The notes beneath the pieces are model-generated. The model saw nothing but the letters and a program-made list of their open reading frames with translations, ran no database searches and had not been told where the DNA came from. From assembly GCA_937873495.1 (NCBI GenBank), contig CALMXZ010000012.1, forward strand, positions 124,001 through 188,000: a DNA stretch of 64,000 nt, in the 5' to 3' direction. Shown here piece by piece: positions 1 through 64,000 of this stretch. Every line of letters begins with the position of its first letter. Position 1 is the first letter of the stretch. Position numbers and translations under genes: made by a program. Source of the stretch: an uncultured Trueperaceae bacterium. Its GTDB lineage: Bacteria > Deinococcota > Deinococci > Deinococcales > Trueperaceae.

Positions 1-14
1 GCGCCTTACACGCC

Positions 15-2162
15 ATGTCACTTGAGAACAGCACGAGCCCTGATCCTGGGAGGGAGCGCGCCTCGCCGCTGGACCGTGAGCCTGCCGCCGCGCGGGTCGG
101 TGGAGCCGAGCCCGCCATGCTCGAAGCGATCAGGCGCCTGTTCGAGGGGGAGAGCTACTGCATCTCCGACCTCACCGCCGTCGGTCACCCCGTAGTTCAC
201 GCCTCCGACAAGCTGGTCGAGCTGACCGGCTACTCCTTCGACGAGTTCAGCGGGCGTAGCCTCGGGTTCCTCATGCGCAACGACACCGACCAGGACGGCG
301 GGCGCATGCAGGACGCAGCCGGCGCCGAGGAGCCGTCGACTTCCGTCGTGCGCATCTACCGCGCGGACGGCAGCCTGCTCTGGACCGAACAACGCCACTA
401 CCCCGTCCACGGCGACGACGGCGCGGCCGCTCACGTCCTGACGCTCTTCCGCGACGTCACATCCGAGGTCCATGCCGGCGGCGCCCAGGCGATGCAGCTG
501 GAGCTGTCCGGTTCGCTCGAAGGCGACGGGCGCTTCTTCAGCTACGCGTTGCTGCTGCACGACGACGGCCGTAGCGAGGTCGTGTGGGCGTCGGACGCCT
601 GGCACCAGCTGACCGGCTACGCCGTCGAGCACCTCAGGTCGCAGGGCTTCAGGCGCTTCATACATGCGGAGGACCGGGCGCAGCTCGACGAACGCCTGCA
701 GGGCCTGCGCGAGCAGGAGCGCCGCTCCGACCAGTACCGGCTCGTCACGTACGGCGGGAAGGTCATGTGGGTCGAGGACTTCGCCGCGCGCCGGTGGCGC
801 AGCGACGAGGCCGGCATCACCGCCGTCTACGGCATGGTGAAGGACATCACCAACGCGCGGCGCGAGACGGCCAACCTGTGGCGCCTGGCGCACATCGACC
901 CCCTTACCGGCCTGCCGAACGCCCACCTCCTCGAGGACCGGGTCCAGCAGGCGCAACTACACGCGCGCCGCAACGGCACGGGGATAGCGCTCGCCATCCT
1001 CGACCTCGACAACTTCCGCTTCGTGAACCAGACCTTCAGCCAGCGGCACGGCGACCGGCTCATCATGGAGGTGAGCCGGCGCCTGCGGCGGACCTTGCGG
1101 CGGACCGACACCCTCGCCCGCTTGGGCGGCGACTCCTTCGCCCTCCTGTTGGGCGACCTGCCCACGCAGCGGGCCGTGCTGCCGGCCCTCGACAAGGTCC
1201 TGGCCGCCGTGCGCGAGCCGTACGCCGACGGCAGCCTCGTCCTGCAGCTGGCCGCGAGCGTCGGTGTCGACGTCCTGCACGACGGCGCCCGCGCCGCGAG
1301 TCACATGCTCGAGCGCGCGACGGCCGCTCTCGTGCGGGCCAAGGAGACGAACCGCGGCGGCTTCCGCTTCTACGACGACGAGGTCGACCTCGCCATGCGC
1401 TCGCGCATCGCCACGGAGCGCGAGCTCAAGCGCGCCATCGCCGAGGACCAGCTCGTCTTGCACTACCAGCCGCGCGTGCAGCTCGACGACGGGAGCATCA
1501 ACTCGGTCGAGGCGCTGGTGCGCTGGGTGCATCCGGTCCGCGGCCTGCTCAAGCCGGCGGATTTCGTGCCGCTCGTGGAGGAGTCGCAGCTTGGGCCGCG
1601 GCTCTTCGAGTGGGTGGTCGAGCGCGCCTGCCGCCAGGCGAAACGGTGGCAGAGCCAGCGCACGCCGCGCCGCGTCGCCGTCAACGTGAGCCCGTCCGCC
1701 CTCGCGCACTGTGACCTCGCGGGTGTGGTCCAGTCCGTGCTCTCCCGCTACGACCTACACCCTGGCCTCCTCGAGCTGGAGATCAGCGAGCGGACCGGCC
1801 ACGACACCTTGGCGACCGGCTCACCCAAGCTGGAGGAGGTGCGCACCATGGGCGTGCAGGTGGCGCTCGACGATTTCGGCGTCGCGCACTCCTCGCTCAC
1901 GCAGCTCCGCTCGCTCCCACTCGACGGGCTCAAGATCGACCGCTCGTTCGTCGCCAAGATCGACTCGCGCACGACGAACCAGGACGTCGACCTGCTGCGC
2001 GCCATCATCGCCCTCGGCAAGAGCCTGCGCCTGCGCGTGACGGCGGAGGGGATAGAGACCAAGGAGCAGAACACGCTCCTGCGCTCGCTCCACTGCGACG
2101 ACGGCCAGGGCTTCCTCTTCAGCCAACCGGTGCCGGCGGAGTACGTCATCGCGACGGCGTGA
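15..2162 (+). CDS. PAS-PAS-GGDEF-EAL c-di-GMP signalling protein
   Basis: A 715-residue cytoplasmic sensor with no obvious membrane segment. Two PAS domains (about 45-150 and 175-282) precede a GGDEF domain (about 290-450) and an EAL domain (about 465-715). The GGDEF signature reads GGDSF (371-375), so the second acidic residue is replaced by Ser and the cyclase may be weak, inactive or only regulatory. The EAL side looks intact: EALVRW (499-504), the DDFG loop, LKIDRSFV and AEGIET are all present, so c-di-GMP hydrolysis is the more likely activity, tuned by the PAS ligand or redox state. The ATG at 15 is the first start available; only 14 bases precede it, so the true start could lie outside the window. 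It is followed by an intergenic region with its own promoter-like repeats and appears monocistronic. Confidence 0.9.
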   Translation: MSLENSTSPDPGRERASPLDREPAAARVGGAEPAMLEAIRRLFEGESYCISDLTAVGHPVVHASDKLVELTGYSFDEFSGRSLGFLMRNDTDQDGGRMQDAAGAEEPSTSVVRIYRADGSLLWTEQRHYPVHGDDGAAAHVLTLFRDVTSEVHAGGAQAMQLELSGSLEGDGRFFSYALLLHDDGRSEVVWASDAWHQLTGYAVEHLRSQGFRRFIHAEDRAQLDERLQGLREQERRSDQYRLVTYGGKVMWVEDFAARRWRSDEAGITAVYGMVKDITNARRETANLWRLAHIDPLTGLPNAHLLEDRVQQAQLHARRNGTGIALAILDLDNFRFVNQTFSQRHGDRLIMEVSRRLRRTLRRTDTLARLGGDSFALLLGDLPTQRAVLPALDKVLAAVREPYADGSLVLQLAASVGVDVLHDGARAASHMLERATAALVRAKETNRGGFRFYDDEVDLAMRSRIATERELKRAIAEDQLVLHYQPRVQLDDGSINSVEALVRWVHPVRGLLKPADFVPLVEESQLGPRLFEWVVERACRQAKRWQSQRTPRRVAVNVSPSALAHCDLAGVVQSVLSRYDLHPGLLELEISERTGHDTLATGSPKLEEVRTMGVQVALDDFGVAHSSLTQLRSLPLDGLKIDRSFVAKIDSRTTNQDVDLLRAIIALGKSLRLRVTAEGIETKEQNTLLRSLHCDDGQGFLFSQPVPAEYVIATA

Positions 2163-2180
2163 CGCCGCGCCTCACCGCCT

Positions 2181-2213
2181 GTTACCGCTTGTAACCCGGG
2201 CAGCGGTTACAAT
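2181..2213 (+). promoter_or_regulatory. Repeated GTTAC/GTAAC dyads over a TACAAT box
   Basis: GTTAC at 2181, GTAAC at 2191 and GGTTAC at 2205 form two overlapping inverted repeats, and TACAAT at 2208-2213 is a plausible -10. TTGTAA at 2189 would be a -35 but with only 13 bp spacing. The arrangement suggests a promoter with an overlapping operator for the M3 peptidase gene. No known regulator is assigned. Confidence 0.35.
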
Positions 2214-2277
2214 CTGTCGCTTTCGATCTTTCGGCGTGGGGGCTTCGGGCCGCGGCGCCGTCCCATAGGAGCCGCAG

Positions 2278-4314
2278 ATGACGGACAACCCTCTCCTCTC
2301 GAACGCGTTCGAGATCCCATTCCCCGAGATCAGGCCGGAGCATATCGGGCCTGGCCTCCGCGCGGCGCTCGCCGAGGCGGAGGCCGGGCTCGCCAAGCTG
2401 CGCGCGAGCACGGCCGAACCGACGTACGCGAACACCGTCCAGGCTCTCGACGACCTCGTCGAGAGCGTCGTCAGGCCGTACGTGCTCGCGCGTCACCTCA
2501 TCGGCGTGAGCACGACCAAGGAGCTGCGCCAGGCGTTCAACGAGGTGCTCCCGGAGGTCAGCGGTTTCCTCGCGCGCCTCGGCACCGATCCCGAGCTCTG
2601 GCAGGCGGTGGCGCGCTACGCCGCCACGCCCGAGGCCGAGCAGCTCGACAGCGTGCGGCGCCGGAACCTTCACAAGACGCTGGCGGAGTTCAAGCAGTCC
2701 GGCGCGAGCCTCCCGGAGGCAGAACGCAGGCGCGCCGAGGCCTTGCGCGTCGAGCTGTCGCAGCTGACGACGAAGTTCGCCGAGAACGTGCTCGACGCCA
2801 CCAACGCCTTCGAGCTGGTGATAGCCGACGAGCGCGACGTGGCCGGTCTGCCGGACGGCCCCAAGCGCCGGGCGCGCTCGGAAGCTGAAGCGCGCGGCCT
2901 GAGCGGCTACCGCTTCACGCTCCAGGCGCCGTCCTACCTGTCGTTCACCAAGTACGTCGACGACCGCGAACTGCGCAGACGCATGTACGAGGCGTACAAC
3001 GCCGTCGGCACGGCCGAGCCGTACGACAACCGTGGCATCATGCGCGAGATCCTCGCCAAGCGGCGCGAGCTCGCCGTGCTGCTCGGCTACGCCGACTACG
3101 CCGACCTCCAGACCGAGGACCGGATGATCAAGAGCGGCTTGCGCGCCGCCCAGTTCGAGGAGGAGCTCGTCGCGAAGACGCGGCCGTACTTCGAGGCCGA
3201 GATGGCGGAGCTGGAGCGGTTCGCGGCGCTCGAGCTCGGCCTCTCCCATCTCGAGCCGTGGGACCTGGCGTACGCCTCGGAGAAGCTCAGACTGGCGCGT
3301 TTCGACGTCGACGACGAGGCGCTCAGGCCGTACTTCCCCCTGCCGCGCGTCCTGGCCGGTCTCTTCGACCTCACTGAGAAGCTCTTCGGCGTGAAGGTGT
3401 CGCCCGTGACCGGCGTGCCGACCTGGCACCCGGAGGTCGACGTGTACCACCTCCACCACGAGGACGGCACGTTCCTCGGCTCGTTCTACGCCGACTGGTT
3501 CCCGCGCGAGTCGAAGCGCGACGGCGCCTGGATGAACGGCCTCAAGACGGGCGGGCCCACCGCGAACGGCTTCGTGCCGCACGTCGGCATCGTGGCGACG
3601 AACTTCACGCCCCCCGATGGCGACAGGCCCGCGCTCCTCACCCACTCCGAGGTCGAGACCGTCTTCCACGAGTTCGGCCACCTGCTCCACCACGTGATGT
3701 GTCGCGTGGAGGTCAGGGCCAGGGCCAGCGCCGGCGTGCCGTGGGACTTCGTCGAGCTGCCGAGCCAGATCATGGAGAACTGGACGTGGGAGAAGGCCGC
3801 CATCGACCTGTTCGCCGGTCACTTCGAGACCGGGGCGCCGCTGCACGCCGAGCTCTTCGACCGACTGGCGCGCAGCCGCAACTTCATGGGGGCCGTGGCC
3901 CAGATGCGCCAGCTCGAGTACGGCACCGTCGACCTGGCCCTGCACCGCGACTACGACCCGGCCGGTGTCGAGGAGGCGCCCGACTTTGGTGAGAAGGTCA
4001 TGCGTGGCTTCCACATGCGGCCCGACTTCGCCCGCGGCGGGCGCCTGGCGCGCTTCACGCACATCTTCGCGGGCGGTTACGCGGCCGGCTACTACTCGTA
4101 TAAGTGGAGCGAGGTGCTCGACGCGGACGCCTTCAGCCGGTTCGCGGTCGAGGGGATCTTCAACGGGGAGACGGGCAGGCGCTTCGCCGCCACGGTGCTG
4201 GAACGGGGCGACGCCGACGACGCCGATCAGCTCTTCCGCGACTTCATGGGCCGCGACCCCGACCTGGACGCCCTCATCCGCCGCAGCCTCGGGGCGGGCG
4301 CCGTCGGCGGTTAG
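2278..4314 (+). CDS. M3 family oligopeptidase (oligopeptidase A / Dcp type)
   Basis: A 678-residue zinc metallopeptidase of the thimet oligopeptidase family, which degrades short cytoplasmic peptides, including cleaved signal peptides. The zinc motif HEFGH is at 464-468, with a helical N-terminal half (1-200) and the usual M3 core with a Tyr-rich stretch near 605 (GGYAAGYYSYKW) that forms substrate-binding contacts in the family. The length matches PrlC/Dcp proteins. ATG 2278 follows TAGGAG about 7 nt upstream. No signal peptide. It converges on the DUF3810 gene with only 26 bp between the stop codons. Whether it is an endo-oligopeptidase or a dipeptidyl carboxypeptidase cannot be told from the sequence alone. 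Confidence 0.93.
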   Translation: MTDNPLLSNAFEIPFPEIRPEHIGPGLRAALAEAEAGLAKLRASTAEPTYANTVQALDDLVESVVRPYVLARHLIGVSTTKELRQAFNEVLPEVSGFLARLGTDPELWQAVARYAATPEAEQLDSVRRRNLHKTLAEFKQSGASLPEAERRRAEALRVELSQLTTKFAENVLDATNAFELVIADERDVAGLPDGPKRRARSEAEARGLSGYRFTLQAPSYLSFTKYVDDRELRRRMYEAYNAVGTAEPYDNRGIMREILAKRRELAVLLGYADYADLQTEDRMIKSGLRAAQFEEELVAKTRPYFEAEMAELERFAALELGLSHLEPWDLAYASEKLRLARFDVDDEALRPYFPLPRVLAGLFDLTEKLFGVKVSPVTGVPTWHPEVDVYHLHHEDGTFLGSFYADWFPRESKRDGAWMNGLKTGGPTANGFVPHVGIVATNFTPPDGDRPALLTHSEVETVFHEFGHLLHHVMCRVEVRARASAGVPWDFVELPSQIMENWTWEKAAIDLFAGHFETGAPLHAELFDRLARSRNFMGAVAQMRQLEYGTVDLALHRDYDPAGVEEAPDFGEKVMRGFHMRPDFARGGRLARFTHIFAGGYAAGYYSYKWSEVLDADAFSRFAVEGIFNGETGRRFAATVLERGDADDADQLFRDFMGRDPDLDALIRRSLGAGAVGG

Positions 4315-4340
4315 CGAGCCGGACGGGGCGGCCGGCCCGG

Positions 4341-5495
4341 TCAGGGCGAGGCGAAGCCGGCACCGATTAGCGCCAGCGCCAGCGCCGTGCCGCCCGCGTA
4401 CTCGCCCAAGCCCTCCGTGCCGCCTTGGCTACGCAGGTAGGCGGCGTAGACGACATCGGTGGCGCGTTGCAACGCCGGTGTGCGGTAGCGCCGCGCCGCC
4501 GCGTCTGCAGCGTCCGCGTCCTGCCGCGCGCGCTCCGGCCAAGCCGCCAGGTACTCCCGCGTCTGGTCGGCGCTCGCACCGCCAAGCAGCGAGCGGGCCA
4601 AGCTGAGCGCCGCCGCGTAGCGCACGCCAGGGTCGTCGCACGCCAGACCCGCGACCAGGCCGACGGCCTCCGCGTCCGCCTCGCGCGCGAAGCCGGCCGC
4701 GTGCGCAAGCTCGTGCAGCGCGACGGCGAGGCCCGCGGTGGCCGGCAGGCCCGCATCGACGTGGGGCTCGAGCAGCCAGGGCGATACGACGCCGGCGTAG
4801 CCGCCGCGCAGGAGCGTACCCGCCGGCACGGTCTTGAAGCGGTACGGCACGGCCGGCAGGCGCGCGTCGGCTCCCTCCGTGGCGGCGCGCGCGCCCGACC
4901 CGAGCGTGGTGGGCAGGAACTCACGTCGCAACGCGCCGGCGGTGCGCGCCACGCACCGGGCGGCGCTCGCCCTGAGCGCGTCCGGCAGGTCGGCCGCACC
5001 GGCGCCCGCGCCCGTGCCGGCGGGGGCCGTGGCCGTCAGGACCGCGACCAGGCGGTACGCGAGGCTCTCACCGTCGGTGCCGACCAGCCACGGATCGACG
5101 GGTCCGCCCGGCAGGCGCTCGGCGACGGCGCTCTTCAGGTCGCTGACGCGGTAGGCCAGCCCGAACGTCAGCGGGAACGCGGCCACTAGTACGGCGGCCG
5201 GCCAAGCGAGCGCGAGCCGGAAAGGCCGCCAACCGACCCGCCCGGCGCCGGGCCTCCGACGGCCCACGAGCGCGGCGACGGCGGTGAACGCGAGCGTCGC
5301 GAACCACAGCGCCAGCACCGCACCGGACACGCTCCAGCCCTCGGCGGAGGTAAGGCGCGCCGTGGCCAGCGTCAGCCGCGGGAACCACCAGCCCATGAAG
5401 CCGGCGTCGAGCCAGGCTCGCGGCCACGGGGCGTACTGGAGCGCGAGACCGGCCGCGGCTACCCCCAGCGCGGCGACGAACGGGCGCCTCGTCAC
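4341..5495 (-). CDS. DUF3810-type membrane metallopeptidase-like protein
   Basis: A 384-residue protein with N-terminal membrane segments (about 5-20, 45-70 and 90-115) and a long extracytoplasmic part that carries HELAH (261-265) followed by a Glu-rich ADAEAVG segment, as in zinc metallopeptidases of the DUF3810 family. The start is a GTG at 5495-5493 that overlaps the stop of the upstream ABC-F gene (GTGA), so translation is probably coupled. Open sequence upstream of this GTG in the same frame has the Arg/Pro-rich make-up of a shadow of the ABC-F gene and was excluded. The substrate of this family is unknown. Pairing with an ABC-F gene suggests co-expression but does not define a pathway. 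Confidence 0.7.
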   Translation of the reverse strand: MTRRPFVAALGVAAAGLALQYAPWPRAWLDAGFMGWWFPRLTLATARLTSAEGWSVSGAVLALWFATLAFTAVAALVGRRRPGAGRVGWRPFRLALAWPAAVLVAAFPLTFGLAYRVSDLKSAVAERLPGGPVDPWLVGTDGESLAYRLVAVLTATAPAGTGAGAGAADLPDALRASAARCVARTAGALRREFLPTTLGSGARAATEGADARLPAVPYRFKTVPAGTLLRGGYAGVVSPWLLEPHVDAGLPATAGLAVALHELAHAAGFAREADAEAVGLVAGLACDDPGVRYAAALSLARSLLGGASADQTREYLAAWPERARQDADAADAAARRYRTPALQRATDVVYAAYLRSQGGTEGLGEYAGGTALALALIGAGFASP

Positions 5496-7987
5496 CGCTC
5501 GGTCTCGCCGCCGCGGCCCTGCCTGCCGCCGCGCCAGCCCTCGGCGCGCAGGAAGGTCTTCAGCCGCGCGGTGTGCCAACCCTCGCCCGCGTGCCGTAGC
5601 CAGCGGGAGGCGAGGGGGAGGTCGGAGTGCGTCTGGACGGCCGAGACGCCAAGGAGGGTGAAGGCGAGGCGCACCCCGGCGTCGACCACGGCGCTGCGCG
5701 CGTGCGGCACGAGGCAGGCGCCGCCGCGCTCGACGAGCCTGAGGTGCGCCACCCCGTCGGACGCGCGCGCTTCGAGCCCGGCCAGGACCCCGGCCGCGGC
5801 CAGCGCCTCCGGCGCGAGCGGCCACGCGGCCAGCGCCGCCCCGGCGGCCTCGTCGCTGGTCGTCCGGTCGCGCCCGCCGTGCGCCGGACGCTCGTCCATG
5901 AGCACCAGGGCGAGCTTGCCGTCGATCACGTCCCCGAACACCGTCAGCCCGCCCTCGCGCACCCGGTGGCGCGGTGCCGGCCGCGGCAGGGCCGCCTCGT
6001 AGCGGCCCACCAGCTCCTCCTCCAGCTGCCGCAGCCGGCGCCTGACGCGCTCGGCTTCGCGCTCCGTGAGGTCGAGGGGGTCGGCGAGGCGCGCGAGCAG
6101 CGTGGCGCGCTCCTCCTCGAGGGGTCCGAGGTCGTCGTGCTCTCCTCGCACGGAGCGCGCCTCGCCCGCGCCGGCGGCCGCTGCGCCGGCTTCTGGCGCG
6201 CTCGGTGCCTGGTCGGCAACCGGCGGCGCCTGCTCGCCGCGCAGGTACGCACGCACGTCGCGGTAACGCACGACGCGGCCGTCTTCGAGCGCCCACGCCT
6301 CGTTCGTCAGGCGTTCGGCGAGCCGGCGGTCGTGGGTCACGAGGAGCAGCGCCGCACCGGTGGCCGCGAGGGTTTCGCTCAACTGCGCCTCGAGCGCCTC
6401 GACGGCCTGCAAGTCGAGGTCGTTGCTCGGCTCGTCGAGCAGCAGCAGGTCCGCGCCGTGCGCGAGCGCGAGGGCCAGCCCGGCGCGGGCGCGCTCCCCG
6501 CCGGAGAGCTGGGTCGGGGTGTTGCGCCAGGCGCCCGCCGCCACGCCGACGCCCGCGAGCAAACGTATGGCGCGCGCGGTGCCGACGGCCGCCGCGACCT
6601 GGGCGAGCACCTCCTCGCCGTCCACCAGCCCGCGTGCCTCCTGATCGACGAGCCGCAAGCGCATGCCGGGGAGGTACTCGAGCTCGGCGGCGGGACCAGC
6701 GAGCGCCAGGTCGCCCGCCAGGCAGCGCAGGAGGGTGGTCTTCCCGCTCCCGTTGGGTCCGAGGACGACGACGCGCTGCCCTCGCCGCACCTCGAGGGTT
6801 GCCTCGCTCAGCAGCCCTGGCACGCCCAGGCGGCGTGCCGTGAGCAGCACGGCGTTCTCGGCCCCCCTAGCGCGGCCGTGCGCGACCTGCGAGGGCGTTG
6901 GACTCTGCCCGCCACGTCGCCCCGTGCCTGGAGCGGCCACGAAGCGCGCGCCATCCTGCCGCGCCTGATCGTGAGCGGCGACGCGACCGCGCAGCGAGGC
7001 GCTCTCCCGCTGCGCCGCGCGCCTGCGGGCCGCCGCCTTGCGGCCGAACGTGGCGAGTTCGGCCGCCATCGTCTCCAGCCGCTCCGCCTCCTTCTCCAGC
7101 TCGCGCTTGCGCTTGGCGCCCGCGCGCTCGTCCGCGTCGAGGCGTTGGCGGGCCGTCGAGTACGCGCCCTTCTCCAGCCGCAGGGTCGCACCTCCGCCGG
7201 CCGGCACGACGAAAGCCGTGCGGTTCGTCGCGCCGTCGAGGAGCGCCCGGTCGTGGCTGACCACGACGACGGCGCCGTCGTAGGCGGCCAGGCGGCGTGT
7301 CAGCCACTCCCGCGCGGCGAGGTCGAGGTGGTTCGTCGGCTCGTCAAGGAGCAACGTGTCGGCGGCCCCGGCCAGCACGGCTGCCAGCGCGAGCCTACGC
7401 CGCTCGCCCGAGGACAGGTCGTCGACGGCGCGGTCCCACGTCGGGGGCGGGAAGCCCAACGCGGCGAAGAGTTCGCGCGCTCGCGCCTCGGCGCCGTAAC
7501 CGCCGCGCCGCTCGAACTCGCTGAGGAGCGCCGCGTGGCGCGCGGACCGGTCGGTGCGCGCGCCGGCGGTGCGCGCAGCCGCGCCCTCGCGTCCGGCGCC
7601 GGGCGCGCGCTGCTCCGCCTGCGCCCGCTGCTCCGAATCTGCCTCCGCGTACGCCTCCGCGGCGAGGCCGGTCTCCTCGGCGCGCAACAGCGCTTCAAGC
7701 TCCTTGACTCGGCTGGTCGCCTCGGCGGCGACGGCCGCGATCGTCGTGCCGGGCGCCGTGGTCGTGGCCTGTGGCAGGTAGGCGATCTCGGCCCCTGGCG
7801 CGCGCCTCACGCGGCCGCCGCTCGGCTCGAGGGCGCCGGCGAGGAGGCTCAGCAGGGTGCTCTTGCCGCTCCCGTTGGGCCCGACGAGCCCGACCCTGTC
7901 ACCCGCCTCGAGGCGCAGGCCGACACCGACGAGCACCTCGGTGCCGCCGCGGTCGTAAGCCACGCCTTCCGCCCTCAGCAGCTCCAC
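5492..7987 (-). CDS. ABC-F ATPase with a long unassigned C-terminal extension
   Basis: An 831-residue ABC-F protein, a family of soluble tandem ATPases that act on the ribosomal E-site (translation factor or antibiotic protection). The first domain has GPNGSGKS (36-43), LSSGERRR (191-198) and LLLDEPTNHLD (212-222); the second has GPNGSGKT (409-416), an LSGGERAR signature and LLLLDEPSNDLD. A charged linker (about 285-345) with Lys/Arg-Glu heptads joins them. After a short coiled coil (about 620-660) comes roughly 165 residues that are neither coiled coil nor ABC and that I cannot assign. ABC-F proteins are usually 500-650 residues. The start is GTG, the first codon after an in-frame TAG, with GAGG about 8 nt upstream. 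It is preceded by an 18-codon leader ORF and overlaps the DUF3810 start. Confidence 0.88.
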   Translation of the reverse strand: MELLRAEGVAYDRGGTEVLVGVGLRLEAGDRVGLVGPNGSGKSTLLSLLAGALEPSGGRVRRAPGAEIAYLPQATTTAPGTTIAAVAAEATSRVKELEALLRAEETGLAAEAYAEADSEQRAQAEQRAPGAGREGAAARTAGARTDRSARHAALLSEFERRGGYGAEARARELFAALGFPPPTWDRAVDDLSSGERRRLALAAVLAGAADTLLLDEPTNHLDLAAREWLTRRLAAYDGAVVVVSHDRALLDGATNRTAFVVPAGGGATLRLEKGAYSTARQRLDADERAGAKRKRELEKEAERLETMAAELATFGRKAAARRRAAQRESASLRGRVAAHDQARQDGARFVAAPGTGRRGGQSPTPSQVAHGRARGAENAVLLTARRLGVPGLLSEATLEVRRGQRVVVLGPNGSGKTTLLRCLAGDLALAGPAAELEYLPGMRLRLVDQEARGLVDGEEVLAQVAAAVGTARAIRLLAGVGVAAGAWRNTPTQLSGGERARAGLALALAHGADLLLLDEPSNDLDLQAVEALEAQLSETLAATGAALLLVTHDRRLAERLTNEAWALEDGRVVRYRDVRAYLRGEQAPPVADQAPSAPEAGAAAAGAGEARSVRGEHDDLGPLEEERATLLARLADPLDLTEREAERVRRRLRQLEEELVGRYEAALPRPAPRHRVREGGLTVFGDVIDGKLALVLMDERPAHGGRDRTTSDEAAGAALAAWPLAPEALAAAGVLAGLEARASDGVAHLRLVERGGACLVPHARSAVVDAGVRLAFTLLGVSAVQTHSDLPLASRWLRHAGEGWHTARLKTFLRAEGWRGGRQGRGGETER

Positions 7988-8044
7988 CTAGGCCTCGGCG
8001 GACGCCGCCGGGCGCAGTGGCGAGCCGGTCAACGCAAGCTCCAT
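7988..8044 (-). CDS. Putative 18-codon leader peptide upstream of the ABC-F gene
   Basis: Reading down the minus strand, TAAGAT (8056-8051) is followed after 6 nt by ATG (8044-8042), then MELALTGSPLRPAASAEA and TAG (7990-7988). The next codon is the GTG start of the ABC-F gene, in the same frame. Leader ORFs that sense ribosome state control several antibiotic-resistance ABC-F genes, so an attenuation or reinitiation role is possible; stop read-through would fuse the leader to the ATPase. It is too short to judge by coding statistics, and the function is inferred from position only. Confidence 0.4.
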   Translation of the reverse strand: MELALTGSPLRPAASAEA

Positions 8045-8050
8045 CCGGCA

Positions 8051-8056
8051 ATCTTA
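8051..8056 (-). promoter_or_regulatory. -10 hexamer TAAGAT, leaderless type
   Basis: TAAGAT ends 6 nt before the ATG of the 18-codon leader ORF. There is no convincing -35 hexamer. It lies back to back with the promoter of the RNHCP gene. Confidence 0.45.
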
Positions 8057-8102
8057 GCCGCCGCCTAGGGCCACTCTGTCGCGCCGACCCGCGCGGCGCG
8101 GC

Positions 8103-8108
8103 TATGCT
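8103..8108 (+). promoter_or_regulatory. -10 hexamer TATGCT, leaderless type
   Basis: TATGCT ends 6 nt before the ATG at 8115, so transcription should begin at or next to the start codon. No Shine-Dalgarno sequence precedes the gene. Confidence 0.6.
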
Positions 8109-8114
8109 GCGGGC

Positions 8115-8453
8115 ATGAAGCGCTTCACGGGCGCGGGAGCCAACCAACCGTTCGAGTGCCTGGAGTGCGGCGCCGACGTGCCGCCCCTGGCGGCGGGCGG
8201 TTACCGCAACCACTGCCCGTACTGCCTGCACTCCTTGCACGTCGATATCGACCCGGGCGACCGGGCCAACCCGTGTCGGGGGGTCCTCGAGCCGGTGGCG
8301 GTGGAGCACAGCCAGAAGAAGGGTTGGGTGATCGTCCATCGCTGCCGCGCCTGCGGCGCCGTCTCGCGCAACCGCGCGGCACTCGACGACCCCGAGTGCC
8401 CGGACGATTTCGACCTCGTCATCGCCCTGGCGAGCGGAGCCGTGCCGTTCTGA
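8115..8453 (+). CDS. RNHCP domain zinc-ribbon protein
   Basis: A 112-residue protein with the RNHCP signature: CLEC near residue 16, YRNHCPYCLHSLHVD (about 30-44), then CRG and CRACG (about 76-80), giving paired Cys sites for zinc. The family is small, widespread in bacteria and without a settled function; nucleic-acid binding is a common guess. The ATG follows a TATGCT -10 box by 6 nt, so the mRNA is probably leaderless. The gene is divergent from the ABC-F leader and 49 bp upstream of the crotonase gene. Confidence 0.85.
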   Translation: MKRFTGAGANQPFECLECGADVPPLAAGGYRNHCPYCLHSLHVDIDPGDRANPCRGVLEPVAVEHSQKKGWVIVHRCRACGAVSRNRAALDDPECPDDFDLVIALASGAVPF

Positions 8454-8502
8454 GGAACGGGCCGTGCGCTGGTATCCTGGCCTCGGAGGCCACGAGCACC
8501 CC

Positions 8503-9279
8503 ATGACGTACCAGCATCTGACGCTCACTGAGCGAGACGGCGCCCTGCGCGTCGCGCTCGACCGCCCGCAAGTTCTCAACGCGCTCGACCTCGCGCTGCT
8601 CACGGAGCTTGCCGACGCCCTCACGGGCCCGGCCGCAGAGCCGCGCGTGCGCGCCGTGCTCATCACGGGTACGGGACGGGCCTTCTGCGCCGGGGCAGAC
8701 CTGGGCTCCACGTCGGTCGACGCCGATATCGGCACGGTCCTCGAGGAGTACTACCACCCGGTGATCAGGGCCATCGCCGCGCTGGAGAAGCCCGTGGTGG
8801 CGGGGGTCAACGGGGTCGCCGCCGGTGCCGGGCTGAGCCTCGCCGCCGCGTGCGACGTGCGGATCGCGGCCCCAACGGCGACGTTCGCCTTGGGCTTCAC
8901 GGGGATCGGCCTGGCGCTCGATGCCGGCTCCAGCTACTTCCTCTCGCGCCTCATCGGCCCTGGCAGGACCCTCGAGCTTGCCTTCGGCAACCGCCGCATC
9001 GATGCCGCCGAGGCGCTGCGCATCGGGCTGGTCGAGCGCGTCCTCGACGCCGAGGACTTCGCGGAGGAGGTCATGGGGGTCGCCCGTGCGCTCGCCGGCG
9101 GACCGACCCTCGCCTACGCCCTCGTCAAGGCCGAGGTGCGCGCCGCGCTCGACAACACGCTGAGCGAGCAGCTCGCCTTCGAAGCGGGCGCGCAGGCGCG
9201 CGCGGGCGCGTCGGACGATGCCCGCGAAGGGATCAGAGCTTTCATCGAGAAGCGCGCGCCGCGCTACGGAGGTCGTTGA
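8503..9279 (+). CDS. Enoyl-CoA hydratase/isomerase family protein (PaaG-like)
   Basis: A 258-residue crotonase-fold enzyme. The CoA and oxyanion-hole segments are visible: FCAGADLG near residue 65 and GVNGVAAGAGLSLA near 105. The DAGSSYFLSRLIG stretch resembles the Asp-containing loop of 2-(1,2-epoxy-1,2-dihydrophenyl)acetyl-CoA isomerase (PaaG), so isomerisation or hydration of an acyl-CoA in beta-oxidation or phenylacetate-type degradation is likely. The ATG at 8503 has GGAGG at 8485-8489; an earlier in-frame GTG at 8464 would add 13 non-conserved residues. Its TGA is directly followed by the ATG of the amidohydrolase gene, so the two are probably co-translated. No other phenylacetate genes are nearby. 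Confidence 0.85.
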   Translation: MTYQHLTLTERDGALRVALDRPQVLNALDLALLTELADALTGPAAEPRVRAVLITGTGRAFCAGADLGSTSVDADIGTVLEEYYHPVIRAIAALEKPVVAGVNGVAAGAGLSLAAACDVRIAAPTATFALGFTGIGLALDAGSSYFLSRLIGPGRTLELAFGNRRIDAAEALRIGLVERVLDAEDFAEEVMGVARALAGGPTLAYALVKAEVRAALDNTLSEQLAFEAGAQARAGASDDAREGIRAFIEKRAPRYGGR

Positions 9280-10854
9280 ATGCCCGTTGCCGACACCATC
9301 CTCTACGGCTCGGTCCTGACCATGGACCGGCAACGCCCGCGGGCGTCCGGCCTCGCGCTGGCCGGCGGCAAGGTCATCGCCGTTGGCGAGGCGAGCGACC
9401 TCCACGAGGTGGCCGGCCCTGACACCGAGGTGATCGACTTCGGTTCGGCCTGCCTGATGCCGGCCTTCCACGACGCGCACGTCCACCTGACGCGCCACGG
9501 CATCGAGCTCGACTACCTCGACGTCTCGTCCGTCACGAGCCTGGCGGCCGGTTGCGAACTCATCCGCGAGCGCGCGGCCGCGAGCCCGCCGGACGGCTGG
9601 GTCATCGCGACCGGCTTCGCGCTGCAGCGCTGGAACCTCGCGACCGTCGGCAGGGAAGAGTCGGGCGCCCTCGAGGCCGCTGCGCTCGGCCGCAAGGTCC
9701 TGATGCATAGCCAGGACCACCACTCGGCCTGGGCGAGCCGCGCGGCGCTCGCCGCCGCCGGCCTGACGCGCGCTACCGACCTCGGCCCTGGGGCCCGCAT
9801 CGTCCTCGACGAGGCCGGCGAGCCGACCGGGCTGCTCCTCGAGGAGGCGGTCGACCCCGTCTCGGACGCCGCCTCCCGGCCCACGCGTCATGACCTCCGC
9901 GCCGCGCTCGCCAGGGCGGGGAAGCATCTGGCGTCCCTCGGCATCGCGACCGTGCACCACATGGCCGCCGAAGGCCCCGACCTGTGGCGCGAGCTCGCGC
10001 TGACGGCCAGCGACGACGCGTACGAGCTGCGCGTCTGGGCGTGCATCCCGCACCAGCAGATCGAGGCGGCCGCCGCCATCGGCCTCGCCACCAACCAGGG
10101 CGGTGCCAACTTCCGGGTCGGCGGGGCCAAGTTCTTCGCCGACGGCGCGCTCGGCAGCCGCACGGCCTGGATGCTCGAGCCGTACGCCGGAACGAGCGAG
10201 GTCGGCATGGTGATGGACGGCCCCGACGTGATGCAGCGGCGCATGCCGCTCGCGCTCGCCGCCGGCCTCGTGCCCGTCGTGCACGCCATCGGCGACGCCG
10301 CGACCCGCGCGACGTTGGACGCCTTCGAGGCCACCGCCGAGCAGTGGCGCGCCCTCGGGTTGCGGCCGCGGCTCGAGCATGCGCAGCACATGCACCCCGA
10401 TGACGTCAGGCGGGCCGGGCGCCTCGGCGTCGTCGCCTCCGTGCAGCCCATCCACCTGACCTTCGACCTGCCGTCCATCGCGGCGTTGCTGCCGGATAGG
10501 TCGACGCGAGCCTACGCGCTGCGCTCGCTCGCGGCGGCCGGCGCGCCGCTCGCCTTCGGTTCGGACACGCCGGTGGCCAGCCCCGACGTCTTCGTCGGCC
10601 TGCGCGCAGCCTGCCGCAGGGCGGCCGCCTCCGGTGAGCGCCTGAACATGGCGGAGGCGCTGTCGCCCGACGCCGCCCTCGCCGCCTACACGACGGGCGC
10701 GGCTTACGCCATCCAGGCGGAGCACCGCTCCGGGATGCTCAGGCCCGGCTTCGATGCCGACATCGTCGCGCTCTCGCACGACCCGCTCGTGTCGCTCGAC
10801 GGCCTCGAAGTGCTCGCCACCATCAAGGGCGGCGCCTTCACGTACACGGCCTAG
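9280..10854 (+). CDS. YtcJ-like amidohydrolase
   Basis: A 524-residue metal-dependent hydrolase of the amidohydrolase superfamily (YtcJ/amidohydrolase-3 type). The metal-binding HDAHVHL is near residues 66-72, a second conserved block DGALGSRTAWM near 287, and the C-terminal beta-sandwich includes FGSDTPV near 427 and a GFDADIVAL end motif typical of these enzymes. Members hydrolyse N-acyl or cyclic amides; the true substrate cannot be read from the sequence. The ATG follows the crotonase stop with no spacer. No export signal. Confidence 0.87.
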   Translation: MPVADTILYGSVLTMDRQRPRASGLALAGGKVIAVGEASDLHEVAGPDTEVIDFGSACLMPAFHDAHVHLTRHGIELDYLDVSSVTSLAAGCELIRERAAASPPDGWVIATGFALQRWNLATVGREESGALEAAALGRKVLMHSQDHHSAWASRAALAAAGLTRATDLGPGARIVLDEAGEPTGLLLEEAVDPVSDAASRPTRHDLRAALARAGKHLASLGIATVHHMAAEGPDLWRELALTASDDAYELRVWACIPHQQIEAAAAIGLATNQGGANFRVGGAKFFADGALGSRTAWMLEPYAGTSEVGMVMDGPDVMQRRMPLALAAGLVPVVHAIGDAATRATLDAFEATAEQWRALGLRPRLEHAQHMHPDDVRRAGRLGVVASVQPIHLTFDLPSIAALLPDRSTRAYALRSLAAAGAPLAFGSDTPVASPDVFVGLRAACRRAAASGERLNMAEALSPDAALAAYTTGAAYAIQAEHRSGMLRPGFDADIVALSHDPLVSLDGLEVLATIKGGAFTYTA

Positions 10855-10935
10855 GCGCGCGAGTCCGGCGCGCGGCGATGCTTCCACGTGAGCGCGTCGC
10901 GCGCCAGTGGGACCGCCGGGTGGGCGACCAGGTGC

Positions 10936-11664
10936 TCAGCCGACGCTGAGCGGCAGCTCGTGCACCAGCCCGCGGGGCGGCCGGTCAATGAGGAAGAGGA
11001 CGGCGTCCGCCAGCGCGTCCGGCGCGATCCAGCCGGTCGGGTCGGCGTCCGGCATGGCGCGCCGGTTGCCCGGCGTGTCGAACGCCCCCTTCGGCACTAG
11101 CAGCGCCACGTTGACGCCGCGCTTCGCCACCTGCGCGGCCAGGGAGCGGAAGTAGGCGGCTAGGGCCCCCTTGGCGGCCGCGTAGGCTACCGAGCCCGGC
11201 GCCGGCGAGGCGCCGGCCGCGGCCCCGACGGCGACGAGCGCTCCGCGTCCGGCCATGAGCATGCCGGGCAGCAGCGCCGCGCAGGCGTTGACCGCGCTGC
11301 GCAGGTTGCCGTCCAACGCGCGCTCAAGGACGGCCGCCGCGGCCACGCCGCCGTCGGCCGCACCGGGCCCCGGCTCGAACCTGCCCGCCAGGTGGACGAG
11401 CGCCTCCGGCGCGCCGTGCGCGCCTTCCAAGCGCGCCACGCACTCCGTGACCGCCGTCGGCTCCGCCAGGTCGACCCCGACCACGGTGACCGCCCCGCCC
11501 AGCCCAGCGAACCGCTCCACGGCCCGTTCCTCGCTCCCCGGCCGGACCGCGGCGGCCACCTGCCAACCCGCGGCCACCAGCCGCGGCACGACGGTCGCGG
11601 CGAGGTCACCGCCCGCGCCGGTCACCAGGGCCGTGCGCCGCTTGCCTGACATCGCACCTGACAT
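10936..11664 (-). CDS. Short-chain dehydrogenase/reductase with atypical glycine motif
   Basis: A 242-residue SDR-fold protein. The active-site YAAAK (YxxxK) is present with a conserved upstream Ser-rich strand, but the cofactor loop reads TGAGGDLA instead of the classical TGxxxGIG, so the last glycine is lost and cofactor binding may differ. ATG 11664 lies 5 nt downstream of a TAGACT -10 box, suggesting a leaderless mRNA; a second ATG four codons in (MSGAMSG) is an alternative. The gene is divergent from proA and converges on the amidohydrolase gene. Substrate unknown. Confidence 0.8.
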   Translation of the reverse strand: MSGAMSGKRRTALVTGAGGDLAATVVPRLVAAGWQVAAAVRPGSEERAVERFAGLGGAVTVVGVDLAEPTAVTECVARLEGAHGAPEALVHLAGRFEPGPGAADGGVAAAAVLERALDGNLRSAVNACAALLPGMLMAGRGALVAVGAAAGASPAPGSVAYAAAKGALAAYFRSLAAQVAKRGVNVALLVPKGAFDTPGNRRAMPDADPTGWIAPDALADAVLFLIDRPPRGLVHELPLSVG

Positions 11665-11669
11665 GCCGG

Positions 11670-11675
11670 AGTCTA
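11670..11675 (-). promoter_or_regulatory. -10 hexamer TAGACT, leaderless type
   Basis: TAGACT ends 5 nt before the SDR ATG at 11664. It lies 31 bp from the oppositely oriented proA -10 box, so the two genes share a compact divergent promoter. Confidence 0.55.
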
Positions 11676-11706
11676 CGGCCCACGGGGAGGGGGCGGGCGC
11701 GTTGGC

Positions 11707-11712
11707 TATACT
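11707..11712 (+). promoter_or_regulatory. -10 hexamer TATACT, leaderless type
   Basis: TATACT ends 5 nt before the proA ATG at 11718. No Shine-Dalgarno sequence is present. Confidence 0.6.
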
Positions 11713-11717
11713 CGCCC

Positions 11718-12998
11718 ATGCCCGCGACTCGCTCAGCGCCGGTACCCGCTCGCCGACCGGCGGGCTATCTCGACGCCATCCTGACCAAGGCCAGGGCCGC
11801 TTCGCGCGCCCTGCTCACCGCCGATCGCCCCGGCGCCCTCGCGCTCATCGCGGAGGGCCTCCTGTCGGACGCGCCTGCGATCCTCGCGGCCAACGCCGCG
11901 GACGTGGCGGCCGAGCAGGCGCGCGGTACTAGCGCCGCGCTCGTCGATCGCCTCCGGCTGTCGCCCGAGCGCCTCGCCGCCATCTCGCGAGCCGTCCTGC
12001 AGGTCGCCGACCTGCCCGACCCTCTCGGCACGGCGCCAACGGCGTGGGAGCTGCCCAACGGGCTGCGCGTGCGGCGCGTGAGCGTGCCGTTCGGTGTCAT
12101 CGGCATGGTCTACGAGTCGCGGCCCAACGTCACGGTCGACGCCGCCGCCCTGGCCCTGAAGGCCGGGAGCGCCGCCGTGCTGCGCGGCTCCTCCAACGCG
12201 CTCGCCAGCAACCGGGCGTTGGTGGCTTGCATGCGCGCCGCCCTCGGCCGGGCCGGGCTGCCGGAGGACGCCGTGCAGCTGATCGACTCGGCCGACCGCG
12301 AGCTGGTCACGGAGCTCCTGCGCGCCAGGGGCAAGGTCGACCTCGTCATCCCCCGCGGTGGTGCCGGCCTGATCAGGCACGTCGTCGACACCGCCAGCGT
12401 GCCGGTCATCGAGACGGGCGTCGGCAACTGCCACCTCTACGTCGACGTCGCCGCGGACCTCGCCATGGCCGGGCGCCTCGTCATGAACGCCAAGGTGCAG
12501 CGGCCGGGCGTGTGCAACGCCATCGAGACGCTGTTGGTGCACGAGCGTGTCGCCACCGACTTCTTGTCGCGCAGCGCCGCCGACCTCCGGGCGGCCGGGG
12601 TCAGGCTCTACGGTTGCCCAAGGGCTCGAGCCGTCGTACCCGGCATGGAGGTGGCCGGCGACACCGAGTGGGGGAAGGAGTTCCTCGACCTCGAGCTCGC
12701 CGTGCGCGTGGTGACCGACCTGGACGAGGCGCTGGAGCACATCGCCGCCTTCGGTACGCAGCACACGGAGGCGATCGTCACGCGCGACGCGGCCGCCGCC
12801 GAGCGCTTCAGGCGCGAGGTGGACGCGGCCGTCGTGATGGTGAACGCCTCCACGCGCTTCACGGACGGCTTCGAGTTCGGCTTCGGCGCCGAGATCGGCA
12901 TCAGCACGCAGAAGCTGCACGCGCGCGGGCCCCTCGGGCTCGAGCAGATCGTCACGTACAAGTACCTGGTTGACGGCGACGGCCAGGTGCGCGGTTGA
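11718..12998 (+). CDS. proA: Glutamate-5-semialdehyde dehydrogenase (gamma-glutamyl phosphate reductase)
   Basis: A 426-residue aldehyde-dehydrogenase-fold enzyme that reduces gamma-glutamyl phosphate with NADPH to glutamate-5-semialdehyde, the second step of proline synthesis. The ProA blocks are clear: YESRPNVTVDAAALALKAGS (about 133-152), VIPRGGAGLI, the IETGVGNCH stretch, and KVQRPGVCNAIET with the catalytic Cys at 266. The length is typical. proB, normally beside proA, is absent here. The ATG follows a TATACT box by 5 nt, so the mRNA is probably leaderless and the first codon is fixed by the transcript start. Confidence 0.96.
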   Translation: MPATRSAPVPARRPAGYLDAILTKARAASRALLTADRPGALALIAEGLLSDAPAILAANAADVAAEQARGTSAALVDRLRLSPERLAAISRAVLQVADLPDPLGTAPTAWELPNGLRVRRVSVPFGVIGMVYESRPNVTVDAAALALKAGSAAVLRGSSNALASNRALVACMRAALGRAGLPEDAVQLIDSADRELVTELLRARGKVDLVIPRGGAGLIRHVVDTASVPVIETGVGNCHLYVDVAADLAMAGRLVMNAKVQRPGVCNAIETLLVHERVATDFLSRSAADLRAAGVRLYGCPRARAVVPGMEVAGDTEWGKEFLDLELAVRVVTDLDEALEHIAAFGTQHTEAIVTRDAAAAERFRREVDAAVVMVNASTRFTDGFEFGFGAEIGISTQKLHARGPLGLEQIVTYKYLVDGDGQVRG

Positions 12999-13080
12999 CG
13001 GCAGCCCCACGGCTCGGTCCCGCACGGTGAACGGCCCGGTTGGACTAGGCAGAAATCCCGTCCAGGACGATGCATAACGT

Positions 13081-13110
13081 TTGACCAACACGCCGTTGTG
13101 CGGGTAGAAT
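13081..13110 (+). promoter_or_regulatory. gyrB promoter TTGACC-N18-TAGAAT
   Basis: This lies in the 318-bp gap between proA and gyrB. TTGACC (13081-13086) and TAGAAT (13105-13110) are near-consensus sigma-70-type boxes with 18 bp spacing. They imply a leader of about 200 nt before the TTG start. I see no riboswitch or conserved fold in the leader; the rest of the gap has no credible gene. Confidence 0.75.
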
Positions 13111-13316
13111 GAGCTCGTTAGCGGGCTACCGCCTGCTGCGCAGCTCGCCGCGTTCGTCTTCACCCTCGTCGCACGTTCACCACGCCCGCGGTCGTCTGTC
13201 GCCCCCTTAGCCGCGCGGGTTCCGGCGCGTTCCCGCGGGTCGGCGGACCCCCTGGTCCGACGGGTTCCCCGGGGGCCACAGCGAGCGTGCGGTAGGTAGG
13301 CGCCCTGGAGGTCTAG

Positions 13317-15293
13317 TTGAACGGTCACGAGAACGGTAACGGCAGCGATTACACTGCCGACAGCATCAAGGTCCTACGCGGTCTCGAGGGCGTGCGCAAG
13401 CGCCCGGCCATGTACGTGCAGGGCGGCACTGGGGTGGACGGCTACCACCAACTCCTCACCGAGATCATCGACAACGCCATCGACGAGTTCCTGGCCGGTT
13501 ACGCCGACACGGTCGAGGTCACGTTGAACGCGGACGGCTCGGCCACGGTAACGGACAACGGTCGCGGCCTCCCCGTCGACATGATGAAGCGCGAGGGGCG
13601 CCCGGCCATCGAGGTCATCTTCACGGAGCTCCACGCCGGCGGCAAGTTCGACGCGGGCGCCTACAAGGTGTCCGGCGGCCTGCACGGGGTCGGCAGCTCG
13701 GTCGTCAACGCCCTCTCCAACTGGTTCGTCGCGGAAGTGCGGCGCGACGGCAAGCTCTACCGCATCGGCTTCGAGAACGGCGCGGTGTCTGAACCGCTGC
13801 ACGTCATCGGTACCGCGCCGGCGGGGGTCTCCGGCAGCACCGTCACGTTCCATCCCGACCACGGCGTCTTCAAGGAGATCGAGGGGTTCGACTACAGCCG
13901 CGTCCGCCGCCGCCTGCGCGAGCTCTCCTACCTGACGGGCGGAGTGCGCATCGTGCTGACGGACAACCGCGGTGCCGCCCCGCGCACGGAGACGTTCCAC
14001 GAGGTCGGCGGGGTGGCCGCCTACGCCACCTTCCTCGCGCGCGAGGGCACGGCCCTCTACGAGAAGGCCATCGCCATCAAGGGCACCGCGACCGTTCCGA
14101 CGGACGGCGGAGCCCACGACGTCGAGGTCGATGTAGGCCTCATCCATACCGCCGGTTACGGCCAGACCGTTCTCACCTACGCGAACATGATCACCAACCG
14201 CGACGGCGGCACGCACCTGACGGGCTTCAAGAGCGCGTACACGCGCGCGCTGAACAACTACGCCAAGGCCAAGAACATCCTGAAGAAGGGGGAGGCGGCG
14301 CCCACCGGCGACGACTTCCTCGAGGGCATCGCCTGCGTGATCTCCGTCAAGCTGCCCGATCCGCAGTTCGAATCGCAGGCCAAGGTCAAGCTCCTCAACG
14401 CCGAGGCGCAGACGGCCGTCAACAGCGTCGTCTACGAGAAGCTCACCGAGGCCCTCGAGGAGAACCCGAAGGTCGGCAGGGCCATCATCGACAAGGCGGC
14501 CCAGGCTGCCAGGGCCCGCGAGGCCGCGCGTAAGGCGCGCGACCTGGTGCGCCGCGCCAACCCCCTCGAGAACGACGACCTACCTGGCAAGCTGGCCGAC
14601 TGCCAGTCGCAGGACCCGTCCGTCAGCGAGGTCTACATCGTCGAGGGCGACTCGGCCGGCGGCACGGCCAAGCAGGGCAGGGAGCGCCGCTTCCAGGCCA
14701 TCCTCCCCCTACGCGGCAAGATCCTCAACGTCGAGAAGGCCAACCTCGGCAAGATCCTGAAGAACGCCGAGATCCGCGCCATGATCGCGGCCATCGGCGC
14801 CGGCATCGAGGGCACGGGCGACGACGCCCACTTCAGCATCGAGGACGTCCGCTACCACCGGATCATCATCATGACGGACGCCGATGTCGACGGCTCCCAC
14901 ATCCGCACGCTCCTCCTCACGTTCTTCTACCGCTACATGCGCCCCATCATCGACGCGGGCTACCTGTACATCGCGCAGCCGCCCCTCTACGGCCTGCGCA
15001 TCGGGCGGCAGAAGGAGATGCAGTACGTCTACGACGAGGCCGCCCTCGCCCAGGTCCAGCGCCAGAACCGCGACAAGAAGCTCGAGGTCCAGCGCTTCAA
15101 GGGCCTCGGCGAGATGAACGCCGAGCAGCTCTGGGAGACGACCATGAACCCGGAGACGCGCATCCTCAAGCGCGTCACCATCGACGACGTCCTCGAGGCG
15201 AGCGAGACCTTCGAGGTCCTGATGGGCACCGAGGTGCCGCCGCGGCGCGAGTTCATCGAGACGAACGCCCACCTCGCGCACCTGGACGTCTGA
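13317..15293 (+). CDS. gyrB: DNA gyrase subunit B
   Basis: A 658-residue type IIA topoisomerase ATPase subunit that, with GyrA, introduces negative supercoils. GHKL ATPase motifs are visible: [11 protein letters not shown] near residue 48, DNGRGLPVD near 79 and [15 protein letters not shown] near 118. The toprim part has [12 protein letters not shown] near 438 and [11 protein letters not shown] near 520, and the C-terminal GyrA-binding segment ends with PPRREFIE. The length indicates no large insertion in the toprim domain. The start is TTG at 13317, directly after a TAG, with GGAGG ending 5 nt upstream. ParE is an alternative name for this fold; GyrB is preferred by size and the [12 protein letters not shown] segment. 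Confidence 0.93.
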
Positions 15294-15327
15294 ACGCCGG
15301 CCGCGGAGCCGAACGTTAGAAAGGGGA

Positions 15328-15356
15328 GGGCCCGCGCTGTTCTATTGCGCGGGCCC
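15328..15356. terminator. Bidirectional hairpin terminator between gyrB and the act operon
   Basis: GGGCCCGCGC (15328-15337) and GCGCGGGCCC (15347-15356) form a perfect 10-bp stem with a 9-nt loop. Downstream of gyrB there is no T-run; on the minus strand it is followed by TCCCCTTTCT. It separates two convergent transcription units. Confidence 0.75.
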
Positions 15357-15388
15357 TTCGATGAGAGCGAAGCTGCTATGCGGCTGGC

Positions 15389-16183
15389 TCAGTCCAGGCC
15401 GGCCGCCACGCGGTTGGCGTGGACCTCCGTCGCCATGAGCATCATGCCGCGCACGGCCTCGACGTCGGCGGCCGTGTACGGCTCGAAGTCGGCCGGCAGC
15501 TGCGCCTCGTTGCCCCAGGCGGTCATGACGTAGTTGAGGATGGCGGCGATGTCGGCGTCCTGCAAGTGCAGGTGCGACGGCATGACGCCGTTGTAGGTCG
15601 TGTTGTGGACGTTGATGCTCCCCTGAACGCCGAAGGCGACGGCCTCCACCGGGTAGTCGCGGTCGGCGGCGTACAGCTCCGGCGCATGCCCGGCGAGGGG
15701 CGGGAAGGCCATGGGGATCCCCATACCCGTCGCCTGGTGGCAGGCCGAGCACGTGCTGACGTACAGGGGCTCGCCGTCCGGTAGGGCCTGAGCGCTCGTC
15801 TGCACTTCCGTGGCGCCCGGCGCCGGTGCGTCGGTCTGGGCGGCCGGGGTCGTGGCCTGGGCCGGGGGGGTCACCACCGCGGGCGCGGCCGAGTAGAAGC
15901 CGGGGTTCACGACGCCGCGCTGCGCGACGAGCTCCATGGCGCGGTTGATGTCGATCCGCGCCTTGCCGTCACCGAGGTCCTCGTAACCGGTGATGCTCGC
16001 GACGGCGGCCTGGAGCTCGGCCTGATGCGTGGAGCCGTCCAGGATCTGGTACCTGCCCTGCGGCCGTGAGGTAGCGAGGAAGAGCAGCGCGAGCAGAACG
16101 ACGCCCATGCCGGCCGAGCCTACGGCGACGGCGGTGCGGACCTGGTTCTCGCTGAACAGGTAGTCGCGGCTGTTGTCAGGCAT
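15389..16183 (-). CDS. Membrane-anchored monoheme cytochrome c of the act operon
   Basis: A 264-residue protein with a short cytoplasmic N-terminus, one membrane anchor (about 17-37), a Pro/Ala/Thr-rich linker (about 100-140) and a class I cytochrome c domain with CSACH near residue 147; a Met-containing stretch further on (NGVMPSH) could give the distal heme ligand. It is the last gene of the act operon and overlaps actF by 8 bp, with an AAGGTGG ribosome site. By position it could be the immediate electron acceptor from alternative complex III, or an accessory subunit passing electrons to a terminal oxidase encoded elsewhere. It is not one of the six standard Act subunits. A strong terminator follows. 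Confidence 0.82.
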   Translation of the reverse strand: MPDNSRDYLFSENQVRTAVAVGSAGMGVVLLALLFLATSRPQGRYQILDGSTHQAELQAAVASITGYEDLGDGKARIDINRAMELVAQRGVVNPGFYSAAPAVVTPPAQATTPAAQTDAPAPGATEVQTSAQALPDGEPLYVSTCSACHQATGMGIPMAFPPLAGHAPELYAADRDYPVEAVAFGVQGSINVHNTTYNGVMPSHLHLQDADIAAILNYVMTAWGNEAQLPADFEPYTAADVEAVRGMMLMATEVHANRVAAGLD

Positions 16184-17363
16184 GGTGTTCGACCACCTTC
16201 AGGAGCCGCGGGTCGTTCGCGGGCACCACGTTGCGAGCGGCGAGCGCGCGCGCGTAGACGGCCACCCAGATCCCGCCGAGACCCACCAGCAGGAGCACGT
16301 CGAGCACGGTCACCTGGAAACCCGACCGCCCGTACGCCGGGACGAGGAACCAGTAGTAGTTGAGGCACTGCACCACGAGCGCCCAGACGGCGACGATGGA
16401 CAGCGCCCGCCGCGTGCGCTTCACCCAGCGGGAGAAGAGGATCATGAACGGGGCGAAGAAGCCGAAGAAGAGGAGGAACGCGCTCATGCCGACCCAGTCG
16501 GGGCCTAGGCGGAGCGTGTACCACGTGGCCGTCTCGACGACGTTGTTCGACCACTGGATGATCAGCTGGGAGATCTGCGTGTACGCCCAGAACATCGTGA
16601 CGGCCATGAGGAGGTTGCCGAGGTCCTGGAGGCGCTTGGGGGTGAGGAGCTTGTCGATGGTGGGGTTGACGCGCGCCAGGTTGACCATCACGAGGATGAC
16701 GGCGGCGAGCGCCGAGATGACCTGGCTGGCCATGATGATGCCCGGGTAGATGCCCGAGAACCAGGTCGGTGTCACGGACATGGCCCAGTCGAACGCGGCG
16801 AACGTCATCGTGAGGATGTAGACGACCACCCACAGGCCGCTCAGGTTCTTCATGCGGTAGCCCGTGCGGGCAGACGTCCCGGCGTCGTCGTCCTGGCGCT
16901 TGCCGAGGCGGCGGTAGAGGTACGCGCCGAAGGTGAAGACCGCGAAGATGACCACGGCGCGAACGATGAAGAACACCGTGTTCAGGTAGGCCGTCTTGGC
17001 CGCCACCGTCGGTTCGGAGGCGACGTACGCCGCATCGGTCCAGGGGTAGAGGTCCTTCATGCCGAAGACGATCGGCAGGAAGAGCAGAGCGAAGAGCGGC
17101 ACGGCACCGGCGGCCGCTTCGAGCGGCCGACTGATCAGGGCGCCCCACGATCCGCCGGCCAGGTGGACGACGAACAGGAGCATGAGCGAGCCGAGCGAGA
17201 TGCCGAGCCAGAAGAGGTAGGTGAACAGGTAGGACTGGAAGAAGCCCTCGGCGTGGCCCGCGAAGCCGAGGATGACGGCGACGAGCAGCGCCACCGCCCC
17301 GACCACCAAGCCGCCGATCTGGGCCTTGCCCGTGTTGATGGGTGGGAGCTTGAGCGAGCTCAT
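16176..17363 (-). CDS. actF: Alternative complex III subunit ActF (NrfD-like)
   Basis: A 395-residue polytopic membrane protein with about ten hydrophobic segments, paralogous to ActC. In alternative complex III (quinol:cytochrome c/HiPIP oxidoreductase), ActC and ActF form the membrane core that handles quinol. The start MSSLKLPPIN at 17363 overlaps the actE stop by 4 bp (ATGA); longer open sequence upstream is a shadow of actE. The stop overlaps the cytochrome c gene. Conserved Trp/Tyr-rich loops such as DLYPWTD near residue 100 fit the family. Confidence 0.9.
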   Translation of the reverse strand: MSSLKLPPINTGKAQIGGLVVGAVALLVAVILGFAGHAEGFFQSYLFTYLFWLGISLGSLMLLFVVHLAGGSWGALISRPLEAAAGAVPLFALLFLPIVFGMKDLYPWTDAAYVASEPTVAAKTAYLNTVFFIVRAVVIFAVFTFGAYLYRRLGKRQDDDAGTSARTGYRMKNLSGLWVVVYILTMTFAAFDWAMSVTPTWFSGIYPGIIMASQVISALAAVILVMVNLARVNPTIDKLLTPKRLQDLGNLLMAVTMFWAYTQISQLIIQWSNNVVETATWYTLRLGPDWVGMSAFLLFFGFFAPFMILFSRWVKRTRRALSIVAVWALVVQCLNYYWFLVPAYGRSGFQVTVLDVLLLVGLGGIWVAVYARALAARNVVPANDPRLLKVVEHHA

Positions 17364-18001
17364 CGGTTGGCCTCCGGGGCGCTGGGCGCGAGCGTCGCGT
17401 CGGCCGGTACGTCGGCCAGGCTCGCGTTCTGGCTGAGCTGCAGCGCCTTGACGTACGCGGCGATGGCCCAGCGGTCCGCGACCGGGATGCGCGAGGCGTA
17501 GCTGTACATGCGGCCGAAGCCGTTCGTCATGGCGTTGAAGAAGTAGCCGACCGGGGCGTCGACGAGGCGCTGCGTCGTGGTGAAGTTTGCCGGCTGCGGG
17601 AAGCCCTTCAGGACCGTCGCCCCGAGGCCGTCGGCGTTGAAGTTGTGGCATGGCGAGCAGAAGATGTTGAACCGCTCCTGGCCGCGCTGCAGGAGGTCGG
17701 CGGTCAGCTCGACCGGCAGCTCGGCGAGGAAGCCCGTCGGCCCCATCCCCGTCAGGTAAGCGGGGTCGAGCGCGCCGAACTCGCGCGAGACCGTCCCCGT
17801 CGGGAGTGGGCGCATGGCGGAGCCGTCCGCGAAGAAGGGGGACGACTCGAAGGCCTTCGCCTTGGGCTGGTCGTACATGTTGCGCCCGCAACCCGTGAGG
17901 AGCAGCGTGCCGAGCAGGCAGGCGGCCAGCAGGCCGCGCCGCGCGCGCTCGGCCCGCGAGCGGGGCCGTGGTGCGGCCGGAGCTACGGCCTGCGCGGTCA
18001 C
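17360..18001 (-). CDS. actE: Alternative complex III subunit ActE, lipoprotein monoheme cytochrome c
   Basis: A 213-residue exported cytochrome. The N-terminus has an Arg-rich start, a hydrophobic stretch and the lipobox LLTGC, so the mature protein is lipid-anchored at the outer face of the membrane. Heme is bound at CSPCH (near residue 115). ActE carries electrons out of the complex to a soluble acceptor or oxidase. The start is a GTG at 18001 overlapping the actD stop (GTGA); residues upstream in the same frame are a shadow of actD. It overlaps actF by 4 bp. Confidence 0.9.
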   Translation of the reverse strand: MTAQAVAPAAPRPRSRAERARRGLLAACLLGTLLLTGCGRNMYDQPKAKAFESSPFFADGSAMRPLPTGTVSREFGALDPAYLTGMGPTGFLAELPVELTADLLQRGQERFNIFCSPCHNFNADGLGATVLKGFPQPANFTTTQRLVDAPVGYFFNAMTNGFGRMYSYASRIPVADRWAIAAYVKALQLSQNASLADVPADATLAPSAPEANR

Positions 18002-18561
18002 TTCTCCACCTCCGAGATGACGAGGGGCGAGAGCCCCTCGAGGAACGCGCGGGTGGAGTCGAGGTCGAACTTCGGATCGCGCGCCTCGATGCAAAGGAAG
18101 AAGCGGTCGCGCATGGCGTTGGCGAACCCCGGGGTGTTGAAGATGGGGTGGTAGGGCCGCGGCAGACCGTTGCGCACGAGCATGACGATGGCGGCCGTCA
18201 GGCCGGCGAACAGGATCGTGCATTCGTACATGATGACGATCCAGTTGGGCCAGCTGTTGAGCGGCTTGCCGCCCGAGACGAGCGGGTAGTGGGTCGTGTT
18301 CGCGTACCACTGCATGAAGAACCCGCCGAGCCCTCCAGTGATGCCCATGATGAGCACCACCCAGCCGAGCCGGGTCGGCTTCATGCCGAGGTCGAGGTCG
18401 AGCCCCTCGACGGGGAAGGGCGTGTACGCGTCGATCTTCGTGTAGCCGGCGTCGCGGACGCGGGTGGAGGCTTCTCTGATGGCCTCGACGCTGTCGAACT
18501 GCGCGACGAGCCCATGGAGGTCAGGAGCGGAGGCGGTGCGGGCGAGGGTGGCGCTGCTCAT
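17998..18561 (-). CDS. actD: Alternative complex III subunit ActD (DUF3341)
   Basis: A 187-residue protein with a soluble N-terminal part containing TKIDAYTPFPVEGLD (about 41-55) and two membrane segments (about 67-87 and 105-125), the architecture of DUF3341/ActD. In solved alternative complex III structures ActD sits beside ActC and packs against the membrane core. It is coupled to actC by an ATGA overlap and to actE by GTGA. Confidence 0.92.
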   Translation of the reverse strand: MSSATLARTASAPDLHGLVAQFDSVEAIREASTRVRDAGYTKIDAYTPFPVEGLDLDLGMKPTRLGWVVLIMGITGGLGGFFMQWYANTTHYPLVSGGKPLNSWPNWIVIMYECTILFAGLTAAIVMLVRNGLPRPYHPIFNTPGFANAMRDRFFLCIEARDPKFDLDSTRAFLEGLSPLVISEVEK

Positions 18562-19996
18562 GCCGTCTCCTCAGCGTGAAAGTACTCCAGGCGGGCGTGC
18601 TCGAAGGCGTCGCTCCCGTGGTGGTGGTCGTGGTAAGCCGTCTCCTTCGTCTCGGCCGTCGCGATGGAAGGCAGCAGCCGGATGAAGAGGAAGAAGAGGG
18701 TGGAGAAGAGCCCGAGGCTGCCGATGAACAGCGACCAGTCCCAGACGGTCGAGACGTAGTCGGCCCACGAGGAGATGAGGAAGTCCTTGGTGAGCGACAC
18801 GACGAAGATCACGAAGCGCTCGAGCCACATGCCGACGCTGACGATGATGGCGATGAAGAACAGGGCCCACGGGCTCTGCCTCACCTTGCGGAACCAGAGC
18901 GGCTGGATGGCCACGAAGTTGCAGAAGATCAGCGCCCAGAAGAACACGGCGTGGTCGCCGAACATGCGGTTCCAGATCATGTAGCGCTCGAACTCGACGC
19001 CCGAGTACCAGGCCGTGAAGATCTCGATGAAGTAGCCGTACACGACGATCATGCCCGTGGCGAGCATGAGCTTCGAGGCGTTGTCGAGGTGCCGCAGCGT
19101 GACGAGGTGCTCGAGGCCGAACGCCTTGCGTAGCGGCACCGCGAGGATCAGCACCATGGCGAAGCCAGCGAACACGGCGCCGGCCACGAAGTAGGGCGGC
19201 ATGATCGTGTTGTTCCAGCCGGGCAGCTGCGCCGCGGCGAAGTCCATGGCGATGGTGCTGTGCACGCTGAGCACGAGCGGGAAGCTCACGGCCGCCAGGA
19301 GCAGGTACGCCCGTTGGTAGCGCTGCCACGCCTTGGCCGAGCCGTTCCAACCGAGCGCGAGGAGGCCGTACAGGAGCTGCTGGGCCTTCGTCTTCGCGCG
19401 GTCGCGCAGCGTCGCGAGGTCCGGGATGAGGCCGATGAACCAGAAGACGGCGGAGATGGTGAAGTAGGTGCCGATCGCGAAGAAGTCCCAGTCGAGCGGG
19501 CTGCGGAACTGCGGCCACAGTCCGAACGTGTTGGGGTACGGCACGAGCCAGTAGAAGACCCAGGGCCTGCCAAGGTGCAGGATGGGGTAGAGGCCGGCGC
19601 AGACGACCGCGAAGATCGTCATGGCCTCGGCGAAGCGGTTCACCGTGGTGCGCCACGGCTGCCTGAACAGCAGCAGGGCGGCAGAGATGAGCGTTCCGGC
19701 GTGGCCGATGCCGATCCACCACACGAAGTTGATGATGGGCATCCCCCAGGCGACGGGGATGTTGTTGCCGAAGATCCCGATGCCCGTGGTGATCAGCTTG
19801 ACGACGGACACGAGGTAGACGAGGAGCACGGCGGCCGAGATGGTGAAGCCGATCCACCACCACACGGGCGTCTTGGTCAGCGGGGCCAGGACGGGCGTGA
19901 GCACCGCGTCGTCGATGCCGCCGTACGTCTCGCCCGGCCGGATGACGCGGTTGGTCTCCTTGAAGGGGGCCTTGCGCTTGCCGGCAGCTACTGCCA

Positions 19997-19997
<1 letters not shown>
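18558..19997 (-). CDS. actC: Alternative complex III subunit ActC (NrfD-like)
   Basis: A 479-residue membrane protein with about ten transmembrane segments of the NrfD/PsrC family. It contacts the ActB iron-sulfur part and contains a quinol site in known complexes; GIGHAGTLISA near residue 98 and WYSGVEFERY near 345 are conserved polar stretches likely near the quinol or proton path. The C-terminus is His-rich (HDHHHG). The ATG shares its A with the actB stop (TGATG). Confidence 0.93.
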
Positions 19998-22977
<2,980 letters not shown>

Positions 22978-22981
<4 letters not shown>

Positions 22982-23640
22982 CTGTGGCACGTCGAGCACT
23001 GGGTGAGCTTGTCGGTGTCGATGTGGTACGCCTCCACGAGGGCGGCGCCCAGGGCCAGTTGCGCCTTGGGGTCTGCGAGCGGTTGGTACGCCATGTTGAA
23101 GACCTCACTCACGGGCCGCAGAGCCGTCGCCGGGTTCCGGTGGCACTCCAGGCACCAACCCATGGTCAGAGGCTCGTTCTTCCATACCTGCGCCATCTCG
23201 TCCATGCGACCGTGGCACGTGCTGCAGCCGACGCCGTTGTTCACATGGGCGCTGTGGTTGAAGTACACGTAATCGGCGACCTCGTTGACGCGGTTCCACG
23301 CTATCGGCGTGCCGGAGTTCCAGGAGTCGACGACGGCCTGGACCTGGGGGGTGCCAACGCGCAGTTGCGAGTGGCAGCCCATGCAGGTCTCGGTCGGTGG
23401 CACGCTCGCGGTGTTGGAGGTCTCGACCGTGGTGTGGCAGTAGCGGCAGTCGAGGCCGACCTGGACGACGTGGAGGTTGTGCGGGTAGTCGATCGGCTGC
23501 GCCACCGGCACGCCGACTCCGTTGTTGGAGACGCGCGCGTAGAAGGGGAGGGCGACGATCATGAGCACGGCGAAGATGCCGCCGGCCCACACCGCCCAGG
23601 TGACGAAGGAGTTCGAGTTGGGAGGGAAGAGCTGAGGCAT
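22978..23640 (-). CDS. actA: Alternative complex III subunit ActA, pentaheme cytochrome c
   Basis: A 220-residue multiheme cytochrome with one N-terminal membrane anchor (about 10-32) and five CxxCH sites: CRYCH, CMGCH, CSTCH, CLECH and a terminal CSTCH. ActA links the iron-sulfur subunit to the outgoing cytochromes. The ATG at 23640 (MPQLFPPN) matches the expected short N-terminus; a GTG 99 nt upstream in frame lacks a ribosome site. The ATG overlaps the TGA of a 38-codon ORF, and an AAGGTG lies about 9 nt upstream. It is the first recognised gene of the seven-gene act operon. Confidence 0.93.
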
Positions 23641-23756
23641 CAGCCGTGCACCTTGACGCGCACCGCGCGTTGCCGGCCGGACCCTGCCGTGCTGGGCAAG
23701 AAGGCTGGTGGCCGGGTTGCTCTGGCTGGCGCTGGCCACTTTGAAACGCAGTTCAT
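23640..23756 (-). CDS. Putative 38-codon ORF coupled to actA
   Basis: ATG (23756-23754) is preceded by GGAG 4 nt upstream and GGGAGG further up, and the ORF ends in TGA overlapping the actA ATG (TGATG). The product begins MNCVSKWPAP and ends KVHG, is basic and shows no domain. It may be a leader whose translation sets up actA translation, or chance. The same DNA is also open in the actA frame. Confidence 0.3.
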   Translation of the reverse strand: MNCVSKWPAPARATRPPAFLPSTAGSGRQRAVRVKVHG

Positions 23757-23848
23757 GATGCTCCGATCGACCTCCCTACAAGACACCGCGCCGCCGAACC
23801 CGTGCTGGTCGCTCGCCGGGCCGGTCGGGGCGGCTTGAAACTGTCACG

Positions 23849-23895
23849 AATCTATCACAACGGCCATTCTGACCCTTTCGGGACTATTGTCCCGA
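23849..23895 (-). promoter_or_regulatory. Candidate act promoter with an upstream dyad
   Basis: TAGATT (23854-23849, minus strand) is a possible -10 box for the act operon. A dyad, TCGGGAC-TATT-GTCCCGA (23878-23895, 7-bp arms), is centred about 44 bp upstream of the implied transcript start, where an activator could touch RNA polymerase. No regulator family is identified from the motif. Confidence 0.35.
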
Positions 23896-23913
23896 GCGTG
23901 GTTCACGGGCTCA

Positions 23914-23953
23914 GGGAGAAATCTCCCATGGCGCGGCGCCGCGGCATGGGAGA
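23914..23953. repeat. 32-bp near-perfect palindrome with alternative pairings
   Basis: Positions 23922-23937 pair with 23938-23953 in 15 of 16 places (mismatch 23931/23944), with no spacer. The TCTCCC at 23922 can instead pair with GGGAGA at 23914, and GAGAC (23950-23954) with GTCTC (23957-23961). It lies in the 427-bp gap between the flavoprotein gene and actA, where it may end the upstream transcript or form a switchable leader. The rest of the gap shows only the 38-codon ORF and the candidate promoter. Confidence 0.6.
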
Positions 23954-24067
23954 CCCGTCTCGACGTTCGAAGGACGCGCTCGCGACCTACCGGTCGCCGA
24001 CCGCGGTCGACGACCCCGGTCTGCGACCTTGGCGGGCGACCGCGCACGCCGAGACCGCACCTTCGGG

Positions 24068-25459
24068 TCAGCGTGACGGTCGGATGTTCTGGTTCCTGTC
24101 GAACACGTTGTCAGGGTCGTAGCGGTCCTTGAGCGCCTGCAGCCGGGCGTACTTCTTCGGCCCGAAGGCGCTCAGCACGCGGTCCTGGTCGACAGCGGTG
24201 AAGAAGTTGAGGGCCATGCCCGCGGTGGTCCATGGACGCAGCGCAGCGTCGGTGCCCTTGACCCACGCGATGTGCGTCGCGTCCTCGCCTTCGGTCCAGG
24301 TCCCGTAGCAGTGGTAGAACCACGGCGCCGCGCGGCCGCCGAGCGGAGTGGCGTCCTCGGGCACGTCGGCGACGGCGCCGCCGTAGCGAGCCAGGATCAT
24401 CGAGCTGAACGGCGAGGCGGCTAGGTCGGCCCGCTCGACGAAGGCGTCGATGGTGTCGTCGGCCAACTCGGCTAGCAGGTCGGAGTGCCAGTAGTTGCGG
24501 CGCCCGGCCGGGTTCGCCGCGTCCGTCAACGCTTGGAGCCGGGCGTATGGCAGCGGACCGGTCAGGTCGACTGCGGGCGTCGGGAACTCCCGCAACGGTG
24601 CGAGGGCGACCTCCGCCTCGGCGAGGTCGCCGAACCACGCCTCGAGGAGGGCCACGGCGGGCCGACCCTGGAGCTGGGTCGGGACGAAGGGCGCCGCCGG
24701 GGCGGTCATGAAGATCAGGCCCCCGGCGAACTGGCGTGGGGCGCTCGTCGCGAAGTCCCTGAACCGCCGCGCCAGGGTGACCGCCTGCTCGCGCGGATGG
24801 AGCCGGAGGCCGCCGTAGACGGTAGGACCGACCGGGTGCAGCCGGAGCTCGAACTCGGTGACGACCCCGAAGTTGCCGCCGCCCCCACGCAACCCCCACA
24901 ACAGCTCGGCGTTCTCCGTCTCGCCGGCCGTGACCACGCGGCCGTCGGCGGTGACGACACGGGCCGAGACCAAGTTGTCGCACGCCAAGCCGTGCATCCG
25001 CTCCAGCCAGCCGCTGCCACTGCCCAGGACGAAGCCGGCCACGCCGGTGGTCGTCATCCGTCCGCCGGTCGTGGCGAGCCCGTGCCGCTGGGTTGCCGCA
25101 TCCAACTCGCCCCAGGTAACGCCGGGGCCGCAGCGGACGGTCCGCCCAGCGGGGTTCACCTCGATCGACTTCATCGGACGCAGGTCCAGCAGCAACCCTC
25201 CCTCGCTGCTCGAGTAGCCGGCCACGGAGTGGCCGCCCGCGCGGATCGCCATGGGGACCCTCGCGGATCGCGCGAAGAGGATGGCGGCTATGACATCGTC
25301 GTCGCAGGTGGCCTTGGCGATCGCCGCCGGTCGGCGGTCGAACATCGCGTTGAAGACGGCCCGGGCTTCGTCGTACCGCTCACGGTCGCCGGCGGTCAGA
25401 ATCTCGCCGGCGAAGCCGGCCCGCAGGGCAGCGAGGTCGAGGTCAGGGGTGTCGGTCAT
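24068..25459 (-). CDS. FAD-linked oxidase of the berberine bridge enzyme type
   Basis: A 463-residue flavoprotein. The N-terminal FAD-binding domain (about 40-215) has RAGGHSVAG with His77 as the expected covalent FAD ligand, and the conserved WGLRGGGGNFGVVTEFE (about 205). The C-terminus ends with the BBE segment YDPDNVFDRNQNI. Such enzymes oxidise sugars, alcohols or aromatic side chains with O2 as acceptor; the substrate here is unknown. ATG 25459 (MTDTPDLD) is preferred over a start 36 nt upstream that would add a non-conserved tail and run close to the upstream gene. It lies 45 bp downstream of a Crp/Fnr-type regulator gene, which may control it. Confidence 0.88.
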   Translation of the reverse strand: MTDTPDLDLAALRAGFAGEILTAGDRERYDEARAVFNAMFDRRPAAIAKATCDDDVIAAILFARSARVPMAIRAGGHSVAGYSSSEGGLLLDLRPMKSIEVNPAGRTVRCGPGVTWGELDAATQRHGLATTGGRMTTTGVAGFVLGSGSGWLERMHGLACDNLVSARVVTADGRVVTAGETENAELLWGLRGGGGNFGVVTEFELRLHPVGPTVYGGLRLHPREQAVTLARRFRDFATSAPRQFAGGLIFMTAPAAPFVPTQLQGRPAVALLEAWFGDLAEAEVALAPLREFPTPAVDLTGPLPYARLQALTDAANPAGRRNYWHSDLLAELADDTIDAFVERADLAASPFSSMILARYGGAVADVPEDATPLGGRAAPWFYHCYGTWTEGEDATHIAWVKGTDAALRPWTTAGMALNFFTAVDQDRVLSAFGPKKYARLQALKDRYDPDNVFDRNQNIRPSR

Positions 25460-25504
25460 GGCAGCGATGCTGCTGCGGCCAGCCGGCGTGGGCAATGTTG
25501 CACG

Positions 25505-26206
25505 TCACAGGCCGTCAGGGTCGCTGCCAGCTGCGACCGCGAGGGCGGCACGGTCGTGCACGTAGAAGTGACCGTTGCGCTGGCTGATCACGCCGGCGAC
25601 CACGAGCGCCGCCAGTGAGCGGTTGACGTTCTCCCGCGACGCGGCGACTTGAGCGGCCAACTCGGTCTGCGAGAGTCGCGGCGTCAGCCTCAGCCCGTCC
25701 GCGGTCTGTTCGGCTTGCGCATCCGCCATCTCCAACAGACGACCGGCCACCCGGTGACCGATGTCGTCGAAGGCCACGCTGCTGAGCGAGTTCGTAGCGA
25801 GCACTGCGGCCGAGGCCAGGAGCTCGAGCATGCGCTGCAGCGCCGCCGGATGACGCGACAAGAAGGCCAGCAGCGCCGCGCGACGGATCATGAGGCAGCG
25901 CGTGGCCGTCATCGCGCTCAGACTCAGCCACCTCGACCCGGCCGGATGGAAGAGCCCGACCTCGCCCGTCGTGGCGACGGCGGTGACCACATCCACGATC
26001 ACCTCGCGGCCGTCCGAGTTGATCCGGTGCACCTTCAACTGTCCTTCCGCGAGCACGACGAGCACGTCCGCCGGTTCGCCTGCCAACCAGACCACCTCGC
26101 CCCGGACGAAGGATCTTTCGATCAGGCCGGGGAGCAACTCGGCGATGTCCGAGGCCGAGAGGTCACGGAAGATCGCTGCCTGGAGCAAGATCGCAGCCGC
26201 GTCCAT
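25505..26206 (-). CDS. Crp/Fnr family transcriptional regulator
   Basis: A 233-residue regulator with an N-terminal cyclic-nucleotide-binding-type beta-roll (about 10-125, including GEVVWLAGEPAD and GEVGLF) and a C-terminal winged helix (about 150-215) whose LSQTELAAQVAASRENVNRS is the recognition region. There is no Cys cluster as in Fnr, so an oxygen-sensing [4Fe-4S] centre is unlikely; the ligand is not known. It is probably co-transcribed with the flavoprotein gene downstream. Confidence 0.88.
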   Translation of the reverse strand: MDAAAILLQAAIFRDLSASDIAELLPGLIERSFVRGEVVWLAGEPADVLVVLAEGQLKVHRINSDGREVIVDVVTAVATTGEVGLFHPAGSRWLSLSAMTATRCLMIRRAALLAFLSRHPAALQRMLELLASAAVLATNSLSSVAFDDIGHRVAGRLLEMADAQAEQTADGLRLTPRLSQTELAAQVAASRENVNRSLAALVVAGVISQRNGHFYVHDRAALAVAAGSDPDGL

Positions 26207-26318
26207 CGCCCCAGCCTGGCACGAACGCGCGCGGCATCACCGCGAGGATGACCATCGACGACCGCGCCACCCCGGCGGTTCGGAACCGCGACGGCGCTGT
26301 TGGCAGATGAGATACGTA

Positions 26319-26362
26319 AACGAACGGCTGGAACGTTGGATCCAACGTTCCAGCCGTTCGTT
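26319..26362. repeat. 44-bp perfect palindrome 3' of tRNA-Ala
   Basis: Two 22-bp arms with no spacer meet at GGATCC; the arm from 26321 reads CGAACGGCTGGAACGTTGGA. With one bulged A the pairing extends by two more base pairs (GTAA/TTAC). It starts 4 nt past the CCA end of tRNA-Ala and could act as its terminator, although there is no T-run. Confidence 0.85.
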
Positions 26363-26366
26363 ACTT

Positions 26367-26442
26367 TGGTGGAGCCTGCCGGACTCGAACCGGCGACATC
26401 TCGCTTGCAAAGCGAGTGCTCTCCCAGCTGAGCTAAGGCCCC
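26367..26442 (-). tRNA. tRNA-Ala(TGC)
   Basis: A 76-nt gene with encoded CCA. The acceptor stem GGGGCCT/AGGCTCC contains the G3-U70 wobble pair that defines alanine identity. The anticodon stem is CTCGC/GCGAG with loop TTTGCAA (anticodon TGC), and the T-loop is GTTCGAGTC. It lies between two strong palindromes. Confidence 0.97.
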
Positions 26443-26499
26443 CCGCTGCCGTCCCGGTTGACCATGCTAGCAGAAGCACGCTGACCGGGATGCAGTGAC

Positions 26500-26533
26500 G
26501 TGCCCGACGCTGCCCACGGGCAGCGTCGGGCAC
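26500..26533. terminator. 16-bp hairpin downstream of the lipoprotein cluster
   Basis: GTGCCCGACGCTGCCC and its exact complement are separated by AC, giving up to 16 bp. It lies 24 bp after the stop of the beta-helix lipoprotein gene on the minus strand and upstream of tRNA-Ala. There is no T-run, so termination by the hairpin alone is uncertain. Confidence 0.65.
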
Positions 26534-26557
26534 TGACCCGGCATGGTCGCCGCCGGC

Positions 26558-28384
26558 CTACTGGCTGCGGCTCGCCTCTCCGGTGTTGCCGTACGCGCCG
26601 AGGTTCACGCGGCCGCCGTTGGGCTCGGACTCGGCGGCGTAGTCGCTGGCAGGGTCGCCCGCGTCGATGGCGGGGCTCGTCTCGGCGTCCGTGACCCAGC
26701 CGCCGGGGGTGAACCGGCCCGCCGCCGACCGCAGGTGGTAGTCGCCCGCCTCGGGGTCGGCGAAGAGCGGGTCGGCGTCGAGGTTGCCCGTTCCCGCCGC
26801 CGTGGTGATGGAGTAGGTGATGGCGTGGCTGCCGCCATCGACGTCGCTGAACTCGTGGGTGTTGCCCCACAGGATCGAGTCGCGGATGGTGATGGTGGAG
26901 TCGGCCTCGAGGTAGATGGCGCCAGCCGTCGTGCCGGGGCAGTCATGGTCGGCGATGGTGGCGTTGACGACGGTCACGTGGGAGGGCCCGACGCCGCCGT
27001 CGACGTAGATCGCCGCGCCGGAGCCGTCGTTCTCGGGGCAGCGGTTGGCGACGATGAGGTCGTTGCGCATGGTGCCGGTCGCGCCCTCGTCCCAGAAGAC
27101 GCCTGATCCGACGGAGGGGGCGAAGTTGTCGGTGATGACGTTGCCGCTGAACTCGGCGGTGGCGCCGGCGACGATCGCGCCGCCGCCCCAGCCGTAGCCT
27201 GCCGTGGCGCCGATGACGTTGCCGCGGATGACGTTGCCCTGCACCGTCGTGGCGGTCGTCGAGATGTAGAGGCCGCCGCCGTGGTCGCCGTTGCCCTCGT
27301 TGTCCTCGATGAGGTTGCCGATGATGGTGGCGTGCGGGCCGCGCACGTTGATGCCCGCGCCGCGGTTCGCCCTGTTCCCGCGCACGACGTTGTCGAGCAG
27401 GAGCACGTCGCCCGTCGAGTCGCCCCCCCAGTCCTGGTAGTCGACGTGGATGCCGCCGCCGCGCGTCTCCAAGCCCATCGAGGTGTAGTCGGCCGACTCG
27501 TTGTCGAAGATGACGTTGTGCGAGACGATCAACCGACCGGAGCCCATGAACTCGACGTACACGCCGCCGCCGGCGCCGTAGCCGTCCTGCCAGTCGCTGC
27601 CCAGCCCGCGGCCGTGCGTGATCTGGAAGCCGTCCAGCACGGTGTCCTCAGCCGACCAGACGTGGAGGCTGACACCTGGGTTGGCGAAGCCGCCGTCGAT
27701 GAGGCTGGTATTGACGGAGGCGTCGCGCACGTCGAAGTCGTCGGGGTCGAACCCTCCCAGGAGCTTCAGGTTGCGGTCGTTGAGGTCGTTGAAGGCGCCC
27801 AGCGCCACGTTCTCCTGGTAGGTGCCGGCTGCCACCTGGACGATGTCGCCTGCGTTGGCGGCCGCGATGGCTCCGTTGATGGTGTCGAACGGCGCCGCCG
27901 CGCTGCCGTCACCGCCGGCTGCCGCGCCGGCCCGCACGCACAGCACCGCCGGCGAGGCAGCGCCGCTGCCGGTGCAGGCGTACTTCTCGCCGTTGTCCGA
28001 GCCGTCGGGCCCGGCAGGTCCGCCCGGCGCCACCACCAGTAGGTTGATGCTGTCGGCCTTCGTCGCATCGAAGGTGCTGGTGGCCGTGATGACCGTCGTG
28101 CCGACCGCCAGGGCCGAGGCCGCGCCGGTGGCGTCTATGCCTGCCACCCCAGGCTGGCTGCTCTGCCACGAGACGGCCTGGCTGGCGCCCCCGGTCGATC
28201 GCACCTGTGCGACGAAGGTCCGGCTCCCGCCGACCAGCATGGTGGTGTTCCCTCCCTGGATGGCGACCGACGCGACGGCGGGTCCGGTGGGAGGCACGGA
28301 GGAGCAGCCGATCAGGGCCAGTAGGGCCAACAGGGCCACCACGGCGGCCTTCGCGGGCTGGGGGCGGACGGTTCGGTCGGTCAT
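26558..28384 (-). CDS. Lipoprotein with Ig-like and right-handed beta-helix domains
   Basis: A 608-residue exported protein. A signal peptide ends in the lipobox LALIGC. An Ig-like (BIG2-type) module (about 35-118) with VITATSTFDATKADSI is followed by a Gly-rich linker and a parallel beta-helix (about 150-580), with Asn/Gly/Asp-rich coils such as GGGVYVEF, GGGIHVDY and GGGLYIS. Such helices bind or cleave polysaccharides or act as adhesins; no catalytic residue set is obvious, so a binding role is favoured. Its Ig-like module closely resembles that of the propeller protein at 31720-33264. The ATG overlaps the stop of the second beta-helix gene (ATGA), and a strong hairpin follows. Confidence 0.8.
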   Translation of the reverse strand: MTDRTVRPQPAKAAVVALLALLALIGCSSVPPTGPAVASVAIQGGNTTMLVGGSRTFVAQVRSTGGASQAVSWQSSQPGVAGIDATGAASALAVGTTVITATSTFDATKADSINLLVVAPGGPAGPDGSDNGEKYACTGSGAASPAVLCVRAGAAAGGDGSAAAPFDTINGAIAAANAGDIVQVAAGTYQENVALGAFNDLNDRNLKLLGGFDPDDFDVRDASVNTSLIDGGFANPGVSLHVWSAEDTVLDGFQITHGRGLGSDWQDGYGAGGGVYVEFMGSGRLIVSHNVIFDNESADYTSMGLETRGGGIHVDYQDWGGDSTGDVLLLDNVVRGNRANRGAGINVRGPHATIIGNLIEDNEGNGDHGGGLYISTTATTVQGNVIRGNVIGATAGYGWGGGAIVAGATAEFSGNVITDNFAPSVGSGVFWDEGATGTMRNDLIVANRCPENDGSGAAIYVDGGVGPSHVTVVNATIADHDCPGTTAGAIYLEADSTITIRDSILWGNTHEFSDVDGGSHAITYSITTAAGTGNLDADPLFADPEAGDYHLRSAAGRFTPGGWVTDAETSPAIDAGDPASDYAAESEPNGGRVNLGAYGNTGEASRSQ

Positions 28385-30072
28385 AGGTGGTGACCTCTCT
28401 CGGTGATGCCGGTGTGAGTGTCGGTGATGGTGGTGCTGGTGCCTGGCGCGGCGCGGCGTCCGGAACCGCCGTCGAGGTCGAGCCCTGCCACCGCATCGCG
28501 CAGGGGCGCATCACGGGAGGCTCCGTCCGGCACGAGCTCGAACGCGCCGAGGTCGGGCGGACCGATGGGCACGCGCGGCCGTGCCGCGGCCGGCGGCACG
28601 TATACGAACGACGCGGTGTGGCCCGCTGCGACGGCGGCGGGGTGCAGTGCCTGACCCGCGTCGACGGCGGCGCCGTCCGGCCGTAGCTGGTAGCTGTCGG
28701 CGTCGCCACCGCGGAAGCCGGGGTCGTTGGCTGCGTTGCTGAGCACGTTCTCCATGCCGCTCACGGTGCCGCTGACCTCGACGCCGTCGCGGAAGGCAAC
28801 GACGCCGGGCGAGGCCCAGTTGGCGCCGAGCACGAGCGCGCCGGCCGACACCATCCAGGAGAGGTCGGAGGGGCGGGCGCCCGGCGTCGCCGGCTCGATG
28901 TGGACCACGTTGTTGCGGGCGTCGACGGACTCATCGTCGGTCGAGACGTCGAACAGCGCGATCCGCCAGCGACCCCCCTCGCCCTCCTGGTCGGAGCGGA
29001 TCACCACGGTGTTGTGGAAGAAGTACAGGGTGCCCTTGCGGTACGCGTCGGTCACGCCGCTGTCGCCCCCGTAATGGACCATGTACGACGGGCCGCCCGG
29101 TCCGTTGACGAGGACGTTGCCGTACACGTACGTCGCGCGGTACTCGGGCTGCGCGGTCGCCAGGTCCGAGCTGTCCTCCGCGTCCACCAGGTCGAGGGTC
29201 CTCGCGCCCCCTTCGATCCAGTTGTAGCGGATGACGGTGCCGGTCGAGCGGTCCTTGAGAGCCGAGCCGCCAGAGCCGTCTCGCAACGGGCCGATGTAGT
29301 TGAACTGGACCAGCATGCCTTCCGACTCGGTGTAGATGTTGTGGTGCCTGTCGAAACCGGTCGTGACGGTGCCGTTGCCGTACAGCGCCGAGTACTCGAG
29401 GACGATGGCGCGCGAGCGGACCTCTTCGCTGTCGCCCGAAGCCACGAAGAAGCCGTTGCCGTTGCCGGTGATGAGCACGCCGCGCACCGTGATGTGCTCG
29501 CCGCGCTCCACGAAGATGCCGGCGGCGTTGGGGTTGTACGCGACGACGGCGCCGGCCGAGTCCGTGAAGCTGTTCTCATGGAACGCGCCGGTGAGATGCA
29601 GGCCCTGCACGACGATGTAAGACGGTTTGTAGCCCCACGGGTCGTCCGAGCCGGACGCGACGTGGATGAGGCCGCGCGTCTGGGTGCCCTGACCGTTGTA
29701 GCCCATCGTCGGCCTGGTCGTCGCGTTCTCACCGCTGATGACCGGTAGCTCGCCGCCGGGACCCGCCACGCCGCAGACGGTGATCGGCCGTTCGGCGCTG
29801 CCCTGGCCGCGCAGGAGGACCTTCTCGCGGTACGGCTCGGCGCGCCAGTGGATCCTGACCGTGTCACCGGCGGTGAGGGACTCCCACGGCACGGCGCCGA
29901 TGGCGCCGTACGGCTGGCCGGGTCCGACCTCGTAGAGCGTGCCGCCGCTGGGAACGCAGGCCGTTGGAGCGGGGGAGGGCGAGACGTTCTGGGCACAGGC
30001 GGCGAGCAGGACCTGTACCGCGAGGACCAGCAGCGACGCGCTCAGGCGCCGTCGTGACGTTGTGTTGGTCAT
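28381..30072 (-). CDS. Lipoprotein with right-handed beta-helix domain
   Basis: A 563-residue exported lipoprotein with lipobox LLAAC. The mature part has repeated short strands and Asn/Gly turns typical of a parallel beta-helix (about 90-500), including GIFVERGEHITVRGVLITGNGNGFFV-type rungs as in pectate-lyase-like and carbohydrate-binding proteins. ATG 30072 is chosen because GAGGTG lies 9 nt upstream; a GTG 12 nt earlier is part of that ribosome site. It is coupled to the next beta-helix gene by ATGA. The C-terminus is Thr/Asp-rich and ends without an anchor. No assured catalytic motif. Confidence 0.78.
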   Translation of the reverse strand: MTNTTSRRRLSASLLVLAVQVLLAACAQNVSPSPAPTACVPSGGTLYEVGPGQPYGAIGAVPWESLTAGDTVRIHWRAEPYREKVLLRGQGSAERPITVCGVAGPGGELPVISGENATTRPTMGYNGQGTQTRGLIHVASGSDDPWGYKPSYIVVQGLHLTGAFHENSFTDSAGAVVAYNPNAAGIFVERGEHITVRGVLITGNGNGFFVASGDSEEVRSRAIVLEYSALYGNGTVTTGFDRHHNIYTESEGMLVQFNYIGPLRDGSGGSALKDRSTGTVIRYNWIEGGARTLDLVDAEDSSDLATAQPEYRATYVYGNVLVNGPGGPSYMVHYGGDSGVTDAYRKGTLYFFHNTVVIRSDQEGEGGRWRIALFDVSTDDESVDARNNVVHIEPATPGARPSDLSWMVSAGALVLGANWASPGVVAFRDGVEVSGTVSGMENVLSNAANDPGFRGGDADSYQLRPDGAAVDAGQALHPAAVAAGHTASFVYVPPAAARPRVPIGPPDLGAFELVPDGASRDAPLRDAVAGLDLDGGSGRRAAPGTSTTITDTHTGITERGHHL

Positions 30073-30127
30073 GGACAGGATCACCTCGGGAACAGCCTGA
30101 CGTGGAGGTCGAAGGATACGCCCGCTC

Positions 30128-31492
30128 TCACGGTACGAACGCGAGGACGTACAGGTCGGCCCGTGGCGTGGCCTGGCCGTCGAAACGCGTGGTCGCGCTG
30201 CCCACGACGATGATGGTCCCGTCGGTCTGCACCGCGACGCCCTCGGCCGTCGTCTCGCCTGACTCGGGGCCCCCGAACTGGCGGGTCCACAACAGGTCGC
30301 CGTCGGGGCTGTACACGCGCACGAAGCCGTCCTGCGCGCCGACGAGGCCGGCGAGGTCGCCGTCGGTTGTGCCGACGACGACGATGTTGTTGGCGAGGTC
30401 GACAGTCACTGCGCGCACCACGTCACTGCCGGCAGTACCGAACTGCCTCGTCCACAGCAGCGTGCCGTTGGCGTGGTACTTGCGCACGAACGCGTCGATG
30501 CCGCCGCTGGTCACGCCCGTGAGCGAGCCTCTGGTGTAGCCCGCCACGACGATGTGGTTGGAGCGATCGAAGGTGACCGCGTTGGCGACGTCTTCTTGCG
30601 CGGTGCCGAACTGGCTGGTCCACATCACCTGACCTTCGAAGTCGGGGTTGTAGATCCGCGCGAACGCGTCGAAGGTGCCGGCCGGGCCGGCGTTGGCGTC
30701 GCCGACGACCCCGGCCGTGATGCCGGCGACGAGCAGCAGTCCGTTGCTGGCCGTGGCGGCGGCCCTGACCGAGTCGAGCGCGGTAGTACCTATCTGCTTG
30801 GTCCAAGCGATGTCGCCGTTGGAGTCGTACTTGCGCACGAAGCCGTCGGCGTCGCCACCCGCGTAGGGCCCGTCGAGAGAGTTCTGGGTCCAACCCACGA
30901 CGAAGACGTTGCCGTCCTTGTCGACCGCGGCCGCCTCCGCTTCGTCGGTGCCCGCGCCGCCGATGTACTTGGCCCAGAGCGGAGCCCCGTTGGCGTCGTA
31001 CTTGCGCGCGAACGCGTCGTACTGGCCCAGAGGCTGACCGGCGAAGTCGCTGTTCGTCCAGCCGACCGCTACGGCGCTGCCGTCGAGGCCGACCGCGACA
31101 CCGCTCGCACCTTCGGAGGCCAAGCCGCCGCTCTGCGCGATCCACTGAACGACCCCTTTTTCGTCGAGTCGGGCCACGACTATGTCGAAGCCCCCGAGGT
31201 TGGTGCCGCCCAGGCTGCCGTCCGTCAAGCCGGCGAGCACGACGCCACCGTCCGGGTGCGCCGCGACGTCTCGGGCCTCTTCGAACTGTGGGGTGCTGAG
31301 GTACGTGCTCCACAGCACATCGCCCTGTTGGGGTGGGGGTGGTTGGGGAGTCGGTTGGCTGCACGCGACTATCGCCAGGAGCGGCAGCACGGCAGACGCG
31401 GCGGCGACACGGTGCCTGAGGGCGCGGGCGCGGCCGAGCCGCCCCGCGACGCGGGTTTGAGGTAGGTCAGAGCCGATGGAACGAGAGACCAT
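30128..31492 (-). CDS. Lipoprotein with a seven-repeat beta-propeller
   Basis: A 454-residue exported protein. An Arg-rich start and hydrophobic stretch end in the lipobox AIVAC, then a Pro/Gln-rich linker. The rest is seven repeats of 50-60 residues, each with a Trp-containing strand (VLWSTYLS, VQWIAQSG, PLWAKYIG, IAWTKQIG, VMWTSQFG, LLWTRQFG twice) and a DAFVRKYxxNG-type strand, as in SBBP repeats. A closed seven-bladed propeller is inferred. It probably serves as a surface binding scaffold. The ATG has AGGAG 8 nt upstream. It lies 55 bp upstream of the beta-helix gene at 28381-30072, so the two may be co-transcribed. Confidence 0.82.
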   Translation of the reverse strand: MVSRSIGSDLPQTRVAGRLGRARALRHRVAAASAVLPLLAIVACSQPTPQPPPPQQGDVLWSTYLSTPQFEEARDVAAHPDGGVVLAGLTDGSLGGTNLGGFDIVVARLDEKGVVQWIAQSGGLASEGASGVAVGLDGSAVAVGWTNSDFAGQPLGQYDAFARKYDANGAPLWAKYIGGAGTDEAEAAAVDKDGNVFVVGWTQNSLDGPYAGGDADGFVRKYDSNGDIAWTKQIGTTALDSVRAAATASNGLLLVAGITAGVVGDANAGPAGTFDAFARIYNPDFEGQVMWTSQFGTAQEDVANAVTFDRSNHIVVAGYTRGSLTGVTSGGIDAFVRKYHANGTLLWTRQFGTAGSDVVRAVTVDLANNIVVVGTTDGDLAGLVGAQDGFVRVYSPDGDLLWTRQFGGPESGETTAEGVAVQTDGTIIVVGSATTRFDGQATPRADLYVLAFVP

Positions 31493-31719
31493 GGTCGAGA
31501 CTCCTGAACCTGCGCGATGTGGGCAAGCCCGCTACGAGAAGGTGTCCGAACGCACCAACTTGAAGATCCCGCTTCGGCGGCGAAACTAACTTACAGGTAG
31601 AGGGATGGCTCCGGCGTCGAGCATACGGGCTTCGCTAGCCCTCGACGGCTCCGCCGTCACGTCGCGAGGGCCTGCCGGGCCGGCGGGGTCGTCTCAGGCA
31701 GCTGGGGCTCGCCGACCCC

Positions 31720-33264
31720 TCAGGGGCCGTAGAGCCTGACGTAATACGACGTGCCGCCCCACACTTTCCGGTCGCCGGTCGCGCCGACCACCACGAGCCT
31801 GCCGAGGGCGTCGACGGTCACCGCGGAGGCCGTGGCGAAATCGCCTGGCGCCGAGACGCCGAACTGGCGAGTCCACCTGACGAAACCGTCCGCCGCGTAC
31901 GCCCGCAGGAAGGCGTCGCGGTCGCCTTGCGTTCCCGCCAGATCGCCACGGGTGTTCCCGGCCACGAAGATGTTGCCGAGGGCATCGACGGCTACCCCGC
32001 GCGGATCGTCCCCCTCGGCCGTGCCGAACTGGCGTTGCCAAAGTACGTTGCCCGCGCCGTCCAGCTTGAGCACGAATACGTCCGAGTCGCCTTGGTTGTC
32101 TTCCGAGATGGAGCCGTAAGTGCTAGCCACCACGGTCACGTTTCCGTCGGCGTCGGCGGCGATCGCGAGACCGCTACCGCCTTCAGTAGCGCTGCTGCCG
32201 AGCTGGCGGGTCCACAGCGGCAGGCCGTCGCTGTCGTACTTACGCACGTACAGATCCCAGCCGCCGCGGTTCTCGCCCACGAGGCTGCCGGCGGTCGTGC
32301 CGGCCACGAAGATGTCGCCCGCTGCGTCGACGGCCACGGCCCAGCCATAGTCCTGGGCCTCGCTGCCGAACTGGCGCGTCCACAGCTCCGCGCCGTCCGG
32401 GTCGTACTTGCGCACGAAGCCGTCATAGCCGCCGGCGTTGGCCGCCCCGAGCACGCCCAAGGTGGTCCCGACCACGATGACGTTCCCGTCCTGGTCCGTC
32501 GCCACGCCGTTGGCGCGGTCGAACTCGGTGGCGCCGAACTGGCGGGTCCAGACCACGTCGCCGGTGGCGAAGTACTTGCGCACGAAGGCGTCGTTGCCGC
32601 CGCCGGAGCCGGCCAGGTCGCCTGCGGTCACTCCCGCTACGAGGGTATTGCCGTCGCCGTCCACGGCCACCGCCGTCGCCTCGTCATAAGTGGTGGTAGC
32701 TATCAGCCGGCTCCAGACCGGATCGCCGGAGGGGTCCAGCTTGACCAGGAAGGCGTCCAGCGCTTGGGAGATGAACTCGCCGGTAGGGTCGAAGTAGCCC
32801 GCCACCAGCAGGTCGCCTTCTGCGTCGCCGGCGACCGCGGTCGCGATGCCGTCGAAGCCCGCGCCGAACTCCCTGGTCCACACGACCGCGCCGGGCGGGA
32901 ACTCGGTGACCGTGACGGTGATGGTGTCGCTCTTGCTCGGGTCGAAGGTGCTGGTCGCGGTGATCTCAGAGGAGCCGTAGCTCGCCCCCTCCACCAGCAC
33001 GAACCTGGGGCCGTTCCCGACGAACGAGACCGTGTCGGGGTCGCTCGTGGTCCATTCGACTTCGTCGCCGGCCCCGTCGGTCGCCACCACGACAGCCGCT
33101 AGCTCGTAGACGTCGCCCAGGCCGATGATCAGGTCGCCGTCCACGATCTCCACGCTCAACACCCGGCCACCTGAAGGTGTGGTTGGGCAGGCTGTCAGCA
33201 CCAAGAGAGCCACGGCCCCGCCAAGCAGGGGCAACGATCGGGGCCGGCGTGCCGCCCGACTCAC
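31720..33264 (-). CDS. Lipoprotein with Ig-like domain and seven-repeat beta-propeller
   Basis: A 514-residue exported protein with lipobox VLTAC. An Ig-like module (about 35-120, with EITATSTFDPSKSD) precedes seven WTRQFG-type repeats of about 55 residues that match the propeller protein downstream. The start is taken as GTG 33264, with AGGTG about 9 nt upstream. The 14 nt around this GTG are the same as those that form the ribosome site of the gene at 28381-30072, so a slightly different start is possible. A 227-bp gap follows, with no gene or clear promoter visible. Role: probably surface binding or recognition; partner unknown. Confidence 0.82.
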   Translation of the reverse strand: MSRAARRPRSLPLLGGAVALLVLTACPTTPSGGRVLSVEIVDGDLIIGLGDVYELAAVVVATDGAGDEVEWTTSDPDTVSFVGNGPRFVLVEGASYGSSEITATSTFDPSKSDTITVTVTEFPPGAVVWTREFGAGFDGIATAVAGDAEGDLLVAGYFDPTGEFISQALDAFLVKLDPSGDPVWSRLIATTTYDEATAVAVDGDGNTLVAGVTAGDLAGSGGGNDAFVRKYFATGDVVWTRQFGATEFDRANGVATDQDGNVIVVGTTLGVLGAANAGGYDGFVRKYDPDGAELWTRQFGSEAQDYGWAVAVDAAGDIFVAGTTAGSLVGENRGGWDLYVRKYDSDGLPLWTRQLGSSATEGGSGLAIAADADGNVTVVASTYGSISEDNQGDSDVFVLKLDGAGNVLWQRQFGTAEGDDPRGVAVDALGNIFVAGNTRGDLAGTQGDRDAFLRAYAADGFVRWTRQFGVSAPGDFATASAVTVDALGRLVVVGATGDRKVWGGTSYYVRLYGP

Positions 33265-33366
33265 CTCGGGAACACCTGAGCGGTCAGTTGAACCGAGTCG
33301 CCAAGCGGGACCTCGTTGCCGGCGGCGGCAGCTAGCCCAGGCAAGCGGGTTCTCATGGCGCTCGGC

Positions 33367-34497
33367 TCAAGCATTGTCGCTGCCGGTCGGCCGCGCGAAG
33401 ATCATGCGGCCCATGTTCGTCTGCAGGCTCGATGTCACCACGACGTCGATGGTGGTGCCGACGCGATCGCCGGCCCCCTCGACGACGACCATGGTGCCGT
33501 CCTCGAGGTAGGCGAGGCCCTGCCCCGACTCGCGGCCCTGCCTGACGATGCTGAGCGCCAACCGCTCCCCCGGCAGGTACGACGCCTTGACGGCGCTGGC
33601 CAGCTGGTGGACGTTCAGCACCCTCACCCCCTGCAGCGCGGCCACGCGGGTCAGGTTGTAGTCGGTCGTGATCAGGTCGGCCCCGCGCTGCTGGCACAGG
33701 CGCACGAGCCGGTCGTCGACGGGCCCTTTCCCGACGTCGTCCTGGGCGACCTCCATCGTCATGCCGTCGGTGGCCGCGATGAGGTCGAGCGTCTCGAGGC
33801 CGCGCCGGCCGCGCTGGCGCTTGAGCTCGTCGTCCGAGTCGGCGATGCGCTGGAGTTCCGTGAGCACGAAGTGGGGCAGGATCAGCCGGCCCTCGAGGAA
33901 GTTCGCCTGGATGACGGCGAGGAGACGCCCGTCGATGACGGCCGAGGAGTCGAGGACCTTGCCGGCAGCCGCGGCGCCGTGCGGCAGCACCGGCTTGGCG
34001 TCAGCGCTCGGCAGGAACGGCAGGAGCTTGCGGTTGACGACGAAGAAGCCGCCCAACCCGACGACGAGCACCACCGCGACGAGTAGCGACCAGTACCAGG
34101 TGAAACCGGGCACGCTCGCGAGGATGTTGTTGAGCAGCACGGTTACGAGCAGCCCGAGGGTCGCGCCAGCGAGTCCAGCGAGCGCCGCGTCCGGCCGGAT
34201 GTGCGCGGCGCGTTGGACGACCGACTCCCACGCCCGGCCGGCGCGCGCCGCCGGCCCTCCGCCGAAGAGGTACGCCGTGAGGACGCCGAGGATCGTTATG
34301 AACAGGAGGTTGTTGGGTCCGGGGAGGGCGCCGCGGCCGACGAGCCAGCTGCCGATCAGGTAGCCGAGGGCGCCGCCGAGCAGCGCCAGCACCCACCTGG
34401 CGACGGCCTTGCCGAGCTCCGCTCCGCCTGCCTTGACCACGGCGGCATCGCCGTCACCCTGCAGGCGCACCCTGTCGCTCTTGTCGGCTGTCGTCAT
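33367..34497 (-). CDS. PIN/TRAM domain membrane protein (YacL family)
   Basis: A 376-residue protein with four hydrophobic segments (about 30-52, 63-80, 100-125 and 133-155), then a PIN nuclease-like domain (about 180-300; VLDSSAVIDGR and the TDYNL motif hold the acidic residues) and a C-terminal TRAM domain (about 310-365) for RNA binding. It is likely a membrane-tethered RNase, but the substrate is unknown. The ATG overlaps the radA stop (ATGA). clpC-radA-yacL is a conserved order seen in Firmicutes, where disA usually lies between radA and yacL; disA is absent here. Confidence 0.87.
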   Translation of the reverse strand: MTTADKSDRVRLQGDGDAAVVKAGGAELGKAVARWVLALLGGALGYLIGSWLVGRGALPGPNNLLFITILGVLTAYLFGGGPAARAGRAWESVVQRAAHIRPDAALAGLAGATLGLLVTVLLNNILASVPGFTWYWSLLVAVVLVVGLGGFFVVNRKLLPFLPSADAKPVLPHGAAAAGKVLDSSAVIDGRLLAVIQANFLEGRLILPHFVLTELQRIADSDDELKRQRGRRGLETLDLIAATDGMTMEVAQDDVGKGPVDDRLVRLCQQRGADLITTDYNLTRVAALQGVRVLNVHQLASAVKASYLPGERLALSIVRQGRESGQGLAYLEDGTMVVVEGAGDRVGTTIDVVVTSSLQTNMGRMIFARPTGSDNA

Positions 34498-35822
34498 CTC
34501 GGCCCCCAGAGTAGCAACAGAGCCTCTTGCAGCGTCCTTACACCGTCCGGCAGGTCTGCCGAGCGCGGCCCGACCAGGCGCGGGTGGCCTGCGCGCTTCG
34601 CCTCTTCCAACCGGCGGCCGAGTTGACCGACGGAGCGGAGCTCGCCCGCCAGGCCGATCTCGCCGACGAAGGCGACGCCCTCCGGCGCGGCGCGGTTCGT
34701 GACGGCGGAGTAGACGGCCACGGCCACGGCGAGGTCGGCGCCGGGGTCGGTGATGCGCAGGCCGCCAGCCACGTTGACGAAGACGTCGAGCGCCTCGAGC
34801 GGCAGGTCGACGCGGCGCTCGAGGACGGCGAGCACGACGTCGACGCGGCGCGCGTCCAAGCCCTGGACCACGCGCCGGGGGGCGGCGTAAGGGCTCTTGG
34901 ACGCCAGCGCCTGGACCTCGAGCAGCAGCGGGCGTTGGCCCTCGAGGGCCGCGACGACGACCGAGCCGGGCGCGCCCTTCGGCCGCTCCGCGAGGAACGC
35001 CTCGGAAGGGTTGGCCACGGCGAGCATGCCGGAGCGGGTCATCTCGAAGACGCTCACCTCGCCGGCCGGACCGAAGCGGTTCTTGATGGCGCGCACTACG
35101 CGCAGGCCGGCGGCGGACTCGAGCGCGAAGGTGGCGTCCACCACATGCTCGATCACCTTCGGGCCGGCGATGGAGCCCTGCTTCGTCACGTGGCCGATCA
35201 GGACGAGCACGCTGCCGGTGGCCTTGGCGGCCTCCACCAGGAGCGCCGTCGAGTCGCGCAAGCTCGTCAGCGTGCCAGGCACGCCGCCCGGCTCGGCCAC
35301 GAGCGTCTGGATCGAGTCGACGATGACGAGGTCGGGGGCCGCGGCGCTCAGGTGGGCGGCGATGACCCCGGCGTCGTTCTCGCGCGTCAGGCGCATGCCG
35401 GAAGCGAGCCCGATGCGATCGGCGCGCATGCGGACCTGGGCCGGCGACTCCTCGCCTGCCACGTACAGGACCGTGCGGCCGGCGCCGACAGCGTGCTCGG
35501 CCAGTTGCAGCAGGAGCGTCGACTTGCCGATGCCCGGTTCGCCCGCCAGCAGGGCGGCCGAACCGACCACCCAGCCGCCTCCGAGGACCCTGTCCATCTC
35601 GGCGTCGCCGCTCGAGAAGCGCACGAGGGTCGCGTCGGCCACGTCGCCGAGGAGCGTGGTGCTCAGGGCACGCTTGGCGCCGCCGCCCTGCGTCCTGGCG
35701 GGCTGAGGTGGCGCTTCCTCCTGCACGAGGCTGCCCCAGGCGCCACACGTCGGGCACCGACCCAGGCTGGCCGGGCTGCGCGCGCCGCACTCCTGACAGA
35801 CGTAGCCGGGCGAACGCGCCAT
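34494..35822 (-). CDS. radA: DNA repair protein RadA
   Basis: A 442-residue RecA-like ATPase that helps process branched recombination intermediates. It has an N-terminal C4 zinc finger (CQECGARS and CPTCGAW, about 9-28), Walker A GEPGIGKST near residue 93, the RadA-specific KNRFG motif near 245, and a C-terminal Lon-protease-like domain (from about 290). The length is normal. ATG 35822 follows clpC by 43 bp and its stop overlaps the PIN/TRAM gene, so the three form one operon. Confidence 0.95.
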   Translation of the reverse strand: MARSPGYVCQECGARSPASLGRCPTCGAWGSLVQEEAPPQPARTQGGGAKRALSTTLLGDVADATLVRFSSGDAEMDRVLGGGWVVGSAALLAGEPGIGKSTLLLQLAEHAVGAGRTVLYVAGEESPAQVRMRADRIGLASGMRLTRENDAGVIAAHLSAAAPDLVIVDSIQTLVAEPGGVPGTLTSLRDSTALLVEAAKATGSVLVLIGHVTKQGSIAGPKVIEHVVDATFALESAAGLRVVRAIKNRFGPAGEVSVFEMTRSGMLAVANPSEAFLAERPKGAPGSVVVAALEGQRPLLLEVQALASKSPYAAPRRVVQGLDARRVDVVLAVLERRVDLPLEALDVFVNVAGGLRITDPGADLAVAVAVYSAVTNRAAPEGVAFVGEIGLAGELRSVGQLGRRLEEAKRAGHPRLVGPRSADLPDGVRTLQEALLLLWGPR

Positions 35823-35865
35823 CAGCCGGCGCTCGGAGCGCTCAAAGGCACGGCCGGCCCGGCGC

Positions 35866-38070
<2,205 letters not shown>

Positions 38071-38335
38071 GCACCCACCGCGTAATCGGTCGAGGGGGAG
38101 CCCGCGTGCGGCGGGGTCGCTGGAAGCAGGGTCGCTGGAAGCGGACTGTGCCGCGTGTACATGCCGCAATAGTACCCGCACGGGCTACGCGGCGGCTGCG
38201 ACTTCGTTACCTTTTCCTTCACGGAGCCGTCAGGCTCGCGGGCGCGGCGCTCGATGACGCCGCGGCCTGGAGCGCGGGGCGTGCGGACGCCGTGCTCGCC
38301 GCCCCCGTTCGCGTCCGCGGCCCCCGACCTACGTT

Positions 38336-38379
38336 TAGAATCCGAAGGTCGGCACGGCGTTCGCGAACGGTCGCCGTGC
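38336..38379 (+). promoter_or_regulatory. glyQ -10 box and leader hairpin
   Basis: In the 325-bp gap between clpC and glyQ, TAGAAT (38336-38341) is a good -10 box without a clear -35. The implied leader of about 50 nt contains GCACGGCG (38352-38359) paired with CGCCGTGC (38372-38379), a stem just before the TAGGAG ribosome site. TACTAT on the minus strand (38178-38173) may serve clpC. I see no T-box features, CIRCE element or gene in the remainder. Confidence 0.5.
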
Positions 38380-38395
38380 GGCCATTAGGAGTCGC

Positions 38396-39286
38396 ATGCT
38401 GTTCCAAGAGATCCTCTCGCGCCTCGACCGCTTCTGGGCCGACCGCGGCTGTGTGGTCGCCCCGCCGCAGGACACCGAAGTCGGCGCCGGTACCTTCTAC
38501 CCGACGACCTTCCTCCGCGCGCTCGGTCCGGAGCCGTGGCGGGTCGCCGGTATCGCGCCGAGCCGCCGCCCCGCCGACGGCCGTTACGGCGACAACCCGT
38601 ACCGCTTCCAGTACTTCTACCAGTACCAGGTGCTCCTGAAGCCGTCGCCGGAAGACGTCCAGACCCTGTACCTCGACTCGCTCTACGCGCTCGGGATCGA
38701 CCCCAACGCCCACGACATCCGCTTCGTCGAGGACAACTGGGAGTCGCCGACCCTCGGCGCGTGGGGCCTCGGGTGGGAAGTCTGGATGGACGGCATGGAG
38801 ATCACGCAGTTCACGTACTTCCAGCAGGTGGCCGGCTTCGACTGCCGGCCCGTCTCCGTGGAGCTGACCTACGGGCTCGAGCGCCTCGCCATGTACCTCC
38901 AGGGCAAGCGCCACGCGTTCGACGTCGAGTTCGCGCCGGGCGTCACGCTCGGCGACCTGAGGCGCGACATGGAGGTCCAGCACTCCCGTTACAACTTCGA
39001 GGAGTCCGACCCCGAGCTCCAGCGCCTGCTCTTCGACAAGTTCGAGGTGGAGGCGTACCGGCTGCTCGGCAAGGGGCTCGTCTACCCGGGGTACGAGTTC
39101 GTGTTGCGCTCCTCGCACGCTTTCAACCTCCTCGACGCGCGCGGGGTCCTGTCGCAGACGGAGCGCCAGGGCTACGTGCAGCGCGTGAGGCGCATGGCAG
39201 AGACGACGGCCAGGACGTACCTGCAACCGGCCGAGGACGGCGGGGCCGGTGCGGCGGCCGCGTCGGCGCGCGGGAAGGGGGCGTAG
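38396..39286 (+). CDS. glyQ: Glycyl-tRNA synthetase alpha subunit
   Basis: A 296-residue class II synthetase subunit that holds the active site for glycine activation and works as an alpha2beta2 tetramer with GlyS. Diagnostic segments: FWADRGCVV near residue 13, the motif 2 region with [11 protein letters not shown] near 68, and the [13 protein letters not shown] and [17 protein letters not shown] blocks. The length is typical. ATG 38396 follows TAGGAG by 5 nt. It lies 3 bp upstream of glyS. Thermus and Deinococcus use the unrelated homodimeric enzyme, so this is a lineage-informative gene. Confidence 0.97.
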
Positions 39287-39289
39287 GCC

Positions 39290-41452
39290 GTGGCCGAGCT
39301 GCTGTTCGAGATAGGGACGGAAGAGCTGCCGAGCTGGTACGTGTCGCGCGGCGAGGCCGGGCTGCTCGACCTGCTTGGCTCGCGGCTCGCCGCCGCCGAG
39401 CTGGCGCCCGGGAGCATCCGCGTCTACGCGACCCCGCGCCGCCTGGCGGCCTGGGTGACGGGTCTGCCCGAGTCGACGCCGAAGCGGGTCGAGGAGCGCC
39501 GCGGGCCGCCTGCCAACGTGGCGTTCACGAGCGAGGGCGGGCTCACCAAGGCCGCCGCGGCGTTCGCCGCCAAGAACGGTGTCGCCGCGTCCGACCTCGT
39601 GCGGCTCGACGACGACAGGGGAAGCTACGTCTACGCCAACGTGCCCGTCGGGGGCGAGCAGGCGGCGGAGCTGCTGCCCGAGCTGTTGGCCGGCGTGGTC
39701 CGCGACCTGCCCGCCCCCCGCAAGATGCGCTGGGGTGACGAGCCTACGCCCTTCATCAGGCCGATCGCCTGGCTGGTCGCGCTGCTGGATGGGCGGGTCC
39801 TCGACGTCGAGGTCGCCGGGGTGCGCGCCGGCAGTCGTTCGCGCGGGCACCGCTTCCTGGCCCCCGGCGAGTTCGAGGTCGGCGGCGGGGCGGAGTACGA
39901 GGCGGAGCTCGCGCGGCGGTTCGTCGTCGCCGACAGGGCCAGGCGCAGGGCCGCCACCTCGGAGGCCGTGCGGTCCGCGGCGGGGGCGGCCGGCTTCACG
40001 GCGGACGAGGCGCCCGCGCTGCTCGACGAGGTGACCGACCTGGTGGAGAGCCCGTTCGCCATCCTCGGCAGGTTCGGCGACGAGTTCCTCGAACTCCCTG
40101 AGGAAGTGCTCGCCACCGTGATGATCAAGCACCAGCGGTTCTTCCCGACCAGGGCGGCGGGCGGCGCCTTCGCGCCGGCGTTCGTCGGCGTGGCGAACAT
40201 CCGCGTCGCCGACGAGGGGGTCGTGCGCTCCGGCTACGAGCAGGTGCTGGCCGGCCGGCTCTACGACGCCCGGTTCTTCTGGCGCTCCGACAGGCGCAAG
40301 AGCCTGTCGCAGCACGCCTGGGGCCTGAGCGGCATCGCCTTCCAGAAGGAGCTGGGCAGCATGGCCGACAAGGCCGCCCGCGTCGGCGTGTCCGCCAGGC
40401 TCCTCATGGACGCGCTCGCGATCGAGGGCGCCGAGGCCGAGGCCGCCAGGCAGGCGCTGCCCGTCTTCCGCGCCGACCTGGCCACGGAGATGGTGTTCGA
40501 GTTCCCCGAGCTGGAAGGCGTCATGGCGCGCGCCTACGCCCTGGCCGAGGGGTTGCCTGCCGCCACCGCCGAAGCGCTGTACGGCGGCGTGCGGCCCAAG
40601 ACCCACGAGGACGGTGTCCCGACGACGCCTGCCGGCGCCGTGCTCTCGGTCGCGGACAAGGTCGACAAGCTCGTTGGCTTCTTCGCGCTCGGCAAACGCC
40701 CGAGCGGCTCGGCCGACCCGTTCGCCCTCCGCCGCGACGGGCTCGCCGTCGTGCGCGTGCTGGCCGAGCGCGGCTGGCCCCTGCCCGTCGCCACCGTGGT
40801 CGAGGCCGCCGCCGCGGCTTACGCCGACGGCCCCGTGACCGTCACGACGGAGGCGCAGGACGCGGTCGTCGAGTTCCTCTGGGACCGCGTCGCCTCGCTG
40901 CTCACGGAGCGCGGCGCGAGCGTCCCGGTCGTCCGCGCCGCCGTCCTCGGCTCCGTGACGGTCGTTGGCGCCGCCAGACGCGCGCTCCTCCTCGAGGCCC
41001 TGCTCGAGCGCGAGGAGATGCCCGACCTGCTCGCCCTCTACAAGCGGGCTGCCAACCTCGCGCGCTCCGAGGGGACCGCGGAGCCGGCCGCCTCGTCCCA
41101 ACCGGGCGCGCCGGGGTCGGGCGTGCAGCCGGAGCTCTTCCAGGAGGAGGCCGAGCCCCGCCTGCTCGAGGCGCTGCCGACCGCCCTCGCCGGCGTGCAG
41201 GCGCTCCTCGGCGCCGCCAAGACGCAGCTGCCCGGCTGGGACATCCGCGACGCCGCTCCGGTCGCCCTGACGGGCCTGGAGGGCGCCATGCAGGAGGTGG
41301 TGAGCCTCAAGGCGCCGCTGGACGCGTTCCTCGACTCGGTGCACGTGCTCTCGGACGACCTGGACGTGCGCCGCAACCGTCTGACGCTGCTCGGCGAGGT
41401 CGTGCGGATCCTGCGGCAACTGGGGAGCCTGGAGCAGCTCGCCGTCGGCTGA
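39290..41452 (+). CDS. glyS: Glycyl-tRNA synthetase beta subunit
   Basis: A 720-residue subunit needed for tRNA-Gly recognition. The N-terminus LLFEIGTEELPSWYV is characteristic of GlyS; the middle includes an HD-like domain (about 260-500, DEFLELPEEVLATVMIKHQRFFP nearby) and the C-terminus an anticodon-binding DALR-like region (about 600-715). The start is GTG 39290, 3 bp after the glyQ stop. A strong hairpin follows the stop. Confidence 0.95.
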   Translation: MAELLFEIGTEELPSWYVSRGEAGLLDLLGSRLAAAELAPGSIRVYATPRRLAAWVTGLPESTPKRVEERRGPPANVAFTSEGGLTKAAAAFAAKNGVAASDLVRLDDDRGSYVYANVPVGGEQAAELLPELLAGVVRDLPAPRKMRWGDEPTPFIRPIAWLVALLDGRVLDVEVAGVRAGSRSRGHRFLAPGEFEVGGGAEYEAELARRFVVADRARRRAATSEAVRSAAGAAGFTADEAPALLDEVTDLVESPFAILGRFGDEFLELPEEVLATVMIKHQRFFPTRAAGGAFAPAFVGVANIRVADEGVVRSGYEQVLAGRLYDARFFWRSDRRKSLSQHAWGLSGIAFQKELGSMADKAARVGVSARLLMDALAIEGAEAEAARQALPVFRADLATEMVFEFPELEGVMARAYALAEGLPAATAEALYGGVRPKTHEDGVPTTPAGAVLSVADKVDKLVGFFALGKRPSGSADPFALRRDGLAVVRVLAERGWPLPVATVVEAAAAAYADGPVTVTTEAQDAVVEFLWDRVASLLTERGASVPVVRAAVLGSVTVVGAARRALLLEALLEREEMPDLLALYKRAANLARSEGTAEPAASSQPGAPGSGVQPELFQEEAEPRLLEALPTALAGVQALLGAAKTQLPGWDIRDAAPVALTGLEGAMQEVVSLKAPLDAFLDSVHVLSDDLDVRRNRLTLLGEVVRILRQLGSLEQLAVG

Positions 41453-41478
41453 CGCAGCCTGGCGTCCAACGATGTGAG

Positions 41479-41506
41479 AAGGCCCCGGGCGCGAACCCGG
41501 GGCCTT
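41479..41506. terminator. Hairpin terminator between glyS and tRNA-Leu
   Basis: AAGGCCCCGGG and CCCGGGGCCTT form an 11-bp perfect stem with loop CGCGAA. It is followed by CCTCGTGG rather than a T-run. The convergent tRNA-Leu gene starts its 3' end 36 bp away, so it probably serves both. Confidence 0.75.
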
Positions 41507-41541
41507 CCTCGTGGTGTTCTTGAGGCGCTGGGCGCCGCGGG

Positions 41542-41628
41542 TGGTGCCGAAGGTGGGACTTGAACCCACACGTCCTTGCGGACACATGACCCTGAATCAT
41601 GCGCGTCTACCGATTCCGCCACTTCGGC
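41542..41628 (-). tRNA. tRNA-Leu(CAG)
   Basis: An 87-nt class II tRNA with a long variable arm (TGTCCGCAAGGACGT) and encoded CCA. The acceptor stem is GCCGAAG/CTTCGGC, and the anticodon stem CATGA/TCATG closes loop TTCAGGG, anticodon CAG. Confidence 0.97.
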
Positions 41629-41666
41629 TCGCGCCCAGCACACGGCCTAAGCGGCCGCGGCTGCTG

Positions 41667-41694
41667 ATAGTAACACGCGCGCCACGGCGTGCAA
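41667..41694 (-). promoter_or_regulatory. tRNA-Leu promoter TTGCAC-N16-TACTAT
   Basis: On the minus strand TTGCAC (41694-41689) and TACTAT (41672-41667) are spaced 16 bp and lie about 39 nt upstream of the mature tRNA 5' end. Confidence 0.6.
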
Positions 41695-41752
41695 GGGGCC
41701 CGGAAGGCCGGCCTGCGCCGCCGAGCCGGGACGCGGACGCCCGGTCGGGCGC

Positions 41753-42841
41753 TCAGCCGACCAGCTCGCCGTTCCGCATGAACGGCTCGCCGTCGAGCGT
41801 CACACCGCCGCCGCCCCGCAGGTCGCAGATGAGGTCCCAATGGATGCTGCTCTCGTTCTTGCCGCCCGTCTCCGGGTAGGAGGAGCCGAGCGCCAGGTGG
41901 ACGGTCCCGAGGATCTTCTCGTCGAACAGCGTTTGCAGGGTGGGCACCGTGATATGCGGGTTCGTGCCGATGCCGAGTTCACCTAGGTAGCGCGCTCCGG
42001 CGTCCGCTTCCAGGCGCGCGTCGAGCAGCGCCTGGCCGCGGCGCGCGCTGGCGGAGACGACCTTGCCCCCCTCGAAGCGCAGGGTCACGCCCTCGACGAT
42101 CGTGCCTGACACGCTCGACGGGACCTCGAACGTTATGACCCCCTCGGCCGACGACTCGATGGGACCGGTGAAGACCTCGCCGGACGGCATGTTGCGTTTG
42201 CCGTCCGAGTTCACCCACTTGCGGCCCGTGACGTCGAGGCGCAGGTCGGTGCCGGGGCCCGTGATGTGCACCTCGCGGCCGAGCGCCAGGCGCTCGACCC
42301 AGCGCTGTTGCGCGGCCCCGAGCTCGCGCCAGCGCGCGGCCGGGTCGGGGTCGTCGAGGAACATGGACCCGAACACGAAGCGCTCGTAGGCCGCGCTGCT
42401 CATGCCGGCGGCCTGCGCCGCCGCGGGGGTCGGGTAGAGGGTGCCGACCCAGCGCGTGTGATGCGTCCTACGGGTGGTCACCGTGCGCAGCCGCTTCCCG
42501 AGCGCGGCTTGCCTGCCCTGGTCGACTCCCTCGAGCTCGAACGCGTTGGTAGGGGCGTTCACGCGGATGTACGCGTCCATGCGCTCCATCTCGGCCAGGA
42601 GGGTGGCCGGTTCGGAGGCGAGGAGCTCATCGAAGGCGAGCTCGACCAGGTCAGCGGTCTGCTCGGGGTAGACGAGGCGCAGGTGAGGCTCGCCGCCGGC
42701 GCGCAGGACCCGGCGGGTGATGGCGCGCGCGAGGTCGAGCGCGGCGACGTCGACCTGCACGAACACCTGATCGCCGGGGGCGATGCTGGTGCAGTAGGTC
42801 ACGAGCAGGTCTGCGTGGCGTTCCAGGATGGGATGGATCAT
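41753..42841 (-). CDS. M29 family aminopeptidase (aminopeptidase T / AmpS type)
   Basis: A 362-residue metallo-aminopeptidase related to Thermus aminopeptidase T and staphylococcal AmpS, which removes N-terminal residues from peptides in the cytoplasm. Late conserved segments carry the metal ligands: FTGPIESSAEG (about 215), LGELGIGTNPHI (about 290) and SSIHWDLICDLR near the C-terminus. ATG 42841 lies 7 nt after a TACGGT -10 box on the minus strand, so the mRNA is probably leaderless. The upstream gene is divergent. Confidence 0.93.
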   Translation of the reverse strand: MIHPILERHADLLVTYCTSIAPGDQVFVQVDVAALDLARAITRRVLRAGGEPHLRLVYPEQTADLVELAFDELLASEPATLLAEMERMDAYIRVNAPTNAFELEGVDQGRQAALGKRLRTVTTRRTHHTRWVGTLYPTPAAAQAAGMSSAAYERFVFGSMFLDDPDPAARWRELGAAQQRWVERLALGREVHITGPGTDLRLDVTGRKWVNSDGKRNMPSGEVFTGPIESSAEGVITFEVPSSVSGTIVEGVTLRFEGGKVVSASARRGQALLDARLEADAGARYLGELGIGTNPHITVPTLQTLFDEKILGTVHLALGSSYPETGGKNESSIHWDLICDLRGGGGVTLDGEPFMRNGELVG

Positions 42842-42848
42842 GGGGCGA

Positions 42849-42854
42849 ACCGTA
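42849..42854 (-). promoter_or_regulatory. -10 hexamer TACGGT, leaderless type
   Basis: TACGGT ends 7 nt before the M29 aminopeptidase ATG; the rluB-type promoter faces the other way 31 bp off. Confidence 0.45.
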
Positions 42855-42885
42855 ACACCACGGCTCGTGGGCTGCGCGCCGCCGC

Positions 42886-42891
42886 TATCAT
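42886..42891 (+). promoter_or_regulatory. -10 hexamer TATCAT, leaderless type
   Basis: TATCAT ends 8 nt before the ATG at 42900. No Shine-Dalgarno sequence with good match is present. Confidence 0.55.
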
Positions 42892-42899
42892 GCGGGCGG

Positions 42900-43718
42900 A
42901 TGAGCGACGACCGAGATCGTAAGAGGCAGCCCGGTACGGATCCGCGCAAACGCAGACCGCCCGCGCGGAAGAGGCAGCAGACGCGCAGCGAGGCCGAGGA
43001 GGCCCTCGCAGGGGAGCGCGTGCAGCGCTTGATCGCCAGGGCAGGCATAGCCAGCCGGCGCGGGGCGGAGGACCTGATCAAGCGGGGGCGCGTGCGCATC
43101 AACGGGCGCGTGGCCCAGCTCGGCGACCGCGCCGAGCGCGGCGACGACGTGCGCGTCGACGGCAAGCAGGTCAGCGAGCCTCAGGAGCACGTCACGTACG
43201 TGCTGAACAAGCCGGCCGGCTACGTCACGACCGCGCGCGACGAGCGGGGCAGGGCAACCGTCTTCGACCTCCTTCCGCCGACCCCCGGCCTGCACGCCGT
43301 CGGCCGCCTCGACCGCGACTCGGAGGGGCTGCTGCTCCTCACCACCGACGGCGACCTGACGCTCCGCCTCACCCATCCGCGCTACGAGTTGGAGAAGGAG
43401 TACCGGGTGTGGACGAAAGAGGGCCGGCTCGACGGCGTGACGCTCAAGAAGCTCCTCGTCGGCATCGAGCTCGAGGACGGCGTCGCGTCGGCCCGCAGCG
43501 TCCGCCCGGCGCCAGGCGGGGCCGTCGTGGTCCTCACGGAGGGGCGCAAGCGCGAGGTGCGGCGCCTCTTCAAAGCGCTCGGCTACCCGGTGGAGCGGCT
43601 CGTCAGGGTGCGCGTCGGCACCGTGAAGCTCGGCGACCTCGCCTCCGGGGCGTTCCGCGAGCTTGGTGAGAAGGAGCTACGCTCGCTCGGCTACGTCCCG
43701 GCGGACCGCGACGCCTGA
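42900..43718 (+). CDS. Pseudouridine synthase of the RsuA/RluB/RluE/RluF family
   Basis: A 272-residue rRNA-modifying enzyme. A Lys/Arg-rich N-terminal tail (1-40) precedes an S4 RNA-binding domain (about 43-90: VQRLIARAGIASRRGAEDLI) and the catalytic domain with GRLDRDSEGLLLLTTDG (catalytic Asp in RLD) and the C-terminal EGRKREVRRLF motif. It converts a specific uridine of 16S or 23S rRNA to pseudouridine; RluB-like by overall layout, but the target base is not proven. ATG 42900 is favoured by the leaderless promoter; an earlier in-frame start would overlap the divergent M29 gene. Confidence 0.92.
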   Translation: MSDDRDRKRQPGTDPRKRRPPARKRQQTRSEAEEALAGERVQRLIARAGIASRRGAEDLIKRGRVRINGRVAQLGDRAERGDDVRVDGKQVSEPQEHVTYVLNKPAGYVTTARDERGRATVFDLLPPTPGLHAVGRLDRDSEGLLLLTTDGDLTLRLTHPRYELEKEYRVWTKEGRLDGVTLKKLLVGIELEDGVASARSVRPAPGGAVVVLTEGRKREVRRLFKALGYPVERLVRVRVGTVKLGDLASGAFRELGEKELRSLGYVPADRDA

Positions 43719-43842
43719 GCGCGCGCCCGTCGAGCGCGCCCACCCGGCGGGGACGGCGGGCCGCGCCGCGCGGGTTCGGTCGGCCGTGCTGCCCGCGCAG
43801 CCCCCCACGGGTACCACTGAGGGCGGGAGGGCGTTACCCTGT

Positions 43843-43860
43843 GGGGTCGCGCGCGACCCC
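43843..43860. repeat. 18-bp perfect palindrome upstream of hpt
   Basis: GGGGTCGCGCGCGACCCC lies in the 208-bp gap between the pseudouridine synthase and hpt genes. It could end the upstream transcript or bind a regulator. TATACA at 43887-43892 is a weak candidate -10 for hpt. Confidence 0.5.
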
Positions 43861-43926
43861 AGCGTCGCGCGTACAAGAGCGTTGCGTATACAAGGCGGCC
43901 GTCGCCTTGAGGAACTGGAGTTCTAG

Positions 43927-44466
43927 GTGAGCGAGAGCATCTTCCATCCGGGGACTGGTCCCGTGCACGTGAGCGCCGAGCAGATCGCCGAGCGCGTCAA
44001 GGAGCTCGGCGCGCAGATCGTCAACGACCATCCGACCGGTGAACTGCACCTCATCTGCGTCCTGAACGGCGCTTTCATGTTCATGGCAGACCTGGTGCGG
44101 GCCATAGACCGACCCCTTACCGTCGACTTCCTGAGCGTCTCCTCCTACGGCTCCCGCACGGAGTCGAGCGGCGAGGTGCGCCTGGTGAAAGACCTCGACC
44201 AGAGCCTGAAGGACCGCCAGGTCGTGCTGGTCGAGGACATCGTGGACACGGGGCTCACGATGCAGTACCTACTGGCCTACCTCAAGGGCAGGTCGCCGAA
44301 GTCGGTGAAGGTCGCCACCCTCCTCAGCAAGCCTTCCAGGCGCAAGGTCGAGGTGCCGGTCGACTACGTCGGCTTCACGATCCCGGACGCCTACGTGTAC
44401 GGTTACGGGCTCGACGTCGGCCACCGCCTGCGCAACCTCCCGTTCGTGACGAGCCAGGCGACCTGA
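43927..44466 (+). CDS. hpt: Hypoxanthine phosphoribosyltransferase
   Basis: A 179-residue purine salvage enzyme that joins hypoxanthine or guanine with PRPP. The PRPP-binding motif VLVEDIVDTGLTM is near residue 98, and the purine-site segment VDYVGFTIPDAYVYGYGLD near 141 is typical of Hpt. The start is GTG 43927; a CTGGAG lies about 8 nt upstream. Its TGA shares bases with the ATG of the M23 peptidase gene (TGATG), so the three genes hpt, M23 and amylase form a coupled operon. Confidence 0.95.
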   Translation: MSESIFHPGTGPVHVSAEQIAERVKELGAQIVNDHPTGELHLICVLNGAFMFMADLVRAIDRPLTVDFLSVSSYGSRTESSGEVRLVKDLDQSLKDRQVVLVEDIVDTGLTMQYLLAYLKGRSPKSVKVATLLSKPSRRKVEVPVDYVGFTIPDAYVYGYGLDVGHRLRNLPFVTSQAT

Positions 44467-45644
44467 TGCTGCTTTACCGCCGTCGAGCGGTCGTGCTCCT
44501 GGTGGTACTCACGGCGGTGCTCCTCAGCCTCACCGTCTATGCCGCTCTGCGCGACACCACCCCGCCGCAGCTCTACGTCGAGGCGCCCGCGCGCCTCCCC
44601 GTCGGCGCCTCGCTCGGGCTCTTCGTCAGCGCGGACGAGCCCGTAACTCTCACGCTCGAGTACGCGGGCGGCACCGTCAAGGTCGTCGAGCAGGAGACCA
44701 CGTTCGACGTCCCCGCGGCGGCCGGCGCCAACGCGGCGCACCTGGTCGCCGTCGACGGCGCCGGGAACGAGACGACGTACGACGCGCTCGTGATAGGCGT
44801 CCCGGCCCTCGAGCCGGTGCTCTCGGTGGTCGACGGCGTGGTGTCCGGCGATCCGCTCGGGGTATGGATCCGCGGGCTGCCCGGTGCCGGCGCCGATCCG
44901 CTCCTCGGCGCCACCGTCACCGACGTGAGCCTCACCGTGGCCGGCGAGGGCGTGCCCTTGCGGCGGGTGGAAGCGGAGGACGGCACGGTCGAGTACCGCG
45001 GCGCGGTGGCGACCGTCATGACCGTCGACCCGACGACCCTGGACGTGAGCATGAGCGTCGTCGACGAGTTCGGGCGCGTGGTCGCCGCCGAGCGCGCGGT
45101 CGTGCTAGAACCCCTGCCCGTCACGGTCGAGCAGCTCCAGATCGCGCCCTCCGTGCTGGCGGTCGTAACCCCCGAGGGTCGCGACCTGGAGGCCGGCACC
45201 ATCGCCGCTGCCTGGGAGCACGCCAGGCCGGACCCCTTGTGGACCGAGCCCTTCATCGCGCCGATAGAGGGCGTGACGTCGAGCGGTTTCGGTGACGCCA
45301 GGCGCTACGCGCAGGGCGGCCCCGTGTCGTTCCACTACGGGCTCGACCTGGCCGCGCCGCAAGGCACCCCCATCCACGCCACGAACGACGGCGTCGTGGT
45401 GGTGGCCGGCCCGTACCCCATCAAGGGGGGCTGGGTGGCCATCGATCACGGCGACGGCGTGTTCAGCTACTACTTCCACCAGTCGAAGATCCTCGTCGCC
45501 GTCGGCGACGTCGTGAAGCGTGGCGACGTCATCGGCGAGGTCGGCACCACCGGCCTCTCGACCGGCCCGCACCTCCACTGGGAGATGCGGGTGCGCCAAG
45601 CCGCCACCAACCCCCTCGCCTGGGTGGGCAAGACCTTCCCATGA
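44466..45644 (+). CDS. Membrane-anchored M23 family metallopeptidase
   Basis: A 392-residue protein with a single N-terminal membrane anchor (about 8-27), an extracytoplasmic beta-rich region (about 35-250) and a C-terminal LytM/M23 domain. Zinc ligands are visible: HYGLD (His290, Asp294) and HLHWEM (His369, His371). It probably cleaves peptidoglycan cross-links or acts as an anchored endopeptidase in cell-wall remodelling. The start overlaps the hpt stop (TGATG), and the stop overlaps the amylase start (ATGA). Confidence 0.92.
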   Translation: MLLYRRRAVVLLVVLTAVLLSLTVYAALRDTTPPQLYVEAPARLPVGASLGLFVSADEPVTLTLEYAGGTVKVVEQETTFDVPAAAGANAAHLVAVDGAGNETTYDALVIGVPALEPVLSVVDGVVSGDPLGVWIRGLPGAGADPLLGATVTDVSLTVAGEGVPLRRVEAEDGTVEYRGAVATVMTVDPTTLDVSMSVVDEFGRVVAAERAVVLEPLPVTVEQLQIAPSVLAVVTPEGRDLEAGTIAAAWEHARPDPLWTEPFIAPIEGVTSSGFGDARRYAQGGPVSFHYGLDLAAPQGTPIHATNDGVVVVAGPYPIKGGWVAIDHGDGVFSYYFHQSKILVAVGDVVKRGDVIGEVGTTGLSTGPHLHWEMRVRQAATNPLAWVGKTFP

Positions 45645-47209
45645 GCCTCCGTGCGCCCGCCGCCTTGCTGGGCGCGCTCCTCACCGTCGCCATGGCATCG
45701 ACCACCACGCGCCCGCACGCGCCAGCCACGGAACTCGGCTGGGACGAGGTCGTGTGGTACGAGGTCTTCGTCCGCTCGTTCCAGGACTCGGACGGCGACG
45801 GGATCGGCGACCTGCGCGGCCTCGTCGAGCGGCTGCCTTACCTGAGCGAGCTCGGCGTCGGCGGGCTGTGGCTGATGCCCACCTACCCGAGCCCCAGCTA
45901 CCACGGCTACGACGTCACCGACTACGAGGCGGTCAACCCCGAGTACGGCACGCTGGCCGACATGCGCGAGCTCGTCGCCCAGGCCCACGCCCGCGGCATC
46001 AGGGTGGCACTCGACTTCGTGCCCAACCACACGTCGAGGCGGCATCCGTGGTTCCTCGCCGCCCTCGCAGGCGACGAGCGCTTCCGCGCCTACTACCGCT
46101 TCGAACCGGACCCGCCGCCCATCCGGGGCACGCGCGGCGGCAGCGCCTGGCACGCCACGCCGGCGGGCGACTACTACCTCGGCCTCTTCGGCCCGGGCAT
46201 GCCCGACCTGAACCTGACGAACCCGGACGTAACGGCGGCCTTGTACGCCGCGGCCGACTTCTGGCTCGAGCTCGGCGTCGACGGCTTCCGCGTCGACGCG
46301 ATCCAACACCTGATCGAAGGCGACGACGGCCAGATCTCCAACACCGCGGCGACCTACGCGTGGGTGAAGGGGTTCGAGGAGCACCTGCACACGGTGGCGC
46401 CGCACGCCTTCCTCGTCGGGGAGACGTGGACCGAGATGCCGGCCATCGCGCGCTACCACCGGGACGCCGACCTGGACATGTCCTTCGACTACCCGCTCTG
46501 GAAGGCGGTGCTGGCGGCGCTGCAGTCGCGCAGCGCGGCCGACCTGGCCGACACGCTCGCGCAGGAGCGCGACCTCTACCCGGTCGGCGCCGTGCGCGGC
46601 ACGTTCCTGACGAACCACGACCAAGCGCGCCACGCCACGCTTCTCTCCATCCCCCGGCGCGACGAGGCGCGGCTGGCGCTGGCCGCCGGGCTCCTCCTCA
46701 CCCTGCCGGGCACACCGTTCGTCTACTACGGCGAGGAGCTCGGCATGCCGGACGGTCCGGGCTCGGGCGACGTCGAGAAACGCACGCCCATGCGCTGGGC
46801 TCCGGTCGGAGCGGACGGCTCGTTCGGGTTCACCACCGGGAGCCCGTGGACGGAGCCGGGGTCCGGTCAGCCGGGCGTGAGCGTCGCGGAGCAAGCCGAC
46901 GACCCGGACTCGCTGCTGAGCCGTTACCGACGCCTCATCGCCATGCGTAACGGCACGGACGCCCTGCGCTCCAGCGACTGGAGCGTGCTGAGGACCTCGG
47001 CGCGCGCCGTGCTGGCGGTCGAGCGGGTCGGGTCGGGCGAGACGCTCCTAGTGCTGGCGAACCTCTCGGCCCGCCCCGTCGCGCTGGAGGCGGGCGAGCT
47101 GGCCGACTACCACCCGTCGGACGTGATCACGGGCGCGGACCTGGAGAGCGACGAAGGCGGCGGCCTCTCCCTGCCCGGCCTGAGCCTGTACGTCCTGCGA
47201 GCCAAGTGA
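45641..47209 (+). CDS. Secreted alpha-amylase family protein (GH13)
   Basis: A 522-residue glycoside hydrolase with an N-terminal signal peptide (about 1-20). The GH13 barrel motifs are complete: DFVPNHTS, GFRVDAIQH (nucleophile Asp219), VGETW (acid/base Glu261) and FLTNHDQ (transition-state Asp327). Mechanistically it acts on alpha-glucans or related alpha-glucosides; subfamily and specificity (alpha-amylase, oligo-1,6-glucosidase or trehalose-type) are not settled. It overlaps the M23 gene by 4 bp (ATGA). Its neighbour trpS is leaderless and has its own promoter, so the amylase gene probably ends the operon. Confidence 0.9.
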   Translation: MSLRAPAALLGALLTVAMASTTTRPHAPATELGWDEVVWYEVFVRSFQDSDGDGIGDLRGLVERLPYLSELGVGGLWLMPTYPSPSYHGYDVTDYEAVNPEYGTLADMRELVAQAHARGIRVALDFVPNHTSRRHPWFLAALAGDERFRAYYRFEPDPPPIRGTRGGSAWHATPAGDYYLGLFGPGMPDLNLTNPDVTAALYAAADFWLELGVDGFRVDAIQHLIEGDDGQISNTAATYAWVKGFEEHLHTVAPHAFLVGETWTEMPAIARYHRDADLDMSFDYPLWKAVLAALQSRSAADLADTLAQERDLYPVGAVRGTFLTNHDQARHATLLSIPRRDEARLALAAGLLLTLPGTPFVYYGEELGMPDGPGSGDVEKRTPMRWAPVGADGSFGFTTGSPWTEPGSGQPGVSVAEQADDPDSLLSRYRRLIAMRNGTDALRSSDWSVLRTSARAVLAVERVGSGETLLVLANLSARPVALEAGELADYHPSDVITGADLESDEGGGLSLPGLSLYVLRAK

Positions 47210-47217
47210 CGCTCTCG

Positions 47218-47223
47218 TATACT
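47218..47223 (+). promoter_or_regulatory. -10 hexamer TATACT, leaderless type
   Basis: TATACT ends 8 nt before the trpS ATG at 47232, which leaves no room for a ribosome binding site in the transcript. Confidence 0.6.
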
Positions 47224-47231
47224 TGTTCCTC

Positions 47232-48245
47232 ATGAACGCAACGACCGGCGCGGCCAGGCCGCGTGTCTTCTCAGGCGTACAACCCACCAGCGTCCTCCAC
47301 CTAGGCAACTACGTCGGGGCCCTGCAGCAGTGGGTGGCGCAGCAGCACGAGCGCGACAGCGTCTTCTGCGTGGTCGACCTGCACGCCCTCACCGTGCCGG
47401 AGGACGTCGACCCGGCGCGCCTGCGGGAGCAGACGCGCAGCGTCGCCGCGCTCTACCTCGCCGTCGGCATCGAGCCGGAGCGGAACGTCATCTTCGTGCA
47501 GTCGGCCGTGCCCGAGCACACGGAGCTCACGTGGCTCCTCAACTGCGTCACGCCCCTCGGCTGGCTCTACCGCATGACGCAGTTCAAGTCGAAGTCGGAA
47601 GGGCGCGAGAGCGTCGGCACCGGCCTGCTCGACTATCCGGTGCTCATGGCGTCCGACATCCTGCTCTACGACACGGAGTTCGTCCCGGTCGGCGACGACC
47701 AGGTGCAGCACATCGAACTGACCCGCGACATCGCCCAGCGCTTCAACGTCCTCTTCGGTGAGGTCTTCAAGCTCCCCAAGGCGCAGGTCCCCACCCTCGG
47801 GGCCCGCATCATGGGGTTGGACGACCCGACCGTCAAGATGTCTAAGAGCATCGCTGCCCACCGCCCCGGGCACGCCATCAACCTCCTCGACGACGCCAGG
47901 ACGGTCAAGAAGGCCGTCATGGCCGCGGTGACGGACTCCGGCCGCGAGCTGCGCTTCGAGCACGCCTCGCAGGGGGTGCGCAACCTCCTCGCCGTCTACC
48001 AGGTCCTCACGGGGAAGGGCATGCAGGAGATCGAGGCCGAGTTCGACGGCGCCGGTTACGGGCACCTGAAGAAGGCGCTCGTCGAGGCCGTGATGGCCAC
48101 CCTCGAGCCCATCCAGACCCGGTACCAGGAGTACATGGACGACCGCGCCGGGCTGGACGCCCTGCTGGCCTCCGGCGCCGGCCGGGCGCGCGAGATCGCC
48201 GCCGGCACCATGCGGCGCGTGCGGGCCGCCATGGGGGTCGGCTGA
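47232..48245 (+). CDS. trpS: Tryptophanyl-tRNA synthetase
   Basis: A 337-residue class I synthetase charging tRNA-Trp. The HIGH-like motif is in SVLHLGNYVGAL near residue 16, and KMSKS appears in VKMSKSIAAH near 197. The length and the GDDQVQHIELTRD block fit TrpRS. ATG 47232 is chosen over a TTG three codons earlier that overlaps the TATACT promoter box; the leaderless promoter fixes the first codon. It is followed by the metalloenzyme gene 31 bp downstream. Confidence 0.95.
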   Translation: MNATTGAARPRVFSGVQPTSVLHLGNYVGALQQWVAQQHERDSVFCVVDLHALTVPEDVDPARLREQTRSVAALYLAVGIEPERNVIFVQSAVPEHTELTWLLNCVTPLGWLYRMTQFKSKSEGRESVGTGLLDYPVLMASDILLYDTEFVPVGDDQVQHIELTRDIAQRFNVLFGEVFKLPKAQVPTLGARIMGLDDPTVKMSKSIAAHRPGHAINLLDDARTVKKAVMAAVTDSGRELRFEHASQGVRNLLAVYQVLTGKGMQEIEAEFDGAGYGHLKKALVEAVMATLEPIQTRYQEYMDDRAGLDALLASGAGRAREIAAGTMRRVRAAMGVG

Positions 48246-48276
48246 CGGCCGCGGTCGGGCCCGCGGAGCCGACGGC

Positions 48277-49194
48277 ATGACGGCCGCGCGCGTCCTGTTC
48301 GTGTTCCTCGACGGCGTTGGCCTCGGCTCGGACGACCCCGCCACGAACCCCGTGGCGGCCGCGGCCACGCCCTTCATCGAGAGCCTGCTCGGCGCCAAGT
48401 TGACGGCCGCGGCCGAGCCCCTGACGAGGCCCGGCCTCGTCTACCGGCGCCTCGCCACGACGCTCGGCGTCGACGGACTGCCCCAGTCCGCCACCGGTCA
48501 GACGACGCTACTGACGGGCGTGAACGCCGCCGCCGTCATGGGCAGGCACTACGGGCCGTGGCCCGGTCCGACCCTGCTGCGGCTGATCGAGGAGCGGGGC
48601 ACCCTCTTCACGGAGGCCGCGCGTTTCGGAGGGGCCGTGCTGGCCAACGCCTACCCACCGGCGTACCTCGCCGCTATGAGCGGGGCGCCGGGCGGTCGAC
48701 GCCAGCGTCCGAACGCACCGACGTTCGCCGCCATGGCCGCCGGCCTCGAGCTGCGCGACCTGAACGACTACCGGGTCGGCGGCGCCGCGGCCGCCGATCT
48801 CAGCGGGGAGCGCTTCGCCGAGATGGACCCGAGCCTCGCCCCGCACGGTGCAGCAGGCACCGCCGCCGCGCTCCTCGGCCTGGCAGCCGGAGCCGCCTTC
48901 ACCTTCTTCGACGTATGGCCGACCGATGCCCTCGGTCACGCCAAGGACTTCGCCGGCGCCACGCGGCTGCTCACGTTGCTCGACGAGGTGCTTGCCAGGC
49001 TCGTTGGGCAGGACGTGACGCTCGTGGTCACGTCCGACCACGGCAACCTCGAGGACCTCGACTCCGCTCAGCACACTTACGCCGAGGTCCCGCTCCTCGT
49101 CACCGGCCCGCGGGCCGAGGCGTTCGCGGGTGCGACGTCGCTCCTGGACGTCGCACCCGCCATCCGCGCCGTGTGGGGTGACGCGGGCGGCTGA
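48277..49194 (+). CDS. Alkaline-phosphatase-superfamily metalloenzyme (phosphoglycerate mutase-like)
   Basis: A 305-residue protein of the alkaline phosphatase/cofactor-independent phosphoglycerate mutase superfamily. DGVGLG near residue 10 holds a metal ligand, SATGQTTLLTG near 71 contains the likely Ser or Thr nucleophile, and TSDHGNLED near 252 gives the second metal site. It is shorter than a full iPGM (about 510), so the substrate may differ; a phosphomutase or phosphodiester hydrolase role is possible. The ATG follows trpS by 31 bp. It converges with the SpoIIM-like gene. Confidence 0.8.
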   Translation: MTAARVLFVFLDGVGLGSDDPATNPVAAAATPFIESLLGAKLTAAAEPLTRPGLVYRRLATTLGVDGLPQSATGQTTLLTGVNAAAVMGRHYGPWPGPTLLRLIEERGTLFTEAARFGGAVLANAYPPAYLAAMSGAPGGRRQRPNAPTFAAMAAGLELRDLNDYRVGGAAAADLSGERFAEMDPSLAPHGAAGTAAALLGLAAGAAFTFFDVWPTDALGHAKDFAGATRLLTLLDEVLARLVGQDVTLVVTSDHGNLEDLDSAQHTYAEVPLLVTGPRAEAFAGATSLLDVAPAIRAVWGDAGG

Positions 49195-49232
49195 GGCTCG
49201 GCGGGTGGGGCGTTCCGGCCCGCTCGACCGGG

Positions 49233-50552
49233 CTAGGCCAGCCCGAGGATGATGATGAGGGCCTCGTACCAGGCTCCCGCCAGGAGCAGCAAGCCGGCGA
49301 TGGGCAGCATGAGGAGCAGCTTGCGGAAGCCGCGGGCGAACGGCCCGGCCGGCGGCGGTGTCCGCCCGGCGACCGTCTCGCGTTGGCCGCCTCCGGTCGG
49401 TGCAGCGCCGGCGCCACCCTGGCCTGCGCTCGCCGGGTCGCCAGGCGCTCGACGCCGTCTCGCGTCGGCGGCTGCGTTGACGTTGCGGCCCCGCAACAGG
49501 GTCGTGAGGAACATGCCGCCCCCCGCCACGACCAGGAAGTAGGACGTCAACTCGAGCACGAGCAGCAGCACGAGCAGGACGGTGTAGCCGAGGCCACCGC
49601 TCGCGAGGAGCCCGAACGGGATCCCTTGGGCGAAGAACGACAGACCGGCGAAGAGGTAGGCGGGCAGCGCGAAGAGCGCCGCCAGCGGTAATAGCACTGA
49701 CGTCGAGACCACGACGAAGTTCTGGAAGTACGTCGTGGCGGCGGCTCGCACGACGTTGCCGCTGCCGTAGGCCTGCGTTGCCCCAACGCTGCCGATGGCG
49801 GCGTTCAGCACGTCGAACACGGCCTGTTCGCACTCCTGCGGTAGCGTCGTCCCGACGTAGGCGCCCAACCCGAAGAGGGCGTAGAGCGCGACCAGGGTGC
49901 CGACCACTAGGCGCCGGTGCTCGCGGATGGCGGCCAGACCCGCGGCGAGCCACCTGCGCAACGTCGAGCCGCGGCGCATGAGAGCGAGCAGCACGAGGAG
50001 CGAGAAGGCGGCGAACACCCAGGCGGCGGCGGGCGTCTGCAACCACGCGCGAACCCCGACGGGTTGGTTCTGCTGCAGGAAGCCGACGTGCGCCGCACTC
50101 CACGCGCCCCGGCTCTGCGTCATGACGACCTCGACGACGTCCAGCTGACCTCCGGTGCGCACGGCGGCGTATGTGAAACGGCGCTCGCCCTCCACGTCGG
50201 ACGGGCGTTCGATGCGGTCCTCCACGCGCACCTGTGTGCCTGGCGGCGGCGCGGGGTTCGTCACCAGCTCGGGGAGCATGCGGCACAGCGCGGAAGGCTC
50301 CAGCGTGGTCAGGCTCTCGAGGGCCAGCGGCTCGCGCTGCAGCCAAGCCCGCACGGCGGCGTCCGCCATGGCCGGCACCGGGTCGACGGCGGTGGGTTCG
50401 GACTTGGGCGGCTCAGCAGTACTGGCCTGCTCGGCCGGACTGGCCTGCTGAGCCGCCTGTGCTAGCGCCGGGGCGGCGAAGGGCGTAGCCAGCCAGAGCG
50501 TCAGGGCGACGGCGATGATGGCGTGGGCTCTCTTCGGTGGGTGAATGGGCAC
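49233..50552 (-). CDS. Signal-peptide membrane protein with a SpoIIM/DUF95-like region
   Basis: A 439-residue protein. A signal peptide (about 8-32) is followed by an extracytoplasmic domain (about 35-170), then five or so membrane segments. The segment ELTSYFLVVAGGGMFLTT resembles the SpoIIM family end motif, which supports a weak assignment; this family has membrane or vesicle-related roles but none proven here. A Pro/Gly/Arg-rich loop separates the last segments. GTG 50552 is chosen because AGGAG lies 8 nt upstream; an ATG at 50600 would add 16 residues. It is divergent from the HD gene and converges on the mutase-like gene. Confidence 0.6.
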   Translation of the reverse strand: MPIHPPKRAHAIIAVALTLWLATPFAAPALAQAAQQASPAEQASTAEPPKSEPTAVDPVPAMADAAVRAWLQREPLALESLTTLEPSALCRMLPELVTNPAPPPGTQVRVEDRIERPSDVEGERRFTYAAVRTGGQLDVVEVVMTQSRGAWSAAHVGFLQQNQPVGVRAWLQTPAAAWVFAAFSLLVLLALMRRGSTLRRWLAAGLAAIREHRRLVVGTLVALYALFGLGAYVGTTLPQECEQAVFDVLNAAIGSVGATQAYGSGNVVRAAATTYFQNFVVVSTSVLLPLAALFALPAYLFAGLSFFAQGIPFGLLASGGLGYTVLLVLLLVLELTSYFLVVAGGGMFLTTLLRGRNVNAAADARRRRAPGDPASAGQGGAGAAPTGGGQRETVAGRTPPPAGPFARGFRKLLLMLPIAGLLLLAGAWYEALIIILGLA

Positions 50553-50625
50553 TTGAGCGACTCCTGGGCCGCCCGGGGAGGGCGGGAACCGCGTCAGCAT
50601 ACCGTCTCCGGCCGCCTGCCCGGAC

Positions 50626-50631
50626 TAGACT
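50626..50631 (+). promoter_or_regulatory. -10 hexamer TAGACT, leaderless type
   Basis: TAGACT ends 10 nt before the ATG at 50642 of the HD-domain gene. Confidence 0.5.
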
Positions 50632-50641
50632 TGCGAAGCGT

Positions 50642-51181
50642 ATGGCTAGGAAGCCCGCCATCTGGTTCATCAACGCCGCGCGGCGCACGCTGTTGGCCGC
50701 GGCGCCGTCACTGGCCGCCCCGGACGACGCTTGGGCGCGGCAGCTTCTGGCGCCGGCCGAGTACGCCCTCTTCGAGCGGCTGCCACCCGAGGAGCGGGTC
50801 CACGCAGTGGCCGTTGCCAAGTGTCTGGCCACGGCACGCCCGGGCGACGGCGAGCTGTTGGCAGCGGCGCTCCTCCACGACGTCGGCAAGCTCGGCACGC
50901 CCCGCGGGGCCGTCGCGCGCGCGCTCACGCACCTGCTGCCGCCCAGCGGCGTGGCACCCGAGCCGCGCCTCGGCGGTCTCGCCGGCGCTCGGCAGGCGCG
51001 CGTACACCACGCCGCCTACGGCGCGGCGCTCTTGCGCCGCGCCGGCTCCTCGGCGCGGGTCGTCGAGCTCGTGGCGCGCCACCAAGCCGCCTCCGGCCCG
51101 GGTCGCGGGGTGGGGCCGGACGCGGGCGGCGACCTCGGGCCGGACCTGGCCGCGCTCGCGGAGTGCGATGAACGGACCTGA
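50642..51181 (+). CDS. HD-domain protein
   Basis: A 179-residue protein with LLHDVGKL (HD pair, near residue 81) and HHAAYGAALLRRAGSS (near 122), the layout of an HD-superfamily metal-dependent phosphohydrolase. The Arg-rich N-terminus (MARKPAIW) and Gly/Pro-rich C-terminus are not diagnostic. The ATG at 50642 is supported by the TAGACT box 10 nt upstream; the longer in-frame start at 50537 would overlap the divergent gene. Its end overlaps folC by 14 bp. The substrate cannot be named. Confidence 0.75.
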   Translation: MARKPAIWFINAARRTLLAAAPSLAAPDDAWARQLLAPAEYALFERLPPEERVHAVAVAKCLATARPGDGELLAAALLHDVGKLGTPRGAVARALTHLLPPSGVAPEPRLGGLAGARQARVHHAAYGAALLRRAGSSARVVELVARHQAASGPGRGVGPDAGGDLGPDLAALAECDERT

Positions 51182-52481
51182 GGCCCGGGTCGGCACGCCC
51201 CATCTCGACTGGCTCTTCGGCCTGCAGCGCTTCGGCATGCACCCCGGCCTGGGGCGGATGCGCGAGCTGCTCGAGCGTGTCGGCTCTCCCGACGCCGCGC
51301 TGCGCTGCGTGCTGGTGGCAGGCACGAACGGCAAGGGGAGCGTGGCCCGCACGCTGGCGGCCTGCCTCCGCGAGTCGGGCGAGCGCACGGCCTTGTACAC
51401 GAGCCCCCACCTGCAGCACGTCGGCGAACGCGTCCAGGTCGACGCGCTGCCGAGCACGGAAGACGAGCTGGAGGACGTCGTGGCGCGCGTGCGACGGGCC
51501 GCGGAGGAGACGGGCGCGACGTTCTTCGAGGTCCTGACGGCGGCCGCGCTCGTGCGCTTCGCCGAGGCCGGCGCGCGGTGGGCGGTGCTCGAGGTCGGCC
51601 TGGGTGGGCGCCTCGACGCCACCAACGCCGTCGAGCCGGTGCTCTCGTGCGTGACGACCGTCGCACTCGACCACACGGCCATCCTTGGCGACACCGTCGA
51701 GGCGATCGCCGCCGAGAAGGCCGGGGTGCTCCGAGCGGGCGTCCAGGCCGTCTCGGGGGTGCTCGGCCCGGCCGGCCGCGTGATCGAGGAGCGCGCCGCG
51801 GGGCTCGGCGCGCCGCTCGTCGTCTACGGGAGGGAGTTCTGGGGCGAGGCCGCGACCCTCTCCTGGGAAGGCACCGCGTTCACGTGGCGGCGGGTCGGCG
51901 GGGGCGAGGGTGATGGCATGCGCGTCGTCTCGCCGCTCGTCGGCCGCCATCAGGTCGCGAACCTCGCGCTGGGGCTGGAGGCCGCGCGCGCCGTCGGCGT
52001 CGGGGCGGCCACGGCGGTACGCGCCGTGGCGAGCGCCCGCTGGCCGGGGCGGTTGGAGCCCTTCGAGCACCGGGGGCGCCGGGTCGTGCTCGACGGGGCG
52101 CACAACCCGGCCGCCGCCGTTGCGCTCGCGGAGGCCGTCAGGGAGCTCGAGGGCGGGGTCGCCGTGCTGGTGTTCGGCGCGTCCGCGGACAAGGACGTGC
52201 GCGGCGTCCTCGCCGAGCTCGCGCCCCTGGCCAGGACCGTCGTGCTGACGCACGCCGCGCGCAGCCCGCGGGCCATGAGCCCGGCCGCCGCCGCGGCCGA
52301 ACTACCGCCTGGCGTGGGCGCGCCGCTGGTGGCGGCGGACCCGGAGCGCGCTCTCGAGCTGGCCATGGAGTGCGCCGGGCCGGGGGAGACCGTACTGGTC
52401 GCCGGCAGCCTGTTCCTGGTGGGTGAGGCGCGCGACGTCCTCACGGGCGGGCCGGTGGAGGACCGCCTGCGGTTCCAGTGA
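51168..52481 (+). CDS. folC: Folylpolyglutamate synthase / dihydrofolate synthase
   Basis: A 437-residue Mur-ligase-fold enzyme that attaches glutamate to folates. GTNGKGSVA near residue 48 is the P-loop, LYTSPHLQHVGERV near 77 and LGGRLDATN near 144 are FolC blocks, and the C-terminal ligase domain has LDGAHNPAAA near 307. ATG 51168 (MNGPEARV) is the natural N-terminus; upstream in-frame sequence is a shadow of the HD gene, which it overlaps by 14 bp. Whether it also has dihydrofolate synthase activity is not decided by sequence here. Confidence 0.93.
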   Translation: MNGPEARVGTPHLDWLFGLQRFGMHPGLGRMRELLERVGSPDAALRCVLVAGTNGKGSVARTLAACLRESGERTALYTSPHLQHVGERVQVDALPSTEDELEDVVARVRRAAEETGATFFEVLTAAALVRFAEAGARWAVLEVGLGGRLDATNAVEPVLSCVTTVALDHTAILGDTVEAIAAEKAGVLRAGVQAVSGVLGPAGRVIEERAAGLGAPLVVYGREFWGEAATLSWEGTAFTWRRVGGGEGDGMRVVSPLVGRHQVANLALGLEAARAVGVGAATAVRAVASARWPGRLEPFEHRGRRVVLDGAHNPAAAVALAEAVRELEGGVAVLVFGASADKDVRGVLAELAPLARTVVLTHAARSPRAMSPAAAAAELPPGVGAPLVAADPERALELAMECAGPGETVLVAGSLFLVGEARDVLTGGPVEDRLRFQ

Positions 52482-52492
52482 CGCCAAGGGCG

Positions 52493-52522
52493 CTTGTGGC
52501 CCCGCTCGGCGAGGGCCACAAG
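52493..52522. terminator. Bidirectional hairpin terminator between folC and plsY
   Basis: CTTGTGGCCC (52493-52502) pairs with GGGCCACAAG (52513-52522) over 10 bp, with two further bases compatible. It lies in the 65-bp gap between convergent genes and has no T-run on either side. Confidence 0.65.
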
Positions 52523-52546
52523 TGTAGCGGTCGGGGGAGACGGCGC

Positions 52547-53206
52547 TCAGCCTGGCCCTGGCGGTGCCGCGGCGGCGCCCGTCGGCCTCAGCCAGGCGAT
52601 CAGGTGCTTGATCAGCACGACCGCCACGATGGGCAGCACCCACGTGACGACCGCGAAGACGTCCTCGCGCACCCAGCCCGCCTTGTCGAGCGCCAGCAGC
52701 GTGAGGACCGGGTACGCCAGCATGGTGATGACGGCCGCGATGCCGGAGCGGCGCGTGATGAGGTAGGCGGCGACGATCAACACGAGCGCGGCCAGGCCGG
52801 CCTGCGGGTAGAGGGGCAACGACACCCCTAGGGTCGTCGCCAGCGCCTTGCCGCCTTTGAAGCGCACGAACGCCGACCAGGCGTGGCCGAGGACGGCGCC
52901 GAACCCGGCCGCCAAGGGGGCGTTCAGCGCCAGGGGGATGGTCGCCCCTGCCGGATCGAGGGCCGCCGTGGTGGTGAGGCCGGCGACGAGCATGCCGAAG
53001 CTGGTGGCCGCGGCCCCCTTCGCCACGTCGAGCGCCAGCACGAGGACCCCGAGCCAGACGTTGAGGTTGCGTGCCGTGTTCATGGCGCCCATATTCCCCG
53101 AGCCGAGGGCGAAGACGTCTTTCCCTCGTGCCCTCGCTACCAGGGCGGCCGTCGGGATGGCGCCGAGGAGGTAGCCGCCCGCCAGGGCGGCGAGCAGCGC
53201 GATCAC
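52547..53206 (-). CDS. plsY: Glycerol-3-phosphate acyltransferase PlsY
   Basis: A 219-residue polytopic membrane enzyme that transfers acyl groups from acyl phosphate to glycerol-3-phosphate, the first step of phospholipid synthesis. The GSGNMGAMNTARN motif near residue 36 and the FKGGKALATTLG motif near 116 are the PlsY active-site loops. The start is GTG overlapping the recO stop (GTGA), so the two are coupled. It converges on folC. Confidence 0.95.
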   Translation of the reverse strand: MIALLAALAGGYLLGAIPTAALVARARGKDVFALGSGNMGAMNTARNLNVWLGVLVLALDVAKGAAATSFGMLVAGLTTTAALDPAGATIPLALNAPLAAGFGAVLGHAWSAFVRFKGGKALATTLGVSLPLYPQAGLAALVLIVAAYLITRRSGIAAVITMLAYPVLTLLALDKAGWVREDVFAVVTWVLPIVAVVLIKHLIAWLRPTGAAAAPPGPG

Positions 53207-54024
53207 GCCGCCCCGGCGCGCGGTGCCGACGCGTCGGCACCGGTCCTCGCGTCTGGTTCAGCGGACCCGGCGCCCTGATCGGCCCCGGTCGGGTGCGCCC
53301 CCGCCGGGTCGGCCGCGCGCCTGGCGGCCGCGAAGCTGCGCAGCTCCTGCACGTGGTACGTCACGTAGGCCTCGAGGAGCTGCCAGTGCCGCTCCCGGCC
53401 CGGCATGGCCGCCGCGAGCGCCTCCGCCATGCCGCCGCTCACCAGCAGCCGCACCTCCTCGGCCTCTGGCGCCGTGAGGGGCAGCCCGCTCCGGTCTCGG
53501 TCGCAGGTCAGGCCGCCGGCGGTCACGTCGAGCGCGACGAGCGGCCCAGGCGCGCCGCACGCCACGCACGCCCCGACGCGCGGGGCGAGGCCCGCCACGC
53601 CGAGCAGCCGCCAGGCGTAGAGCAGCGCGACGAGCTCCGGGTCGTGGTGGGAGGCGAGCCCCCGTAGCCCCGAGGTCAGGTAGTCGTAGACACGCGCCTC
53701 CAGATGCACGTCGACCGTGAGGGCGTCGGCGAGCTCGCACAGGAGGTGGGCGTACGAGTAGGTGCCGGTGCCGCTCAGGGCAGGTAGGGCGCCGTTGAGC
53801 TGGACCTGCGTGAGGAGCGCCAGGTCCTCGTCCTTGCGTCGGTAGAACTGCACCGTGACGTCGTGGAAGAGGGAGAGGCGGCCGACGTTGCCCCCGGGCA
53901 GGGTGCCCTTACGCGCGACGGCCCGCCACTTGCCCAGCCGCCCCAACAGGGTGACGACGAGATCGCCGGACGGGAGCGGATGCCGCTTGATCACGACCCC
54001 GTCGGTGACGGTGTAACGCTTCAT
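53203..54024 (-). CDS. recO: DNA repair protein RecO
   Basis: A 273-residue recombination mediator that loads RecA with RecF and RecR. The N-terminal OB-fold (about 1-80) begins with the RecO opening YTVTDGVVIKRHPLPSGD, and a CVACG zinc site occurs near residue 157 with a later CDRD; the fourth Cys is not conserved, so the zinc site may be partial. The C-terminus carries an Ala/Asp-rich low-complexity tail. ATG 54024 follows a TAGACT -10 box by 6 nt, so recO is likely leaderless and has its own promoter, overlapping the stop of the cupin gene upstream. Confidence 0.93.
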   Translation of the reverse strand: MKRYTVTDGVVIKRHPLPSGDLVVTLLGRLGKWRAVARKGTLPGGNVGRLSLFHDVTVQFYRRKDEDLALLTQVQLNGALPALSGTGTYSYAHLLCELADALTVDVHLEARVYDYLTSGLRGLASHHDPELVALLYAWRLLGVAGLAPRVGACVACGAPGPLVALDVTAGGLTCDRDRSGLPLTAPEAEEVRLLVSGGMAEALAAAMPGRERHWQLLEAYVTYHVQELRSFAAARRAADPAGAHPTGADQGAGSAEPDARTGADASAPRAGAA

Positions 54025-54030
54025 CCTGCG

Positions 54031-54036
54031 AGTCTA
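54031..54036 (-). promoter_or_regulatory. -10 hexamer TAGACT over the cupin stop
   Basis: The TAG of TAGACT is also the cupin stop codon, and the hexamer ends 6 nt before the recO ATG. Confidence 0.5.
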
Positions 54037-54342
54037 GCGCGCCGTATGCCACAGCAGGATCGCCGGGCGAGCCACGCTGCGCAAGGTGGCTTCCACGCCG
54101 AGAGGGAACGCGAGGCCGTCGCCGGCCTTCAGGACTCGGAAAGCGCCAGAGGGCAGGTCGACGATCACTTCGCCCTCCAGCACGACGAGCCACCTGGCGC
54201 GCTCCCCCGCTACCGCGCTCGGCGCAGGCAGGCTCTGCACCTCGACGGGCCAGCCGGGTACCTCGACCGGCGCGCCGCCTGCCGAGCGCGCGAGTGCGGC
54301 CAGGTTGAGGCCGCGGCCGAGAGGCTCTCCGGCGGCGCCCAT
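54034..54342 (-). CDS. Cupin-domain protein
   Basis: A 102-residue small cupin with EVPGWPVEVQSLP in the first strand and LVVLEGEVIVDLPSG and GDGLAFPLGVEATL as later strands. The metal ligands expected in cupins (two His, Glu, His) are not fully seen, so metal binding is uncertain. It lies between topA and recO on the minus strand, with 9 bp to the topA stop. The function is unknown. Confidence 0.65.
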   Translation of the reverse strand: MGAAGEPLGRGLNLAALARSAGGAPVEVPGWPVEVQSLPAPSAVAGERARWLVVLEGEVIVDLPSGAFRVLKAGDGLAFPLGVEATLRSVARPAILLWHTAR

Positions 54343-54351
54343 GGCCCGCGC

Positions 54352-57351
54352 TCAGCCGCCGCCTTCTCGCTTGGCGCGATCCCGGCCGAAGCTCATGCGC
54401 AGCTTGAACATGGCGCGCCTGTTCCGCGCTTCCGCGTCGTCGACGGCGATGCCGAGACGGGCCGCGGCGGCTGGCACGTCGAGCGCCGCGCCGCCGGCTC
54501 CGAGCGTGAGCGTCGCGACGGCCGCGTCCGCCGGGTCGAGCTCGCCAAGGTAGGCGGTGAGCTGCTCCGGGGTCGCCTTCGTCTTGGGGGCGGCCGAGCC
54601 GGTGGACCTGCTCGTTGCGCCCTTCTTGGTCTTCGTCTTGCCCGTGGCGCCCGCGGCCTTCCTCTTCGTGCCCTTGGCCGCGGCCGACTTGCTGCCTGCC
54701 ACCTTGGTGGCCGCTGACTTGGTGGCCGCCGCAGCCTTGCCGCCGCCGCGCCCCCTGCCCTTGGCTGGGCCCCTGCCCTTGGCTGGCCCGGCGGCCTCGC
54801 GCGCGTCAAGGAGCGCCACCGCCTGGTCGAGCTCGAGCGCCTCCGGCGCCAGGTCGCGCGGCAGCGAGGCGTTCACGCTGCCCCGCTTCACGTACGGGCC
54901 GAAGCGGCCCTCGTACAGCTCGATGGCCTCGCCGGTGCGCGGGTCCGTTCCGACGAGCCTGAGCGCCGCGTTGCCGCGGCGCGCCTTCTGGGCGAGGAGC
55001 TGCAAGGCGCGCTCCAAGTCGACGTCGAGCACGAACTCGGCCTTGGGGATGGAGGCGAAGGTGCCGCCGTGCTTCACGTAGGGGCCGAACCGGCCGATGC
55101 CGACGTCGACGGCCTTGCCGTCGTCCGGATGGTCGCCGAGCCGCACCGGCAGGGCGATGAGGCGCAGCGCGAGGTCGCTGGAGACCTCGTGGGGCTCCAC
55201 GCCCGGGGGCAGCGATACGCGCTTGGGCTTGCCGCCGTCCGGGGCCGACTCGCCGAGCTGCAGGTACGGACCGAACGGGCCGCGCTTCAGTAGGACGGGC
55301 GTGTCCGAGCCGGGCTCCGTGGCGATCACCACGTCGCCCATGTTGCCCTCGGTCAGATACTTGGTCAGGTCGGCTTTCGTCAGGTCGCCCGGTGCCGCGT
55401 CCGGCGGCAAGGACGCCGTGCGCGTCTCGCCGTCGAGCGGGCCTTCGACGTACGGTCCGTAGCGTCCGACCCGCACGACGTACGGGCTCCAGGCCGCGTT
55501 CTCGACCGTCGAGATCTGGCGCGCGTCGATGGCCTCGAGCGCGTCGTCGACGAGCCTTACGATGCCCTCGCTGCCGAGGTAGAAGTCGCGCAGGTACGCC
55601 CCGGAGGCGCGCTCGCCTGCGGCGATGTCGTCCAGGACCTGCTCCATCTGCGCCGTGAACTCCGTGTCGACGAGCTGTCTGAACTGGCGTTCCAGGAGGT
55701 TGTTGGTGGCGAACGCCGTGAAGGTCGGCACCAGCTGCTGGCCCTGCTTGCGGGAGTAGCCGCGCGCCTGGATCGTATCGATGATGCTCGCGTACGTGCT
55801 CGGCCTGCCGATGCCCTCGGCCTCGAGGAGCTTGACGAGCGACGCTTCCGTGAAGCGCGCCGGCGGTTTCGTCTCGTGGCCCTCGGCCGTCACGCCGGCG
55901 CAGTCCAGCTCGTCGCCGGTGGCGAGGAGCGGCAGCGGTTGGTCGCGGTCGTCGAGCGCCGCCTCGGGGTCGTCGGAGCCTTCGACGTACGCCCTGAAGA
56001 AACCGGGGAAGAGGACGCTCCGGCCGGTGGCCCTGAACGTCAGGTCTTCCATGCCGGCCCTGGCGGCGGTGATGCGCGCGCTCACGAACTTCAGGCGCGC
56101 GTCGGCCATCTGGGACGCGACGGTGCGCTTCCACACCAGGTCGTAGACGGCCGCCTCGACCCCTTTCAGGCCGTGCTCCTGAGCGGTCTTCATCTCGGTG
56201 CCGGCCGGCCTGATCGCCTCGTGGGCCTCTTGGGCGTTGCGTGCGCCGCCCTTGTGCTTGCGCTCTCCCGTGCTGAGGTACTCCGCGCCGTAACGCTGCG
56301 TGATGGCCGCGCGCGCCGCGCTCATGGCCTCCTGCGACAGGGAGGTGGAGTCGGTGCGCATGTAGGTTATGTAGCCGTTCTCGTACAGGCTCTGCGCGAC
56401 GCGCATCGTGTCCCTGGCCGAGAGGCCGAGCTTGCGGCCGGCTTCCTGCTGCAACGTCGAGGTCGTGAAGGGGGCGGCCGGCGAGCGCACCTGCTCGCGC
56501 TCCTCGAGGCCGGCGACCTGCCACGCGGCCGCCTCTGCGGCGGTGGCGAGCTCCCGCGCGTGCGCCTGCGTGAGGACGATGGCGTCCACGCCGGGCCTCA
56601 GCTCGGCCTTCAGGCGGCCGGTGTCGGGGTCGTAGTCGCGGCCGCCCGCCACGCGCACGCCGCCCAAGTGGGTGAGGGTCGCGTCGAACGCCGAGCCACC
56701 GTGCCGCAGCCTGGCGGCCATGTCCCAGTAGGAGGCGCTGACGAAGCTCATGCGTTCGCGTTCGCGCATGACGAGGAGCCTCACGGCGACGCTCTGCACG
56801 CGCCCGGCACTCAGCTTCGGAGCGATCTTGCGCCACAGCAGCGGGCTGATGGCGTAGCCGACCAGGCGGTCGAGCACGCGCCGTGTCTCCTGGGCGTCGA
56901 CCAGGTTCGTGTCGATGTCGCGCGTCTTCCCGAGCGCCTCCAGGATCGCCCGCTCGGTGATCTCATGGAACACCATGCGCTTGACGGGCACGGCCGGCTG
57001 GAGGACCTCGACGAGGTGCCAGCCGATCGACTCGCCCTCCCGGTCCTCGTCCGTCGCGATGTAGACCTCGTCCGCCGCCTTGAGCGCGGCCTTGAGGTTG
57101 TTGACGACGGCGCGCTTCTTCGGCGAGATCACGTAGATCGGCTCGAAGCCGGCATCGACGTTCACGCCTAGGCGCGCCCATTCGGTCTTCTTGTAACGGT
57201 CCGGGATCTCCGCCGCGTTGCTCGGCAGGTCGCGGACGTGCCCCATGCTCGCCTCTACCTGGTAGCCGGCGGGCAGGAAGCGTTTGATGGTGCGTGCCTT
57301 GGTTGGCGACTCGACGATGACGAGGCGCGTCGTGGCGTGTTTAGACGGCAA
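54352..57351 (-). CDS. topA: DNA topoisomerase I with Lys/Ala-rich tail
   Basis: A 999-residue type IA topoisomerase that relaxes negative supercoils. The toprim region starts VIVESPTKARTIKRFL (about 11-26), and the catalytic Tyr is Tyr330 in YMRTDST. The C-terminal part has at least three repeats with GPYVKHG or similar (PF13368 type) instead of Cys4 zinc fingers. After about residue 875 a linker very rich in Lys, Ala, Gly and Thr (histone-H1-like, about 878-930) precedes a final 70-residue segment that I cannot place. The start is TTG at 57351, with AGGGGA about 7 nt upstream and a strong promoter. Confidence 0.93.
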   Translation of the reverse strand: MPSKHATTRLVIVESPTKARTIKRFLPAGYQVEASMGHVRDLPSNAAEIPDRYKKTEWARLGVNVDAGFEPIYVISPKKRAVVNNLKAALKAADEVYIATDEDREGESIGWHLVEVLQPAVPVKRMVFHEITERAILEALGKTRDIDTNLVDAQETRRVLDRLVGYAISPLLWRKIAPKLSAGRVQSVAVRLLVMRERERMSFVSASYWDMAARLRHGGSAFDATLTHLGGVRVAGGRDYDPDTGRLKAELRPGVDAIVLTQAHARELATAAEAAAWQVAGLEEREQVRSPAAPFTTSTLQQEAGRKLGLSARDTMRVAQSLYENGYITYMRTDSTSLSQEAMSAARAAITQRYGAEYLSTGERKHKGGARNAQEAHEAIRPAGTEMKTAQEHGLKGVEAAVYDLVWKRTVASQMADARLKFVSARITAARAGMEDLTFRATGRSVLFPGFFRAYVEGSDDPEAALDDRDQPLPLLATGDELDCAGVTAEGHETKPPARFTEASLVKLLEAEGIGRPSTYASIIDTIQARGYSRKQGQQLVPTFTAFATNNLLERQFRQLVDTEFTAQMEQVLDDIAAGERASGAYLRDFYLGSEGIVRLVDDALEAIDARQISTVENAAWSPYVVRVGRYGPYVEGPLDGETRTASLPPDAAPGDLTKADLTKYLTEGNMGDVVIATEPGSDTPVLLKRGPFGPYLQLGESAPDGGKPKRVSLPPGVEPHEVSSDLALRLIALPVRLGDHPDDGKAVDVGIGRFGPYVKHGGTFASIPKAEFVLDVDLERALQLLAQKARRGNAALRLVGTDPRTGEAIELYEGRFGPYVKRGSVNASLPRDLAPEALELDQAVALLDAREAAGPAKGRGPAKGRGRGGGKAAAATKSAATKVAGSKSAAAKGTKRKAAGATGKTKTKKGATSRSTGSAAPKTKATPEQLTAYLGELDPADAAVATLTLGAGGAALDVPAAAARLGIAVDDAEARNRRAMFKLRMSFGRDRAKREGGG

Positions 57352-57384
57352 GATGACTTCCCCTACCTCCCGCGAAGCGCCGAC

Positions 57385-57412
57385 ATTATACGTATGCCTC
57401 TCGTGAGGTCAA
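57385..57412 (-). promoter_or_regulatory. topA promoter TTGACC-N16-TATAAT
   Basis: Minus-strand TTGACC (57412-57407) and perfect TATAAT (57390-57385) are separated by 16 bp. The implied leader of about 27 nt holds GGGAGG and AGGGGA ribosome sites. Confidence 0.8.
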
Positions 57413-57419
57413 GAGCGCT

Positions 57420-58022
57420 TCAGACGGGCCGGCGGTTGCTGATCGCCCGTCCGAGGGTCACCTCGTCGGCGTACTCGAGGTCGCCGCCGACGGGCAGACC
57501 GTAGGCGATGCGGCTCACGCTCACACCCGCGGGGGCGAGCAGGCGCGCGATGTAGTGCGCCGTCGCCTCGCCTTCTACGGTGGTCGAGGTGGCGAGCACC
57601 ACCTCGCGCAGGCCTGCCAGACGAGGCCCCAACGCGTCGATGGTCAACTGCTCGGGCCCCACGCCGTTCATGGGGCTCAAGGCGCCGTGCAGCACGTGGT
57701 AGAGGCCGGCGAACTCGCCCGAGCGCTCGATGGCGAGGAGGTCGGCCGGCTGCTCGACGACGCAGAGGAGGCCGCGGTCGCGCCGCGGGTCGGAGCAGAC
57801 GGCGCAGCACTCCTGGCCGACGCTCATCACGTTGAAGCACACCGGACAACGCGCCAGGCCTGTCTTGGCGCCGATCAGCGCCTCGGCGAGGTCGCGGACC
57901 TCCTCCTCGGGGCGGTTGAACAGGTAGAAGGCGAGCCGCTGGGCGCTCTTCGGCCCGATGCCAGGCAGTCGACCGAGCTCCCTGATCAGGGTGAGGAGCG
58001 CGGACGGGAAGCGAACGCTCAC
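57420..58022 (-). CDS. recR: Recombination mediator RecR
   Basis: A 200-residue protein that forms the RecFOR ring and helps load RecA. It has an N-terminal helix-hairpin-helix LPGIGPKSAQRLAFYLF (about 18-34), a four-Cys zinc finger CPVCFNVMSVGQECCAVC (about 58-75) and a toprim domain with VEQPADLLAIERSG (about 88). The start is GTG, with AGGGG 6 nt upstream. It follows ybaB by 58 bp, as in the usual dnaX-ybaB-recR order. Confidence 0.97.
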   Translation of the reverse strand: MSVRFPSALLTLIRELGRLPGIGPKSAQRLAFYLFNRPEEEVRDLAEALIGAKTGLARCPVCFNVMSVGQECCAVCSDPRRDRGLLCVVEQPADLLAIERSGEFAGLYHVLHGALSPMNGVGPEQLTIDALGPRLAGLREVVLATSTTVEGEATAHYIARLLAPAGVSVSRIAYGLPVGGDLEYADEVTLGRAISNRRPV

Positions 58023-58080
58023 GCCGCGCCCCTGACGTGCCCACGCCGTCTATCCGCCGCGCGCTCCTGCGACGGCTGGA

Positions 58081-58392
58081 TCAGAACATGCCTCCAAGGC
58101 CCTGCATGCTGCCCATGGCGGCTCCCATCTCGCGCTCCTGCAGCTCCTTGGCGCGACGCTGCGCCTCGCCGACGGCCGCCGTGACGAGGTCCTCGAGCAT
58201 CTCGACGTCCGCCGGGTCGACGATCTTCTGGTCGATGCGGACCTTCGTGACCGTCCCGTCGCCGGTGGCCTCCACGCGCACGAGGCCGGCGCCGGCCGAG
58301 CCTTCCACCGTCATGGACGCGAGCCGCTCCTGCGCCTCCGCCACCTTGGCCTGAGCGCGCTGTGCTTCCTTCATGAGCTTCTGGATGTTCAC
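58081..58392 (-). CDS. YbaB/EbfC nucleoid-associated protein
   Basis: A 103-residue DNA-binding protein with the YbaB layout: coiled-coil N-terminus (MNIQKLMKEAQRAQAK read from GTG), beta strands with VRVEATGDGTVTKVRID, and a Gly/Met-rich C-terminus GSMQGLGGMF. GTG 58392 has GAGGAG 5 nt upstream, and the sequence before it is not conserved. It is 58 bp downstream of the tau-frame stop of dnaX. Confidence 0.92.
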   Translation of the reverse strand: MNIQKLMKEAQRAQAKVAEAQERLASMTVEGSAGAGLVRVEATGDGTVTKVRIDQKIVDPADVEMLEDLVTAAVGEAQRRAKELQEREMGAAMGSMQGLGGMF

Positions 58393-58450
58393 TGGTTCTC
58401 CTCGGTCGGTGCTTCGGCGAACGGCGCCCGTGGCGCGTCCGGCCTTGCCG

Positions 58451-59160
58451 TCATTCGTCGCTGCCGGGAGGGTCCGGCTCTTCGCCGCCATCGTAACCGG
58501 CTCCGAACTCCTCGGTCGTTCCCGCCGCTTCCTCCGCCTGCTCGCCCGCCGCGGGGGCGACCGGCTTGAGCGGGTTCACCTCGAGTACGCGCCCGGGGAA
58601 GAGCTCCTGCAGCCTCGCGAACGCCCTGCCCTCCACTGTGTCGCTGGCGACGTGCGTCGGGGACGCGGTGGTGGCGCGGGCCTGGCCCCTGCCGCGCTGC
58701 CTGTCGCCGCTCCTGCCGGGCGGGGCGTGGCGTTCCGGCCGCGCGCGCGCCGGCGCCTCGGTGTCCGGTTGCTCTTCCACCGGCGCCACCGCAGCCACCT
58801 CGTCCTGGTCGAAGAGCGACTCGGCGGAGTCGGACCATAGGTCACCGGTGGCGCCGCCGAACGACGACTCGACGTCCTCGGGGATGAGGTCTTCGATGGC
58901 GCGCTGTGGCGCGGCCGGGTGTGGCTCGATCGCCTGTGGCGCCGCTGCCGGTGGTTCCATCGCCGGTGGCTCGATCGTCTGCCGCACGATCGTCTGCGGC
59001 CCCGCGAGGCTCGGCTCGGGCGCTTCACCCGGTGCGGCTTCCGCGACGCCTGTCCCCGGCGCGCCCGAGGCCACCTCCGGGATCGCGCGCGGCGGCCGCG
59101 CGGCCGTACGCTGCTCTTCTCTGGTCGAGGGCTTGGGCGGAGCGGCCGGCGCGCGCTCCG

Positions 59161-59167
<7 letters not shown>
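58451..59167 (-). CDS. dnaX: dnaX tau-specific extension in the -1 frame
   Basis: Shifting one base back at the A7 run (next codon 59167-59165, AGC) opens 238 sense codons, from SLTERAPAAPPKPS to TGA at 58451-58453, with no stop between. The stretch is Pro/Ala/Glu-rich, and its end contains FARLQELFPGRVLEVNPLK, a more structured segment, so it looks like the C-terminal part of tau that contacts the polymerase and helicase. Together with 508 codons in the normal frame this gives a protein of 746 residues. A homopolymer length error (A8 in the real genome) would make it a single frame. Confidence 0.75.

Positions 59168-59173
<6 letters not shown>
59138..59173 (-). promoter_or_regulatory. -1 frameshift or slippage site in dnaX
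   Basis: The heptamer A_AAA_AAA (59173-59167, reading CCA AAA AAA GCC TGA) allows both tRNAs to slip one base. A hairpin, CGGAGCG (59160-59154) with CGCTCCG (59144-59138), starts 6 nt downstream, the spacing seen in stimulated -1 frameshifting. A GGACC/GGTCC hairpin also lies just upstream. RNA polymerase slippage on the A run is the alternative. Confidence 0.65.
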
Positions 59174-60690
<1,517 letters not shown>

Positions 60691-60765
60691 CTCGCTTCAA
60701 GAGCCTACCATCGCCCCACCCGCGAGCCCGTTTCCGGGTGCGGCGGCGGGCCGTGGCCGGGGTAG

Positions 60766-60771
60766 TACCAT
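60766..60771 (+). promoter_or_regulatory. -10 hexamer TACCAT, leaderless type
   Basis: TACCAT ends 6 nt before the patatin ATG at 60778. No ribosome binding site is present. Confidence 0.5.
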
Positions 60772-60777
60772 TCGCGC

Positions 60778-61689
60778 ATGCACGGCCAGCCGAGCGCGCC
60801 GGGGAGGTCCGCGGGGGTCGCCATCGCCCTCGGAGGCGGCACGGCGCGTGGCATGGTGCACGTCGGGGTGCTCAAAGCCCTCGACGACAGCGGCACGCAC
60901 CCCACCATGCTCGGCGGCACGTCGTTCGGCGCCGTCATCGCGGCCCTCTACGCCTTGTGCGGCAACGCGTACGAGCTCGAGCACGTCGTGCGCACCCAGG
61001 ACATCGGCGAGGTCTGGCGGCAGGGGATCGACTTCGGGCTGCACCGCGGCGCCGTCGTGCACGGTAAGCGCCTGCGCGATTGGCTCGACAGGAAGTTCTT
61101 CTTCGGAGCCGCCTTCGAGGACCTCCGCGTCCCGCTGGCCGTTGCCACGACCGACCTGACGACCGGCGAGCTCGTCATCGTCGACAGCGGCCCGTTGGCC
61201 GACGCGGTGCGGGCGAGCTGCGCCCTTCCTGGCCTCTTCGCCCCCGTGCCGTGGCGGGACAGGTGGCTGATCGACGGCGGTTTCGTCGAGCCCGTGCCGT
61301 TCTCGACCCTGGCCGGCGGCGACGGGGTGCGCAAGCTCGGCGTGCACGCCGGGGTCGACGTGCGCAGCTCCAGAGCCGTGAGGGCCATCAGGGCCTTCAA
61401 CGCCACGCCCTACGGTCGGGCCTTCCTGGCGCGCGGCGAGCGCGTGACGCCGCGCGGTCCGCTCGGCCAGATCTACCGCGGGCTCACGATCTCGCTCGGC
61501 TCCTACAGCCGCGGGTTGCGGGTGCCGGACGACGCCACGCTCCTGCGGGTGGAGCCGAGCATCTCCTGGTGGGACTTCCACAAGTCGCCCGGCGCCATCC
61601 TGGCGGGGGAGAGGGCCATGCGCGAGCTGTTGGGGAGCGGCTTCCTCTCGGAGCCCGCCTCGAAGCCGACCGCGGTAGCCTTGCCCTGA
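60778..61689 (+). CDS. Patatin-like phospholipase
   Basis: A 303-residue Ser-Asp dyad hydrolase. The oxyanion loop GGGTARG is near residue 20, the nucleophile Ser49 is in GTSFG, and Asp166 is in IDGG, the complete patatin catalytic set. No signal peptide or membrane anchor is seen, so it acts in the cytoplasm or at the inner membrane face. Its TGA overlaps the next ATG (TGATG), so it is coupled to a DUF815 ATPase gene. A leaderless promoter precedes it. Natural substrate unknown; lipid hydrolysis is inferred from the family. Confidence 0.88.
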   Translation: MHGQPSAPGRSAGVAIALGGGTARGMVHVGVLKALDDSGTHPTMLGGTSFGAVIAALYALCGNAYELEHVVRTQDIGEVWRQGIDFGLHRGAVVHGKRLRDWLDRKFFFGAAFEDLRVPLAVATTDLTTGELVIVDSGPLADAVRASCALPGLFAPVPWRDRWLIDGGFVEPVPFSTLAGGDGVRKLGVHAGVDVRSSRAVRAIRAFNATPYGRAFLARGERVTPRGPLGQIYRGLTISLGSYSRGLRVPDDATLLRVEPSISWWDFHKSPGAILAGERAMRELLGSGFLSEPASKPTAVALP

Positions 61690-62939
61690 TGCCGACCGAC
61701 GTCCGCTCTCCAACCCGCTCCCTGTTCCCTGGCCTCGTGAGGGCGCCGTGGTGGGCGCCGCTCGAGGCGTTGGGCCATCACGACGCCGTTGACGGGGACG
61801 CCGCCGAGCTCGCCCTCGACCTCGCCGTGGCGTTGGCCGCCTCCGGCCACGCCGATCCCGCCACCGCCGTCGCCACCGACCTGCTCTCGGAGCGCTCCAC
61901 GTTGGCGGACTACGCCGGGAGGCCGCTTCCGGCCGGCCTCACCGGCTTGGCGCGGCTCGAGCTGGAGCGCGTGGCCGCCGTGGTGCGCCGGGCCGGCGCG
62001 GCGGCCCGGTTCGACGCGAGCGACGGTGGCGGACGCCTGCCCGCTCCGCGCCTGTGCGAGCTCGCGGAGGCGCGCCTCGAGCCGTGGGCCGCGGCGCACG
62101 TCGCCAGGCTGAGCGCGGCTTTGACGGCGCCGGGCGAGCTCGACCCGACCGCCACCTACCTCGACCTGCTAGGCACGATAGGGAACGGCCCCGCCGCGCT
62201 CCATCCGGTGACGCGGTGGCGCTCCGGCAAGCTCGAGCCCGTGCTTCACCCCGACCTCCCGGACTGGGCGGCGCTGGTAGGGCTGGAAGGCCCCCTGAGC
62301 GCCCTGGCCCGGAACACGGAGGCGCTGCTGGCAGGCGGCAGGGCGAACGACTGCCTCCTCTACGGCGCGCGGGGCAGCGGCAAGTCGACGGCCGTGCGGG
62401 GGCTGGCTCGGCGGTACGTCGAGCGCGGCCTGCGCCTGGTGGAGCTGCAGCCGGAGCAGCTCGACTCGCTACCGGAGCTAGTCGAACTGCTGAGGCCCCA
62501 GCCTCTCAAATTCGTGCTCTTCGTCGACGACCTCGCCTTCGAGGCGGACGACGGGCGCTACCGACCGCTCAAGAGCCTGCTCGAGGGCGGCGTGACGCGG
62601 CGACCGGAGAACACCACCCTCTACGCCACCTCGAACCGGCGCCACCTGGTGCGCGAGCGGTTGCGCGACCGGCCAGACCCGTTGGACGACGACGTGCACG
62701 CCTGGGATACCCACCACGAGCGCCTGGCGCTCGCCGACCGGTTCGGCCTCGTCATCACGTTCCCGGCCGCCGACCAACGCGCCTACCTGGCGGTCGTGCG
62801 CGCCCTGGCCGCCCAGCTAGGCGTATGGGCGAAGGGGGCCGAGTTGGACGAGCTGGCACTGCGGTTCGCCGAGTGGAACAACGGCTACTCGGGGCGGGCC
62901 GCGAGGCAGTTCGTCGACACGCTGCTTGACGCGCGCTGA
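61689..62939 (+). CDS. DUF815-family AAA ATPase
   Basis: A 416-residue ATPase of the DUF815 family. A helical N-terminal half (about 1-190) precedes the P-loop GARGSGKST near residue 229, Walker B LFVDDLAFE near 278 and a sensor region with YATSNRRHLV near 315. The C-terminal AAA lid is present. The family is widespread and its role is unclear. The ATG overlaps the patatin stop (TGATG), so the pair is co-translated. No membrane segment. Confidence 0.88.
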   Translation: MPTDVRSPTRSLFPGLVRAPWWAPLEALGHHDAVDGDAAELALDLAVALAASGHADPATAVATDLLSERSTLADYAGRPLPAGLTGLARLELERVAAVVRRAGAAARFDASDGGGRLPAPRLCELAEARLEPWAAAHVARLSAALTAPGELDPTATYLDLLGTIGNGPAALHPVTRWRSGKLEPVLHPDLPDWAALVGLEGPLSALARNTEALLAGGRANDCLLYGARGSGKSTAVRGLARRYVERGLRLVELQPEQLDSLPELVELLRPQPLKFVLFVDDLAFEADDGRYRPLKSLLEGGVTRRPENTTLYATSNRRHLVRERLRDRPDPLDDDVHAWDTHHERLALADRFGLVITFPAADQRAYLAVVRALAAQLGVWAKGAELDELALRFAEWNNGYSGRAARQFVDTLLDAR

Positions 62940-62995
62940 CGGGCGCGACCGACCGGCGGGTCTGCTGTCACTTCTGGAACGGGGCGGTCCGGCGG

Positions 62996-63001
62996 TAGCG
63001 T
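62996..63001 (+). promoter_or_regulatory. -10-like hexamer TAGCGT
   Basis: TAGCGT ends 9 nt before the ATG at 63011 of the P-type ATPase gene; a weaker match than the others. Confidence 0.3.
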
Positions 63002-63010
63002 TCGGATGGT

Positions 63011-64000
63011 ATGGGCGCACCTGCCGAGAAGGCGACTGCGAGACGCCGGCGGGGGGAAGGCCGGCCGGCCGGCGACGAGCACCCTAGTGCAGGGCGGATG
63101 GACGCCCCGTGGGCGGAGGCGCCGGAGACGGCGCTGGCGCGGCTCGGTGTCGACCAGGCCCGCGGGCTCTCGCACGATGCGGTCGAGGGGCTCAGGCTCC
63201 GCTTCGGCGGCAACGTTCTGGACGTAGCGGGTCGGCGGCCCGCCCTCGCCGTCCTGGTCGAACAGTTCAAGTCCGTGCTCGTCGCTCTGCTGGCCGTGGC
63301 CGCCGGCTTGTCCGCGTACTTCGGCCAACTGGCCGAGGCGGTCGCCGTCCTCGTCGTGCTCGTCCTGAACGCCCTGATCGGTTTCGTGACGGAGCTGCGC
63401 GCTGTGCGCTCGGTCGAGGCCCTGAAGCGGCTGGGCGCGGCGCACGCCCGTGTCAGGCGCGCCGGTATGCTCCAGACCGTCCCGGCCGAAGACCTTGTGC
63501 CCGGCGACATCCTCCTCGTCGAGGCCGGTGACGTCGTCAGCGCCGATGCGCGCCTCCTGAAGTGCAGCAGGTTGGAGGTCGACGAATCGAGCCTCACGGG
63601 CGAGTCCGTGCCTGTCGCCAAGGAGCCCGCGGCCGTGGAGGCAGGCGCCCCGTTGCCGGAGCGGTCGTCGATGCTGTACAAGGGCACGGCCGTGACCAGG
63701 GGCGGCGGCGAGGCCGTGGTCGTGGCCACGGGCATGGCCACGGAGCTCGGCCGGATCAGCCGGCTCGTCATGACCGCGCGGGCTCCCGGTTCGGACGGCG
63801 GCGGCACGCCCCTCGAGCGGCGCTTGGACGGCCTCGCGCACCGTCTCGTGTGGCTGACCCTCGGGGTCGCCGTCCTCGTCACGTTGACCGGCCTCGGGAG
63901 CGGCAAGGACTGGCTCGTCCTCCTCGAGACGGCCATCGCGTTGGCGGTCGCCACCGTGCCGGAGGGGCTGCCCATCATCGCGACCTTGACGCTCGCTCAG
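63011..64000 (+). CDS. P-type cation-transporting ATPase, partial (3' end outside window)
   Basis: The visible 330 residues form the N-terminal half of a P2-type pump. An Arg-rich N-terminal tail (1-30) leads into the first membrane pair (about 75-120), an actuator domain with TGES at 196-199, and the fourth membrane segment with VPEGLP (Pro317), the ion-binding motif of Ca2+-type pumps. The phosphorylation site DKTG lies beyond the window. ATG 63011 is the first start; a second in-frame ATG at 63098 is possible. Ion specificity (Ca2+, Mn2+ or other) is not decided by the visible part. Confidence 0.9.
   Translation, partial: MGAPAEKATARRRRGEGRPAGDEHPSAGRMDAPWAEAPETALARLGVDQARGLSHDAVEGLRLRFGGNVLDVAGRRPALAVLVEQFKSVLVALLAVAAGLSAYFGQLAEAVAVLVVLVLNALIGFVTELRAVRSVEALKRLGAAHARVRRAGMLQTVPAEDLVPGDILLVEAGDVVSADARLLKCSRLEVDESSLTGESVPVAKEPAAVEAGAPLPERSSMLYKGTAVTRGGGEAVVVATGMATELGRISRLVMTARAPGSDGGGTPLERRLDGLAHRLVWLTLGVAVLVTLTGLGSGKDWLVLLETAIALAVATVPEGLPIIATLTLAQ

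Follow-up and report, generated by a model that had tools for sequence, protein, structure and literature searches.

What brings four lipoprotein genes together beside a tRNA gene, and what would their products do? In the window, the whole stretch of 64,000 nucleotides that was analysed, the list of open reading frames places these genes, in the order P4, P3, P2 and P1, on the minus strand between positions 26558 and 33264. They and the features around them are the following.

33367..34446, minus strand: gene upstream of the insert, start approximate, with syntenic copies; from its translation we take it to be of PIN type
31720..33264, minus strand: P4, 514 aa, predicted lipoprotein with one Ig module followed by a seven-bladed SBBP propeller
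32908..33162, minus strand: Big_2-like Ig module of P4, residues 35-119, from a home-made Ig profile and pairwise comparison with P1
30128..31492, minus strand: P3, 454 aa, predicted lipoprotein with a seven-bladed SBBP propeller, Ig-free
28381..30084, minus strand: P2, 567 aa as listed, predicted beta-helix lipoprotein and candidate polysaccharide lyase
29062..29343, minus strand: candidate active-site stretch of P2 (H248, Y251, K277, R279, D298, H337, D341), from conservation
26558..28384, minus strand: P1, 608 aa, predicted lipoprotein with a Big_2 Ig module followed by a beta-helix
28034..28279, minus strand: Big_2 Ig module of P1, residues 36-117, above the PF02368 cutoff and found by the Ig profile
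26500..26533, minus strand: strong hairpin directly 3' of P1, 15 bp stem, terminator-like, without a U-run
26367..26442, minus strand: tRNA-Ala(TGC), found by ARAGORN, downstream border of the insert

All four N-termini resemble signal peptides and carry a lipobox-like site (LTAC in P4, a weak IVAC in P3, LAAC in P2 and LIGC in P1), called by a simple sequence pattern, and P1 to P4 are on this pattern predicted to be bacterial lipoproteins. An ATG is present four codons inside the listed P2 frame. The initial annotation had described two beta-helix and two propeller lipoproteins on one strand, and the frames, the lipoboxes, the matches to PF06739 and Beta_helix and the AlphaFold2 model of P2 all agree with it; its broader picture of a linked set of exported lipoproteins with binding-type scaffolds is likewise supported, and the set probably serves carbohydrate or cell contact.

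The four genes form a genome-specific accessory insert and no conserved unit. The tRNA-Ala(TGC) gene lies in syntenic position in all five same-genus genomes, as do copies of the upstream PIN-like gene that are 70-89% identical, and the two are only about 65-77 bases apart in these five as compared to about 6.9 kb here (lengths derived from alignment ends and accurate to a few bases). The set is missing from 5/5 same-genus loci and its homologues are scattered and mostly unlinked, which agrees with one half of the initial annotation's own refuting condition, yet the module shared between its members is real, as set out below. As to other genes, the names RadA, ActA, ActB and TetR (G004) are presumptive and were given from translations, and the identities of the BBE/FAD oxidase and the Crp-like regulator were checked by Pfam search.

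But do these genes adjoin merely because tRNA-Ala is an insertion hotspot, each with a function of its own? The cargo differs on both sides of the tRNA gene among the same-genus genomes, and elsewhere neither the relatives of P2 nor the beta-helix part of P1 occur linked, if they occur at all; an SBBP neighbour was found in the fetched flanks of only 1 of 80 P2-family loci and an Ig-profile match in none (0/80). No direct repeat flanking the insert was found, so that no repeat marks a single insertion event, the tRNA 3' end is not duplicated within the window, and no integrase was noticed on reading the translations of its frames. However, all four products are predicted lipoproteins with related module types, and P3, P2 and P1 are tightly packed as in an operon, with gaps of 43 bases (P3-P2) and -4 bases (P2-P1), and are followed by the single strong hairpin (-41.7 kcal/mol and a z of -5.5 on folding of a 61-base stretch). 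P4, 227 bases from P3, may be a separate transcription unit. Between positions 25400 and 34500 a simple scan gave no promoter, and terminator-like sites showed no excess over expectation. We regard an assembly at a hotspot, with separate functions, as possible but doubtful. None of P1 to P4 matches a defence-system model; among the PHROGs, P1, P3 and P4 match Ig, propeller, virion or tail structural families and P2 has no match.

The two propeller proteins are the most readily recognised members. PF06739 (SBBP, gathering score 20.5) matches P3 at 1.3e-17 (63.9 bits) and P4 at 9.4e-32 (109.1 bits), and a blade profile built from both finds exactly seven blades in each, the number of repeats given in the initial annotation. 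P3 and P4 are 37% identical over 414 columns and are, by sequence, paralogues. When P4 alone was compared with genome contigs, 39 pattern stretches gave no relative. Among 24 blade-bearing frames surveyed at the best-matching propeller loci, seven blades, neither more nor fewer, are present in 16, and the Ig modules ahead of them number none in 3 frames, one in 11, two in one and nine in one; these architecture counts are not independent, since some loci give several frames from one genome (three at L068, two at L069). The propeller relatives would thus appear to follow a stalk-and-tip plan, in which a variable Ig stalk precedes a seven-bladed tip. SBBP propellers also occur fused to CBM60 (Deinococcus taeanensis) and to malectin (Hymenobacter volaticus).

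The Ig module links the propellers to the beta-helices. The N-termini of P1 and P4 match at E = 3e-11, far beyond chance, with 36% identity over 118 columns including the signal peptides, and the module proposed to be common to a beta-helix and a propeller protein is genuine. The P1 copy scores 32.2 bits against PF02368 (Big_2; gathering score 22.8), and the P4 copy has no Pfam Big_2 match up to E 0.1. Of the shuffling that had been suggested, the occurrence of Ig on two unrelated scaffolds stands; a direct swap between P1 and P4 is not indicated by overall identity, each copy being nearer to Ig modules of other genomes (53% and 49%) than to the other (36%). An AT[ST]xxD core is found in 24 of 30 Ig modules and the exact TSTFD string in four, all of this genome (P1, P4 and two in locus L062), so that some exchange of Ig modules within the genome's own pool is conceivable. 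The rest of P1 matches Beta_helix (5e-14), Disaggr_assoc (8.6e-10) and DUF1565 (3.5e-5), next to Big_2 at 1.1e-7; pairwise comparison revealed no sequence shared by P1 and P2.

No Pfam model matches P2 itself at its gathering score. Its AlphaFold2 model is a right-handed beta-helix (mean pLDDT 88.1, pTM 0.88; an earlier model from a 4-row alignment, A2, reached a pLDDT of 49.3 and was not used), and the best VIA match of this model is the alginate lyase PsAly (6kfn), with Z 28.0 and an rmsd of 2.1 A over 270 aligned of 298 residues at 17% identity. Pel9A, RbmB (9ozl, Z 23.8) and uronan epimerases and lyases follow at Z 22-25. VIA re-aligned Foldseek's own candidates, among which the E-value puts lacto-N-biosidases first and 6kfn ninth. 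The predicted fold by itself proves nothing about lyase function, since it is also matched by phage tailspikes and the phage protein 7chu (Z 24.0), the adhesin PfbA (3zpp, Z 20.6), NosD (Z 20.4) and the adenovirus hexon-interlacing protein (Z 20.3). Compared with all PDB sequences at E<=10, the family profile A3 lists only 3vst (E 0.089), with neither 6kfn nor RbmB, and a search with the close homologue L094 gave chance-like matches only.

It is the conservation within its family that sets P2 apart. Two peptide patterns retrieved 159 relatives from genome contigs, of which the best 80 were retained; together with P2 and three order-level homologues they make up an 84-row alignment and tree. 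Four of the loci (L093, L107, L113 and L125), whose frame stops before the tblastn match ends, were read to the first stop only, and A3 (67 rows) omits these, others outside 440-620 aa and two frames running off their locus. Judged by the record titles, members of the family occur in 17 named phyla. In the 67 members scanned, matches to Pfam and NCBIfam are generic or weak, sorting tails and PKD/Ig domains aside; literature word searches gave nothing recognisable as this family, which may nevertheless have been described. H248, Y251, K277, R279 and D341 are identical in 85/85 aligned sequences, and D298 and H337 in 84/85. Nine H/K/R/D/E/Y/C columns are invariant in the 84 rows, of which seven fall in or border on strands 250-252, 276-278, 297-299 and 334-338 of the model, a strand set picked after the columns were known; the other two, Y85 and R286, fall inside the retrieval patterns, which bias conservation around Y85 and R286-W289. 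A pattern-free homologue, 26-29% identical, retains H248, Y251, K277, R279 and D341, and the most distant homologue has Glu at 298, Arg at 337 and Tyr at 286. Conserved Asn residues at 262, 288, 323, 358 and 392 would fit a separate structural ladder. In the predicted model the conserved His/Tyr/Lys/Arg/Asp/His/Asp residues occupy successive rungs of one beta-helix sheet, and on this account the earlier statement that the cluster lacks an enzyme motif would seem to be mistaken as regards P2.

If P2 is an enzyme, need it be a lyase? It could be another carbohydrate-active beta-helix enzyme, a uronan C5-epimerase or a glycoside hydrolase, as AlgE4, AlgE6, the alginate epimerase/lyase 8ja4, BT_1002 and the lacto-N-biosidases are also high matches, and as the invariant D341 together with the Asp or Glu at 298 could serve hydrolysis. 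Then again, the top VIA Z and rmsd belong to a lyase, the order of Tyr and Lys on successive rungs would suit PsAly, and the most distant homologue lacks H337; we consider a non-lyase enzyme rather unlikely. Alternatively, all four proteins may be non-catalytic binding proteins or adhesins comparable to leptospiral LipL53, DUF1565 lipoproteins and the beta-helix adhesin PfbA. P3 and P4 do match the LipL53-family model NF047494, at 1.4e-41 (142.7 bits) and 1.2e-49 (169.2 bits), below its curated 400-bit cutoff, LipL53 reportedly binds laminin, fibronectin and collagen IV (PMC13066512), and PfbA is among the structural matches of P2 given above. However, identity of His, Tyr, Lys, Arg and Asp in 85/85 sequences from many phyla, on adjoining rungs of one sheet, is hardly to be expected of a pure scaffold, and this makes plain binding an unlikely account of the whole set. 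Finally, that P3 and P4 are alkylating enzymes of the CylK type is highly improbable and was rejected: although CylK is their sole strong solved relative (phmmer, 1.2e-51 for P3 and 4.2e-63 for P4), the alignments start at CylK residue 205 at the earliest, beyond Arg105 of the N-terminal calcium-binding domain, for which neither protein has room (58 residues precede blade 1 in P3, and only signal and Ig in P4), and at the position of Asp440 P4 has R250 and P3 has S241, Tyr473 being kept in P4 (Y280) and aligned with F274 in P3.

We are thus led to suggest, with about even chances of being right, that the insert encodes four lipoproteins that together handle polysaccharide at the cell surface, with P2 most likely a lyase. 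P4 and P3 would be lipid-anchored binding heads whose seven-bladed propeller tips most likely bind a glycan or matrix ligand, the Ig spacer of P4 holding its propeller off the membrane. P2 would follow the PsAly/PL31 scheme, with Lys277 abstracting the C5 proton from a uronic-acid unit, Tyr251 donating a proton to the leaving oxygen, and His248, Arg279, His337 and Asp341 positioning or neutralising the carboxylate. P1, an Ig-spaced beta-helix, would bind or process the same polymer, and we infer joint action and surface exposure for all four. Only tentatively do we go further and propose that P2 represents a new, widespread family of polysaccharide-cleaving beta-helix proteins, which would use the Tyr-Lys syn-elimination of PL31 with the metal site at least partly replaced by conserved His, Arg and Asp, and which would have been recruited here, on an insert at tRNA-Ala, with stalked propellers as a module that binds and cuts.

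Most of this cluster is ordinary, consisting of modular surface lipoproteins of known folds at a variable tRNA locus. The part with reach is P2, with its multi-phylum family, its active-site-like residues and the closeness of its model to the structure of a characterised alginate lyase. Should P2 prove to cut polysaccharide, a reaction that can be tested, with the residues named, would be assigned to a large set of exported proteins. The plan of a variable Ig stalk with a seven-bladed tip may in addition help to recognise surface binding lipoproteins.

How, then, does the set compare with known systems? With PsAly, the PL31 alginate lyase of Paenibacillus sp. FPU-7, P2 shares a predicted right-handed beta-helix of the same type, and its conserved Y251 and K277, on successive rungs, may be the equivalents of Tyr184 and Lys221. 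In PsAly, Lys221 is the base and Tyr184 the acid according to the Figure 6 legend and the text, whereas the abstract reverses the roles; Y184F and K221A have no detectable activity (PMC6796002). P2 differs in being longer and a predicted lipoprotein, and A3 detects no sequence kinship at E<=10. The cation ligands of PsAly are Glu181, Glu216 and Asp219; assuming that the rungs are equivalent, P2 has His in the place of Glu181, three residues before the Tyr, and in the place of Asp219, two before the Lys, it has Ala and 88% of the family rows have Asn. The Ig module of P1 belongs with the Big_2 proteins by Pfam cutoff, whereas that of P4 is recognised through pairwise comparison and our own profile only. 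With the LipL53 family of Leptospira, P3 and P4 share an SBBP propeller on a lipoprotein but stay under the family cutoff, and with CylK, named together with BrtB (PMC8916777), they share a related seven-bladed propeller but not the N-terminal catalytic half and Asp440. In Vibrio cholerae, a beta-helix polysaccharide lyase, RbmB, is described together with Bap1, a biofilm-matrix adhesin that has a propeller (PMC11637428, PMC8295476); there Bap1 has eight blades and a beta-prism as opposed to the seven blades of P3 and P4, the passages concerned describe no Ig stalk or lipid anchor, and RbmB is not listed by the P2-family profile. Yet as an analogy of working, this Vibrio system, in which RbmC is a relative of Bap1, offers the pairing of a cutting beta-helix with a propeller that we suggest as a candidate function here.

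The initial annotation had described four linked exported lipoproteins, and these are confirmed as open reading frames on the minus strand at 26558-33264 of the window, all four products carrying a lipobox-like site; its reading of their role is supported in part. In transcription order the locus, which begins with a gene that we take to encode a PIN-type protein, reads as follows.

ORF end 33367, minus strand: PIN-type protein gene, first in order
33264-31720, minus strand: P4, Ig module plus seven-bladed propeller, ORF with lipobox-like site
31492-30128, minus strand: P3, seven-bladed SBBP propeller, ORF with lipobox-like site
30084-28381, minus strand: P2, beta-helix, ORF with lipobox-like site
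28384-26558, minus strand: P1, Ig module plus beta-helix, ORF with lipobox-like site
26533-26500, minus strand: strong hairpin after P1
26442-26367, minus strand: tRNA-Ala(TGC) after the hairpin

The PIN-type gene lies 102 bases from P4 and P4 lies 227 bases from P3. Since only 43 bases separate P3 from P2 and P2 overlaps P1 by 4, these three genes look like a single operon, to which P4 may or may not belong; a simple scan of 25400-34500 gave no sigma-70-like promoter. Directly after the tRNA gene a perfect 22-base inverted repeat (26319-26362), which folds at -37.7 kcal/mol (z -9.3), is probably its terminator.

As a whole the cluster consists of ordinary module types; this genome carries it, and all five same-genus loci lack it. 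The gene next upstream of the PIN-type gene, presumably RadA-like, occurs in the window's own genome and in all five others of the genus. In those five, about 65-77 bases separate the PIN-type gene from the same tRNA-Ala, beyond which come homologues of window genes 19997-23739; in the window the corresponding gap measures about 6.9 kb. At the five loci tblastn (E<=1e-4) gives no match to any of P1-P4 or to the two genes at 24068 and 25505. Variation extends to the far side of the tRNA, which carries a BBE/FAD oxidase and a Crp-like regulator in the window (24068-26206), about 5 kb of different genes in G004 (L085 9150-14300), which by eye we take to be of TetR and FAD type, and about 300 bases in G003 (L086 8462-8772). 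P1-P4 form an accessory insert in a tRNA locus of variable content; neither a duplicated tRNA end nor a flanking direct repeat was found around it. At its upstream end a 31-codon minus-strand frame (33261-33356), which terminates on the P4 start codon, contains a Big_2-like phrase (7.1 bits versus a best of 3.5 among 1000 shuffled peptides) and is possibly debris of an older Ig lipoprotein gene.

Of 60 other genomes searched, P4 has matches in 34, part of them through the Ig module alone, P2 in 3, and the beta-helix part of P1 in none at E<=1e-5; the P2 family profile, run on 110 other genomes from the phylum, finds 3. Additional Ig or propeller matches occur in the own genome, on contigs C5, C9, C10 and C16. 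C5 also carries a second pair of adjacent lipoprotein genes (L064 4659-6785 and 7063-9003), one with an Ig module and a Chlamydia-PMP-like repeat match, the other a beta-helix with a Pel9A-like match.

The proposal that Ig modules have been shuffled between unrelated scaffolds holds in part. Because the module occurs on propellers, on P1, on the L064 4659-6785 protein, on a 343-residue protein (L063) and in a triple-Ig protein (L062), its movement between scaffolds is real. Overall identity gives no indication of a direct swap between P1 and P4: their Ig modules are 36% identical, as against 53% between P1 and a propeller lipoprotein of G018, and 49% and 47% between P4 and, respectively, one Ig of G035 and the own-genome L062. 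In an alignment of 30 modules, drawn from the window and from the fetched loci, AT[ST]xxD is found in 24. Exact TSTFD occurs in four, those of P1 and P4 and a pair in L062, which all belong to this genome, and exchange inside its own Ig pool is conceivable.

A blade profile run over 1009 ORFs (25 fetched loci and the window) detected blades in 24, exactly seven in 16 of these, preceded by no Ig module (3 ORFs), one (11), two (1) or nine (1); the remaining eight, with one to five blades detected, are divergent, split or truncated by a contig end. The lipoprotein with nine Ig modules and then a seven-bladed propeller (L072 5699-9265, G027) is by its predicted architecture the clearest stalk-and-tip example in the set. 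One or two in-frame stops in at least 11 G025 and at least five G017 propeller match rows suggest that these genes are decaying or encoded separately. The sole strong solved relative of P3 and P4 is CylK, for which residues Arg105, Asp440 and Tyr473 are described (PMC8916777). The domain with Arg105 is missing from both proteins, and Asp440/Tyr473, as read from printed chain positions in the alignments, correspond to S241/F274 in P3 and R250/Y280 in P4. Among four SBBP-match proteins scanned for fusions, a Deinococcus plasmid protein combines the propeller with CBM60 and a Hymenobacter plasmid protein with malectin, while a Pedosphaera protein has SBBP alone and a Methanomethylovorans protein Disaggr_repeat and PKD scores. 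Two divergent own-genome propellers with five blades detected adjoin a CBM_2/CBM49 protein; the one scanned falls marginally below the Pfam cutoff. These fusions and this neighbour point to carbohydrates as propeller ligands, though without proving it.

The surprise within this otherwise ordinary module set is P2. Its model, built from a 67-row family alignment, is a right-handed beta-helix, as had been claimed (pLDDT 88.1, pTM 0.88). The top VIA match is PsAly (6kfn; Z 28.0, 2.1 A, 270 residues, chain 36-333), followed by Pel9A (25.1), an alginate epimerase/lyase (24.1), a phage protein (24.0) and RbmB (23.8); also listed are PfbA (20.6) and an adenovirus protein (20.3), beta-helices not known to us as enzymes. 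Foldseek's own ranking places lacto-N-biosidases first and 6kfn ninth. The latter is described as a PL31 enzyme (PMC8618178).

From 159 relatives that family alignment A2 found in genome contigs, the best 80 were retained; these come from Myxococcota, Planctomycetota, Verrucomicrobiota, Acidobacteriota, Bacillota and others, with 37-50% identity over the best segment. Pfam matches among 67 members are all weak (generic Beta_helix 60, DUF5123 13, NosD 7; best E 5.7e-9, 7.4e-5 and 4e-5), P2 itself matching none of the three at E 0.001, and NCBIfam gives weak choice_anch_Q and weak NosD in eight members each. Part of the family bears PKD domains or sorting tails of T9SS or MYXO-CTERM type, which marks at least these members as exported. 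The tree of 84 rows and 465 columns spans 17 phyla, counted over the rows that have a phylum name. P2 is placed close to Myxococcota and Acidobacteriota rows (89/71; branch not starred). The order-level homologues L073-L075 first join a row from a gammaproteobacterium (100/96) and next a myxococcal row (100/99). The two lineages are set apart by starred branches; they probably represent separate acquisitions. In G042 and G059 the P2 homologue adjoins a lipoprotein of another kind (L074 7652-9364; L075 8397-10139), whose copies in these genomes are 74% identical and which has a weak DUF5123 match in one of them. The sole SBBP propeller gene in the fetched flanks of 80 family loci is in Pedosphaera (L125 168-1877).

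Nine H/K/R/D/E/Y/C columns are invariant in the 84 rows (Y85, H248, Y251, K277, R279, R286, D298, H337 and D341), Y85 and R286 lying inside the peptide patterns used for searching. Seven of the nine fall on or at the edge of strands 250-252, 276-278, 297-299 and 334-338, a strand set chosen post hoc. A Herpetosiphon plasmid homologue found independently of the patterns (26-29% identity) retains H248, Y251, K277, R279 and D341; its residues at positions 298, 337 and 286 are Glu, Arg and Tyr, respectively. Conserved or tested cleft residues described for PsAly include, in chain order, Glu181/Tyr184, Glu216/Asp219/Lys221, Asp250/Lys252 and Gln276/His278 (PMC6796002), to be compared with His248/Tyr251, Lys277/Arg279, Asp298 and His337/Asp341 of P2; we infer the same order of Tyr, Lys, Asp and His on successive rungs. 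The conserved Asn 262, 288, 323, 358 and 392 of the P2 family resemble an internal Asn ladder that PsAly is described as having. We suggest that P2 is probably an enzyme that cleaves carbohydrate, from a wide family for which the libraries searched have no specific model.

A beta-helix lyase together with a propeller adhesin is the composition of the Vibrio matrix set, in which RbmB is described as an alpha-1,4-polysaccharide lyase that breaks up Bap1/VPS aggregates (PMC11637428) and Bap1 as an eight-bladed propeller with a beta-prism (PMC8295476); the present cluster is set beside it as a comparison of proposed function, not of kinship.
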